In this document: positions 1-47,922 of the stretch, in pieces
Position numbering within the stretch: the first letter of the stretch is position 1
How the letters are laid out: each line of letters begins with the position of its first letter
From: Armatimonadota bacterium
GTDB lineage: Bacteria; Armatimonadota; Fimbriimonadia; Fimbriimonadales; ATM1
Reading direction: 5' to 3'
Length of the DNA stretch: 47,922 nt
Assembly: GCA_021324165.1 (NCBI GenBank)
Contig: JAJPJR010000051.1
Coordinates: forward strand, 1-47,922
The notes under the pieces: generated by a model
Seen by the model: the letters and a program-made list of their open reading frames with translations, nothing else
Databases searched by the model: none
Told to the model about the DNA's origin: nothing
Made by a program: the position numbers and the translations under genes

Positions 1-1422
1 ATAGTTGGGGATTGCGGACAGACTCCGATCAGATACAATGCCTGGGCTGGTGATTGACAGCCTTCATTAGTTGGGGATTGCGGACAGACTCCGATCAGAT
101 ACAATCTGTGGCCCCCGGCTACCGCTAAGGAAAGGGTTGGGGATTGCGGACAGACTCCGATCAGATACAATCGAAAAGCGTGAAGAGCAGGCGACTTTCC
201 GGTTGGGGATTGCGGACAGACTCCGATCAGATACAATGTCGAAATCCGAGGGGGTACAAGGAATCCCGTTGGGGATTGCGGACAGACTCCGATCAGATAC
301 AATCGAGGGATGAAATTGTTCGATCGCGACAAGGTTGGGGATTGCGGACAGACTCCGATCAGATACAATAACGGCTTAACGCCGCCCGCGGTCATCAATG
401 TTGGGGATTGCGGACAGACTCCGATCAGATACAATCCCCCCCACAGATATTGGCCACCAGGATAGTTGGGGATTGCGGACAGACTCCGATCAGATACAAT
501 CGCTGCCCGTTTCGGAGATTCACCGCCAATGTTGGGGATTGCGGACAGACTCCGATCAGATACAATTGGCGAGCGTTACTTCGAATGATTCCATCTGTTG
601 GGGATTGCGGACAGACTCCGATCAGATACAATTTTCCGCGAACGCAACATATGCGCAGTTTTGTTGGGGATTGCGGACAGACTCCGATCAGATACAATCG
701 ACCTGCAACAGTTGTGCTATGCGTCTCTGTTGGGGATTGCGGACAGACTCCGATCAGATACAATATATTGGAAGTTATGCTAACAAGCCGTGGCGTTGGG
801 GATTGCGGACAGACTCCGATCAGATACAATCGCCGAATCTCATCTGGAGACATGCTTTCCGTTGGGGATTGCGGACAGACTCCGATCAGATACAATTTGG
901 AATTGATGATGCTCTCATCGTTGGCGGTTGGGGATTGCGGACAGACTCCGATCAGATACAATTCAAAGCGCGAGAGCAAGCGCGCGAGATCAGTTGGGGA
1001 TTGCGGACAGACTCCGATCAGATACAATAATCCCCACATCGAATCTCGATGAGATTTGTTGGGGATTGCGGACAGACTCCGATCAGATACAATGCGCGCT
1101 CGATAGCGAATTCGATGTGGGATGTTGGGGATTGCGGACAGACTCCGATCAGATACAATGGCCCGGTGTTCGAACTCGCAGTGCGAAGAGTTGGGGATTG
1201 CGGACAGACTCCGATCAGATACAATAGGAAGCCGTAGGTTCGACTGAAAAGGCCTGTTGGGGATTGCGGACAGACTCCGATCAGATACAATCAAGCATCC
1301 ATTCATCCACTCGACTCATTGGTTGGGGATTGCGGACAGACTCCGATCAGATACAATCGGGGTATTCAACCCCTTCACTGGCTTCGGTTGGGGATTGCGG
1401 ACAGACTCCGATCAGATACAAT
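1..1422 (+). CRISPR. Type II-C CRISPR array, 22 repeats in window, open at left edge
   Basis: Twenty-two 36-bp repeats start at 4, 70, 136, 202, 268, 334, 400, 465, 531, 597, 663, 729, 795, 861, 927, 993, 1058, 1124, 1190, 1256, 1322 and 1387. Each begins GTTGGGGATTGCGG and ends GATCAGATACAAT, and all look identical. The 21 spacers are 30 bp, except three of 29 bp (436-464, 1029-1057, 1358-1386), and all differ. Positions 1-3 are the tail of an earlier spacer, so the array continues beyond the window. The repeat form (GTTG start, TACAAT end) matches Neisseria-type II-C repeats, and the tracrRNA at 5847 fixes the plus strand as the crRNA strand. Transcription therefore runs toward cas2. No degenerate terminal repeat is visible. 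Confidence 0.99.
1395..1422 (+). promoter_or_regulatory. Repeat-embedded promoter (example in last repeat)
   Basis: Within every repeat, TTGCGG at repeat positions 9-14 and TACAAT at 31-36 are separated by 16 bp, which resembles a -35/-10 pair. The coordinates given are the copy in the last repeat. In Neisseria II-C arrays each repeat carries such a promoter, so each crRNA starts inside its own spacer. The -35 match is weak (TTG plus divergent bases) and the -10 is good. Confidence 0.55.
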
Positions 1423-1426
1423 ATCC

Positions 1427-1447
1427 CCCCAGAAAAAACGGGGTTTT
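1427..1447 (+). terminator. Possible array terminator
   Basis: CCCC (1427-1430), a 9-nt A-rich loop, GGGG (1440-1443) and then TTTT (1444-1447) lie directly after the last repeat and before the cas2 stop codon. A four-pair G-C stem followed by a short U run is a weak intrinsic terminator for crRNA transcripts heading into the convergent cas operon. Confidence 0.4.
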
Positions 1448-1472
1448 GAGCCCGAAATCCGGCCCCCAGGCC

Positions 1473-1802
1473 TCAAAAAAACGAGAGCTGGGCGGCCGGT
1501 TTTTCGGGGGGAACCGTCATTTTTCCGTAAAAAATCTGGATCCGCTCGAACTGCTTGTCGGTGAACTGCACAACCCGAACCTCGCCGTGGTCGGGCACCC
1601 ACTGCTTCACCCGCTCCATGTGAACCCTGCAGTTCTCCTCTGAGCCGCAATGCCTGGCATAAACACTGTATTGCAGCATGATGAACGCATCGTTCAGCAG
1701 CTTTTTCCGGAACTGGGCATAAGCCTTGCGCTGCGCCTTGGTTTCGGTAGGAAGGTCGAACATCACCATAATCCACATGCGCCGATAGCCTCCAAAGGTC
1801 AC
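1473..1802 (-). CDS. cas2: CRISPR-associated endonuclease Cas2
   Basis: Cas2 is the structural partner of Cas1 in the spacer-integration complex. The 109-aa protein has the Cas2 ferredoxin-like start, with YRRMWIMVMFDLP near residues 6-18 holding the conserved Asp, followed by a basic helix (TKAQRKAYAQFRKKL) and the QYSVYAR strand typical of type II Cas2. I chose the GTG at 1802, which forms a GTGA overlap with the cas1 stop. The YRxMW residues before the first internal ATG are normal in type II Cas2, so the longer start fits better than the ATG at 1778. It is the last gene of the cas operon and ends about 50 bp from the array. Confidence 0.96.
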   Translation of the reverse strand: MTFGGYRRMWIMVMFDLPTETKAQRKAYAQFRKKLLNDAFIMLQYSVYARHCGSEENCRVHMERVKQWVPDHGEVRVVQFTDKQFERIQIFYGKMTVPPEKPAAQLSFF

Positions 1803-2683
1803 AAATTTGGAATGGGCAATTTTTCGGCCAAACCTCCCAGCGCCTTTCGCACGCCCGCAGCGTACAGTTGAAGACCCGTTTGCAGAGGCATCTGCTTGCC
1901 CTCGATCGAAACCGCCTCCTGCGTCATCAGCAGCAAGAACCGCTTCACGGGCGGGCTGAGATCCGAATCCGACCCAAACTTTTTGATGGCGCCAAGCGCA
2001 TAGCGATCAGCCAGTGGGCGAAGCGGCTCAACCAGATCATCTGCCAAGCAGAATGGATTGAACTGGTTTTTGTGGTGAATGCCCAGCGCGGGATGAAGAC
2101 CTGTTCCAACAATCGCCCTTGCTGTGCATGCGCGCAAGATCGCATAACCGTAGTTGAGATAGGCGTTGATTCCCGGCACTTCGCGTTCGCGTGTGAAATC
2201 CGATCCGAACAGCGTTTGCCAATAGATTTGGGCTGCCTTGCCTTCAACGTTCGTGGTATCGCCGCTGCGAACTTCGGAAACCAAACACACAAGGCTCGAA
2301 TCATCTTTCTTCATCTGCCGCAGGCATTTCGCCTGCTCTTTGATCTTGGCGATCACAATCTGCTGCCAAAGTCTCTTTTTCACCGGAAGTTTGGCCGCGA
2401 TCTGCTCACGGAGCGTTTTGGTGTGCAGGTTGTGCGCATCGAAGGAGACCATCATTGCCGATGGCAGATGTTTGTCGTTGCACCAGATGACGGCGATGTT
2501 CGAATCGGCGCAAAGTTTCATCACCTCTTGCGTGTATACAATTGTGTGGCAGTCGAGGATCAGGACGGACATATCCTCGACAGGCACGGTGCCGAGAAGC
2601 GCCCCATCGCGTTCAATGATCAGCTGCCGATTTTCTACGCTAAGCGAGCACGGGTTGGAGATTTCAACAATTCGGTTAGTCAC
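1799..2683 (-). CDS. cas1: CRISPR-associated endonuclease Cas1 (type II)
   Basis: Cas1 is the spacer integrase. The family signature is plain: IVEISNPCSLSVENRQLIIERDG at the N-terminus, GTVPVEDMSVLILD, then the catalytic helical domain with NAYLNYGYAILRACTARAIVGTG and HPALGIHHKNQFNPFCLADDLVEPLRP, which supply the conserved Glu/His/Asp metal ligands. I place the start at GTG 2683, inside the cas9 stop (GTGACTAA, 8-nt overlap), giving 294 aa, the usual type II Cas1 size. A TTG at 2731 would add 16 residues not seen in the family. No Shine-Dalgarno site is visible, so translation is probably coupled to cas9. The 3' end overlaps cas2 by four bases. Confidence 0.96.
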   Translation of the reverse strand: MTNRIVEISNPCSLSVENRQLIIERDGALLGTVPVEDMSVLILDCHTIVYTQEVMKLCADSNIAVIWCNDKHLPSAMMVSFDAHNLHTKTLREQIAAKLPVKKRLWQQIVIAKIKEQAKCLRQMKKDDSSLVCLVSEVRSGDTTNVEGKAAQIYWQTLFGSDFTREREVPGINAYLNYGYAILRACTARAIVGTGLHPALGIHHKNQFNPFCLADDLVEPLRPLADRYALGAIKKFGSDSDLSPPVKRFLLLMTQEAVSIEGKQMPLQTGLQLYAAGVRKALGGLAEKLPIPNL

Positions 2684-5600
2684 TGCACGGGTGAAGGTCT
2701 CCAAGGGGGCCCACCGCAAGTTTCGTGCCAATCAGTTTTGAAATGGCAACTTGCTTGCCCTCGTCTGGGTCGTCCAGATTTGCGGCTGTAATTTCGCGCA
2801 AAACTACCCGATTGCTTGTTGCATCGAGCTTTTGAACACGCCACAATGCCGACGGCAATTCTTCCAGTTTGAAAATATCGTTGCGGCACAGGCTCATAAC
2901 GAACTTCCAATCCGAACCGTGGTCGCGCTGAACGATCGGCAATCGCAGTCTGCGAGCTCGATTTGCGGCTTCCATCGTTGTAACGAACACACCCCTTCGG
3001 TCGCCCTTTTTCCATTTCTTTCCATCGGCTTGTGCCCCGTCGCGCAAGCATTCCAAGACCTCAACGTGGTGGTTGTTGCCGTAGGTGAAAAATTTGTAAG
3101 GCACTCCAGATTCGTTCTTTACGCCGTGGATGACCGCAGGATTAAAGCTTCCGCGCTTGGCGATTCGGACTGATCGAATGACGCGCGGGCGATTGTGAGC
3201 GTCTTTTACAACTTCGCCCGCCTTGTCTTTCAGCACGAGAGGGTTGTGCTCGTCTGCGAACGCCTTCTTCGCATTCCCTGCCTCTTCGATTCGCTCCATC
3301 ACAAGTCTTTTGATGTGCGGGTCGCGAATGCGTTCCGTTTCGGGCGCTGACAGGTCGGAAAGCGGCTTGCGATATACCAGCAGTTCGTTTCCACTCGAAT
3401 CCATTCCCTTTCCGTACGCAGTTTCTTCGTGAAAGGCTCCTGCGATTTTTCGTGTGGGTGCATGCGAAACGACGATCTGCTTGAATTTGTCGTTCACGAT
3501 GTTCCAAAAGTTGGGAAACGGTTCGGGCGGCGTGATGCCGCTGTCGAGCAAACTTCCGCCGCGGATGCCCGAAAGCCGGGAAAGCTTTTGAAACAACGAG
3601 ACCGAAGTAAGCGCAATAACCAGCGCGTCAACCGCATGGTGCCGATGGTCATCTCGCGCCTTTTGCTGGCCATCGCCCAAGACGGCATTCAGGCCCCAGG
3701 CGCGTCGCAGGAGCGCCGTTGCTTCGCCCTTTGAAACCGTAACCGTTGTGCCAAGCGTGGCGACATAATCTTTGACGGCCCGGCAGATATATCGGGTGTC
3801 GTTCAGCTTGGCGGCAGCCATTTCCTCGGTCACTTCTTCGGGCACGGTTTCGCGCGTAAACAGGATTCTCTTTCTTCTTTTGAAGGTCGAAATCCGCGAC
3901 GACATCTCTCTCCATCGTTGCGGGTCGTGTCCGTATGCCTCGAACGGAGTTTTGTTTCGTTTCACATTGCGGTTTTCTTCGCCATAGCAAAGCGTGAGAT
4001 TGTTGAACGAATCGTCGAGAGATCGTGAATAAGGGATAATGTGCTCGATGTCCACTTCGCCGGTTCTCAGCATGTCTAGCGTTATGGGGTGGCCGGTGTA
4101 GGGGCATATTCCGCCGCATTCTTTCCAAAGGCGATATTTTTTCAAGTCAATATCGCTGGGAGAATGAATTCCAATGTTGCGTAACTCCGTTTCCGCCTCC
4201 TCATTTGCTTTTCTGTTCTCATTGTTCTGGCGTTGAACGGCCGCTTTTTCCTTTTTGTTCAATTTCATGTCGCGTGCCATTTCGATGCGAATGACGTCCG
4301 GCTTTCCATACTTTCTAATAATCGCGTTGACGACGCGGCGAACTTGATTCATCGCCTTGTTGACGACTGGGTTGCGAAAGTCGGGTGGCTTGTTCAGGAG
4401 ATCGCACGCGCTCCGCTCCTCATCATGCTTATAGCCGACCTTTTCGCACGCTTCGCGGTAATGCATGCCTTCCCTCAAAAAGGGGATGAGCTTTCGCATT
4501 GCTTTGACTGAAAGACTCATTGTGCCCGTCGGCGGCTCCCAAATTGCCAACTTATAGGCCGCCTCGGCCGACAGATTCCAATGCCTTCGCAACCGTCGGA
4601 CGAGCGCATCTTTGCGCGGAATGTTTAGCAAATCAAAAGCCAGAGAATCCTGCGTGTTGTGGTCCATCGCGTCCCAACTGTCGCCCAGCACCGAACGCAT
4701 TTTCGAAGTGAAAGTGTTTCCTTCGATGGCATCGCGTTTTGATTCTTCAAAATTAAATCTCGTGTTTTTATCGAGTTTCAAAAGTTTACGAACGGCCGAC
4801 CAATTCATTGAACCTTGGTGTTCCAGCGCATCGGCTAACGTGTGCCGCTGCTCCAATGTAATGTCAATGGGCAGTTTTGTAACATCATCGTGAGCCCGCA
4901 GGTTGGCAACTTCCTGCAGGATCCTGAACGTTTGAGATACCGGGTGCGCCTTCATTGCACACTTTCTGTTAGGTTCAAACCTACAGCGGCCCACGAGGAA
5001 TCGCTGAATTTTGAGCGGCCGCTGATGAAACATGATTGAATAGATTTCCGCCTTCAGGCCATCGGTAAGCACGTGGGGATAGTAAGTACGCTGCGTTTCC
5101 CAAATCCGCTCGAATTCCTCGGCGTACATGCTGCGTTCTGTATGGCGTTTCCTCACTTTTCGACCTTCGGCGAGTTCGTTGTGAAGGTAGACACCAAGGG
5201 GCTGTGTTGATGCCTGCAATGCGCTCTTTAGTGTGGCGATTCCTGCCAAGACCACACTGTCTTCGTCGTCCGATGCCGATCGCTGTCCCTTTTCCGCACG
5301 CTTTTGCTTACGTTCTAGTGCCCTAAGCTCTTCCTGCCGTTCATCTTCTTTCAGCACGGCGATGATCTCGGGGTCATCCACTTTGTCAATTCTTCTTGCC
5401 CGACGATTGCTTTGATATCCTCTTCGCTGGTTGAGGTGATAAAGCGCACGACCGATTTCATGCAAGGTGAGGCGCTCGGTTAGAGCCCTCGCGCGCAACA
5501 GATATGGGTTAAGCCCGTGATCGAAAAACAGCCGTTCGAATTCGAGCGAATCGGTCGGAAGCATCTTTGCCTGAGTGAGCACGGCACGAAGCGCATTTCT

Positions 5601-5798
5601 CCTCCGTCGCCTTCTATCAAGGTTCTTTCGAATTCCGCGGGCAGCCCGGCGCTCCGCGTTCTTTGGAACCTTGCTTTTCGGCTCAACGGCCTCGGTAAAC
5701 ACCCGCACACCAACTGCGGTGAGTTCGGCCAGCTCATCCTTTTCCGTAAGCAGTGCCCAGCCTACGGAGTTAGAGCCGAGGTCTAAGCCCAGAATCAT
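2676..5798 (-). CDS. cas9: CRISPR-associated endonuclease Cas9, type II-C
   Basis: Cas9 is the RNA-guided double-strand DNA endonuclease. At 1,040 aa it is in the compact II-C range. Visible parts in order: RuvC-I with Asp6 in LGLDLGSNSVGWAL; an arginine-rich bridge helix around 49-71; a REC lobe of about 75-480; RuvC-II with Glu506 in IRIEMARD; an HNH domain with CPYTG at 565-569 and DIEHIIPYS carrying His586; RuvC-III with DDHRHHAVDA (His721, Asp724); and a C-terminal WED/PAM-interacting region. All nuclease residues are present. The start is the ATG at 5798, with AGGA four bases upstream. The 3' end overlaps cas1. There is no csn2 or cas4 nearby, which supports type II-C. The PAM cannot be read from the sequence. 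Confidence 0.98.
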   Translation of the reverse strand: MILGLDLGSNSVGWALLTEKDELAELTAVGVRVFTEAVEPKSKVPKNAERRAARGIRKNLDRRRRRRNALRAVLTQAKMLPTDSLEFERLFFDHGLNPYLLRARALTERLTLHEIGRALYHLNQRRGYQSNRRARRIDKVDDPEIIAVLKEDERQEELRALERKQKRAEKGQRSASDDEDSVVLAGIATLKSALQASTQPLGVYLHNELAEGRKVRKRHTERSMYAEEFERIWETQRTYYPHVLTDGLKAEIYSIMFHQRPLKIQRFLVGRCRFEPNRKCAMKAHPVSQTFRILQEVANLRAHDDVTKLPIDITLEQRHTLADALEHQGSMNWSAVRKLLKLDKNTRFNFEESKRDAIEGNTFTSKMRSVLGDSWDAMDHNTQDSLAFDLLNIPRKDALVRRLRRHWNLSAEAAYKLAIWEPPTGTMSLSVKAMRKLIPFLREGMHYREACEKVGYKHDEERSACDLLNKPPDFRNPVVNKAMNQVRRVVNAIIRKYGKPDVIRIEMARDMKLNKKEKAAVQRQNNENRKANEEAETELRNIGIHSPSDIDLKKYRLWKECGGICPYTGHPITLDMLRTGEVDIEHIIPYSRSLDDSFNNLTLCYGEENRNVKRNKTPFEAYGHDPQRWREMSSRISTFKRRKRILFTRETVPEEVTEEMAAAKLNDTRYICRAVKDYVATLGTTVTVSKGEATALLRRAWGLNAVLGDGQQKARDDHRHHAVDALVIALTSVSLFQKLSRLSGIRGGSLLDSGITPPEPFPNFWNIVNDKFKQIVVSHAPTRKIAGAFHEETAYGKGMDSSGNELLVYRKPLSDLSAPETERIRDPHIKRLVMERIEEAGNAKKAFADEHNPLVLKDKAGEVVKDAHNRPRVIRSVRIAKRGSFNPAVIHGVKNESGVPYKFFTYGNNHHVEVLECLRDGAQADGKKWKKGDRRGVFVTTMEAANRARRLRLPIVQRDHGSDWKFVMSLCRNDIFKLEELPSALWRVQKLDATSNRVVLREITAANLDDPDEGKQVAISKLIGTKLAVGPLGDLHPCSD
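2716..2730 (-). promoter_or_regulatory. Sigma-54-like -24/-12 sequence in cas9 3' end
   Basis: Minus-strand TGGCAC-N5-TTGC (TGGCACGAAACTTGC) matches the sigma-54 core consensus with correct spacing. A start about 12 nt downstream would lie roughly 20 nt before the cas1 GTG. It is inside cas9 coding sequence, so a chance match is quite possible. Confidence 0.25.
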
Positions 5799-5812
5799 AC
5801 GTTCCTGCCCCC

Positions 5813-5840
5813 TTGACTTTTTTGGACATAACGGTATACA
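5813..5840 (+). promoter_or_regulatory. tracrRNA promoter, possibly overlapping cas9 promoter
   Basis: TTGACT (5813-5818), 16 bp, then TATACA (5835-5840) places a start at about 5847, the first base of the anti-repeat. The palindrome GTATAC at 5834-5839 gives a -10-like TATACC on the other strand too, so the divergent cas9 promoter may share this site. Confidence 0.6.
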
Positions 5841-5846
5841 CTATTT

Positions 5847-5980
5847 TTGTATCTGATCGGAGCCTGCGCCGCATCTCTAATAATGGGGTTATGCCCCGCA
5901 GGTGAATTCCCAACTGGGATACGAAAGGGCAGCGATAGCACCCGCATTCAAAACCCCCACTAAGGGGGTTTGCTTGTTTA
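5847..5980 (+). ncRNA. tracrRNA
   Basis: The trans-activating RNA pairs with crRNA repeats for processing and Cas9 loading. The anti-repeat at 5847-5881 pairs with almost all 36 repeat bases: TTGTATCTGATCGGAG is an exact complement of the repeat 3' half, and CCGCATCTCTAAT pairs with the 5' half through three G-U wobbles and one bulged U. A 1x2 internal loop and an A-C mismatch lie between. The wobbles would become A-C mismatches on the other strand, so the plus strand is right. Downstream are hairpins GGGG/CCCC (5885-5897), TCCC/GGGA (5908-5919), a possible GGG/CCC stem (5927-5943) and a terminator. It is transcribed divergently from cas9. Confidence 0.9.
5951..5971 (+). terminator. tracrRNA intrinsic terminator
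   Basis: AAACCCCC (5951-5958), loop ACTAA, GGGGGTTT (5964-5971), then GCTTGTTT. A perfect 8-bp stem followed by a T-rich tail defines the tracrRNA 3' end and insulates the histidine kinase gene downstream. Confidence 0.85.
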
Positions 5981-6045
5981 ATCTGGTTGAAAATCTGCCC
6001 CCTGGAACACCTTAAGGCAGGAGCCGAAACCTCACGGAAAAAGCC

Positions 6046-6051
6046 GATAAT
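6046..6051 (+). promoter_or_regulatory. -10 box for leaderless histidine kinase mRNA
   Basis: GATAAT ends 8 nt before the ATG at 6060, so transcription should begin at or next to the start codon. No Shine-Dalgarno site is seen. Confidence 0.5.
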
Positions 6052-6059
6052 CCTTCCTG

Positions 6060-7619
6060 ATGGACGCCGGAATCGAGCAGGTGCACCAGACGCACGAAGA
6101 CCTTTGGGACCTGTTCCGCCTGGGATCCAAGCCCGGCGAGCACGACCTGCCCGCGTACCTTCAAAAAGTGTGCGAATTCTGCGGCAGATGGTTCGAGGCC
6201 GACAGCGTTTCGCTGTTCCTGCGCGAAGAAGGCGGCGATTCGTTCCGACTGTGCGCCGCAATCCCAAGCCGCAGCCCAGAAAGGCGCGGCGGGCTGCCGC
6301 TCACGGCAAGTTTTCGGCTTGGGGAAGGTTTTGCTGGAATGGCCGCAGCCAACGGAGCCCCGCTCGTGTTGAAAGATGGCGATCATTCTGGACTCATCAG
6401 TACAAAAACCGTCGTCGGCTCGGCGATGGTGGTTCCTTTAGTAACCCCGCTCGATGAGTGTGTCGGCGTGCTCAATGTGTCGCGCCGCAGTCCGGGATCC
6501 AAATATCGAAAGGCGGACGTTGACCGGGCCGTGGCAATCTCCCAGCATCTGGCCCTGGCGGTGGAAAACGCAACCTTGGTCGCAAGGCTGCAAACGCTCG
6601 CCGCCACCAACAAAAACATCGTCGAGAGCCTGCAAGCCGCGGTGGTTTCCATCGGCAAAGACGGGCGAATCACGGAAACCAACCGCCAGGCGCTGAAAAT
6701 GATCGGAATGCCGCGGGCGCACCTGGCCGGCAGAAACTGGACTGATCTGTTCACAAAATTCGGCCCGAAGGCCGTGCGAGAGATTTCGGCCTGCGTGGAG
6801 GCGGCTCATTCAGGCCGGGTGAGACGTAAGCGGCTTCATGTGGGGGCGGACTCTCATTATCAGATCTGCGCTTCGCCGGCGCCTTCGGGCAACGTGACGC
6901 TGGTGATCGAGGACGTGAGCCGGTCGGTGAGGCAGGACAGGCAGCTGGAACGTTCGATGCGGCTGGCGGAGATCGGTCAACTCACGGCAGCTGTTGCGCA
7001 CGAGATCAGGAATCCTTTGACCAGCATCAAAGGCGCCGCGCAGATGATCAACGAGGAGGCCTCGCTGCACGACGCGCGCAAATGGGGCAAGGTGATCGTC
7101 GAAGAAGCTGAAGCGCTGAATGAGCTTTGCGCAGATTTCTTGGACCTCACGCGGCAGGTGAGCCTGAACAAGCGGCAGATTGATCTTGCCCTGCTCACGG
7201 CGCTGCTGCTTCAGCGTTCGGAGGCCGAATTTAGGGCTGCGAAGGTGAGTTATGACCTGACGGCCGAGCCGAATCTCCCTATAATTTGGGTAGACGCGGG
7301 GCGATTAGGCCAGGCCGTGCGCAACCTTCTTCGCAACGCCATTCAGGCGATGCCCGACGGAGGAAAGATCTCCGTAAACATCTGCGCGAAGGGCCGCACG
7401 TTAGAAATGAGCATCGAAGATACAGGAATCGGAATGACGCAAGACCAACTCGGGCGTTTGTTCACGCCGTTTTTTACAACGAAGGCGCAAGGCACGGGGC
7501 TTGGTCTTTGCAATGTTCGCAAGATTATTGATGCGCACGGCGGAACGATCAGCGTGACGTCAAAACGCGGCGAAGGAACCAAGTTTGTGATTCAATTGCC
7601 AACGGGAAAGAGATCGTGA
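6060..7619 (+). CDS. GAF/PAS-domain sensor histidine kinase
   Basis: The 519-aa cytoplasmic kinase has no membrane segments. Order of domains: a GAF-like sensor (about 25-175), a PAS-like domain (about 180-290), a HisKA dimerisation domain with the phospho-accepting His314 in AVAHEIRNPL, and a HATPase domain with the N box around Asn426, G1 DTGIG at 454-458 and G2 GTGLGL at 478-483. It should autophosphorylate and pass phosphate to the regulator encoded next, whose GTG start overlaps its stop by four bases. This architecture matches NtrB/AtoS-type partners of sigma-54 activators. The signal sensed by the GAF/PAS region cannot be told. It lies directly after the tracrRNA but no functional link to CRISPR is evident. 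Confidence 0.93.
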   Translation: MDAGIEQVHQTHEDLWDLFRLGSKPGEHDLPAYLQKVCEFCGRWFEADSVSLFLREEGGDSFRLCAAIPSRSPERRGGLPLTASFRLGEGFAGMAAANGAPLVLKDGDHSGLISTKTVVGSAMVVPLVTPLDECVGVLNVSRRSPGSKYRKADVDRAVAISQHLALAVENATLVARLQTLAATNKNIVESLQAAVVSIGKDGRITETNRQALKMIGMPRAHLAGRNWTDLFTKFGPKAVREISACVEAAHSGRVRRKRLHVGADSHYQICASPAPSGNVTLVIEDVSRSVRQDRQLERSMRLAEIGQLTAAVAHEIRNPLTSIKGAAQMINEEASLHDARKWGKVIVEEAEALNELCADFLDLTRQVSLNKRQIDLALLTALLLQRSEAEFRAAKVSYDLTAEPNLPIIWVDAGRLGQAVRNLLRNAIQAMPDGGKISVNICAKGRTLEMSIEDTGIGMTQDQLGRLFTPFFTTKAQGTGLGLCNVRKIIDAHGGTISVTSKRGEGTKFVIQLPTGKRS

Positions 7620-8788
7620 AATCAAAAGGGAAAGTTTTAATCGTAGATGACGAGCCGAACATTCGGCGGATATTGCAGGCATCGCTTGAAAGGTCGGGAT
7701 ATGCGGCGAGCGCTGCCGAAAACGGAGAAGACGCGCTTGCGAAATTGGACTCGAACCGATTCGACCTGGTGATAACCGACGTGATGATGCCCGGTATGAC
7801 CGGCGTGGAGCTGTTAAATCAGATCAAAAGCAGGTGGCCGGAGCTGCCAGTACTCATCATGACCGCATACGGCACGATTCCTCAGGCGGTGGAAGCGATC
7901 AAGGCGGGCGCCGGCGATTACATTCCCAAACCGTTTGATTTGGAGCAGATGAAAAAAGCGGTCGCGTTTTGGTTGAAAAAGCCTGCACGTCCTAAGCCTG
8001 CGCAGCCTGTTGCCGATCCGCTTCAGGATTTTGTCTGCGCATCGCCAAAAATGCAGCAGATTGCAACGTTCATTCGTCAAGTGGCGAATTCGCGGGCGAC
8101 GGTTTTGATAACCGGAGAAAGTGGAACGGGAAAAGAGCAGGCAGCAAAAGCGATTCATCGCTGCAGCGCGCGATGCAACTCTCCGTTCGTGGCGGTTTCT
8201 TGCGCGGCCCTGCCTGAAACACTTTTGGAAAGCGAACTTTTTGGGCATGAAAAAGGCGCATTCACCGGAGCAGATTCGGCAAAGCCCGGAAGGTTTGAAC
8301 TTGCAGATGGCGGAACGCTGCTGTTGGATGAGATCGGCGAGGTGCCGCTGCCCATTCAAGTGAAACTTTTGCGCGTTTTGCAGGAGCGGGAGTTCGAGCG
8401 GCTGGGAGGCACTGCGCCGATCAAAGTGGATGTGCGGTTGATTGCCGCATCGAACCGAGATTTGGAAGAAGCGGTTGGAACGGGCCAATTTCGGCAGGAT
8501 CTGCTGTTCAGGCTGAAGGTGTTGACACTGGAACTTCCTCCGCTGCGCGAACGCATCGAAGACATCCTTCCGCTGACGGAACTGTTCTTGCAAAGGTTTT
8601 CTAAGCGGGAAGGAAAACAGATCGCTTCGGTTCAGCCAGCTGCTCAGCAGCGGCTTACGGCTTATTCGTGGCCGGGCAATGTCCGCGAGCTGGAAAATGT
8701 GATCGAACGCGCGGTGGTTTTGGCTGCGCCCGATGCCCGTGAACTCACCGCCGACCTGCTTCCGGCCGCACTGCTGAAAGCCGCCTGA
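7616..8788 (+). CDS. NtrC-family sigma-54 response regulator lacking HTH domain
   Basis: The 390-aa protein has a receiver domain (1-120) with phospho-acceptor Asp55 and the acidic pocket Asp11/Asp12, and a sigma-54 AAA+ domain (about 138-370) with Walker A GESGTGKE (167-174), the sigma-54 contact loop GAFTGA (214-219) and Walker B LLLDEIGE (235-242). It ends at [11 protein letters not shown], where normal NtrC proteins continue for about 80 residues into a Fis-type helix-turn-helix. Helicobacter FlgR is a known regulator of this truncated kind, acting without sequence-specific DNA binding. The GTG start overlaps the kinase stop (GTGA). The intact GAFTGA loop implies the genome encodes sigma-54. 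Confidence 0.93.
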
Positions 8789-8799
8789 AAAGGAACTGG

Positions 8800-8805
8800 T
8801 AAAAT
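8800..8805 (+). promoter_or_regulatory. Extended -10 for thioredoxin lipoprotein gene
   Basis: TGGTAAAAT (TGn plus TAAAAT) ends 7 nt before the ATG at 8813, predicting a leaderless transcript. Confidence 0.5.
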
Positions 8806-8812
8806 CGCTTCT

Positions 8813-9283
8813 ATGAAAACTTTAAAAAGCGCAGTTCTGGTTTTCGGCCTGGCCGCAATTCTGACTGCCGGCTGCAACAAGCAAGCCGATACGGTTGCCG
8901 CAAACGATGCTGAAAAGAACACCGCAGGATCGGCGGAGCCCAAATTCGCAACGACGTTCGAAGGTGCGTTGGATGAAGCCAAAAAACGCAACACGATCGT
9001 GATGATTGATTTCAACGCGACTTGGTGCGGCCCGTGCAAAGAGTTGGCAAAAACGGTATTTCCAAAGCCTGAAGTTTCTTCGCGGCTCGAAAAAATGGTG
9101 ACCGTTTCGCTGGATGTGGACAAGCCGGAGGGCCGCGACATGGCACAGAAATTCGGAATCACGGCGATTCCGGTCTGCTTGTTCTTGGATCAGAACGGCA
9201 AAGAGCTGAACAGAACGAACGGCCTGATTCCCGCCGAAACATTCGTGCAAGCGATTGACAAAGCGATGAACGCGAAAGGTTGA
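8813..9283 (+). CDS. Thioredoxin-fold lipoprotein
   Basis: The 156-aa protein begins with a lipoprotein signal peptide ending in LTAGC, so Cys21 would be lipidated and the protein anchored in a membrane. After an Ala/Glu-rich linker comes a thioredoxin-like domain with the active site WCGPC (Cys72 and Cys75), an AIPVCLFLD strand holding the cis-proline, and a C-terminal helix. It resembles DsbD-gamma/thioredoxin_7 type envelope thiol reductants. The partner is unknown; the only other DsbD-like piece in the window is at 25685. The gene appears to have its own promoter and converges with the YARHG gene. Confidence 0.9.
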   Translation: MKTLKSAVLVFGLAAILTAGCNKQADTVAANDAEKNTAGSAEPKFATTFEGALDEAKKRNTIVMIDFNATWCGPCKELAKTVFPKPEVSSRLEKMVTVSLDVDKPEGRDMAQKFGITAIPVCLFLDQNGKELNRTNGLIPAETFVQAIDKAMNAKG

Positions 9284-9289
9284 TTTGCG

Positions 9290-9322
9290 AGCGCCCCGGC
9301 ACGCGGAGCGAAGGCCGGCGCT
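9290..9322. terminator. Hairpin between convergent genes
   Basis: AGCGCC-CC-GGC (9290-9300) can pair with GCCGGCGCT (9314-9322) apart from a 2-nt bulge. It lies between two convergent stop codons and lacks a U-tract, so it is a plausible but weak bidirectional terminator. Confidence 0.35.
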
Positions 9323-9323
9323 A

Positions 9324-10478
9324 TCACCCTTCCACAGCCTTCACTTCGGCGATCGCTTTCTTTTCGTATTGCGCGATGAGGCCGGCATTGCGCCGCTCGA
9401 TTTCGGAAACCGACTTTTCGTTGTAGTTGGGGTTTGGCTTGTACCACGGCTGCGCCTGAAAATAACTTTGCAGCCACTCTTCTTTGAAACGCTTGCCGTG
9501 CCGGGCATAGATTTCCGAGCGGAGTTTTGCCGCGTCTTCGGCATAGAGTCCCGCGAGCAAAGAGGGATCGAACTTTTCGGTGCTGAGCGATGCGTGGAGT
9601 TCGGCCTCTCGATGCAAAATCACATCGAGGCTGCTTTGTTCGGGAGTCGAAAGGTCGGGGTCTTTGTACCCTCCGCTTGGCTTATACCACGGCTGGCTTT
9701 CGAAATATTTCGCCAGCCAATAGGTTTTGAACTTTCGGCCTTTGCGCGCATAAAACTCATTGCGAAGAAGCCTGAGTTCAACAAGGCTGAGACCCTGAAT
9801 GTCGTGCGGACTGACTTTGCCGTTCGCAAATTTCGGAAGATCGCCCGGAATCAGATTCACATTTCGTAGTTTCTCTTCTGCCAACATCAGGGTTTGAAAG
9901 TTTTGCATCTCCTGCTTTGTGAACGGCAGATTCCAGGTGGTTTCATCGCAAACATACCAGTACCGTTCTTCGAAATATGATTGAAGTTCTGGATCGTATT
10001 CGAACATGCGGCCGTGAATGGCAAGGATCTCAGCGCGCATGATCCGAAGGTCGGTCAGCGTTGGCGATCCGAGTTGTGCAACGGTAAACGTTCGATCGCG
10101 CCAAAAGCGCAGATCGCCGGGCTGAACGAAAGTGTGAAGCTCGGATTCTTTCTTGCGAATGAGATCAAGATTTGCGATGTCAATGTCGCTCAAATCGCCG
10201 TTGGAAAAATCGGGATTGGGTTTGTACCACGGTTGATGCTCCAGGAACTCCTGAATGTTTTTCTCTTTGAAAATGCGGCCGTGTTTTCCAAACACCACGC
10301 CGCGCATCTGCTGAAGCTGTTCCAACGGGATTCCTTCAAGATCGGCAAGTGACAGACGTTTTGTTTTCAGGTCCCACGACGCCCAATTTGGCGCGGAATG
10401 GGGCGGCACGGCAGTGCGCTTGGAGCAGCCGATCAGCCCCAGAATCACAAAAAACGCTGCCAACAAAAGAGGCTTCAC
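9324..10478 (-). CDS. Lipoprotein with four YARHG repeats
   Basis: The 384-aa protein has a lipoprotein signal ending LIGC near residue 18. Four copies of the YARHG module follow, recognisable by an LR..(F/Y)(A/G)(R/K)(H/K)GR.F core and a PWYKP end: VVFGKHGRIF...QPWYKPNPDF, EILAIHGRMF...RYWYVCDE (the most divergent), EFYARKGRKF...QPWYKPSGGY and EIYARHGKRF...QPWYKPNPNY. YARHG is a small extracellular domain of unknown function, usually found once per protein. The start is a GTG at 10478 with TAAGCT seven bases upstream. It is divergent from the acylase gene. Confidence 0.85.
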   Translation of the reverse strand: MKPLLLAAFFVILGLIGCSKRTAVPPHSAPNWASWDLKTKRLSLADLEGIPLEQLQQMRGVVFGKHGRIFKEKNIQEFLEHQPWYKPNPDFSNGDLSDIDIANLDLIRKKESELHTFVQPGDLRFWRDRTFTVAQLGSPTLTDLRIMRAEILAIHGRMFEYDPELQSYFEERYWYVCDETTWNLPFTKQEMQNFQTLMLAEEKLRNVNLIPGDLPKFANGKVSPHDIQGLSLVELRLLRNEFYARKGRKFKTYWLAKYFESQPWYKPSGGYKDPDLSTPEQSSLDVILHREAELHASLSTEKFDPSLLAGLYAEDAAKLRSEIYARHGKRFKEEWLQSYFQAQPWYKPNPNYNEKSVSEIERRNAGLIAQYEKKAIAEVKAVEG

Positions 10479-10485
10479 GGAGCCA

Positions 10486-10491
10486 AGCTTA
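10486..10491 (-). promoter_or_regulatory. -10 box for YARHG lipoprotein gene
   Basis: Minus-strand TAAGCT lies 7 nt before the GTG at 10478, a leaderless arrangement. Confidence 0.45.
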
Positions 10492-10511
10492 CCCCTGCCC
10501 CGGTTGTCGGC

Positions 10512-10517
10512 TAAACT
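10512..10517 (+). promoter_or_regulatory. -10 box for penicillin acylase gene
   Basis: TAAACT lies 7 nt before the GTG at 10525. It supports GTG 10525 as the start and a leaderless mRNA. Confidence 0.5.
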
Positions 10518-10524
10518 CGCAAGC

Positions 10525-12768
10525 GTGATAGTTCCAATCGTTTTTGCAACAGCGGCTCTTCAAGCGCCGCCGGAGATTGTCCGTGGTTCTTTTGGCGAGC
10601 CGCACATTTTTGCGAACTCCCTTGAAAAGGCGTTTTTTTATGCAGGATATTCGGTTGCGCAAGACCGCCTGTGGCAGATGGATTTGAGCCGCCGATCGGC
10701 ACGCGGACGGCTTGCCGCGCTTTTGGGAGCGCAAGCCGTGAATTCGGACAAAGATGCGATTCGGTTTGGGTACACCGATCAGGAATATCAAAGGCTTTTT
10801 GAAAAACTCAGCGCCGAAACAAAAACCATATTCCAGGCCTATGCAAACGGAGTGAACGCTTGGATTGATGAAGCCGCGCAGCAGAAAAAACTGCCGCAAA
10901 ATTATGAAGGCACTAAGCCGGAAAAGTGGACGGTGAACGATTCACTGGCAATCGGCGTTAACTTGACTCGACTTTTCGGCAAAGGCGGCGCCGGTGAAAT
11001 CCGCAACCTTTTGCTCTACACCTATTTGAAAGACAAACTCGGCGCCGAAACGACCAAAGCGGTCGAAGACATCGCGTGGATGATCGACAGAAGTTCTCCC
11101 TGCACATGCGATGATGCCGACGATCCGTTCAAAGGCGTATCGCCGTTCGAGGAGCCGCGGCCGAACTCGCTGGCTGAGCATATCAAACTTCTGCCAAAAG
11201 TGAACCTTTTTGAACTGCTGCCTGGAATCAGGCTTGAACAACAGTCCGCCATGAAAGAGATTGCGGCCGAAAACGCGATCCCTTACAAAACGGGCAGTTA
11301 TGCGATGGTCGTTTCGCCAAGAAAAAGCGCGATCGGCGTGCCGCTTCTGCTCAACGGGCCGCAGATGGGATTTCAAACGCCCTCGATTGTGCACCAGATG
11401 AGCATTGATTGTCCCACCTACACAGCGGTGGGAATGGATCTTCCTGGACTGCCCGGAGTGCTGATTGGTCACACGCCAAAACTTGCTTGGGGATTTACGA
11501 GCGGCGTTGCCGATACCGATGACATTTTCTTTGTGAAACTCAATCCGTCGAATGCGAAGCAGTATGAACTGAACGGCAAAACGGTTGATTTTGAAACCGT
11601 TGATGTGCCGATTCAAGTGAAGGGGTCTGCACCCACGAGTGCTGCGCGCGAAATGAGCGTGTATGGCCCCGTGGTGATTAAATCGGTCGGCACGGGCGTT
11701 GCCTATTGCAGAAAGTCAACCATTTGGATGGCCGAAACCGAGGCGCTCGATGCGATTCCGAAGATTGCGCGATGTGCGGGCATTTCCGACGCGCAAAAGT
11801 TGGCGCATGGATTCAACGCAAGTTTAAATTTTTTCGTGGCAACAACGCAGGGCGACATCGGATGGTTTTTCTGCGGACGGGTTCCGCTTCGATCGCCGAA
11901 CGCCGACCCCAGGCTTCCGATTCCAGGCGACGGCAAGCACGATTGGAAAGGCGTTCTTGCCCCCGAAAAGATGCCTTTTGTGATCAATCCAAAAAAAGGG
12001 TGGATTGCTAACTGGAACAACAAGCCGGTGAGTTGGTGGCCGAATTTTGATACGCCCGTTTGGGGAAGGTTTTTCAGAAATGAGGTGATCAACTGGGTGA
12101 TGGGAGCGCCGCCGTTCATTTCGTCGCAGGGACTTGAAAACAATGCACGCTACATCGCCACGCACGAATCGGAACCTGCATATTTTGTTGCCGAACTTTT
12201 GAAAGCCGTTGTTCCAAAAAACGAGACGGAGAAAAAGGCGGTCGCTTACCTTAGAAACTGGGATTTGAACTTTATGGACGGCGCATCGGCTCCGCTCATT
12301 TATCGCCACTGGTTTGCCAGATTGCAGGAAGAGATTTTTCTTGCCAAAACCGGCAATTTTCTTTCTGCGGCCACGTTTGCGCAGGTGATTCAACCCACGC
12401 TGGTGTATAACGCTCTTGAAGCAAAAACACGGTTCGATTGGCTTAGCGGAAGAACCAAAACGCAGATTCTGCAAACATCGCTTGACAAAGCGATTGACGG
12501 GATGACAAAAGATTTCGGGCCCGACCCGGCCAAGTGGCGATACCGCGCCTCGAGGCTGCCGTTCGGCGGCCCGTCGGACGCGCTGTATTCCAATCGCGGA
12601 ACGTATATTCAAGTTGTCGAGCTGTGGCCCGAGCCTCGGGGCCGGTTTGTCGCCCCGCCTGGCATTGCCGAAGACCCGCAGTCTCCGCACGCTTTCGATC
12701 AAGTTGCGCTTGCGGCAAACTGGGCTTATTATCCGATGATTTGGAGAAAAGAGGACCTGCAAAAATGA
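10525..12768 (+). CDS. Penicillin acylase family (Ntn) amidohydrolase
   Basis: This is a 747-aa N-terminal-nucleophile hydrolase precursor. The start at GTG 10525 (MIVPIVFATAALQA) gives a signal peptide followed by the family opening EIVRGSFGEPHIFA and SVAQDRLWQMDL. The autocatalytic cleavage site is in KTGSYAMVV, with Ser258 becoming the N-terminal nucleophile of the beta chain; PLLLNGPQMGF and the GHTPKLAWGFTSG region follow as in other members. Such enzymes cleave amides such as acylated amino acids, beta-lactams or acyl-homoserine lactones; the substrate cannot be told here. An upstream in-frame start at 10414 would overlap the divergent lipoprotein gene and destroy the signal peptide. 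The stop overlaps the next gene (ATGA). Confidence 0.92.
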   Translation: MIVPIVFATAALQAPPEIVRGSFGEPHIFANSLEKAFFYAGYSVAQDRLWQMDLSRRSARGRLAALLGAQAVNSDKDAIRFGYTDQEYQRLFEKLSAETKTIFQAYANGVNAWIDEAAQQKKLPQNYEGTKPEKWTVNDSLAIGVNLTRLFGKGGAGEIRNLLLYTYLKDKLGAETTKAVEDIAWMIDRSSPCTCDDADDPFKGVSPFEEPRPNSLAEHIKLLPKVNLFELLPGIRLEQQSAMKEIAAENAIPYKTGSYAMVVSPRKSAIGVPLLLNGPQMGFQTPSIVHQMSIDCPTYTAVGMDLPGLPGVLIGHTPKLAWGFTSGVADTDDIFFVKLNPSNAKQYELNGKTVDFETVDVPIQVKGSAPTSAAREMSVYGPVVIKSVGTGVAYCRKSTIWMAETEALDAIPKIARCAGISDAQKLAHGFNASLNFFVATTQGDIGWFFCGRVPLRSPNADPRLPIPGDGKHDWKGVLAPEKMPFVINPKKGWIANWNNKPVSWWPNFDTPVWGRFFRNEVINWVMGAPPFISSQGLENNARYIATHESEPAYFVAELLKAVVPKNETEKKAVAYLRNWDLNFMDGASAPLIYRHWFARLQEEIFLAKTGNFLSAATFAQVIQPTLVYNALEAKTRFDWLSGRTKTQILQTSLDKAIDGMTKDFGPDPAKWRYRASRLPFGGPSDALYSNRGTYIQVVELWPEPRGRFVAPPGIAEDPQSPHAFDQVALAANWAYYPMIWRKEDLQK

Positions 12769-13358
12769 GCATAGATCCTTTGGACGTTGCAACCGAAAAC
12801 GACGACCAGAAAGAACGCAACTCTCGATTGAATGCGATGGTGGCGGTTTCGATCGCGATCATCGCAACGTTTATGGGAATTTGCCACGTCAAAGACGGAA
12901 ACATTGTGCAGGCGATGCAAATGGCACAGGTGGATCGAAACGATCAGTGGGCATTTGGACAATCTAAAAGCATCAAGTCCAAGATTTTTGAAACCACCGC
13001 GGCGCGGCTCGAAATTGATGCACGAACATCGTCTGATCCCCGACCGTTATTGGCGCTTGCACGCGAATATCGCGCGAAGGCAGCCGCCGAAGAAAAAGAT
13101 AAGGAGACGGCGTTCGATGCCGCCAAAACAGCCGCCAAAAGTTATGACGATTGGAACTTGCGCGACGATCAGTTCGATATGAGCGAGTCGGCGCTTTCGT
13201 TGGCGATTTCACTGTTTGCCATCACCGCGCTCACGCACAAACGGTGGCTTTATTTTGTGGGTGTTGTGCCATCGGTTTTTGGAATCATTTTGGGCTTGGC
13301 CGGACTGTTCGGCTGGGGCATCCATCCCGATGCGTTCGCGAAGTTTTTGGGCACCTAA
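12765..13358 (+). CDS. DUF4337 membrane protein
   Basis: The 197-aa protein matches DUF4337: RLNAMVAVSIAIIATFMGI as the first membrane segment, then KDGNIVQAMQMAQVDRNDQW and QSKSIKSKIFE, a hydrophilic central helical region, and two C-terminal membrane segments (about 142-160 and 166-188). The function of the family is unknown. The ATG overlaps the acylase stop by four bases, so the two are probably translated from one mRNA. Confidence 0.8.
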   Translation: MSIDPLDVATENDDQKERNSRLNAMVAVSIAIIATFMGICHVKDGNIVQAMQMAQVDRNDQWAFGQSKSIKSKIFETTAARLEIDARTSSDPRPLLALAREYRAKAAAEEKDKETAFDAAKTAAKSYDDWNLRDDQFDMSESALSLAISLFAITALTHKRWLYFVGVVPSVFGIILGLAGLFGWGIHPDAFAKFLGT

Positions 13359-13371
13359 ACGGCCGTGAACT

Positions 13372-14151
13372 TTGGGCACTTGGCAGCGTCTTTATCTTGT
13401 GATGCTGGCGGGATTGCTATTGGCTTTTTCGGCGCAAATTGCTGGAAGCCAAATTACGTTGAACGTGAACGGCACAGCACGCACTGCGTTGGTGTTCGCT
13501 CCAAGCCAGCATGGCGCCGGACGTGCTCCGTGCGTCATGGTCTTTCACGGCTACACGGCAAATGCGAGACTCGCAGCGATGCAGTTTGAAATTCACAAGT
13601 TGTGGCCGCAGGCATATGTGGTTTATGCGCAGGGACTGCCCACAAAACTGTTTCGACGCGGAATCGGCGAGCAGCCGGGATGGCAGCTGATGCCACGCGA
13701 CAACGGCGACCGCGATGTGAACTATGTGAAGGCTTTGCTTAAATGGGCAGACAGTACCCATGAGATCAACACGAAGCGGATTTATTATGCCGGCCATTCC
13801 AACGGCAGCGGATTCGCTTGGGTGGTTTTGAAAACTTTAGGTGAAAAGTTTGCCGCATTCGGCGCCTTGTGCGGTGGAACGATTCTGCCGTTGGAAGGTG
13901 CGCCCAAAAAGCCCGCGATCCTTTTTGCAGGATCGGAAGACAAACTTGTGCCCCCAGTTACCGTTCAAAACTTCGCGAAAAGGCTCGCGCGGCACAACGG
14001 CTGCGCGGCAGGCCGGAGTTCCGACGGCATCACGGTTTTCCAGGGGCCCGCGCCGGTTTACATTTGCATTTACCCAGGCGGCCATCTTCCGCCCAAATCC
14101 GCTTACAAGCAGTTGGTGGAGTTTTTCAAAAGCGGGAAGATCAAAGGTTAG
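13372..14151 (+). CDS. Secreted PHB-depolymerase/feruloyl-esterase-like hydrolase
   Basis: This alpha/beta hydrolase of about 259 aa has an N-terminal signal peptide (LAGLLLAFSAQIAG). Family features: PCVMVFHGYTANA as the oxyanion strand, a nucleophile elbow GHSNGSG with Ser143, an acidic residue in ILFAGSEDKLVPP and a C-terminal His in YPGGHLPP. This is the LpqC/poly(3-hydroxybutyrate) depolymerase/esterase D1 pattern; polyester, feruloyl or acetyl esters are possible substrates. The start is uncertain: TTG 13372 follows the DUF4337 stop by 13 nt; GTG 13399 or ATG 13402 would still leave a short signal peptide. Confidence 0.82.
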   Translation: MGTWQRLYLVMLAGLLLAFSAQIAGSQITLNVNGTARTALVFAPSQHGAGRAPCVMVFHGYTANARLAAMQFEIHKLWPQAYVVYAQGLPTKLFRRGIGEQPGWQLMPRDNGDRDVNYVKALLKWADSTHEINTKRIYYAGHSNGSGFAWVVLKTLGEKFAAFGALCGGTILPLEGAPKKPAILFAGSEDKLVPPVTVQNFAKRLARHNGCAAGRSSDGITVFQGPAPVYICIYPGGHLPPKSAYKQLVEFFKSGKIKG

Positions 14152-14182
14152 GGTCGTGAGATAATAGGCGCCAGGAGGCGCT

Positions 14183-17100
14183 GTGTTATCCATTTGTCTT
14201 TCTCTTTTTCAGACAGATTCGCCTATCGCGTTTGGAATGCGCGAACTCGCAGCGGTGATCGGCTCAAAGACCGCGAACGTTGAGGTTTTGGTTCGGCGCG
14301 GCATGCAGCCCGAATCGTATCGCATCGTGTGCGACGGAAAAATGGCGCGCATTGTCAGTTCCGATGAAACCGGAGCGATGTACGGCCTGCTCGAGTTTGC
14401 CGAACGCGCAAAACTGCATCCATCCAACGTTTGGAAAACGCACGTCGAAGCAAAGCCGTACTTAGCCGACCGCGGAGTGAATCTGTTTCTCACTCTGCCG
14501 TGGAACTATCAAAAAAACGATACCGACTTCGCAATTGACGCGCTCACCGATCCCCGCCGATGGTGGTTTCAAAACGAGGATTACTGGCAGACGTTGTTCG
14601 ATCTGATGGCGCGGAGCCGGCTGAACTGGCTCGATATTCACGGGGCGTGGGATATCAGCGTTACGAACGCACCCAACCTGTACGCCTATTTTGTAACCAG
14701 CCCTTCGTTTCCGCTTGTCGGCGTTCCGGAAAGCGTAAAAACGGCCAACCTGCGAAGGCTGAACTGGGTGATCGAGAAAGCGCATTCACGAGGTATCCGC
14801 GTGAGCCTTATGGCCTATGAGGCCAACTTTCGCATTCCGCAAAATCCCAACCCGCCCTATGAACCAACCGAACACAATCTTTACCAATATACGCGCGAAG
14901 TGGTTGAAAAACTGGTCAGAAACGCACCTAAGTTAGATGCGATCGGATTTCGAATCGGCGAAAGCGGAAAAAGCGAAACGTTTTTTCGGTGTTATGGCGA
15001 GGCCGTGAAGAACAGCGGACGCGATATCCCGCTCATCACACGATCCTGGATCACCACAAAGCAGAAGGTTCTTCCTCTTGCCCGCGCGTCGAATGACTTC
15101 ACGGTAGAGATCAAGTACAACGGCGAGCATTGGGGCGCTCCTTACATCGCCGCCGGCGGCAGAGTGGCCAACTGGTACAGTTACTCGTTCGAAGATTATC
15201 TCAGCGATTCGGGTGCGAAAGGCGCTGCCACCTGGCCCGGAAATCCCGCCGAAGGCGGAGGCTTTTGGCCAAGCCAGCCCTACAAAATCGTTTGGCAGGT
15301 TCGTGCGAACGGAACGCACCGCATCTTCCCTTTTTACAATCCGGACTTCACGCGGCGAACGATTGCTCAGATGAAAATCGGAACCGCAACCGGATACACG
15401 GTCGAGGGACTGGATGCGTACTTTCCAAAACCTCCGGATTATTACTTGGCGAATTCGGCAGACAGATATTGTAACTGGATTCATGAGCGCGACGAACTTT
15501 ATTGGATGTGTTGGGGAAGGCTTGGATACGATCCGCACGTGCCCGATGCCGTTTTCGATTCCAGGGCAAAAGACCTGCTTGGGCGCAATTCGGAAACCGA
15601 CATCAGGTTTTGGAAAGCGGCCAGCACGATTGTGCCGCTGATTTTTTGCGTGCACAGTTTGGGTCCCGATCACCGAAGCAACGCGCCGGAACTGGAGTGG
15701 GACGGCGACACCGACGCGTTCATTCAGGGACAAGGTTTCGATTCGCACCTGTTCATGCCGCTGAACGAACAGTTGGCAAATAGAGCGACGCAAGGCGTTG
15801 ACGGACGAATCAAGTACGACGAAGCGCTCGACCTTATGGACTCTTATCCCGGCCTTTCCTTTCCGAACGATTCATCCATCGGCCGAGTCAAAGAGATTCA
15901 TGCATCGCTGGAAGCGGTTGGGAACCTGCTTCGATATCATATCGAACGGATGGCTTCGGCCAAGGCGTATGCCGAAACCGAAGCCGTGCAAGGCAGCCCG
16001 CGCCGCAACGCACAAGTAGATCGCATCCAAACTGCGGCAAGGTGCATGGAATTGCTCGCGTCGAACCCGTACTACAAACCTTTCACCGACCGGCTTCGCA
16101 TGCACACAAACAGCTTTTCCTGGAGCCAAGAAGCTGCGAAGGTGAAAGCGGAGGCTGCGCGAATCGAGCAGCTGCCAACGGCGCCCGATCCGTTTGCGTC
16201 GCAACCGCCGGTGCTTTCTTGGCAGCGCGCGTGGTCGAGCTGGAAAGCCGTCGGCGGCAATGTCGTGGCTTCGATTACTTCTCCAACGGCGGTCAAAGCG
16301 TGGCTGCTGGTTAAGCCCCTTCCGAGTTCGACGTACTTTCATAAACTGCCGATGCGAAAGATCGGCAATCGGTTCGAAGCGCAGTTTCCACGTGAACGGT
16401 TTGGTCACATGATCGCATTCGAACTGATGGATGATACGCGTGTTTGGCGGCATCCAAGATATCCGGCTCCGTACAAAATCATCCCTGCACTGCCGGGACC
16501 TACGCCGCAGATTTACAACGCATCCGAAGCGATGACTTATTTGAATCCGTCGGCGATCACGCCGCAAAAGTATGCAGGACTGCTTCTTGGCACTCGCGCG
16601 TGGGCGTTTTTTGGCGGCTACGACCGAGCAGTAAAGCGCAAACTGCTCGACCCCGTTGAACGCGGCATGAGGCTCGTCATTTTGCAGCAGGATTTTAATC
16701 GCTACAGACTGGACTGGCTGCCAAACCCTCTGCGGTTTGAAAGCGGAAACTGGAATCTGTTTGATCCGGCGGGGGCGCTCGATCTTCCGAAAGTTGAAAC
16801 GCAGGACATTATGTGGCAGAGGTTTTTGCCCAGCCGTGGATGGACGGTGTATGGCAACGGCGGAATCGCCAAGATGAACTGGGGCAAAGGCGAAATTTGG
16901 GTGACGAGCGCGCGCCTGATGCAGCGAATGCACATTCCAACCGCCGCCAGAGCGTTTGTGCGTCTGTTGAGTTTAGGCGGCAGGGAAAAGCCGACGGTTC
17001 TGGTGGACAGCTGCAGCGAAGGCGCCGACTATTCCAGTTCTTGCCACGCCGACTTGATGAACTCCCACGGCATTCCGTTCGTTACGATGGGTGAACTGAT

Positions 17101-18937
17101 CGCACACGAACAAGGCATGAACTCTTTTGCGCCGATACCGGGAAATCCTGCCGATGATGATGTTCTCAACGGCAAAGGTTCGCAAATCGCAAACGCCTTT
17201 TTGCGAAACGAAGTGATGAAGCTGGCAAAACGCACGCCGCCGAAAACGCTGGCGGAATTCGAACAGGAGCGCTCCCGACGCAAAGCCGAACTGATGCGCT
17301 GCTTGGGGCTCGACCCTCTGCCAAGGCGCACGCCTTTGAACGCACGAATCACCGGGGTGATTCAACGAGAGGGTTACACGATTCAAAAACTGGTGTTTGA
17401 AAGCCGCCCGAAGTTTTTTGTAACTGCGTTCGTTTACAAATCCGACTCCGCGCCCGCTGGCAGGCTGCCTGTGATCGTGAATGTGAACGGCCATTGGGCA
17501 CACAAAAAAGGTGAAGACCGCGTGCAATTGCGCTGCGCGTTTCAGGCGCTGCACGGATATCTGGCGATCGCGGTTGATAGTCCAGGGTGGAGCTTCGAAG
17601 GAAACAGTCTTATCGAGCGGCGCGCCGAAGGCGATCACAACGATTTCGCGCTGGTGGAAGGTGGAACGAACGCGACGGGATTTTACGTGTGGGATGTAAT
17701 GCGCGCGCTCGATTATCTTTCCACCAGAAACGATGCCGACATGACGCGAGTGGGAATCACCGGCGCATCGGGCGGCGGTCTGGCTACTCTTTATGCGTTC
17801 GCGGCCGACGACCGATTCAAGGCAGCAGTTCCGGTGGTTTGCATGTCGAGCATGGAACTCGCGCCCGACAACGGCTGCCTGTGCAATCACGTTCCTGGAA
17901 CGATGCAGATTGGCGATCGGTCGGATGTGATCGCGATTCAGGCCCCAAAGCCGGTGTATATCATGGGCGCGCAGAACGATCCAGAATTTCCGCCCGATGC
18001 GATGCGGCTTACTGTGGACAAAATGAAGCGCGAATGGTCGCTGTTCGACAAAGACGGCAACGTGTTTGGAAAGATTTTTGATGGACCACACGATTATAAC
18101 CAGCCGATGCGCGAAGCGATGATCGGATTTTTTGATAAGGCGCTGCGGAATGTTGGAGACGGTTCGCCGGTGCCTCAGCCCCGCATATCAGCGTTTGATC
18201 CCGAAGATCGAAGTTTCTTGGTTCTGCCCGAGCCGATCAAAGATGAACGCACGATGCGCGATCTGGCCGTTGAATCTTTGAACGCTGCGAGGGCGGCGGC
18301 CGACATCGAGCGGGCGATCAGCATCAACGGCGGAAAGCCGCAAGATTCGCCTTTAAACTATCGGGAAAAAACTTTCGGCACCAAGCGATTCATCACGTTC
18401 GAATCGCAGCCGGGGCTTGTAACTCCCGGTGTTCTTTTGCTGCCTGAAGGAAAAATTGACAAGGTGGAAATCATCGTTGCAGACGAAGGAAAACAGAGTG
18501 CGGCGAGCAAAGATGCCAGACAAACACACAGCGCGCGCTTGTATCTGGACATTGTGGGAACGGGCGAACTCAGCGAAATCGAACTGCGCTATCCGATCTA
18601 TTTGGGCCGGTCGCTCGCATTCATTGGCGGATGGCAGATCGTTCGTGCGGCCGAAGCGATGCGGCGGTATTCATCGCGGATCAAACTCAACGGCATCGGC
18701 CCGCTCAGCTCGCAGGCGGTGATGTTTGCTGGATTGCTGAAGGATGAGTTCAGTTCGATTGATGGGATGGACTGTCTGCAGGAGTGGGGCGGCGTTTTCC
18801 GCCCTGGAGTTCCGGCAGCGGCGGTTCAGCCGCGCGCGAACCTGCTGGGGAGACTCTCCGAATTGCGGGCGTTGGTCAAACGCTCCAAGTGGCAGATCTC
18901 TCAATCGGAGGGAACCCGAACGCGCGCAGGTTCGTGA
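14183..18937 (+). CDS. Glycoside hydrolase (GH67/GH20-like) fused to an alpha/beta-hydrolase esterase
   Basis: This 1,584-aa multidomain protein has a GTG start at 14183 with AGGAGG five bases upstream. Residues about 20-90 look like the non-catalytic N-terminal domain of GH20/GH67 enzymes (ESYRIVCDGKMARIV, GAMYGLLEFAE). Residues about 95-560 look like a TIM barrel of alpha-glucuronidase type (LADRGVNLFL, SRLNWLDIHGAWD, ARGIR-like SRGIRVSLMAYEANF, IGFRIGESG). After a helical and beta-rich middle section, residues about 1030-1330 form an alpha/beta hydrolase with nucleophile Ser1196 in GITGASGGGLA, PEFPPDAM and a C-terminal HDY motif, like acetyl-xylan esterases. A further C-terminal region has no clear match. 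Such a protein would deglucuronidate and deacetylate plant xylan. No clear signal peptide is visible. Confidence 0.75.
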   Translation: MLSICLSLFQTDSPIAFGMRELAAVIGSKTANVEVLVRRGMQPESYRIVCDGKMARIVSSDETGAMYGLLEFAERAKLHPSNVWKTHVEAKPYLADRGVNLFLTLPWNYQKNDTDFAIDALTDPRRWWFQNEDYWQTLFDLMARSRLNWLDIHGAWDISVTNAPNLYAYFVTSPSFPLVGVPESVKTANLRRLNWVIEKAHSRGIRVSLMAYEANFRIPQNPNPPYEPTEHNLYQYTREVVEKLVRNAPKLDAIGFRIGESGKSETFFRCYGEAVKNSGRDIPLITRSWITTKQKVLPLARASNDFTVEIKYNGEHWGAPYIAAGGRVANWYSYSFEDYLSDSGAKGAATWPGNPAEGGGFWPSQPYKIVWQVRANGTHRIFPFYNPDFTRRTIAQMKIGTATGYTVEGLDAYFPKPPDYYLANSADRYCNWIHERDELYWMCWGRLGYDPHVPDAVFDSRAKDLLGRNSETDIRFWKAASTIVPLIFCVHSLGPDHRSNAPELEWDGDTDAFIQGQGFDSHLFMPLNEQLANRATQGVDGRIKYDEALDLMDSYPGLSFPNDSSIGRVKEIHASLEAVGNLLRYHIERMASAKAYAETEAVQGSPRRNAQVDRIQTAARCMELLASNPYYKPFTDRLRMHTNSFSWSQEAAKVKAEAARIEQLPTAPDPFASQPPVLSWQRAWSSWKAVGGNVVASITSPTAVKAWLLVKPLPSSTYFHKLPMRKIGNRFEAQFPRERFGHMIAFELMDDTRVWRHPRYPAPYKIIPALPGPTPQIYNASEAMTYLNPSAITPQKYAGLLLGTRAWAFFGGYDRAVKRKLLDPVERGMRLVILQQDFNRYRLDWLPNPLRFESGNWNLFDPAGALDLPKVETQDIMWQRFLPSRGWTVYGNGGIAKMNWGKGEIWVTSARLMQRMHIPTAARAFVRLLSLGGREKPTVLVDSCSEGADYSSSCHADLMNSHGIPFVTMGELIAHEQGMNSFAPIPGNPADDDVLNGKGSQIANAFLRNEVMKLAKRTPPKTLAEFEQERSRRKAELMRCLGLDPLPRRTPLNARITGVIQREGYTIQKLVFESRPKFFVTAFVYKSDSAPAGRLPVIVNVNGHWAHKKGEDRVQLRCAFQALHGYLAIAVDSPGWSFEGNSLIERRAEGDHNDFALVEGGTNATGFYVWDVMRALDYLSTRNDADMTRVGITGASGGGLATLYAFAADDRFKAAVPVVCMSSMELAPDNGCLCNHVPGTMQIGDRSDVIAIQAPKPVYIMGAQNDPEFPPDAMRLTVDKMKREWSLFDKDGNVFGKIFDGPHDYNQPMREAMIGFFDKALRNVGDGSPVPQPRISAFDPEDRSFLVLPEPIKDERTMRDLAVESLNAARAAADIERAISINGGKPQDSPLNYREKTFGTKRFITFESQPGLVTPGVLLLPEGKIDKVEIIVADEGKQSAASKDARQTHSARLYLDIVGTGELSEIELRYPIYLGRSLAFIGGWQIVRAAEAMRRYSSRIKLNGIGPLSSQAVMFAGLLKDEFSSIDGMDCLQEWGGVFRPGVPAAAVQPRANLLGRLSELRALVKRSKWQISQSEGTRTRAGS

Positions 18938-18963
18938 ATAGTACAGAAGGAGAAAGAAACAGG

Positions 18964-20070
18964 ATGAGACCCCGAATCACATTTGTATCCGCGTTTGCGC
19001 TTTTTACCGCGACCGTTTTCGCTTCGCCCAAAGGTGAACTCATTCCGCTCGGAACTCTGGGCGATGGAACTTATTATCCAAGCATTGCGCATGCGGTTTC
19101 GGCAGACGGCACCATCGTTACAGGTTTCAGCAGTTCGCCGGACGGCTCTCAGGCATTCAGATGGACAAAGCAGACCGGAATGGTTGGGCTGGGCGATCTC
19201 GCGGGCGGATTCTTTTACAGCGAAGGCTTCGGAATTTCGCCCGAAGGAGCGTTCATCGTGGGCGCTTCGGACGAGGGTCATTCAGGCGGCGAGGGCGGTG
19301 CGCCGATGGTGTGGACGCAGCAGAACGGGATGCAGTTCTTGGGGAGTTTGGGAGGGCCTCTGACCTACGGGCAAGCGATGGGCTGCGCCTCGAGCGGCAG
19401 TGTGATTGTTGGATGCAGCCAAAGTCAGGCAGGCATCGAGGCGTTTCGATGGACGCCGTCGCAAGGCATGATGAGTATCGGCGATCTGCCTGGAGGTCCG
19501 GTGAATGCGCGCGCGATGGCAGTCACTCCGGATGGAAGCATGATCGTGGGATACGGCTCGCGCGTTTCGACTTATGACGAAGCGTGGTATTGGACTGCAG
19601 CAACCGGAATGGTTGGGCTTGGCGGAAGGACGAGCGCTGCGCTCGACGTTTCGGATGACGGCAAAGTGATTGTGGGAGTCCACCGAGGATTTGCGTTTCG
19701 GTGGACTCAAGACGGAGGCTTTTTCGATCTTCCGTTGGTGTATGGCGGATTTGGAATTATCAATTACGCTTCTGCATGCAACAGCGATGGTTCGGTAATC
19801 GTCGGCCTTGCTGATTACAACGCCACACAAGGCACGGGCGAAGCGTTCATTTGGGATGCGGTGCACGGCTCGCGCGATTTGAACGTTGTTGCTTTGCAAG
19901 CCGGGATTCCGTTGAACGGATTCAGAATGTTTTGGGCGAGAGGGATTTCGGCTGACGGCAGAACGATCGTCGGCTACGGCTCGCGGCTGTTCGGCGGTCA
20001 GGAAGCGTTTTATTTGAGGCTGCCAGCATCGCCGAAGGCGATCGGCCCGGGCCAAGCGATTCATCGGTAA
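18964..20070 (+). CDS. Secreted HAF-repeat protein
   Basis: The 368-aa protein opens with a signal peptide (MRPRITFVSAFALFTATVFA) and then carries repeated modules of the HAF family: an AFRWT or VWT strand, a GM..LG(D/S)L(A/P)GG turn and a (A/G)..VS.DG..IVG strand. About seven modules are visible, for example GMVGLGDLAGG, GMQFLGSLGG, GMMSIGDLPGG and GMVGLGGRTS. These form extracellular beta-propeller-like folds of unknown role. The ATG at 18964 follows AAGGAG by about 13 nt and the glycoside hydrolase stop by 26 nt, so they may be cotranscribed. Confidence 0.85.
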   Translation: MRPRITFVSAFALFTATVFASPKGELIPLGTLGDGTYYPSIAHAVSADGTIVTGFSSSPDGSQAFRWTKQTGMVGLGDLAGGFFYSEGFGISPEGAFIVGASDEGHSGGEGGAPMVWTQQNGMQFLGSLGGPLTYGQAMGCASSGSVIVGCSQSQAGIEAFRWTPSQGMMSIGDLPGGPVNARAMAVTPDGSMIVGYGSRVSTYDEAWYWTAATGMVGLGGRTSAALDVSDDGKVIVGVHRGFAFRWTQDGGFFDLPLVYGGFGIINYASACNSDGSVIVGLADYNATQGTGEAFIWDAVHGSRDLNVVALQAGIPLNGFRMFWARGISADGRTIVGYGSRLFGGQEAFYLRLPASPKAIGPGQAIHR

Positions 20071-20103
20071 GTGATAGAATGGCGATGTAAGGGGAGGGGG
20101 CTG

Positions 20104-20385
20104 ATGGCAAGAACCGTTTTGGCTATTCTTTGCGCCGCGATTCTTTTGACGGCGATTTGTGGATGCCGATCCAAACCTGGACCCGGTCATGACTTAGACG
20201 TCGTGATGGGCAAAGTGTCGGCAGGGATGAGCGAGGTTCAGGTTGTGGCGAACGCCGGCACTCCCGACAGAATTGAAGCCGAAGGCGACTATCGAAAGTT
20301 GCGGTATTACGATGTGAGCGGAACAGCCTACGTTGAGATAACTTTGAAAAACAATGTGGTTGTAGACATCATCCGTCGCGATTAG
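20104..20385 (+). CDS. Small SmpA/BamE-like lipoprotein
   Basis: The 93-aa protein has a signal peptide ending LTAICGC, so a lipidated Cys is likely. It is followed by a single small domain with KVSAGMSEVQVVANAGTPDR, the helix-turn motif of SmpA/OmlA-type outer-membrane lipoproteins, and two beta strands. The start at ATG 20104 has GGGGAGGGGG just upstream; TAGAAT near 20075 could be its -10. The last 17 bases overlap the 3' end of the convergent BNR gene. Confidence 0.7.
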   Translation: MARTVLAILCAAILLTAICGCRSKPGPGHDLDVVMGKVSAGMSEVQVVANAGTPDRIEAEGDYRKLRYYDVSGTAYVEITLKNNVVVDIIRRD

Positions 20386-22630
20386 CAATCAATAATCGCG
20401 CTGGAGATGCTGCGGCCGTACGGATTGCGTCGAGCGGTATCGCAAAGCAGCCCCTTCCGTGCGTCGCGATGATCATTACGTTTTCCTTCGTGTTGATCGC
20501 GATGTCGTGCACATAAACCGTTGGAAGTTTCGATCCGAGCGTTTCCCACCTTTTTCCGCCATCGGTGGTTACGTAAACACCAAGATCGGTTCCAAGATAT
20601 AAAATCTTCGGGTTGGCAGGGTCTTCTTTAATGACGTTCGCGCTGCCGCCCGGCAGATTCGACTTGATGCTCTTCCACGTCGAACCGAAATCTTCGGTTT
20701 TATAAACGTATGTTTCGAAATCGTCGTTGCGTTTGCCATTGACCACAACGTACGCCGTGCCTTCTGCCGAACGCGAAGCCTCGAGCCAGGCGATAAAACG
20801 ATCTTTTGGCAGTCCGGCAGACACGTTCGTCCACGTCGCGCCGTCGTTTTGCGTTACTTGCACGTTACCATCGTCGGTTCCTGCCCAAATAACGCCTTTT
20901 TTCAACGGCGATTCGGCGATTGCAAATAGGGTTGAAAACGGAATGTTGCCCTGCTTTTGGGGATCGAAGTTGGTGAGATCGGGGCTGGCTTTGCGCCATG
21001 CACCGCCTTGATCATCGGAAACGAAAACAAACTGCGCGCCGAAGAGAATCCGGTTGGGGTCGGCTGGAGACACGACGATCGGCGAAACCCATTGCGCGCG
21101 CTTGGCCGTTCCGTCTTCGAATTTCGGCGCGATGGTTTTGCGCGCGGGCGGGCTCTTTGAATAATCCACCATGAACGGCCCGCCGCCATACCGATTCACA
21201 TAATAAAGCAGGTTTTCATTTGTCGGGTCTACAGCATGCCTTCCAGCTTCGTCTCCCGGAGCGCCTTTCCAATCCGTCCACGTGATTTTTTTATCGGTCC
21301 CGATGGTGATTTCGCCGCGCCATGCACCCGTATCCTGCCTGCTGGAATAGGCGATGATCTTTTCGGCGGTCTGCGTGATGGCAACGTTATAAAGCTGCGC
21401 AATCGGCAGATTGTTAGGATCTTTGAACGTGGCCAACCCATCGTGGCTGATCATCAGCCCGCCGTCGTTCGTGACCAAAATGTTGTTGGAGTTCTGCGGA
21501 TCAATCCACATTCCGTGATAATCCACATGCGAACCGCGAAACGTTTCCCAAGTTTTGCCGCCGTCTTTCGAGCGATACGGCACAAGGCCGATTACGAACA
21601 GATCGTCGGGATCGTTCGGATCAACGCGGATTTGGCCGAAGTACCAGCCGTAGTCGGGAAAGACGTTCTTCATTTTGTCGTTGCCTTCTACCTGTTTCCA
21701 ATGCTCGCCAAAATCGTCGCTTCGAAAAACGAGCGCGCCGTTCGAATTGATCACGGTGTAAACCACGTTCGGCTTAGAAGCGCACACGCTGATGCCGATT
21801 CGCTCACATTCGCCTTTCGAGAAGTCGGGAAGTCCGTTCGTCAGCGGCCGCCACGTTTTGCCGCCATCGGTGGTTTTGTAAATGCCGCTTTGCGGAGTGG
21901 CGACGGGATCGTTCCATTTTTTTCGGAGGCGTTCGGCGGTGCCCGCGTAAAGCGTATCGGGATGCTGTGGATCGAGCGCCAAGTCAATCACGCCGGTTTT
22001 TTCGTCTTTGAAAAACACCTGATTCCAGGTTCTACCACCGTCGGTTGTCTTATAAACTCCGCGCTCTTTGTTGTAACCGTATTCGTGGCCGGGAACCGCA
22101 ACATAAACGATGTTTGGGTTTTGCGGATGCACCAAAATGCGTGCGATGTGCTGACTGTCTGTCAGCCCCATATGTTTGAACGTTTTGCCGCCATCGGTTG
22201 ATTTGTACACACCGGTTCCTGCCATCGAGGAGCGAAGGATGTTCGCTTCGCCTGTTCCGACCCACACGGTGTTAGGATCGCTGGGTGCGATCGCGATGTC
22301 GCCGATGACTGCGGACGCTTGGTTTTCGAAGATCGGCAGCCAGGTCGCTCCATCATCTTCGGTTTTGAACACGCCGCCGGAAGCGGCCCCCACATAAATG
22401 GTTGTGGGTTTGCCAGGAATCGCCTCGACGTCGGAAATCCGGCCTGTTGCGGTCACCGGTCCCACAAACGTCCATTCCAGAGCCTTGTAGGGGGAAGTTT
22501 GAAGCATCTTTTGATGCTTGGCGAACGCATCGAGCCGTTTGCGGGCTTCTGCCGAATCGCGGACCGGATCAGCCTGAATGGCGCTGCTAACAAGAGACAG
22601 AACAAGAGGCGTGCAGACCCAGAATCTCAT
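20369..22630 (-). CDS. Secreted BNR/Asp-box repeat (VPS10/sialidase-like) protein
   Basis: The 753-aa protein has a signal peptide (FWVCTPLVLSLVSSAIQA) and a long series of Asp-box repeats of the S-x-D-x-G-x-T-W form: TEDDGATW, STDGGKTF, TTDGGRTW, TTDGGKTW, SKDGGKTW, TEDFGSTW and TTDGGKRW, spaced 40-60 residues apart. These build beta-propellers as in sortilins, sialidases and xyloglucanases. The catalytic residues of sialidases are not evident, so binding or a different hydrolase role is equally possible. The ATG at 22630 lies 8 nt after TACACT, a leaderless layout. Confidence 0.85.
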   Translation of the reverse strand: MRFWVCTPLVLSLVSSAIQADPVRDSAEARKRLDAFAKHQKMLQTSPYKALEWTFVGPVTATGRISDVEAIPGKPTTIYVGAASGGVFKTEDDGATWLPIFENQASAVIGDIAIAPSDPNTVWVGTGEANILRSSMAGTGVYKSTDGGKTFKHMGLTDSQHIARILVHPQNPNIVYVAVPGHEYGYNKERGVYKTTDGGRTWNQVFFKDEKTGVIDLALDPQHPDTLYAGTAERLRKKWNDPVATPQSGIYKTTDGGKTWRPLTNGLPDFSKGECERIGISVCASKPNVVYTVINSNGALVFRSDDFGEHWKQVEGNDKMKNVFPDYGWYFGQIRVDPNDPDDLFVIGLVPYRSKDGGKTWETFRGSHVDYHGMWIDPQNSNNILVTNDGGLMISHDGLATFKDPNNLPIAQLYNVAITQTAEKIIAYSSRQDTGAWRGEITIGTDKKITWTDWKGAPGDEAGRHAVDPTNENLLYYVNRYGGGPFMVDYSKSPPARKTIAPKFEDGTAKRAQWVSPIVVSPADPNRILFGAQFVFVSDDQGGAWRKASPDLTNFDPQKQGNIPFSTLFAIAESPLKKGVIWAGTDDGNVQVTQNDGATWTNVSAGLPKDRFIAWLEASRSAEGTAYVVVNGKRNDDFETYVYKTEDFGSTWKSIKSNLPGGSANVIKEDPANPKILYLGTDLGVYVTTDGGKRWETLGSKLPTVYVHDIAINTKENVMIIATHGRGCFAIPLDAIRTAAASPARLLIANRDG

Positions 22631-22638
22631 GACGCTGG

Positions 22639-22644
22639 AGTGTA
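22639..22644 (-). promoter_or_regulatory. -10 box for BNR-repeat gene
   Basis: Minus-strand TACACT, 8 nt before the ATG at 22630. Confidence 0.45.
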
Positions 22645-22734
22645 CATCACGACTCCGTCGGCGGCGCCATCGCCGATCTCTTCGACCGTCAGCCGATCAC
22701 CTTCCGCGTTGCCATCGGCGCGCCCAAAAAGAAA

Positions 22735-22810
<76 letters not shown>

Positions 22811-22824
22811 ACGAAAACGCGGAC

Positions 22825-22830
22825 ATTTTA
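22825..22830 (-). promoter_or_regulatory. -10 box of tRNA-Ala
   Basis: Minus-strand AGGTAAAAT lies 14 nt upstream of the tRNA 5' end, allowing a leader of about 7 nt to be trimmed. Confidence 0.5.
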
Positions 22831-22845
22831 CCTGCTGATCCCCAT

Positions 22846-24315
22846 TTATCCGGCAGGCACGCGCCCCCGATAACCGAATTTCACATACAACGTAAACGCG
22901 ATTGCGCCCGCCGCCAGCAAAATCGCCGTTGCATCGAGCGCGATGCTGTGGTGCAGCGCCTGGTAATCCACATAGGCTTGATGCAACAGATAGATATTCA
23001 ACCCTGCAATCGCCGCACCCATCGCATATCCCACGATTTTTACAAATGTAGAGTTGACGAATTCACCCATTTTTGTGCGGTCGCTGGTGATCGCAATCAA
23101 CGGAAACACCGCAAACGGCAGCTGCATCGAAAGCACCACTTGCGATATGACAAGCAGTTGCACCGTATCGCGTCCTCCGCTGAAATGAATCAAAAGGATG
23201 GCCGGAACAATCGCCAAACAGCGAGTGATCAGCCTTCGCATCCAGGGAGCGATCTTCCACCGCATGAATCCTTCCATTACAATCTGCCCCGCAAGCGTTC
23301 CGGTGATTGTGGAAGATTGTCCCGATGCCAAAAGCGCAATGGCAAACGCAGTGGCCGAACCCGCTCCCAACACCATGTTGAGCAGTTTGTGCCCCTCGTT
23401 AAGCTCCTCCACCACCGCGCCCGTTGAATGAAACACGCTCGCTGCCAAAATCAGAATCGCTGCGTTCACAAAAAACGCCAAACTGAGCGCGAGCACGGTG
23501 TCGAAAGTGTTGAATCGAATGGCAGATCGTATGCCGTCGGGCTTGGTTTCGTGCGCCCTTGTTTGCACAATGCTTGAATGTAAATAGAGATTGTGAGGCA
23601 TGACCGTTGCGCCCAAAATCCCTACCGCAATGAGCAGTGCTTCTCCATTGGGAATGCTGGGCACGAACATTCCGTGCGCCACGCCGGCCCAATCCGGCTT
23701 TGAAAGAAAAATTTCATAAACGAAACAACCGAAAACCGTGAGCACCAACGTGAAGATGATCGCTTCAATCTTTCGAAAACCGAAACGCATAAAACCCAAC
23801 AGCAACAGCACATCGAAACCCGTCAGCACAACTCCAACTTCAAGAGAAATACCAAACAGCAGCTGCAGCGCAACAGCGGAACCCACGACTTCGGCAAGGT
23901 CGCACGCGATAATGGCGATTTCGCAAAGAATCCACATCGCAATCGCTGCCGGACGTTTGTAATAATCCCGGCAAGCCATCGCAAGGTCTTTTCCCGTCAC
24001 GATTCCCATCCGCGCGCACAAAACTTGAAGGAATTGAGCCATCAAATTCGAAGCGAAAATCACCCACAAAAGCGCATAACCGAAACGCGAACCGCCCGAT
24101 AAATCTGTGCCCCAGTTTCCAGGGTCCATATAGCCGACGCTTACTAAGAACCCCGGCCCGGCATAAGCCATCGAACGCTTCAGCCAGCCGCCCGAAGTGG
24201 GAACATCAATCGTTCGGTGCGCTTCGGGGAGCGATCGAAACGCCCTGCCGCTGGATTCTGCTTGTTTCGGGTTCGATGACATCGCGCTTGAATTTGTAGC
24301 CAAGGCTACACTCAT
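22846..24315 (-). CDS. mntH: Nramp-family Mn(2+)/metal-proton symporter MntH
   Basis: This 489-aa inner-membrane transporter has about 11 hydrophobic segments and both Nramp signatures: DPGN at 64-67 in TM1, and MPHNLYLHSS in TM6, the metal-coordinating unwound helices. It imports Mn(II) (and possibly Fe(II)) with protons. It is divergent from a DtxR/MntR-family repressor gene, a standard pairing, and a 16-bp palindrome overlaps codons 2-7. TTGATT/17 bp/CACAAT upstream of the ATG could be its promoter. The soluble N-terminal extension of about 45 residues is longer than in E. coli MntH; an internal ATG at codon 12 is an alternative start. Confidence 0.93.
   Translation of the reverse strand: MSVALATNSSAMSSNPKQAESSGRAFRSLPEAHRTIDVPTSGGWLKRSMAYAGPGFLVSVGYMDPGNWGTDLSGGSRFGYALLWVIFASNLMAQFLQVLCARMGIVTGKDLAMACRDYYKRPAAIAMWILCEIAIIACDLAEVVGSAVALQLLFGISLEVGVVLTGFDVLLLLGFMRFGFRKIEAIIFTLVLTVFGCFVYEIFLSKPDWAGVAHGMFVPSIPNGEALLIAVGILGATVMPHNLYLHSSIVQTRAHETKPDGIRSAIRFNTFDTVLALSLAFFVNAAILILAASVFHSTGAVVEELNEGHKLLNMVLGAGSATAFAIALLASGQSSTITGTLAGQIVMEGFMRWKIAPWMRRLITRCLAIVPAILLIHFSGGRDTVQLLVISQVVLSMQLPFAVFPLIAITSDRTKMGEFVNSTFVKIVGYAMGAAIAGLNIYLLHQAYVDYQALHHSIALDATAILLAAGAIAFTLYVKFGYRGRVPAG
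24295..24310. promoter_or_regulatory. Palindromic operator candidate for MntR
   Basis: TGTAGCCAAGGCTACA is a perfect 7-2-7 inverted repeat at the start of mntH. The half-site GCTACACT (24305-24312) recurs at 24353-24360 over the mntR -10. DtxR/MntR proteins bind palindromes of this size and general look. Confidence 0.45.
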
Positions 24316-24354
24316 TCATTGTGGCTTCTTGCGCCCGAAAAATCAAGCCTGTGC

Positions 24355-24360
24355 TACACT
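24355..24360 (+). promoter_or_regulatory. -10 box for mntR
   Basis: TGCTACACT (extended -10) ends 8 nt before the GTG at 24369. Confidence 0.45.
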
Positions 24361-24368
24361 TTCTCCCC

Positions 24369-24827
24369 GTGAAGCCCAAAAATCTGGTTGCCCAACGGTT
24401 CGAACAAACCCGCCGCGCCCACCGGTCAGAACTTGCCGAAGACTACGTGGAGGCTATCCTTGAACTGATCGAGGAGCAGGGCGAGGCGCGCACGACCAAT
24501 CTGGCGCTTCGCATTGGGGTGGCGCACCCGACCGTCGCCAAAGCCCTCCGGCGGCTGCAGAAGGAAGGTCTGGTGAAACTCAGCCCGTATCGGCCCGTAA
24601 CGTTGACCCGCGAGGGGCGGCGGCTGGCCCATGACTGCCGAAAGCGCCATCGGGTGGTTGTGGAGTTTCTGGTGGCTTTGGGGCTGAAGCCCGAAGGAGC
24701 CGAGCTGGAAGCCGAAGGAATCGAGCATCACGTTGGGGCCACCACCCTTCGGCTGATGGCGAAGTTCTCGCAAAAATCTGGCATCACAACCAAAGGATTT
24801 GACGGCCGGGACGCGGTACGCTCTTAG
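24369..24827 (+). CDS. mntR: DtxR/MntR-family metal-dependent repressor
   Basis: The 152-aa regulator has an N-terminal winged helix (about 20-85) with TTNLALRIGVAHPTVAKALRRLQKEG as the helix-turn-helix, and a dimerisation/metal domain. Residues in the places of the MntR metal ligands are visible: Asp25, Glu28, His94, Glu116, Glu119 and His120. It lacks the SH3-like third domain of DtxR, so it is closer in layout to MntR. It should repress mntH when metal is plentiful. GTG 24369 is chosen because TACACT precedes it at leaderless spacing and MntR homologues begin near here; an in-frame codon at 24321 would run back into the mntH promoter. Confidence 0.88.
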   Translation: MKPKNLVAQRFEQTRRAHRSELAEDYVEAILELIEEQGEARTTNLALRIGVAHPTVAKALRRLQKEGLVKLSPYRPVTLTREGRRLAHDCRKRHRVVVEFLVALGLKPEGAELEAEGIEHHVGATTLRLMAKFSQKSGITTKGFDGRDAVRS

Positions 24828-24844
24828 CAAGCCGGCAGGCTAAG
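24823..24844 (+). promoter_or_regulatory. Hairpin joining mntR stop and TPR gene Shine-Dalgarno
   Basis: CTTAGC (24823-24828) pairs with GCTAAG (24839-24844), with a GCC/GGC extension inside. The mntR stop TAG is in the 5' arm and the AAGGAG of the next gene (24842-24847) is partly in the 3' arm, so ribosomes ending mntR could expose it. Confidence 0.35.
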
Positions 24845-24855
24845 GAGCGTGCCCC

Positions 24856-25668
24856 ATGCGCAAAGCCAAACTCCCACAAGAACCGAGCACAGTGCCCGAA
24901 CTCGCGGTCGCTGAAATTCAAGAACCGTATGATCTTGAGGCCGCGGAGAATCTGTTCCGCCAAGCGGAGCAGGCAGAACAAAGCGGCGATCTTGAATCTG
25001 CCTTCCACGCGTACACAGCCGCAATCGAACGCGCACCGAACATGGCAAAGGCTTATGCCGGACGCGCGTTTTTGCTCATGCAGTCCGGGATGCTGGAAGA
25101 AGCGATCAGCGATTATGATCGTGCTCTCGCGCTGCAGCCCGACGAATGGAACTGGATTCTGAATCGAGGCGTTTGCAAATTCGAACTCGAACACCTGGAA
25201 GACGCGATCAAGGACTACGATGCTGCCATCGCCCTGCGTCCCGATTGCGCTCCGGCATACATGAACAGAGGGATGGCAAAAACCGACCTGGAAGATTACA
25301 CGCACGCGCTCGAAGATTTGGATAAGGCGCTTGAATTGAATCCTGATAATGCGAAAGCCCTGTATCAAAGAGGTTTTTGCAAAGCGATGCTTGGGCGCGA
25401 AGAGGAAGCAGTCGTTGATCTTTCCCGCGCGATCGAGCTCGAGCCGTCCGATGCTTATGCGTATGCACTTCGTGGCTCGGTGAACCTCAATTTGGGCAAT
25501 CTGCGCCAAGCAAAGGCCGACTACGATGACGCGATTCGGCTTGATCCGGATGATGCCGACCTGTACGTGCGTCGAGGAAATGTGAGGCAGATGCTTGGAG
25601 ATTCCGAGGGCGCAGAAAGAGACTTTGCCGAAGCCGCCCGGTTGAATCCCGATCTTTGGAAGCAATAG
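24856..25668 (+). CDS. Tetratricopeptide-repeat protein
   Basis: The 270-aa protein is built almost wholly of TPR units after about 35 residues. Seven are visible: EQSGDLESAFHAYTAAIERA, YAGRAFLLMQSGMLEEAISD, LNRGVCKFELEHLEDAIKDY, YMNRGMAKTDLEDYTHALED, LYQRGFCKAMLGREEEAVVD, YALRGSVNLNLGNLRQAKAD and LYVRRGNVRQMLGDSEGAER. It is a protein-protein interaction scaffold with no enzyme motif and no signal peptide. Start ATG 24856 has AAGGAG eight bases upstream. It follows mntR by 28 nt, so cotranscription is possible. Confidence 0.88.
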   Translation: MRKAKLPQEPSTVPELAVAEIQEPYDLEAAENLFRQAEQAEQSGDLESAFHAYTAAIERAPNMAKAYAGRAFLLMQSGMLEEAISDYDRALALQPDEWNWILNRGVCKFELEHLEDAIKDYDAAIALRPDCAPAYMNRGMAKTDLEDYTHALEDLDKALELNPDNAKALYQRGFCKAMLGREEEAVVDLSRAIELEPSDAYAYALRGSVNLNLGNLRQAKADYDDAIRLDPDDADLYVRRGNVRQMLGDSEGAERDFAEAARLNPDLWKQ

Positions 25669-25684
25669 ACTCTCCAAAAACATC

Positions 25685-26455
25685 ATGTTCATCGCGTTTC
25701 TGGCGATTGCCAGCGCACCGAACCATTGCGTGGCCGATCTTAAAATGGAACCGGCGAGAATCGTTCCAGGCAAGCCGTTCTGGATCGCGACGCGGTTTCG
25801 AATTCAAAAGGGTTGGCACATTTATTGGTTGAACCCGGGCGATTCCGGGCTGGCGACAAGAATTGATTGGAACCTTCCCAAGACCTTTTCTTTTTTGGAG
25901 CAGCGTTGGCCGCCGCCCAAAGAGATTGCATCGGCAGGAATCGTGAGTTATGGTTACGAAAACGTGGCGGTGGTGCTCACAAAGATCATGCCGCCAAAAT
26001 CCGGTCTGCCTTCTCATCCAATCATCATCGCAAAACTGAATTGGATGGCGTGCGAACAAACTTGCGTTATCGAACAGCAGTCGGTGAGCCTTAATTTGTC
26101 GCGGGGACATTTAGAAGGCAGCCGATCGCTTCTTGCTTCGGCGCGTGCGGCGTTGCCCGCCGACGGCAGATTGATCGAGCCGATCGCCCAGGAACAGGCC
26201 GATCATTTCGTTTTGTCGTTTCGGCTGAACGGCGCCCGGTCGGCGTATTTTTTCTGCCAAGACCGCGGAGTGGTGGAACCCAGCGGTCAGCAGGCGCTCA
26301 AGAGGATCGGCGGCCGTTTCGAGCTTGCGATTCCAAAGGCGCGCGCCTACCAGCCAAAGAGTGGGAATCTTACGGGGGTTTTGAGCGTAGAATATGATCG
26401 AAACATCCGAAAGTATTGGGCGATTCACGCCCGGATTCAAAGCAAAAACAGATAG
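25685..26455 (+). CDS. DsbD N-terminal-domain-like secreted protein
   Basis: The 256-aa protein has a short signal peptide (MFIAFLAIASA) and an immunoglobulin-like domain matching the N-terminal part of DsbD/ScsB (PF11412 type): PGKPFWIATRFRIQKGWHIYWLNPGDSG, WPPPKEI, YGYENVAVVLTKI and LNWMACEQTCV, which carries two Cys spaced as in DsbD-alpha (C-x3-C). Unlike DsbD there is no membrane domain and no C-terminal thioredoxin domain. It may pass electrons to or from another carrier, such as the redoxin encoded next. The gap to that gene is 9 nt. Confidence 0.78.
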   Translation: MFIAFLAIASAPNHCVADLKMEPARIVPGKPFWIATRFRIQKGWHIYWLNPGDSGLATRIDWNLPKTFSFLEQRWPPPKEIASAGIVSYGYENVAVVLTKIMPPKSGLPSHPIIIAKLNWMACEQTCVIEQQSVSLNLSRGHLEGSRSLLASARAALPADGRLIEPIAQEQADHFVLSFRLNGARSAYFFCQDRGVVEPSGQQALKRIGGRFELAIPKARAYQPKSGNLTGVLSVEYDRNIRKYWAIHARIQSKNR

Positions 26456-26464
26456 GAGGTCGTG

Positions 26465-27052
26465 ATGACGATTCTGATTGCAGCGGCGATAGCCGCAAAC
26501 TGCACCGCACTGCCTCAAAACGACGTTCGTATGGCGCCCAGTTTCAGCCTGCAGGCGGCAAGCGGCAAAACGATAGCCTTATCGGATCTGAAGGGTAAGT
26601 ATGTGGTTCTTGAATGGTGGAACAACGGCTGTCCGGTTGTGGGAAAACATTACCGAAGCGGCAACATTCCTGCACTTCAAAAAGAGTTCAAAGAAAAAGG
26701 TGTCATTTGGCTTTCAATCACATCCTCGGCGCCTGGAAAGCAGGGCTATGTAACCGCGCAAAATGCCAACGACATCATGGCGCGGATGGGCGGCCATCCC
26801 ACCGATATTCTCTTTGATCCAACCGGAGCGACGGGCCGCGCGTATGGAGCCAAAGCAACGCCGCAACTGGTGCTGATCTCGCCCAAAGGCGAAATGCTTT
26901 ACAACGGCGCGATTGACGACAACGAAAACGCGTTCGGCGAGGCGATTTTGAAATCGCAAAACTATCTGCGGCGCGCTTGGAACGAAATTCAATCGGGCAA
27001 AAAGGTCTCGATCCCGTTCACCCAAGCGTACGGCTGCAGTATAAAATACTAA
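26465..27052 (+). CDS. Thioredoxin-like (AhpC/TSA redoxin) protein
   Basis: The 195-aa protein has an Ala-rich N-terminus (likely a signal peptide, AAAIAANCTA) and a redoxin domain: APSFSLQAASGK, LSDLKGKYVVLEWWNNGCPVVGKHY with a single Cys in the NxGCPxVxKHY motif, a cis-Pro region KATPQLVLI, IDDN, and the C-terminal PFTQAYGCSIKY typical of this subfamily. The family is annotated as thiol peroxidase or reductase. Start ATG 26465 is preceded by TAGGAGGT, the best Shine-Dalgarno site in this region. Confidence 0.88.
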   Translation: MTILIAAAIAANCTALPQNDVRMAPSFSLQAASGKTIALSDLKGKYVVLEWWNNGCPVVGKHYRSGNIPALQKEFKEKGVIWLSITSSAPGKQGYVTAQNANDIMARMGGHPTDILFDPTGATGRAYGAKATPQLVLISPKGEMLYNGAIDDNENAFGEAILKSQNYLRRAWNEIQSGKKVSIPFTQAYGCSIKY

Positions 27053-27066
27053 GCGTTCGGCGGGGT

Positions 27067-28389
27067 TTAGGCGTTCTGCACTTGCGGACGTTTGTCCCAA
27101 TGCTGGTCTCGATAAACCTCGCCGCCGCTGAACGTGAGCATCGTTTTGCCTTTGAACACGCATCCGTGATAGGGCGAGTTTTTTCCTTTTGAAAACGTTT
27201 TGTTCACGTCAAACGTCCACTCCAAATCCGGATCAATCACAGCGACCTGCGCAACCGGTGTGCGCCCAGGCTTGAGCGTGCCTGCATCCAAGCGATAGAT
27301 TTCTGCCGGCCTGGTGCTGAGTTTTCGAACCGTTTCAAGCGGGCTCAGCAGCCCTTTGTGCGTCAGGTGCGTTAGCGTAACACCCACCGCCGTTTCCAGC
27401 CCCACAATTCCAAACGGCGCTTGTTCAAAAGGCACATCTTTTTCGTGCCTGGCATGCGGCGCGTGATCGGTTGCGATGCAATCTATGATTCCAGCCGCGA
27501 GCGCGGAGATCAGAGTTTCGACATCCAGTTTCGTTCTCAGCGGAGGGTTCATTTTCCAATGCGTATCGAATGGCGGCATCTGGTCATCAATCAGCGAAAA
27601 GTGGTGAGGGCACACTTCCGCCGTTACCGGCGCTCCCAGATCTTTGGCTTGTTCGATGATCGCAACGCTGCCCCATGTGCTCACGTGCAAAATGTGCAGC
27701 GGGCAGCCCGTTTCAAAACTCAAAAGACAGTTACGTGCCACGTGAATCTCTTCGGCGGTGCGCGGCATTCCGCGAAGCCCAAGCACTGCGCTCATCGCGC
27801 CTTCGTTCATGCTGGCGCCCATCGTCAGCGACTGATCTTCGCAATGGGTGGCCACGGGCAGATCAACTTGCCTGCAAAGTTCCATGCACCTTTGCATTAC
27901 CGCGCTGTTTTGCAAAGGAAATGCATCGTCGCTTGCCGCAACGACTCCTGCGCGTTTCAGCGCCGCAAAGTCGCTGGGCCTTTCGCCTTTCATCTCTTGT
28001 GTCAACGCTCCGATAGGAGCAACGAAAACGCCTCCAGCTTCCGGCGACGAACTTTGATCGAGCAGAAAATCAATGAGTGCGGGATTGTCGAGCGGAGGAT
28101 CGGTGTTCGGCATGCACGCTATGGTGGTGAACCCGCCTGCGGCGGCAGCCTGAGTGCCCGTGATGATCGTCTCTTTGTGCGAATAGCCGGGTTCGCGAAG
28201 ATGCACGTGAATGTCAACCAGACCAGGAGTGATCCAACACCCCGTGCAATCATACAGTTCATCCGCCCCTCGTTCGTCCACCTTTGTTCCGATTTCGGCA
28301 ATCTGGTCGTTTTCCAAAACAACCGAACCGATCACGTCGAGGTCTTGAGACGGATCAAGAATCCGTCCGCCTTTCAAAACGATTTTCAT
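27067..28389 (-). CDS. pyrC: Dihydroorotase PyrC
   Basis: This 440-aa zinc amidohydrolase (type I dihydroorotase) closes carbamoyl-aspartate to dihydroorotate, the third step of pyrimidine synthesis. Motifs: DIHVHLREPGYSHKET with the two metal His, ACMPNTDPP, THCEDQ, LHILHVST, EVCPHHFSL and IDCIATDHAPH with the catalytic Asp. All expected metal ligands are present. It overlaps pyrB by four bases (ATGA) and is the last gene of the pyrRBC operon. Confidence 0.96.
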   Translation of the reverse strand: MKIVLKGGRILDPSQDLDVIGSVVLENDQIAEIGTKVDERGADELYDCTGCWITPGLVDIHVHLREPGYSHKETIITGTQAAAAGGFTTIACMPNTDPPLDNPALIDFLLDQSSSPEAGGVFVAPIGALTQEMKGERPSDFAALKRAGVVAASDDAFPLQNSAVMQRCMELCRQVDLPVATHCEDQSLTMGASMNEGAMSAVLGLRGMPRTAEEIHVARNCLLSFETGCPLHILHVSTWGSVAIIEQAKDLGAPVTAEVCPHHFSLIDDQMPPFDTHWKMNPPLRTKLDVETLISALAAGIIDCIATDHAPHARHEKDVPFEQAPFGIVGLETAVGVTLTHLTHKGLLSPLETVRKLSTRPAEIYRLDAGTLKPGRTPVAQVAVIDPDLEWTFDVNKTFSKGKNSPYHGCVFKGKTMLTFSGGEVYRDQHWDKRPQVQNA

Positions 28390-29330
28390 GATGCGCGGCT
28401 CCTGGCTTTCGATTTGCGCTGCTGTTCGCCGTTCAAACCAAACACATAGGCAAACGCAGCCATCCGAACATAAACCCCGTTTTCCACCTGCTGGGTTATC
28501 ACCGATTGGCTGCCGTCGGCGGTCGCGTCATCAATTTCGATGCCGCGATTGATAGGCCCAGGATGCATCACGATGCAATCCGGCTTTGCGAATCGAAGCG
28601 CACGCGAATTGATCTGATACAGCGAAGCGAACTCTCCCGTACTGGAAATCAGTCCCGATGTCATTCTCTCTTTTTGCAAACGCAAAGCCATCACCACATC
28701 GGCCCCTTGGATTCCGGAATGCAGATCGTGACAGATTTCAACGGGCAGCCCTGCTGGAAACTTCGGCAGAAGGGTTTTCGGCCCCACCAGCCGCACTTCG
28801 GCACCAAGTTTTGTGAGCGACCAGATGTTGCTTCGCGCCACACGGCTGTGCAGCGCATCGCCCACGATCGCAACAACCAGCCCGGCCACCGAGTCCCGGT
28901 TTTCGATAATCGTCATCGCATCGGCAAGCGCCTGCGTCGGATGCTCATGCATTCCATCGCCGGCGTTGATTACCGGACCTTCGAAAAGATCGGCCGCGAG
29001 CATTGCCGCTCCGCTGCACTTGTGGCGCATCACCAAACCGTCAATGCCTTCGCTTTTGAGCGTAAGGACAGTGTCTTTCAACGATTCGCCTTTGCTCATG
29101 CTGCTGCCTTGCATTCCAAACGAAGTGGTATGCAAACCCAAGCGAAGCGCCGCCTGCTCAAACCCCACGCGCGTTCGCGTGCTGTCTTCCAAAAAAAGCA
29201 TCCCGACCGATTTACCGTGCAGCGAGGGCAGTTCGCCGCCGTTTCTGCACGCCGCTTTGAGCCTCAGCGAAAACGCGATCAGATTTTCGATCTGATCAAC
29301 GTCCATTTCGCGGATTCCGATCAGCCGCAT
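28386..29330 (-). CDS. pyrB: Aspartate carbamoyltransferase catalytic subunit PyrB
   Basis: This 314-aa enzyme makes carbamoyl-aspartate from carbamoyl phosphate and aspartate. Visible signatures: FLEDSTRTRVGFEQAALRLG (the STRTR carbamoyl-phosphate loop), SMSKGESLKDT (the 80s loop Ser/Lys) and INAGDGMHEHPTQALAD. Start ATG 29330 lies inside the end of pyrR (10-nt overlap). No pyrI regulatory subunit is nearby, consistent with pyrR-type control. Confidence 0.96.
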   Translation of the reverse strand: MRLIGIREMDVDQIENLIAFSLRLKAACRNGGELPSLHGKSVGMLFLEDSTRTRVGFEQAALRLGLHTTSFGMQGSSMSKGESLKDTVLTLKSEGIDGLVMRHKCSGAAMLAADLFEGPVINAGDGMHEHPTQALADAMTIIENRDSVAGLVVAIVGDALHSRVARSNIWSLTKLGAEVRLVGPKTLLPKFPAGLPVEICHDLHSGIQGADVVMALRLQKERMTSGLISSTGEFASLYQINSRALRFAKPDCIVMHPGPINRGIEIDDATADGSQSVITQQVENGVYVRMAAFAYVFGLNGEQQRKSKARSRAS

Positions 29331-29860
29331 GGCACCGTTCCCTTGACAACAAACACAGAATCTTCGCCATCAACCTCGGAAAACTTCACAATCACCCGCT
29401 CGTCATCTCCCACTTCCATTTTCATACCAATGTAATTCGGTTGAATGGGAAGCTCTCTTCCGCCGCGATCAATAAGAACCGCGAGCTGAATGCTTGCGGG
29501 GCGGCCGTGCTTCACCAGCGCGTCCATCGCCGCGCGGATCGTTCTGCCGGTGTGGATCACCTCGTCTGCAAGCACCACCGTTTTGCCGGTAATGCCGAAA
29601 GGCACTTCGCTTTCGTCGGGCACCTGCTCTTGGGATTCGATGTCGTCGCGGAATCGGCGGATGTCCAAACCGCCGCATGGAATGGTTGTGCCTTCGATCT
29701 GCGTCATGGCGAACGCAAGCCGCCTCGCGAAAGGAAGACCGTGCTTCATGATTCCCACAACCACCAGGGCTCCCGAGCCCCGGTTGTTTTCCAACACCTG
29801 ATGCGCCATGCGTCCCAACGTTCGGCGCATATCGAGCGCAGAGAGAGGGGTTTCAGGCAT
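29321..29860 (-). CDS. pyrR: Bifunctional pyrimidine regulator/uracil phosphoribosyltransferase PyrR
   Basis: The 179-aa PRTase-fold protein has the PRPP loop VVLADEVIHTGRTIRAAMDAL, the LVVVGIMKHGLPFARRLA region and LDIRRFRDDI. PyrR proteins bind pyr mRNA attenuators in response to UMP and have some UPRTase activity. In the PRPP motif an Ala-Asp-Glu replaces the usual Val-Asp-Asp. ATG 29860 is chosen because it gives the standard length and has TAATCT 7 nt upstream; an in-frame codon at 29911 would add 17 odd residues. It heads the pyrR-pyrB-pyrC operon. Confidence 0.93.
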   Translation of the reverse strand: MPETPLSALDMRRTLGRMAHQVLENNRGSGALVVVGIMKHGLPFARRLAFAMTQIEGTTIPCGGLDIRRFRDDIESQEQVPDESEVPFGITGKTVVLADEVIHTGRTIRAAMDALVKHGRPASIQLAVLIDRGGRELPIQPNYIGMKMEVGDDERVIVKFSEVDGEDSVFVVKGTVPCG

Positions 29861-29867
29861 ACCGCGC

Positions 29868-29873
29868 AGATTA
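29868..29873 (-). promoter_or_regulatory. -10 box for pyrRBC operon
   Basis: Minus-strand TAATCT (within CATAATCT) lies 7 nt before the pyrR ATG, leaving no room for a 5' attenuator. Confidence 0.5.
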
Positions 29874-29931
29874 TGCCACTTTTGCATGCGGCGGCGGGAC
29901 AAAACGGCCATAATTTCCGCTGCGGTTTTTC

Positions 29932-30879
29932 ATGCGCAAAACGAATGCAGGTGTGGCGGTCGCGGCGATCGGCGGGGCGATGTTCTTGCTCGGCATGGCA
30001 GCGCCCCTCATCGGCGTGCGTCCGCGCCTGTTCGTCGCGGGCACGGTGATTGTCTCTACGTTGTTCGTGGCCCTGCCCATCCTTTTTCTGTATTCGATTT
30101 CAAATCTCAAGCTCAAACCGGCCGCCACCGTGGCAGTTTTCGCAATCGGCGTGGTGATGATGCTTCTCATCGAGCGCACGATTCCGCTCGCTGCATTCCC
30201 CTGGCAGGCAGCGGCATTGGGATCGGCTGGACAGATTGCGGTCGTGTTGTGGGCAGGATCGGTCGGCGCGCTCGTCGCCTTGATGTTCAAAGACCGCAAC
30301 TTGGTGGTTCCCGCGGCAATCATGCTCGCCGCGATTGACTTCGTGATCGTTTTGGCGCCTGCAGGGATCGTTCATAAAGCGCTTCAATCCGACCAGGGAC
30401 GGCGCGTTTTCGAAGCGGTCGCTTACAAAGTTCCGTCGCTGGGACACCTGCAGCCCGCCGCGTTCATTGGCCCCGCCGACTTTTTGTTCGTGGCGATGTT
30501 TTTCGTTGTGATTCATCGGTTCGAAATGAGAAAGTCGGCCACATTAATTGCGGTGGCGATCGCACTCATCGCTTACCTTCTGATCGTGTTGATGTTCGGC
30601 CAACGATCCTTTGCCGGCATCTCGCTCACCGCGCTGCCTGCGCTTGTTCCCATCGGACTGGCGGTGCTCATCGCCAACCGTTCAGAGTTCAAAATGAATC
30701 CACAAGAAAAACTGATGTGCTGGATTGTTGCGGGATTGTGCGCGCTGATGATCGGTGCTACGTTGTTTGCTCGAACGCGAAGCCGACCCGAGCGTGCCGC
30801 TCAAGTTTATCGGGCCGCTTCCGACAATCTCGCCGCCGCAGTCTTCGCATCCAGCGGGCCTTCCACGTTTGTGGATTGA
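29932..30879 (+). CDS. Polytopic membrane protein of unknown function
   Basis: The 315-aa protein is almost wholly hydrophobic, with about nine or ten membrane segments (for example VAVAAIGGAMFLLGMAAPLI, LFVALPILFLYSI, VAVFAIGVVMMLLI, AAIDFVIVLAPAGIV, IAVAIALIAYLLIVLMFG and ALPALVPIGLAVLIA). I recognise no family motif. CATAAT at 29909-29914 lies 17 nt before the ATG and may be its -10. It is divergent from pyrR and its last 73 bases overlap the convergent DUF255 gene in antisense. Confidence 0.7.
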   Translation: MRKTNAGVAVAAIGGAMFLLGMAAPLIGVRPRLFVAGTVIVSTLFVALPILFLYSISNLKLKPAATVAVFAIGVVMMLLIERTIPLAAFPWQAAALGSAGQIAVVLWAGSVGALVALMFKDRNLVVPAAIMLAAIDFVIVLAPAGIVHKALQSDQGRRVFEAVAYKVPSLGHLQPAAFIGPADFLFVAMFFVVIHRFEMRKSATLIAVAIALIAYLLIVLMFGQRSFAGISLTALPALVPIGLAVLIANRSEFKMNPQEKLMCWIVAGLCALMIGATLFARTRSRPERAAQVYRAASDNLAAAVFASSGPSTFVD

Positions 30880-32816
30880 ACGATGTAAATGCCTGGCTTG
30901 CGAGTCGTCCAAACAGCAGCGCTTTTTGCAGCGCGAACCGTTCGAAACAGATCGAGGTTTGATCTTCTTAGCGCAGCCGCCTGTACGCCGTTCAAGACAA
31001 CGCTTGGCAAAAACAGTCTGCTGCTGGCACGCACCATTCCTGCCGCGCGCCAGCCCAATGAAGGCAGCGATCCTCGGCTTGCATTCGCGATGTCTTGTGC
31101 ACGTGTATCGTAATCCGGCTTTCCCAAAGCAGCTGCCAAATCGTGCCAGTTCCTTATGGCGACGGAACTTACGGATTCGATGGGTGAATCGGCAATGCTT
31201 GGCGCTTGAAGTTCGAACGGAGCAACCGAATTCAGGCTGCCAAGAGTCGAAGCATAAGCCCCCGAAGGCATTGCGAAAAGTTCGGCGCAACGAAGCATGA
31301 TGGTTTCAGCGCGGCGGATCGCCGTTTCGTCGCCCGTTGCATTAAACCGCTCGATGCAGGCCCGCGCAAGCCAAACGTAATCGCCGCAATAACCCGTGGT
31401 GTTGGCAAGTCCCATCGGCGCGTGACGGCAGTCGCCAAGCGGCTGCACGAATGTGCGCATCGCGGCATCGTACGCCCTCTTTGCCGACGTTGCAATCAGG
31501 TCATCGTGCAAAACAAGATTTGATTTGTAAAGGCTTGCGATGACCTGACCGTTCACATCCGCATAGACGCCTTCGTCAATCGGAGGCGGTTTGCGATCTG
31601 CGGCCGATGCAGACGCGGTTCTTCTGTCAACTTCAATCCCGGCGATATCGTAGGTCGAAGCGAGCATCGGCACCGATTTCGCTCCCGAAGGATCAGAAAC
31701 GTGGAACGATGTCAAGTTGGCAGATGCCAGTTCGTCTTCGGTCCAATCATAAAAAGCGCTGCCTGTAACCGGATGTTCATCGCTGCATTGTCCCGCGCGG
31801 AACAGTCCAGAATTCGCATCTTGCATCGCATGGATCGCCCAATAAAGCGTGTCTTTTGCCGTCCATTCAAACAGCCGTTCGCCCTGGATGGAAGCATGGG
31901 CATATTCTGCGGCCAAAAGGCAGTTCATTCCAACCGCCTTCCCCACCTGCGGATTTTGAAACCGCGGCGCTGTGGCCGAATAGAAAAACCCGCCGCCGAG
32001 TTGATCGTAACAAGGCGACCTTCGCAGCGAAATCAGATACGGCGACGAATCAAAACCCGCATCCGTGAGCAGCGAGGGCAGAACGCTCGAAATCGGTGTG
32101 ATTCCCGAAGCGAAAACGCCGGCTGCGGGGTCGGCCGCGCGGACCATCGTCGCGGCAAATTCATAAAGGTCTTGGTCTACCGTCAGCCCAGCCGTCTGCG
32201 AAGCGGAAACGCGCGCAAGCCGGTCATCTTTGATGGCGCGGGCGCGCGACAAAACCGTTTTCGGCCTGCGCACCCACTCGATAGCGATGTCCGAAAGCCA
32301 ATCAATCAGCCCCTTGGTTCTTCCTTCTGTAAACAAAGGAAGAAACGATGTTTCGGCGGCGATGTCGCCGCTTGGAACAAGAACCAAAATCACCGAACAG
32401 CCTGATTCGATCAGTTCTGGTCCATTAAGAGCAACCTGGTCAGCCAGCCAAGGCATTTCTGAAAGATCGGCGCGGACGCTCACAAAATGGTTGTTGAGCA
32501 CGCGCGTCAACTCGGGTTCGACAAAATAGTTGTTGGTAAGAATGTTTGAGTATCGCGAAAACGAGCACCCGATCTCCAGAAAGATCAGTTTGTTTTCCGA
32601 TCGCGCAAGATCGAATGCGGGCTTGTCGAAAGGATGCCAATCAATGCGCTGACGCGACGCCCTTTTGACATACGATCCGTATTCGGATGCCAAACGATTC
32701 GGCTGACTTTCGGGAAGAAATCGCGAGAGGTACTTGAGGCAGACCCCCGCGAAGCAGAACACCAACAGCAGATTTGCCAAAACGGTGAACGCCGGTTTTC
32801 TCAAGCCGACAGCCAT
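30807..32816 (-). CDS. DUF255 (YyaL/SPATA20-like) thioredoxin-fold protein, degenerate active site
   Basis: This 669-aa protein has an N-terminal membrane segment (about 8-30), a thioredoxin-like DUF255 domain (about 55-190) and an (alpha/alpha)6-barrel-like C-terminal part with GGGFFYSATAP and GLFRAGQCSDEHPVTGSAFYDWTEDE, as in YyaL. In the usual GYSTCHWCHVM motif both Cys are replaced: here the segment reads GCSFSRYSNIL (83-93), with Ser at both Cys places. Redox activity is therefore unlikely. The ATG at 32816 has CATAAT 6 nt upstream. It is divergent from gatC and its 3' end overlaps the membrane gene at 29932. Confidence 0.82.
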   Translation of the reverse strand: MAVGLRKPAFTVLANLLLVFCFAGVCLKYLSRFLPESQPNRLASEYGSYVKRASRQRIDWHPFDKPAFDLARSENKLIFLEIGCSFSRYSNILTNNYFVEPELTRVLNNHFVSVRADLSEMPWLADQVALNGPELIESGCSVILVLVPSGDIAAETSFLPLFTEGRTKGLIDWLSDIAIEWVRRPKTVLSRARAIKDDRLARVSASQTAGLTVDQDLYEFAATMVRAADPAAGVFASGITPISSVLPSLLTDAGFDSSPYLISLRRSPCYDQLGGGFFYSATAPRFQNPQVGKAVGMNCLLAAEYAHASIQGERLFEWTAKDTLYWAIHAMQDANSGLFRAGQCSDEHPVTGSAFYDWTEDELASANLTSFHVSDPSGAKSVPMLASTYDIAGIEVDRRTASASAADRKPPPIDEGVYADVNGQVIASLYKSNLVLHDDLIATSAKRAYDAAMRTFVQPLGDCRHAPMGLANTTGYCGDYVWLARACIERFNATGDETAIRRAETIMLRCAELFAMPSGAYASTLGSLNSVAPFELQAPSIADSPIESVSSVAIRNWHDLAAALGKPDYDTRAQDIANASRGSLPSLGWRAAGMVRASSRLFLPSVVLNGVQAAALRRSNLDLFRTVRAAKSAAVWTTRKPGIYIVQSTNVEGPLDAKTAAARLSEAAR

Positions 32817-32822
32817 CGAAAC

Positions 32823-32828
32823 ATTATG
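32823..32828 (-). promoter_or_regulatory. -10 box for DUF255 gene
   Basis: Minus-strand CATAAT, 6 nt before the ATG at 32816; back to back with the gatC promoter. Confidence 0.5.
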
Positions 32829-32845
32829 ACGTCAGACCCCTATGC

Positions 32846-32851
32846 TAAAAT
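32846..32851 (+). promoter_or_regulatory. Extended -10 for gatCA
   Basis: TGCTAAAAT (TGn plus TAAAAT) ends 6 nt before the GTG at 32858, predicting a leaderless gatCA transcript. Confidence 0.55.
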
Positions 32852-32857
32852 TCCAGC

Positions 32858-33145
32858 GTGAGTTTCACCCTGGAAGATCTGAAAACGGTTTCAAATTTGG
32901 CCCGCCTCGACCTTTCCGATGAGGAACTGGCTCAAATGGTGGGGAATCTGAACAAGGTGCTTGAATCGTTCCGCGGGCTGCAACAGCTCGATCTTTCTGG
33001 AATCGAAATCACAGCCCATTCAGTGGACACGCATTCCGTTTGGCGCGAAGACGAGCCGCGAAACGGCCTCTCGCGTGCCGAGGCGCTTTCCGCCGCTCCT
33101 GCCAGCCATGCAGGGCTTTTTTTGGTGCCGCGCATCATCGAATAA
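32858..33145 (+). CDS. gatC: Asp-tRNA(Asn)/Glu-tRNA(Gln) amidotransferase subunit C
   Basis: This 95-aa GatC is the small stabilising subunit of the GatCAB complex that converts mischarged Glu-tRNA(Gln) and Asp-tRNA(Asn). Family features: LEDLKTVSNLARLDLSDEEL, LNKVLESFRGLQQLDLSGIE and the C-terminal FLVPRIIE. The GTG start at 32858 is supported by the upstream -10 and family length. One base separates it from gatA; gatB is not in the window. Confidence 0.95.
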   Translation: MSFTLEDLKTVSNLARLDLSDEELAQMVGNLNKVLESFRGLQQLDLSGIEITAHSVDTHSVWREDEPRNGLSRAEALSAAPASHAGLFLVPRIIE

Positions 33146-33146
33146 T

Positions 33147-34595
33147 ATGAACTTGTGCGAAATCAGCGCGTCTCAAATGCGCGAACTGCTCGATGCCAAA
33201 AAAGTGAGCGCGCAAGAACTCGCAAAGGCGCACCTTGAACGGATTCATCGGCTCGATCCAACCGTCCGCGCGTTTTTGAAAGTGTGCGACGAGATTGCGC
33301 TCAAACAGGCCGGCGCCGCCCAAGAACGCATCATGCAAGGCGAAACCAACCCGCTGCTGGGAATTCCGTTCGCCTTGAAAGACAACATGGTTACCCAAGG
33401 GATCGAAACAACCTGCGCATCGAAGATTTTGGAAGGATGGAAACCTCCTTACGATTCGACCGTCGCATTGAGGCTCGCGCAACACGGCGCCGTGCTTTTG
33501 GGAAAAACCAATCTCGATGAATTCGCGATGGGTTCCAGCACAGAATTCAGCGGGTTTTTCCCCACGCGCAATCCGTGGGATCTTGCCCGAGTGCCTGGCG
33601 GAAGCAGCGGCGGCTCTGCGGCGGCTGTTGCCGCAGGGATGGCGCCGATCGCCTTCGGCTCCGACACCGGAGGAAGCGTCCGCCAGCCTGCCGCCCTGTG
33701 CGGCGTCGTGGGAATGAAACCCACCTATGGAAGGGTGAGCCGCTTCGGGTTGATCGCGTTTTCAAGCTCGCTCGATCAGATCGGACCTTTTGCCCGCAAC
33801 GTGCGCGATGCGATCTGGGCCTATGAGGCTTCGGCGGGAGTTGATCCGAACGATTCCACCATGCAAGATGCTCCCTACGATTCACAGATTGCGCATCGGC
33901 CCGCAAAGGCGCCGAAAATCGGCGTTCCCGAACAGGTGATGAATGAGAAGATTCAACCCGAGGTTCGCGCGCTCATGCAAAACGCAATCAAAAGCCTCAG
34001 CGATGCAGGGGCGGTCATCGAACAGGTTTCGCTTCCGATGATCGAACACGGAGTCTCAACTTATTACATCATCGCACCTGCCGAAGCGAGCAGCAACTTG
34101 GCGCGATACGACGGCGTGCGTTACGGCCTGAGAATCGAAGCGGAATCGGCATCGGAGATGATGCGCCGCGTGCGCGAGGCGGGATTCGGAAAAGAAGTCA
34201 AGGAGCGGATCATCATCGGCACTTACGTGCTTTCGTCAGGATATTACGACGCTTTTTATACCAAGGCGCACAAGGCAAGAACGCTGATGAAAACGCAGTT
34301 TCGGGAGATGTTCTCACGCTATGACGCGCTGCTGCTGCCAACGAGTCCCACAACCGCGTTCAAAATCGGCGAATTCGCAGGCGACCCGATGGCCCTGAAA
34401 ATCGCGGACTACTGCACCATTCCCGCCAACCTCGGCGGGTTCCCGGCCATCTCGATCAATGCCGGATATTCGGGCGGGCTCCCGGTCGGGCTGCAACTGG
34501 TTTGTGACAGTTTTTGCGAGCAGACCCTGTTCAGCATCGCGCTTCTTGCCGAATCTGTGCTCGGAGCGCCCAAAATGCCCGAACTCGTTACCTAA
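33147..34595 (+). CDS. gatA: Asp-tRNA(Asn)/Glu-tRNA(Gln) amidotransferase subunit A
   Basis: This 482-aa amidase-signature enzyme supplies ammonia from glutamine for tRNA-dependent amidation. The Ser-cisSer-Lys triad is intact: Lys78 in PFALKDNM, the cis-Ser in VPGGSSGGSAAAV (Ser153/154) and nucleophile Ser177 in FGSDTGGSVRQPAA. GVVGMKPTYGRVSRFG and SSLDQIGPF complete the family pattern. Start ATG 33147 follows the gatC stop by one base. Its presence implies that the organism lacks GlnRS and/or AsnRS and uses the indirect pathway. Confidence 0.97.
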   Translation: MNLCEISASQMRELLDAKKVSAQELAKAHLERIHRLDPTVRAFLKVCDEIALKQAGAAQERIMQGETNPLLGIPFALKDNMVTQGIETTCASKILEGWKPPYDSTVALRLAQHGAVLLGKTNLDEFAMGSSTEFSGFFPTRNPWDLARVPGGSSGGSAAAVAAGMAPIAFGSDTGGSVRQPAALCGVVGMKPTYGRVSRFGLIAFSSSLDQIGPFARNVRDAIWAYEASAGVDPNDSTMQDAPYDSQIAHRPAKAPKIGVPEQVMNEKIQPEVRALMQNAIKSLSDAGAVIEQVSLPMIEHGVSTYYIIAPAEASSNLARYDGVRYGLRIEAESASEMMRRVREAGFGKEVKERIIIGTYVLSSGYYDAFYTKAHKARTLMKTQFREMFSRYDALLLPTSPTTAFKIGEFAGDPMALKIADYCTIPANLGGFPAISINAGYSGGLPVGLQLVCDSFCEQTLFSIALLAESVLGAPKMPELVT

Positions 34596-34599
34596 GCCG

Positions 34600-35364
34600 A
34601 TGGATGTTCGCAAATCCGACCGCAAAACCCTCATTTTGTGTCTTTTCAACCTTTCGCGCATCTGGCCGCTGCTGCTTGCAATCGGTCTTTCATGGCTGTT
34701 GTGGAGTTTCGGGCTTCATCTGATGGCGGCAGCCGTGCTTCTTGTGAGTTCGGGAGTTTATGCCTACCTTGTGCGCGAGGATTTCCATAAGTCCAAATGG
34801 AAATGTCCAGAATTCAGATCGGTTTGGGATCAGATCATCGCGCGCAAGAAAAGCCTCGCAAGTGCATTGAAAAAAGCGCCGGAGTTCGTTCGCGAGGCGT
34901 TCCAATCAACTCCAAGCGCAGTCGAGCGCACCCAACGCAAACTGTACCAATCCACAAGAATCGCCGATCTGGTAAAAGCCGAAATTAACAAGAGCGAACA
35001 AAACCTTGGCAATCCAAGAGCGTTATTTGGAATCCGTTCCAACGATCAGCAGACCAGCGAACTATATCTGCAGGCCGACAAAAACGCTGCCGAATACCGG
35101 AAGTATTACGACAAAGTTTGGGCAAGGGTTACCCGCGTGGAAGCCCAATGCGCGGTTTTTGCAAGCGCGCTCGACGCGCTCAGAATTCGTCTGCTTGGAT
35201 ACCGGCTTCTTTCCAAAGACGATCGAACGCAGCTTGCCGAATTCGATCAAACCGCAGGCGAAATCGAAGGCCAGCTCACCGCAATTGATGCCGCGCTCAA
35301 GGAACTTGAACTGTTTCCTGATCTGCATGCGGAACCCGAAACGCAAGTCGAAAAGGTAGATTAA
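34600..35364 (+). CDS. Membrane-anchored coiled-coil protein
   Basis: The 254-aa protein has two adjacent hydrophobic segments (about 20-36 and 40-57) followed by a long, charged, largely helical cytoplasmic part with heptad-like runs (KKSLASALKKAPEFV, TRVEAQCAVFASALDALRIRL, GEIEGQLTAIDAALKELEL). I recognise no family. The ATG is four bases after the gatA stop, so it is likely in the gatCA transcript. tRNA-Arg follows 9 nt downstream. Confidence 0.72.
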   Translation: MDVRKSDRKTLILCLFNLSRIWPLLLAIGLSWLLWSFGLHLMAAAVLLVSSGVYAYLVREDFHKSKWKCPEFRSVWDQIIARKKSLASALKKAPEFVREAFQSTPSAVERTQRKLYQSTRIADLVKAEINKSEQNLGNPRALFGIRSNDQQTSELYLQADKNAAEYRKYYDKVWARVTRVEAQCAVFASALDALRIRLLGYRLLSKDDRTQLAEFDQTAGEIEGQLTAIDAALKELELFPDLHAEPETQVEKVD

Positions 35365-35373
35365 TTCGAAGAC

Positions 35374-35449
<76 letters not shown>

Positions 35450-35459
35450 ACTGAACCCG

Positions 35460-35732
35460 CTAACCGCGAACCGAGCGTTTTTCTACCTCATCCAGCCTGC
35501 GGTGAACCGATGCGAGCCGATCATCCAGATTCAATACGTGCTCGTTCAGCATGTTTTTCAGTTCTTGAATCTCGGTTCTCATCGCCTCGATTTGGGTGTC
35601 GCGCTGCTGCGTTCGATCACCGGCGCGCATTGTAAGTTCGGTCATATGACGCTGATGGCGCAGCACGAGCGCGATGATCGGAATCAAGAACGCCATCGCG
35701 CCAAGCAAGAATGGGAAAATCTCTTCGGTCAT
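35460..35732 (-). CDS. Small membrane/coiled-coil protein, third of three tandem paralogues
   Basis: The 90-aa protein has one N-terminal membrane segment (IFPFLLGAMAFLIPIIALVL) and then a heptad-patterned coiled coil (MRTEIQELKNML...LDDRLASVHRRLDEVEKR). Layout and size recall PspB-type small envelope proteins, but no specific family motif is visible. The ATG overlaps the stop of the preceding paralogue (35729-35732), so it is translationally coupled to the operon that starts with the HisB homologue. Confidence 0.72.
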   Translation of the reverse strand: MTEEIFPFLLGAMAFLIPIIALVLRHQRHMTELTMRAGDRTQQRDTQIEAMRTEIQELKNMLNEHVLNLDDRLASVHRRLDEVEKRSVRG

Positions 35733-36037
35733 ACCGATTTACGTTCTGAAGCGCGCTCGATGGATTCCACGCGACGCGAAAGTTGTTCAACGTTCTGATC
35801 CAAGCTCATCGCATGATCCATCAGAATCGTTCGCATTTCGTCCACTTTTCGTTCCAAAGATTGTATCTCTGACCGAACGCCTTCGTCTACGTTCGACTGC
35901 TTGTTCAGCAGTTCGGCCATGCTTCTTTGATGCTTGGTGAGCACAGCCACCAGCCCGATGAGCATCGGCAGTCCGATCGTGCAAAAAATCGCGATAATGG
36001 GAATCACTAAGCCCTCCGAAATATCCGCAACGTTCAT
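35729..36037 (-). CDS. Small membrane/coiled-coil protein, second of three tandem paralogues
   Basis: The 102-aa protein has a membrane segment at about 10-33 (VIPIIAIFCTIGLPMLIGLV) and a coiled coil ending DHAMSLDQNVEQLSRRVESIER, clearly related to the genes on both sides. It overlaps the first paralogue by four bases at its start and the third by four at its end. Function unknown; it may form a hetero-oligomer with its neighbours. Confidence 0.74.
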   Translation of the reverse strand: MNVADISEGLVIPIIAIFCTIGLPMLIGLVAVLTKHQRSMAELLNKQSNVDEGVRSEIQSLERKVDEMRTILMDHAMSLDQNVEQLSRRVESIERASERKSV

Positions 36038-36348
36038 TCTCTCAGTTTTGCCTGCCGGCTTTCCTCCAGCGCCTCCACTCGGCGGGTCAGCAGCTCAACG
36101 TTTCGATCAAGGCTCATCGAATGGTCAACCAACGTTTTGCGAAGCTCCGTCATCTCGTCGCGAAGCCTCTGCAGTTCGGCCTGAGCGCTTGACCGCACCC
36201 GCATCTCCATCTCCTTATTAAACCGGCCGTCTCTCAAAGTCGAGCGCCGAATCCTGCCGCCGATGCCGATCAGCATCACCATCATGCCGATCCCTACCAG
36301 AATCTGCACGACCGAATTGCTAAACAAAAGATGGAACGCTTCGCTCAC
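36034..36348 (-). CDS. Small membrane/coiled-coil protein, first of three tandem paralogues
   Basis: The 104-aa protein has a membrane segment at about 12-30 (VVQILVGIGMMVMLIGIGG), a basic stretch, and a coiled coil with DHSMSLDRNVELLTRRVEALEE. I place the start at GTG 36348 because AGGAA lies just upstream and the GTG overlaps the stop of the HisA-like gene (GTGA). The shared motif LD.NVE.L.RRVE..E ties it to the second paralogue and more loosely to the third. Confidence 0.72.
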   Translation of the reverse strand: MSEAFHLLFSNSVVQILVGIGMMVMLIGIGGRIRRSTLRDGRFNKEMEMRVRSSAQAELQRLRDEMTELRKTLVDHSMSLDRNVELLTRRVEALEESRQAKLRE

Positions 36349-36908
36349 GTCGTTTCCTGCCGGTTTTGTTCGGGTCGAATCACAACCGCCTCTAACTCTA
36401 CCGGCAACTGGCCGATTAGGTTTCGCTCCCTTTGCCACGCCTGGTGATCGCAGCACAGTTGAACACCCATCGAGCTGGCCGAGATCAACTCCAATTCCTC
36501 GTGCAGCCTGCCCCATTCGTCCACGTCAATCAGCACTCGGGCCGCCCCAATCTCCTTCAGAACGCCGGCTCGAAGGCCCACTGCCGAGAGCGGTATCCGG
36601 CAAACGCACCGGTCCCCAAGCACCCTGACAAAGTGCGCCGCCGATTGGGGGGTTCTCCAAAGGGCATCGCCGATGACCACGCGCGACACACCCAGCCCGA
36701 GCACCATCTCAGCCACGTGCACCAGGTTGATCCCTCCCCAATATTGGACGGGCACCGTCGCTTTCGAAACTGCCTCCAACAGCAAGCCGGGGTTTCCCGG
36801 CGCGCCCAAACGTTCGCTTTCAAAATCCTCGATGTGCACGAACGGAGCCGGCACAGGAGTGGAATCCGCTCCCAACAACACGGCTTGCACCACAGGGACG
36901 GCGGTCAA
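36345..36908 (-). CDS. Shortened, divergent HisA-like protein
   Basis: This protein of about 187 aa resembles the (beta/alpha)8 HisA isomerase of histidine synthesis: VPVQYWGGINLVHVAEMVLGLGVSRVVIGDALW at 52-84 matches the HisA/HisF VPVQVGGGI...GV.RVIIG block. It is about 50 residues shorter than true HisA; the N-terminal PAIDL strand with the catalytic Asp is missing and the VDLDGA strand reads VHIEDFE. It is unlikely to be a normal HisA. A TTG at 36908 overlapping the HisB-like stop (TTGA) is the likeliest start; no better start codon is seen. It sits in an overlapping operon with the HisB-like gene upstream. Confidence 0.65.
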   Translation of the reverse strand: MTAVPVVQAVLLGADSTPVPAPFVHIEDFESERLGAPGNPGLLLEAVSKATVPVQYWGGINLVHVAEMVLGLGVSRVVIGDALWRTPQSAAHFVRVLGDRCVCRIPLSAVGLRAGVLKEIGAARVLIDVDEWGRLHEELELISASSMGVQLCCDHQAWQRERNLIGQLPVELEAVVIRPEQNRQETT

Positions 36909-37474
36909 GTTTCGGTTGGCGTAACGGCCTTCCGAAGGGCGGCGCCCAGCCCTTTGAAAATCGCCATGCACGTAAGATGATTGTTGCTTCCCGCAAGCTT
37001 TTTAATGTGAAGAGTCAGCCCGGCGTGCTGCGCAAACGCCCTGAGAAACAGCTCGACGGAGTCCGCACTCAGACCGCCGATGCGGTCGGTGGTGAACGGC
37101 GCATCGAACGCAAGGTACGGACGGCCGAATAACTCGAGCGCGACCAGCACCAGGCTGTCATCTTGAGGAATCAGTTCGGATGCGAACTTTAGAATCTGCT
37201 TATCGTCGCCGAGCGCGTGGGCAAGCGCCCTGCCAAAGCAGATGCCGACGTTTTCAACTGTATGCACATCGTGCACCAGCAGGTCGCCCTCGGCGGTGAT
37301 TCCGATGTCGAATCGCCCGGCATAGGCAAGCAGCCCGATCATCGAATCGAGGTATCCGATCCCCGTATCAACGGTGGATTTCCTTTCGCCGTCAATATCG
37401 AGCACGAACCGCACGCGGCCGTGCGAGTTTTCATGTTCGATTTCGGCGTACCGCACTCCGGTCGGCTTGCTCAC
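36905..37474 (-). CDS. HisB-like (imidazoleglycerol-phosphate dehydratase fold) protein lacking metal ligands
   Basis: The 189-aa protein aligns along its whole length with IGPD (HisB): TVDTGIGYLDSMIGLLAY, GDLLVHDVHTVENVGICFG, IPQDDSLVLVALELFGRPYL, LTLHIKKLAGSNNH and FKGLGAALRKA. But active-site residues are changed: the DHML His is Ser44, the first His of DDHHTVED is Val70, the MDE motif is QDD, and of the HH..E cluster only His166 stays while Leu167 and Met170 replace His and Glu. It therefore probably cannot hold the two Mn ions. The GTG start at 37474 has TATAAT at 37496-37501. It heads a five-gene overlapping operon. Confidence 0.82.
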   Translation of the reverse strand: MSKPTGVRYAEIEHENSHGRVRFVLDIDGERKSTVDTGIGYLDSMIGLLAYAGRFDIGITAEGDLLVHDVHTVENVGICFGRALAHALGDDKQILKFASELIPQDDSLVLVALELFGRPYLAFDAPFTTDRIGGLSADSVELFLRAFAQHAGLTLHIKKLAGSNNHLTCMAIFKGLGAALRKAVTPTET

Positions 37475-37495
37475 AGGGCGGGCCTCATAAGTCTC

Positions 37496-37501
37496 ATTAT
37501 A
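37496..37501 (-). promoter_or_regulatory. -10 box for HisB-like operon
   Basis: Minus-strand TATAAT, a perfect -10, lies 21 nt before the GTG at 37474. Confidence 0.5.
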
Positions 37502-37509
37502 CGAAACGA

Positions 37510-37533
37510 CCGGCTGCGAACGTTCGCAGCCGG
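37510..37533 (-). terminator. Long palindromic hairpin after outer-membrane protein gene
   Basis: CCGGCTGCGAA (37510-37520) and TTCGCAGCCGG (37523-37533) form a perfect 11-bp inverted repeat. It lies between the outer-membrane-type gene and the HisB-like operon, and the minus-strand sequence after it (CGTTTCGT) is only mildly T-rich. Confidence 0.6.
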
Positions 37534-37561
37534 CCGAAATGGAGATAACAAACCTGGCGCG

Positions 37562-38083
37562 TTAGAACCGAACGCCGAAATATACGGCTGCGCCGCTTCC
37601 GCTGACGTTCGTCGAGCCGTGCTTGTCGGTGAAAAAGATGTCCGCCTCCACAAAGTAGTTCTCTTTAAACTCCACTCCAAGCGCGGCTTTCGCCGAAAAA
37701 ACGAAGTCCGACGGGGAGAAATCGAGCATCGCGCCGCCGATTCCCGCCTGCCAATACGTTCGGTTTCCCACGTCGCCCGAATACCACCTTTGGCTCAAGG
37801 TGATCGGGACGATGTTTGCGTTGGTTCCGCCGTTGTGAGTCGCCCAGTCAATCGAGACCACGGTTTGAGCCTGTGGGAACAGCCTTCCGGGTACTTCCAG
37901 GTCAACGCCGAGAGTCAGCCAGATCTTCGCAAGGTCGCGAAGTTCGTTTTCAAAAGGCAAAAAGGCGCCGATCCGTCCCGAAAGACGGGATTTCGCCCAG
38001 TCCTCGCTGTTTTGTGCAAAAGCGGCAGAGCCGCCGGCAAGCAAGGCGAGAGCAAACGCGCCCGGTGCGAAGATACGCTTCAT
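37562..38083 (-). CDS. Outer-membrane beta-barrel-like protein
   Basis: The 173-aa protein has a clear signal peptide (MKRIFAPGAFALALLAGGSAAFAQ) and then alternating amphipathic strands (RIGAFLPF, LTLGVDLEVP, VVSIDWAT, LSQRWY, YWQAGIGGAML, FSAKAALGVEF, YFVEADIFFT) ending in AAVYFGVRF, the terminal aromatic residue expected for outer-membrane barrels. Function unknown. The start at ATG 38083 has GGAGGATC just upstream; TACAAT at 38142-38147 (minus strand) is a -10 candidate with a leader of about 55 nt. Confidence 0.78.
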   Translation of the reverse strand: MKRIFAPGAFALALLAGGSAAFAQNSEDWAKSRLSGRIGAFLPFENELRDLAKIWLTLGVDLEVPGRLFPQAQTVVSIDWATHNGGTNANIVPITLSQRWYSGDVGNRTYWQAGIGGAMLDFSPSDFVFSAKAALGVEFKENYFVEADIFFTDKHGSTNVSGSGAAVYFGVRF

Positions 38084-38167
38084 TAGAGAGATCCTCCTTC
38101 CAAATTGGTGCCGATCGCCCGCTTCCTGCGGACTTACTCCTATTGTAGCCGCTCCGGGCGGCATCGG

Positions 38168-38590
38168 TCAAACCATCTCCCCGGCGCCGAACCACACCGC
38201 CAGCTCCCGGCTGGCCGATTCAGCATCCGCGCTGCCGTGAACGATGTTCTTTTCGATCGAAAGCGCATAATCGCCGCGGATCGTGCCTGGAGCCGCATCG
38301 GCCGCGTTGGTCACACCCATCGTCGCCCGGCACGCCTTGATCGCGTTCTCTCCTTCCAACGCCATCGCCACCACCGGCCCCGAAAGCAGATAATCCACCA
38401 GGGCATCGTAAAACGGTTTGCCCGCGTGCTCGGCGTAATGGGTTTCTACCAGCGCCTTTTCAGGACGCACGATTTTCAGGCCGCACAGCCTAAGCCCTCG
38501 CGATTCAAAACGTCTGATCACTTCGCCCACCAACCCCCGCTCAACACCGTCGGGCTTCACAAGTATCAGGGTGCGTTCGAGTTTAGACAC
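38168..38590 (-). CDS. ndk: Nucleoside diphosphate kinase
   Basis: This 140-aa enzyme balances nucleoside triphosphate pools through a phospho-His intermediate. Features: ERTLILVKPDGVERGLVGEVIRRFE, GPVVAMALEGENAI, RATMGVTNAADAAPGTIRGDYA and the active-site motif NIVHGSADAESA with the catalytic His. Length is standard. The start is GTG 38590 with TATTCT 8 nt upstream. It is divergent from the aminotransferase gene. Confidence 0.96.
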   Translation of the reverse strand: MSKLERTLILVKPDGVERGLVGEVIRRFESRGLRLCGLKIVRPEKALVETHYAEHAGKPFYDALVDYLLSGPVVAMALEGENAIKACRATMGVTNAADAAPGTIRGDYALSIEKNIVHGSADAESASRELAVWFGAGEMV

Positions 38591-38598
38591 GGGGGCGC

Positions 38599-38604
38599 AG
38601 AATA
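38599..38604 (-). promoter_or_regulatory. -10 box for ndk
   Basis: Minus-strand TATTCT, 8 nt before the GTG at 38590. Confidence 0.45.
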
Positions 38605-38622
38605 CCCTCGCGCGTGGTCGGG

Positions 38623-38628
38623 CATAAT
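38623..38628 (+). promoter_or_regulatory. -10 box for aminotransferase operon
   Basis: CATAAT, 6 nt before the ATG at 38635. Confidence 0.5.
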
Positions 38629-38634
38629 CAGATC

Positions 38635-39909
38635 ATGCCTGAAAGCTTCACCGAAGACGACGCAGTTTTGGGGAGAGTGATTTATCAGTACAACCGGTTC
38701 GTGAATCCCGGATTGGCGCGGTTGCTTGCGTTCGCCGGATACGGCGTCGAACAGAGAGCCGAGGGCTGCTACCTGTATGACCACACCGGCAGAAAGTTTT
38801 TGGACTGCCTCGGCGGCTACGGAATGTTTGGCTTGGGGCACCGCCACCCAAGGCTGATCGCAGCCGCAAAACAAGCGCTCGATGAACAGCCGATGCCAAG
38901 CAAAGTGTTTTTCAGCGCGCACGTGGGAGCGCTTGCAGAAAAGCTGGCCGAGATCACTCCCGGCGATCTGCAGTTCTCGTTCTTTTGCAACAGCGGCACC
39001 GAAGCAGTGGAAGGCGCCGTGAAAGCGGCCCGCGCCGCATCAGGCAGGCACGGCATCATCTCCACACACGGCGGATATCACGGAAAATCGTTTGGATCAC
39101 TTTCATTAACAGGGCGCGAAAAGTTTCAAAAGCCGTTCGAGCCGCTGCTTTCCGGCGTAAAGTTCGTTCAGTTTGGCGACGCCGCGGCCGTTGAAAAAGC
39201 GGTAGACGGTTCGATCGGTGCCGTGATCGTTGAACCGATTCAAGGAGAAAGCGGAATTCATGTTCCGCCCGAAGGCTACTTGCGCGAGATCAGAAAGATT
39301 TGTGACGAACGCGGCATCGTTTTCATTTTGGATGAGGTTCAGACAGGCTTCGCGCGAACCGGCGATATGTTCGCTATGAATCATGAGCAAGTGGTGCCCG
39401 ATATCGCAACCTTCGCTAAAGGTTTGAGCGGCGGAATCGTGCCGATAGGCGCGTTCATGGGCACGCCGAAAGTTTGGGACGCGCTTTTTGGCGAAAACCC
39501 GGTGGTTCATACCAGCACTTTCGGAGGCGGCCCCCTTGCCTGCAGAGTTGCGCTTGCCGCAATCGAAGTGATCGAAGAAGAACGCCTTTGTGAAAACAGC
39601 AGCGCGCGCGGTGAACAGATGCTGAAAGGCCTTCAACAAGTCAAAAACCGGTTCCCTGAACTTCTGAGCGCGGTGCGGGGAAGAGGACTGATGATCGGCG
39701 CCGAGTTCGCGATTGACGATGCCGCGGAGCTTTGCATTGCACAGATGGTAAAGCGCGACGTGGTTGCCGCATACACATTGAATAACCCGCGCGTCATCAG
39801 GTTTGAACCGCCTTTGACGATCAATCATGCCCAAGTGGATGAAGCGGTCAACGTGTTTGGCGAAGCGGTTGCCGAAACGGCCGAACTGGTTGCAGCGGTG
39901 AACGCATGA
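38635..39909 (+). CDS. Class III PLP-dependent aminotransferase (putrescine/ornithine type)
   Basis: The 424-aa fold-type I enzyme has FLDCLGGYGMFGLGHRHP, FCNSGTEAVEGAVKAAR, HGGYHGKSFGSLSLTGR, ILDEVQTGFARTG and the PLP lysine Lys262 in ATFAKGLSGG, followed by HTSTFGGGPLACR. The spacing and TFGG motif resemble putrescine and acetylornithine aminotransferases, which move amino groups to 2-oxoglutarate; the exact substrate is open. Start ATG 38635 fits the CATAAT six bases upstream; an in-frame codon at 38614 lies before that box. The stop overlaps the next gene (ATGA). Confidence 0.9.
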   Translation: MPESFTEDDAVLGRVIYQYNRFVNPGLARLLAFAGYGVEQRAEGCYLYDHTGRKFLDCLGGYGMFGLGHRHPRLIAAAKQALDEQPMPSKVFFSAHVGALAEKLAEITPGDLQFSFFCNSGTEAVEGAVKAARAASGRHGIISTHGGYHGKSFGSLSLTGREKFQKPFEPLLSGVKFVQFGDAAAVEKAVDGSIGAVIVEPIQGESGIHVPPEGYLREIRKICDERGIVFILDEVQTGFARTGDMFAMNHEQVVPDIATFAKGLSGGIVPIGAFMGTPKVWDALFGENPVVHTSTFGGGPLACRVALAAIEVIEEERLCENSSARGEQMLKGLQQVKNRFPELLSAVRGRGLMIGAEFAIDDAAELCIAQMVKRDVVAAYTLNNPRVIRFEPPLTINHAQVDEAVNVFGEAVAETAELVAAVNA

Positions 39910-40670
39910 GGGTGCTGTCTGACCAGGTCGCATTAGATCGCCCCGGCGAAGACCTGCTTTATGACCTTTTTATGCCCGCGACGGGGTCGAATGTGCCTGC
40001 GGTGATCTGCATTCACGGCGGCGGCTGGATCAGCGGCGACCGATCCGAAATGCATCCCGTGGCGCAGCGTTTCGCAGAAAACGGATTTGCGGCGATTTGC
40101 GCCGGATACAGGCTCGCGCCGCTGCATCCTTACCCAGCCGCGATCGAAGACTGTCAAAACCTTGTTGTGCATCTGCGCCAAAACGCATCCAACTTGGGAA
40201 TCCTTACGAACTCGATCGCCGCGTTCGGAAACAGCGCCGGAGGTTTTTTGGCAGCATGCCTTGCGGTGCGGGATCGCCCAGCAGAGTTTTCTTCGCGCGT
40301 AGATGCGGCGGTTGATATTTGCGGACTGACCGACCTTACTGAACCCCAAAAGCAGCACCCCGATATCTCTTGGGATTTCATCAATCAGTTTATGGGAGTC
40401 AAATATGAGGCCGACTCCGCAAAATGGATCGAAGCGAGCCCCGTTTATCATGTGGACGAACTGACCGCGCCGATGCTCATTATGCACGGCGATGAAGACG
40501 ACATCGTTTGGATCGAACAAAGCAAAAAACTCTTTACGGCCCTGCAACTGCATGGCGTGCCGTCGCGTTTTGAAATCCTTTCAGGCGAAGGGCACTCGTT
40601 TTCGATCCAGGCTTTCGAACGAATCCTGAACGAATCGTATGAATTTCTTCGTGAGTGTTTTTCGAAATGA
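39906..40670 (+). CDS. Alpha/beta hydrolase (HSL/BD-FAE-like esterase)
   Basis: This 254-aa cytoplasmic esterase has the HGGGW oxyanion motif (VICIHGGGWISGDRSE), AGYRLAPLHPYPAAIEDCQ, the nucleophile elbow GNSAGGFLAA, an acidic residue in HGDEDDIVW and a C-terminal His in GEGHSF. This pattern is typical of the hormone-sensitive-lipase/kynurenine-formamidase-like group. ATG 39906 overlaps the aminotransferase stop and its own stop overlaps the aldolase ATG. With amino-acid enzymes on both sides, a formamidase or ester role in amino-acid breakdown is possible but unproved. Confidence 0.88.
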   Translation: MRVLSDQVALDRPGEDLLYDLFMPATGSNVPAVICIHGGGWISGDRSEMHPVAQRFAENGFAAICAGYRLAPLHPYPAAIEDCQNLVVHLRQNASNLGILTNSIAAFGNSAGGFLAACLAVRDRPAEFSSRVDAAVDICGLTDLTEPQKQHPDISWDFINQFMGVKYEADSAKWIEASPVYHVDELTAPMLIMHGDEDDIVWIEQSKKLFTALQLHGVPSRFEILSGEGHSFSIQAFERILNESYEFLRECFSK

Positions 40671-41689
40671 TTGTTGACTTGCGCAGCGACACAGTAACCA
40701 CACCCCCTCCCGAAATGTATCAGGCGATGATGAGCGCGCCTTTGGGCGACGATGTTTTGGGCGACGAGCCCACGACAGCCAAACTGGAGCAGCTGGCTTG
40801 CCAAAAAATGGGAAAAGAAGCCGCGATGTTTACACCAAGCGGCACAATGGCCAATCAGATCGGCATAAAAACTTGGGTGCGCCCGGGCGATGCAATCATC
40901 GTGGAGCAGGATGCGCACGTGATGTTTTATGAATCAGGCGGACCCGGAGCCGTTGCGCAGTGCGTAACTTGGACGCTTCCAAGCGAGGACGGCGTGATGC
41001 GAGAAGAAGACGTGAAGGCTCGCATCACCACACCCGGAAGCATCCACACTCCGCGCACGGCGCTGTTGTGCCTGGAAAACACTCACAACCGCGCCGGAGG
41101 CGCCGTAATTCCGCTTGCGAAAATGGCTGCGTTTTCGAACATTGCCCGCGAAAGCGGTATGAAACTGCACTTGGACGGCGCGCGCATTTTCAACGCCGCG
41201 ATCGCTTTGGGTGTGCAGGCATCCGAGATTGCTGCGCATGCCGATTCGGTTTCGTTCTGTTTGAGCAAAGGCCTTTCGTGCCCGGTGGGCTCGCTGCTCA
41301 CAGGCCCGGCGGATTTCATCGCCGAAGCGCGCCGCCATCGAAAACGGATGGGCGGCGGAATGCGGCAGGCAGGAATTTTGGCGGCTTGCGGCATCGTCGC
41401 TTTGGAAACGATGATTGATCGCCTTGCCGACGATCACAAACGCGCGAAACACCTTGCATGTTCGATTCAAGATGTGCGCGGGATTCGAGTGAACCCCGCA
41501 AAAGTCGTCACCAACATCGTTTTGGTTGAAACGGAAGACCCCGCCGAGAACCTTGTCGCGAAAATGGCGGAAAAAGGCGTGAAGTTCTATCCGGTAAGCC
41601 CCAATCGCGTGCGGCTCGTGTTCCACCGCGAGATTGACGACGAAAAAACCGAACACGCGATCAACGCCTTTCGATCTCTCGCGCCGTAG
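40667..41689 (+). CDS. Low-specificity L-threonine aldolase
   Basis: The 340-aa PLP enzyme of the LtaE/beta-eliminating lyase family cleaves L-threonine or allo-threonine to glycine and acetaldehyde. Features: VDLRSDTVTTPPPEMYQAM, GDDVLGDEPT, FTPSGTMANQ, LENTHNRAGGAVIPL, LHLDGARIFNA and the PLP lysine Lys201 in FCLSKGLSCPVGS, then RHRKRMGGGMRQAG. ATG 40667 overlaps the hydrolase stop by four bases; starting at the in-frame 40655 would lengthen that overlap without reason. Confidence 0.94.
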   Translation: MIVDLRSDTVTTPPPEMYQAMMSAPLGDDVLGDEPTTAKLEQLACQKMGKEAAMFTPSGTMANQIGIKTWVRPGDAIIVEQDAHVMFYESGGPGAVAQCVTWTLPSEDGVMREEDVKARITTPGSIHTPRTALLCLENTHNRAGGAVIPLAKMAAFSNIARESGMKLHLDGARIFNAAIALGVQASEIAAHADSVSFCLSKGLSCPVGSLLTGPADFIAEARRHRKRMGGGMRQAGILAACGIVALETMIDRLADDHKRAKHLACSIQDVRGIRVNPAKVVTNIVLVETEDPAENLVAKMAEKGVKFYPVSPNRVRLVFHREIDDEKTEHAINAFRSLAP

Positions 41690-41702
41690 GCCAGCCGCCC
41701 GG

Positions 41703-41708
41703 TATGCT
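41703..41708 (+). promoter_or_regulatory. -10 box for serine carboxypeptidase gene
   Basis: TATGCT, 8 nt before the ATG at 41717. Confidence 0.4.
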
Positions 41709-41716
41709 CGAGGCCT

Positions 41717-43213
41717 ATGACGACGATCGCAGCCCTGACTCTGCTTGCTTTTTCGCAACAATCTTCTCAGCCCAGCACGCAATCAAAACAGGTGCTGCCG
41801 GTCGAGGAAGCCGCCTCGATCGTGCTTCCAACGCGATCTACCAAACACACGCTGCATCTGCCTTCGGGAGATCTGAGTTACACCGCAACAACCGGCCAGA
41901 TTCTGCTGCGCGGAGAAAGCGACGAAGTGGAATGCCGAATGTTTTATGTGGCGTATACCAAAGACGGCGAACCCGCGGGCACGCGCCCTGTTACGTTCGC
42001 ATTCAATGGGGGTCCTGGCAGCGCAACCATCTGGCTCCACTTGGGCGCTTTGGGCCCGAAACGTGCGCCGATGAACGACGACGGCAGTCTGCCCAAGCCG
42101 CCTTATGCGGTGGTGGAAAACTCGGACAGCTGGCTCGACTTCAGCGACCTGGTGCTGGTGGACGCGCCCGGAACCGGTTACAGCCGTTTGGTCAAGCCGG
42201 AGTTTTCGAAAAAGTATTTCGGCGTGCGGCAAGACATCGGAGCGTTCACGAAGTTCATTCATGGCTGGCTGACAGAGCATCATCGTTGGTCGTCGCCGCT
42301 TTTCGTCGCCGGAGAAAGTTATGGCGGCATCCGCGGTTCGGGTCTGAGTTTATCGCTGTTTGAAGACGGTATCGCACTCAACGGATTCATCAGCGTTTCC
42401 GGCACAAGCAACTTTATGACGCTCGACAACATGCGCGGCAACGACACAACTTACATCGGATTTTTCCCTTCGATGGCAGCGTGCGCTTTTTATCACAAAA
42501 AACTTGATTCGCGTTTCAAAAACGTCGAAACTGTTGTGAGCGAAGTTCGAAAATGGGTTGATGCAGAATACGCGCCTGCGTTGGAGCGGGGCGACAGCCT
42601 ATCGGATGCCGAAAAAGATCACATCGCATCAAAAATGAGCGAGTATTTAGGAATCAGCAAGAAATACTGTTTAGGCGCGAACCTGCGCGTTTCGGAATTT
42701 GCGTTTTTCCGCGAACTGCTTCGCGATGAGGGACTCACAATCGGAAGATTCGACGGCCGGCTGGTTGTGAAAGAAGAAACAAAAACAGGTGCGTTTCCCA
42801 TCAGCGATCCCAGCGATGACGCAACATCTCCCGTGTTCATTTCGAGCATCAACGGCTATTTTGCCGACGAATTGCAGATCAACACGAACATGACCTATCT
42901 GCCGGGCGGAAACGTGTATCCATGGCAGGAGCAGGAAGGCTCATATTCCGAAACGGCGACGCAGCTGAGAAACCTGATGGCGCGCAACCCTCATTTCCGC
43001 GTGATGTACTGCTGCGGATATTACGACCTGGCATGTCCTTTTAACGCGACGATTTACACGGTCAACCACATGGGCCTCGATTCCGAACAGCGGAAAAGAA
43101 TTTCATTCGCTTACTATCCGGCCGGGCATATGATGTATATCGAAAAATATTCGCGCAAGAAGTTTCATGACGATGTGAAACGTTTCGAACAGGAATGCCT
43201 TTCCGGGAATTAG
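41717..43213 (+). CDS. Secreted peptidase S10 (serine carboxypeptidase)
   Basis: The 498-aa protein has a signal peptide (TTIAALTLLAFSQQ) and the S10 signature regions: FAFNGGPGSATIWLHLGALGPKR, DAPGTGYSRL and the catalytic triad Ser201 in AGESYGGIRG, Asp437 in YDLACPF and His471 in AGHMMYIE. S10 enzymes remove C-terminal residues from peptides at acidic pH. Its last four bases overlap the stop of the convergent gene; GCCCGA/TCGGGC (43213-43218, 43225-43230) forms a hairpin there that could stop both transcripts. Confidence 0.93.
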   Translation: MTTIAALTLLAFSQQSSQPSTQSKQVLPVEEAASIVLPTRSTKHTLHLPSGDLSYTATTGQILLRGESDEVECRMFYVAYTKDGEPAGTRPVTFAFNGGPGSATIWLHLGALGPKRAPMNDDGSLPKPPYAVVENSDSWLDFSDLVLVDAPGTGYSRLVKPEFSKKYFGVRQDIGAFTKFIHGWLTEHHRWSSPLFVAGESYGGIRGSGLSLSLFEDGIALNGFISVSGTSNFMTLDNMRGNDTTYIGFFPSMAACAFYHKKLDSRFKNVETVVSEVRKWVDAEYAPALERGDSLSDAEKDHIASKMSEYLGISKKYCLGANLRVSEFAFFRELLRDEGLTIGRFDGRLVVKEETKTGAFPISDPSDDATSPVFISSINGYFADELQINTNMTYLPGGNVYPWQEQEGSYSETATQLRNLMARNPHFRVMYCCGYYDLACPFNATIYTVNHMGLDSEQRKRISFAYYPAGHMMYIEKYSRKKFHDDVKRFEQECLSGN

Positions 43214-43863
43214 CCCGATGCGCTTCGGGCATGGCTGAAACGGATTCTTAGAATCGGGTGAATCTCAAGGTTGTTTCGCGCTTTGCCGATCTGTCCGTGT
43301 GCGCGGTCGAAGAAAAGCACTCCTTCGATCGTCGCCTCGCCGATGAGTTCGGTGAACTTCGGATCGGAAAACTTGGCATTGGGTGAACGGTGAAACTGCT
43401 GATCGAACGCTTTTCTGACTTGTTGGATGGTGGATTTCCATTTTCTGTTTGAAAAATACTTGGGATTGACGGCTTCGGCGATCATGGTTTGACCCGTATC
43501 GGGGTCTGCGATCGCAACATGATAGTCGCCGTCTTTTTCGAGCGAGATTCCAACGAGGCGCGCGCGCACGCGCACGATTTTGGTTTCGGTTGCAAGTCTG
43601 ATCTGTTCTTTGCCGCGCTCGGCAGGAAGATGCACCAGTTGATTGACCGTGGTCTTCCATATGGATTTTGGTTTCAGCCTGGCGGCACCGGCATCGGCCA
43701 GAGTTTTAATGGCCCACCTTTCTTTGCCTTTTTCTATGGTTTCACGACTGTGTCCCGTTTGGCGGCGTATGCGTTCGCGCACGGCTGTTTCGATGTCACC
43801 ATGAGATGCTGAGAGCAGCAAAACCACTCCAACCAACCCGAGCGCAGTTTTTGGAGGCTGCAT
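43210..43863 (-). CDS. Secreted protein of unknown function
   Basis: The 217-aa protein has a hydrophobic N-terminus (TALGLVGVVLLLSASHG) indicating export. The core KTTVNQLVHLP, RVRARLVGISLEKDGDYHVAIADP and TMIAEAVNP recalls a widespread family of secreted proteins with a DYH(V/L)xxxD strand and a TMIxE motif. These have no assigned function that I can name safely. The C-terminal part has a second conserved-looking block (AFDQQF, EATIEGVLFFDRAHGQIGKARNNLEIHPIL). The start at ATG 43863 is the only reasonable one. Confidence 0.7.
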   Translation of the reverse strand: MQPPKTALGLVGVVLLLSASHGDIETAVRERIRRQTGHSRETIEKGKERWAIKTLADAGAARLKPKSIWKTTVNQLVHLPAERGKEQIRLATETKIVRVRARLVGISLEKDGDYHVAIADPDTGQTMIAEAVNPKYFSNRKWKSTIQQVRKAFDQQFHRSPNAKFSDPKFTELIGEATIEGVLFFDRAHGQIGKARNNLEIHPILRIRFSHARSASG

Positions 43864-43981
43864 ATGATAAAGAGACGATGCGCGTTACATGATTCGGCTC
43901 AGCTCCACCAAACGGCACCGTTTTGGAACTCACAATTCTGAGCCCCATCCTTCGGCTGGGTGTCCGAGTGAAATCTGACGT

Positions 43982-44024
43982 GGGGTGCCACGACCTTGGC
44001 GTGCCGCCAAGACCGTGGCACCCC
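43982..44024. repeat. REP-like long inverted repeat
   Basis: GGGGTGCCACGACCTTGGCG (43982-44001) and CGCCAAGACCGTGGCACCCC (44005-44024) are inverted copies apart from a two-base mismatch, with a TGC loop. Extragenic hairpins of this GTGCCAC...GTGGCAC type occur as dispersed REP elements in many genomes; only one long copy is in the window. Confidence 0.7.
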
Positions 44025-44049
44025 AGATTCAGGTTGTGAGATCACACGC

Positions 44050-44079
44050 GCCACCCGGCCCGCCTTCAAGCCGGGTGGC
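44050..44079. repeat. Second REP-like inverted repeat
   Basis: GCCACCCGGC (44050-44059) and GCCGGGTGGC (44070-44079) form a perfect 10-bp stem with a 10-nt loop. It shares the GCCAC/GTGGC ends with the neighbour at 43982 and lies just before the DUF5677-like start. Confidence 0.65.
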
Positions 44080-44094
44080 ACGGTGCAACTCAAG

Positions 44095-45147
44095 ATGTAC
44101 GCCATTGATTTTGCAAAGGCTTCGGCGGACCTCCTCGATCGGGCAGAGGTCGCCTCTTCCACACAGGAGCCGCGGTACCATCCGTGCATGTTCGTCTACC
44201 GTTTCCGGCCCGAGCAGGAAATCGATCCTGACGATCCCGAAAACGCGTTCGACTGCAAAGCAGCCGATGCGTTTGTTAGGAAGCTGATCCTCAGGGCGGA
44301 GATGGCGGTCCGCAAGAGCTCATTGCCCGAGTTTGAAAAGGGGTTCTTTGGTGCGGTCCTGCCGCTCTTTCGCCAAACCCACGATAGCATCCGGGTGTTG
44401 TGCAAGGAGCTTTACGAGGCTCACGGCCACACGGGCGATGCGCTCTCACTGGTGCGAGAACAAATCGAGAAGCTCTTCGCCCTCCAGCTTGTGTGCGAAG
44501 ACCCGAACAAGTGGGTTCCGCTCTACTTGAAGGATGGCTGGCGAAAGGCATACGAGATGTTCCTTCACGCGCAGGCAGAGGTTGCAGACCTCCCCCGATT
44601 CCAGGAGTTCATCACCAAGCACGGCCCACATTGCATGGAGCAACTTCGGCTCGGCTATGGCGTGACCGATGACGAGAAGAAGGTTGTTGAGCTCAAGGCC
44701 GCTGGTCAGCCTGTGCCGCCGTCGTTGAAGCAGTACGCCTTGGAGGAGTTCCCCACCCCAGGGAAGGCGCTGTCGAAGCTAACAGATGGCAACCGGAAAG
44801 AGTTTATGAAGCGCTGGTATGTCGAGTACAAACGGTACTGCTCGTTTAGTCATGTGCTGACTCCAAAGGTCGTGCTGAACCAACTGCAGACGCACGGCGT
44901 TGGAGTGGACCCCAGGAGGCGGACCGACTTTCTAAACAAGCACATTGAACCGGCCCTGATCCTCAGCTATCTCGCCATTGGCTCTGCCGTTGCCGAGATA
45001 AACAGGGTAATCGGGCACAACCATGAGGTGCTCGAATCGCTTTCAGAGCTTTGGGAGACCTTGCGACGCGGTTCACTTCTTGGCGTTGCCTTCTGGGACA
45101 TGCGTGTCAAGGATTTGCTCCCCCAACTGATCGGAGCGACGCCTTGA
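44095..45147 (+). CDS. DUF5677-like helical protein
   Basis: The 350-aa soluble, mostly helical protein has a region GHTGDALSLVREQIEKLFALQLVCEDPNKW that resembles the helical core of DUF5677/DUF5928-like proteins (RSLxE...LL.L..dp), and later CSFSHVLT and LSYLAIGSAVAEINRV. No function is established for these. ATG 44095 lies inside the end of the REP-like region without a Shine-Dalgarno site; an in-frame ATG at 43996 would translate through the REP element and is rejected. Its preference for AAG and GAG codons differs from the AAA/GAA-rich genes to the left, hinting at separate ancestry. Confidence 0.6.
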   Translation: MYAIDFAKASADLLDRAEVASSTQEPRYHPCMFVYRFRPEQEIDPDDPENAFDCKAADAFVRKLILRAEMAVRKSSLPEFEKGFFGAVLPLFRQTHDSIRVLCKELYEAHGHTGDALSLVREQIEKLFALQLVCEDPNKWVPLYLKDGWRKAYEMFLHAQAEVADLPRFQEFITKHGPHCMEQLRLGYGVTDDEKKVVELKAAGQPVPPSLKQYALEEFPTPGKALSKLTDGNRKEFMKRWYVEYKRYCSFSHVLTPKVVLNQLQTHGVGVDPRRRTDFLNKHIEPALILSYLAIGSAVAEINRVIGHNHEVLESLSELWETLRRGSLLGVAFWDMRVKDLLPQLIGATP

Positions 45148-45453
45148 TTCGTGATCCACAGACGGGTTCATCGCCCGGCTGGCTCATCCTCAAGGGGGCG
45201 ACGGGCAATAACCTCTGCTCGCTCGACGCGGCGATCCCCGTTGGCAAGCCGCCTCCTCGTTTTGGTTCGTAAATGAGGAGGGGGTTGGGGGGTGGAGACC
45301 TGAACGGGCGTCAGCGGCCGCGGTCCCGACAGGCCGGAGTGCGGAAAAAAGCCCACACCTCCGGTTCCCATATGCGTCAATCCGCTGATCCTCGGCTGCT
45401 GTAAAAGCATAACTGGACGAGGACGCCATGGTCCCCCACGCAGTCTCAAGCGC
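45148..45453. other. Gene-free stretch with inverted repeat
   Basis: About 306 bases between convergent genes without a convincing reading frame. CCTCCTC (45252-45258) and GAGGAGG (45275-45281) form an inverted repeat, followed by a G-rich run (GGGGGTTGGGGGGTGG). I see no RNA gene here. Confidence 0.5.
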
Positions 45454-46650
45454 CTAATCCTCCTCGGCGGCGGCGGCAAGCTCTTCTTCGATGAGTTTGG
45501 TCTTCGACAAGTGCCGATGCGGCATGAACCATTGATTGGCGATCCAAGTGGGAATCACCGCGCTGCCGATCACGGCGGCGACCAAGAGGGAGTACTGCCC
45601 TTGCGTAATGATTCCATGCGACAGGCCATAAAGCGATGAGATCGTGCCGAAAGTCAATCCCGTAGACATCATGAGCGTGAAGTACATCGCCTCCCGACGG
45701 TCGTGCCCGGTCTTTAGCGTGACGGGAAAGACGCCCGAGAACTTGGAGACCATCTTGGCAAAGAAGAGCACTACGAAGGCGCCGAAGGAAGCCATCAGAG
45801 CAGGAACCTGCACGAGCGATCCCGCACGAATGAAATAGAACGGAGTTAAGAGCCCAAACGTCAGCGTCCTCAGCCGCCGCACCAGCTGGTGGTCAGTGCC
45901 AACCGTTCCGGCAAGGATCATCCCGATTACGTATGCCGGCAGCACCGCCTCAGACCCTGACCATGTCGCGAGCCCGCCCAGCAGGAACAGCGCGAACAAA
46001 AGGAACTTCGCCTCAAGCTCGCTGGGTCTGCCGCCATACCGTTTGAAAAATGGCCGTGTGCCTACCACCAGTATGGGAACGGACAGCGCGAAGCCTCCGA
46101 CGAACCAGCCCGTCTTGAGCGTGAACGGCGCGAAGATCAGCCCCAGGGCGATCACGGTTCCCAAGTCGTTGATGAAACAGGCGGCCAGAATCGCTTTGCC
46201 GAAATTCGTCCGATTCAGCCCGAGCTCGAGCATCACGGCGTAAACGACGGCTACCGACGTCGTAGACAGTGCCACTCCCGCGAGCCAGGACGCCCTGGCG
46301 TCCCATCCGAGAAGCGCATGAGCGATGAACGCCACGAGAAAGAAGGGAGCGAAGAAACCCACGAGGCCGATCAAGGTCGCTTGCTTCCAAAAGCTCTTGA
46401 ACGCCGTCGGATCGAGCTCCGCCCCAGCCAAGAACGTCAGCACAATCGCGCCCACGCCGGCCAGAAACTTCACCCAGCCCTCGTTCGCGTCCAGATAGGC
46501 CGACCCGAGCCATGCGCCGATCACGAGTTGGGCTACAGTCCCGACAACGATCTCCGTCAGAGCGACCGAGATGCGGAGCCATATCCCAAGAAGCGTTGCG
46601 ACAAGCGCGAGCCCCAGCCAGATCGCCGCTGTGAACCAAACGTGCTCCAT
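45454..46650 (-). CDS. CPA2-type cation:proton antiporter of fluoride operon
   Basis: This 398-aa inner-membrane protein has about 12-13 hydrophobic segments. Typical CPA features: FLAGAELDPTAFK, GVALSTTSVAVVYAVMLE, and CFINDLGTVIALG with Asn161-Asp162 in place of the Asp-Asp pair, which usually marks electroneutral members; LTFGTISSLYG and VIGSAVIPTWIA follow. It is the third gene after a fluoride riboswitch, and Na+/H+ antiporter genes are among the known targets of that riboswitch class, so a role in fluoride or HF stress and pH balance is likely. It lies 12 nt after the DUF190 gene. Confidence 0.9.
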   Translation of the reverse strand: MEHVWFTAAIWLGLALVATLLGIWLRISVALTEIVVGTVAQLVIGAWLGSAYLDANEGWVKFLAGVGAIVLTFLAGAELDPTAFKSFWKQATLIGLVGFFAPFFLVAFIAHALLGWDARASWLAGVALSTTSVAVVYAVMLELGLNRTNFGKAILAACFINDLGTVIALGLIFAPFTLKTGWFVGGFALSVPILVVGTRPFFKRYGGRPSELEAKFLLFALFLLGGLATWSGSEAVLPAYVIGMILAGTVGTDHQLVRRLRTLTFGLLTPFYFIRAGSLVQVPALMASFGAFVVLFFAKMVSKFSGVFPVTLKTGHDRREAMYFTLMMSTGLTFGTISSLYGLSHGIITQGQYSLLVAAVIGSAVIPTWIANQWFMPHRHLSKTKLIEEELAAAAEED

Positions 46651-46662
46651 ACGATTTCCTCG

Positions 46663-47004
46663 CTATTCGGATTTGCCGTGGACGTACTTCTCGATCACCG
46701 CGTCCCACGTCATCACCATTCCCTCGTCCACCATCTCGTCCAGGACCGGCAAAAAGGCTTCGATCCGCTCGGGGGCGTCTACGATCTGAATCACTACGGG
46801 AAAGTCCTCCGAAAGCCGAAGGATCGAAGCCGTATGAACCCGGCTGTTCGCTCCGAAGCCCATAATCCCGCGAGTCACTGTCGCGCCCGCCATTCCCATT
46901 TCTCTCGCGCGCTCGACGATCGCCGCATACAGCGGTTTGTGGTGCCAATGGTCGGTCTCGCCGATAAGGATTGTCAATCCCTTCCCATGTCCCTCAATTT
47001 TCAT
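46663..47004 (-). CDS. DUF190 protein (CrcB-associated, PII-like fold)
   Basis: The 113-aa protein has GLTILIGETDHWHHKPLYAAIVERAREMGMAGATVTRGIMGFG and the ending VVIQIVDAPERIEAFLPVLDEM, the DUF190 pattern. DUF190 proteins have a PII-like ferredoxin fold and are often encoded next to crcB; their role is unknown but probably regulatory. Two ATGs stand at 47010 and 47004; the AGGAGG at 47011-47016 touches the first and is six bases from the second, so 47004 is chosen. Confidence 0.92.
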   Translation of the reverse strand: MKIEGHGKGLTILIGETDHWHHKPLYAAIVERAREMGMAGATVTRGIMGFGANSRVHTASILRLSEDFPVVIQIVDAPERIEAFLPVLDEMVDEGMVMTWDAVIEKYVHGKSE

Positions 47005-47014
47005 GCCCATCCTC

Positions 47015-47404
47015 CTATCCTCCCGCGATCATCCGCACTCCCAGCCTGCCCAGCCAAGCTCCCGCCACGCAAAAGATCGCAGTCCCAAGAACGTAGAAGC
47101 CACCCCAATCGAAGCTCCGGTCCGAAAGAAGGGTCACAGACTCGTAGGCGAACGTCGAGTACGTCGTGAAGCCTCCCAGCATGCCGATCGCAAAAAAGAG
47201 CCGCCATCGCGGGTCCCAAGATTCTCTTAGTGAAAGCTCCATGAACACGCCGATCGTAAACGAGCCCAGGACGTTGATCGCCATCGTCTGCCAAGGGAAA
47301 CTCGAACCCAGCCGCGACTGAATGAGGCCGCCGAGCCAATAACGGGCGTTAGCGCCCAATGCGCCGCCGAAGGCGATAAGGAGAGATCTCGAAAGCGCGT
47401 CCAA
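47015..47404 (-). CDS. crcB: Fluoride channel CrcB/FluC
   Basis: The dual-topology fluoride channel exports F-. At 129 aa from the TTG at 47404 it has the normal family length, with four membrane segments and the motifs FGGALGANARYWLGG, TMAINVLGSFTIG and GMLGGFTTYSTFAYE (the Phe/Thr/Ser track). A longer frame from ATG 47446 exists, but that ATG is inside the conserved core of the fluoride riboswitch and adds residues absent from the family. AAGGAGG at 47417-47423 lies 12 bases before the TTG. The DUF190 gene follows after 10 nt. Confidence 0.92.
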   Translation of the reverse strand: MDALSRSLLIAFGGALGANARYWLGGLIQSRLGSSFPWQTMAINVLGSFTIGVFMELSLRESWDPRWRLFFAIGMLGGFTTYSTFAYESVTLLSDRSFDWGGFYVLGTAIFCVAGAWLGRLGVRMIAGG

Positions 47405-47435
47405 CGTTCTGCTATGCCTCCTTCGGTCTAAGCTC

Positions 47436-47491
47436 GTAGGAGTCATTAGCCGCGCGCGTGCGCCCAGCGGTTTTCGGCGAACTCCATCGCC
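47436..47491 (-). promoter_or_regulatory. Fluoride riboswitch (crcB motif)
   Basis: Minus-strand GGCGATGGAGTTCGCC (47491-47476), AAACCGC, a G-C-rich P3 stem and GCTAATGACTCCTAC (47450-47436) match the conserved core of the crcB/fluoride riboswitch, including the pseudoknot-forming parts. It directly precedes crcB and should turn on the operon when fluoride binds. TTGACG at 47516-47521 (minus strand) is a possible -35 upstream; the -10 (TACTCT or TATAAG) is unclear. The expression platform probably controls the AGGAGG at 47417-47422. Confidence 0.93.
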
Positions 47492-47555
47492 TTATAGAGT
47501 ATTACGCAAAAGCATCGTCAATCGTGCCCGGGAACGGGTGTGTGCGTGACGGGAG

Positions 47556-47922
47556 TCACCTGGAGCGGAACGTCCAACCTGATCCAAGATGCTCCCTATC
47601 CTCGCCTGCTCGGTGCCGCAAGGTCGAACTGGGCGCTGCCTTGTCATTCAAAGCCGAAATCGCGCAGATGGGTCTGAGGTCTATTCCAAGAAACATCTCA
47701 GCAGATCCTTTCGCCATGAAGTTGCCAGCCCGAAATCCCACGCCGAGATTTGGGTCAACATAAAGCACGACGCTGACAGCCTCATCGCGATCTGCCATTC
47801 GAGGAAACTGATAGGCCCGTCCGCGAGTCGCTTTTGTCTGCCCTGAGTTGTGTTCCCGAAGCCGCCTTTCCAGATCGCACGTGTGGCCGATATAATAGCG
47901 TCGCGTCGCTTCGCTTCGAAGA
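47556..47922 (-). CDS. Partial GIY-YIG nuclease reading frame, cut by window edge, possibly degraded
   Basis: The frame is open from the right edge and reads RRYYIGHTCDLERRLREHNSG and QTKATRGRA, the first half of a GIY-YIG endonuclease domain (Tyr-Tyr-Ile-Gly, Arg in LERRL, HNSG). After that the frame (AYQFPRMADRDEAVSVVLYV...) no longer follows the usual PW.L...E..... pattern, and the remaining 80 codons match nothing I know. A frameshift or decay after the motif, or an unusual variant, are both possible. The N-terminus is outside the window. Confidence 0.5.
   Translation of the reverse strand, partial: LRSEATRRYYIGHTCDLERRLREHNSGQTKATRGRAYQFPRMADRDEAVSVVLYVDPNLGVGFRAGNFMAKGSAEMFLGIDLRPICAISALNDKAAPSSTLRHRAGEDREHLGSGWTFRSR

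Follow-up and report, generated by a model that had tools for sequence, protein, structure and literature searches.

A degenerate HisB-HisA pair in a family of Fimbriimonadales, probably retained as pseudoenzymes outside histidine synthesis

The window, by which we mean the whole 47,922-nucleotide stretch of DNA that was analyzed, carries two adjoining genes homologous to the histidine biosynthesis genes hisB and hisA, followed by three genes for small membrane proteins (Table 1). The frames are intact and overlapping, as an earlier preliminary description of this DNA had stated; the overlaps are TTGA at the hisB-hisA junction, GTGA at hisA-cc1 and ATGA at both cc1-cc2 and cc2-cc3. The three cc genes (35460-36348) are tandem and related to one another, and cc2 and cc3 loosely resemble PspB-like envelope proteins in profile matches that are not significant. 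The terminator-like hairpin suggests that the hisB-hisA pair begins a transcript of its own.

Table 1. Genes and other features of the hisB-like/hisA-like locus (positions in the window)
Feature	Position	Strand	Remarks
HisB-like (IGPD fold) pseudoenzyme, 189 aa	36905..37474	(-)	E21, H47, H73, H170, E173 and C-loop lost; H74, E77, D108, R121, H145 and H169 kept
HisA-like shortened TIM barrel, 187 aa	36345..36908	(-)	TTG start overlapping the hisB-like stop; catalytic Asp lost
cc1, small membrane protein with one N-terminal hydrophobic segment, then a coiled coil	36034..36348	(-)	GTGA overlap with hisA-like
cc2, small membrane coiled-coil protein related to cc1	35729..36037	(-)	ATGA overlap with cc1
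cc3, related small membrane coiled-coil protein	35460..35732	(-)	ATGA overlap with cc2
Terminator-like hairpin, 13 pairs	37507..37536	(-)	Between the upstream outer-membrane-like gene and hisB-like

The HisB-like protein matches PF00475 over its whole length in a profile search (7e-44), which bears out the earlier claim of a full-length HisB fold. Its AlphaFold2 model, a single chain predicted from a shallow alignment, has a pLDDT of 84, and its best matches are solved IGPDs (TM 0.9). In the solved enzyme, Mn1 is bound by H47, H74, H169 and E173 and Mn2 by H73, E77, H145 and H170; E21 is catalytic, D108 assists, the E21Q mutant is inactive, and a C-terminal loop bears S199 and K201 (PMC4509728). 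Aligned with that enzyme, the window protein has Ser44 for H47, Val70 for H73, Leu167 for H170 and Met170 for E173 (window numbering first), so both Mn sites are incomplete. The preliminary description had listed these four replacements correctly, together with QDD for MDE; the latter is no ligand loss, as D108 is retained and MDD is frequent among normal relatives. It had missed that the catalytic E21 position is occupied by His and that the C-terminus stops short of the C-loop (S199/K201). Compared with HisB/IGPD, the protein is a full-length homolog with the same predicted fold, descended vertically from the family's own HisB, but without the catalytic E21, several Mn ligands and the C-loop. 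Automatic annotation would label this protein of the window organism HisB, which should serve as a warning.

The open frame of the HisA-like gene spans 36345-36971 (reverse strand), and its likely start is the TTG at 36908, giving a protein about 50 residues short. Its match to PF00977 (HisA/HisF) is weak (26 bits; cut-off 23.6). The shortening had been recognized beforehand; the N-terminal strand, which had been thought to be lacking, is present though short, with its catalytic Asp gone, and in the alignment the deletions are distributed across several loops, the N-terminus not being their sole site. The N-terminal half keeps the GAPQN, GG and H-x-AE-LxLGV core of HisA, the ProFAR isomerase, a homologous barrel from which the protein differs in its removed loops and in the loss of both the catalytic Asp and the C-terminal phosphate motifs SGG and GKA. 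Its AlphaFold2 model, also from a shallow alignment, is a shortened barrel with an unreliable C-terminal part (pLDDT 65), and among solved structures it is matched best by HisA (TM about 0.6).

Family f1 (Fimbriimonadales, Armatimonadota) comprises the window genome (G000) and seven others, all of them draft assemblies, the majority or all derived from metagenomes. A scan with a six-row HisA-like alignment finds four of its members: Armatimonadetes bacterium B31T1B5, MGR_bin364, ATM1 and Fimbriimonadales bacterium TGS_ARM1. The locus is syntenic across the family, with gatC and gatA on one side and the outer-membrane-like gene, ndk and an aminotransferase gene on the other. At this position G002 retains an intact hisB-hisH-hisA, and in five genomes (the window genome, G003, G004, G006 and G007) a degenerate HisB adjoins a degenerate HisA with no hisH between them. 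The same pair recurs in other genera of the family, a point in favor of the preliminary description. G005 has the HisA-like gene only, with a 485-base gap without remnant at the expected hisB position, and the G001 contig starts at the HisA-like gene, so the hisB position upstream is unreadable there. In all, the HisA-like gene persists in 7/7 genomes and the HisB-like gene in 5/6 readable ones; given its outright loss in G005, the HisB-like protein is not indispensable everywhere. The strand-1 catalytic Asp is replaced in all seven degenerate HisA-like proteins, which are strongly diverged in G004 and G007.

The adjoining membrane genes had been read as a sign of new function. Orthologs of cc1 adjoin the HisA-like gene in the window genome, G001, G003, G004 and G005; a recognizable cc1 was not found in G006 and G007. 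However, an ortholog also overlaps the normal hisA of G002, and a distant homolog adjoins a HisA homolog in family f2 (G008). The link between hisA and the membrane gene is therefore ancestral, predating degeneration, and weak evidence of a membrane role; because G002 has these genes beside a normal hisA, we dropped them as a marker of new function.

In the HisB tree, the five degenerate proteins form one clade (98/80) in which G007 branches first, nested in a family clade (99/91) with one further member, their sister, the normal HisB of G002. Since they form one clade, HisB catalysis was, as far as the tree can tell, probably lost once. E21 and the C-loop serine are missing from all five, whereas among 27 other HisB rows of the alignment E21 is kept in every one and the serine in 26. 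Manganese ligands are lost in four of the five; the degenerate HisB of G007 retains all eight, and as it branches first, E21, the C-loop, hisH and HisA catalysis would have been lost first and the metal ligands later. All five share H74, E77, H169 and R121, and the lost positions carry different residues from genus to genus (position 47: L, Q, Y or S; position 73: R or V; position 145: E, Q or H). The clade also has residue changes in common that normal HisBs do not show, among them Tyr for Phe at position 41 in each of the five. A signature pattern with arginine 73, searched over 291 genomes of the phylum, returns three family members and, as a chance match, one unrelated membrane protein. 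With the five proteins pooled, decay is significantly faster at active-site positions than at the remaining invariant ones (p 0.0003, the five not being phylogenetically independent); taken alone, only 2/5 show this significantly, and we base no conclusion on it.

Pairwise protein identity among the degenerate HisBs is 49-65%, compared with 63-68% for gatA and 49-66% for gatC in the same genomes, and identity at fourfold sites of degenerate hisB is 0.21-0.39, the random level expected of saturated sites. Codon-model omega is 0.014-0.019 for degenerate hisB, 0.013 for gatA and 0.014-0.017 for ndk, and hisA-like evolves faster at 0.062-0.089; with dS saturated these values are rough, and the argument stands on protein identity set against fourfold saturation. 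Neutral drift at 0.5-1 substitutions per site would leave about 18-37% identity, and copies simulated under neutrality to 0.5 substitutions per site were still free of stops in only 0.5% of cases. Judged by these comparisons, purifying selection is strong on the HisB-like protein and weaker on the HisA-like protein. A lost catalytic motif in a protein sequence under purifying selection is what marks a pseudoenzyme, and residue losses, omega and identity together support the earlier view that both proteins are catalytically dead yet selected.

The pair provides the sole PF00475 and PF00977 matches in the window genome (2.33 Mb, judged 97% complete), in which hisG, hisI, hisF and hisD, searched for family by family, were not found. 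An external supply of histidine should therefore be needed by the window organism. As it is not a prototroph, the lack of a bona fide hisB or hisA elsewhere in its genome does not count against the conversion put forward in the preliminary description. In G002, hisG, hisD, hisI and hisF are located elsewhere in the genome, apart from hisB-hisH-hisA. G003 and G004 have a second, complete collinear cluster, hisG-hisB-hisH-hisA-hisFI-hisD, with other flanks, whose normal HisB is placed in the tree at a distance from that native to the family; they still retain the degenerate pair, whose role is therefore probably outside histidine synthesis. These two clusters (L070:4474-9993 and L071:5562-10886), with their fused hisF-hisI and family-foreign HisB, lie in two genera at different genomic places. 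In five genomes elsewhere in the order HisB was not found, and the only PF00977 matches are partial ones that we take for another barrel, so pathway loss need not leave a pair of this kind behind. Weak PF00977 matches to about positions 102-222, in frames of 350-418 aa, were set aside as probable cross-matches to another barrel family. G001, without hisG, hisD or hisI, encodes a full-length PF00977 protein (G001:C420:719-1393, 211 bits), which may be left over from HisA or HisF, may be a different amidation protein or may stem from contamination (6%).

Several explanations can be weighed against this evidence. The pair could be a slowly decaying relic with no protein-level function, its frames still open either through its recent origin or because translation of the coupled membrane genes requires ribosomes to traverse it. 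It is indeed a vestige of the native his operon with overlapping frames, hisB is gone in G005 and hisH in all degenerate loci, and G006, which is without hisG or hisI, holds what looks like a real decaying relic, a 44-residue C-terminal fragment of histidinol dehydrogenase (G006:C39:9133-9264). But coupling guards the frame, not the amino-acid sequence, and the clade is several genera deep; the persistence of 49-65% identity despite full saturation at fourfold sites excludes decay for the HisB-like protein, and we regard this explanation of the pair as highly improbable. Even harder to sustain is that either protein still serves histidine synthesis, with the missing steps taken by unrecognized enzymes. 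The eight metal ligands of G007 would fit, yet E21 is lost in all five HisBs and E21Q is an inactive mutant (PMC4509728), the window genome is without the other four pathway genes, and the pathway of G003 and G004 has its own normal HisB; we give this idea almost no credence.

Somewhat less improbable, though still unlikely, is that the altered pocket catalyzes a different reaction on a related substrate. Some active-site residues do remain in the window protein, and H74, E77, H169 and R121, with D108 in most, are kept across the clade. However, lost positions that are filled differently in each genus hardly resemble one conserved new active site, and this is why we consider binding or scaffolding the likeliest mode of action. 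The explanation that we favor, and hold to be likely, is of a vertically inherited pseudoenzyme pair, derived from the native hisB-hisH-hisA and kept for a non-catalytic binding or scaffold role outside histidine synthesis. After deletion of hisH from the family's native operon and the loss of histidine synthesis, the two genes would have remained as a pseudoenzyme pair. The HisB-like protein would still fold, would probably assemble like IGPD, and would work by binding either a partner protein or a small ligand in the active-site remnant (H74, E77, H169, R121). The HisA-like protein, co-translated with it, could be its partner or could provide a second binding module. The assembly might be anchored at the membrane by the coiled-coil proteins that this overlapping message also encodes, a step that we put forward only tentatively. 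More doubtful still is the full arrangement, in which a non-catalytic IGPD-type hollow 24-mer, the HisA-like barrel and the membrane proteins form a membrane-associated scaffold or sensor. Ligand sensing, as suggested in the preliminary description, is a possible role, to which the present data hold no specific pointer.

Biosynthetic enzymes are usually expected to vanish after pathway loss; here, two of them persist over several genera with dead active sites. Reuse of a catalytic fold without catalysis around histidine synthesis has a parallel in HisZ, a relative of HisRS. HisZ, however, activates HisG, whereas HisG is absent in the window genome. Like other pseudoenzymes of metabolic origin (PMC10211241), the pair has lost catalytic residues while selection has kept fold and sequence; it differs from them in that it comprises two proteins encoded in a single operon, which have outlasted their pathway. 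Our literature searches found no pseudoenzymes of HisB, HisA or the histidine pathway. The family allows stages to be compared side by side, from the normal enzyme (G002), through loss of the catalytic residue and C-loop with metal sites intact (G007), to loss of the metal sites (G006, G003, G004 and the window), and this series opens to direct testing the question of which non-catalytic job a histidine enzyme can take on. In a further HisB, from family f4 (L021, G029), H73 is replaced by Leu, E77 by Gln and D108 by Ser, with E21 kept; it is possibly a second, independently degenerating HisB.
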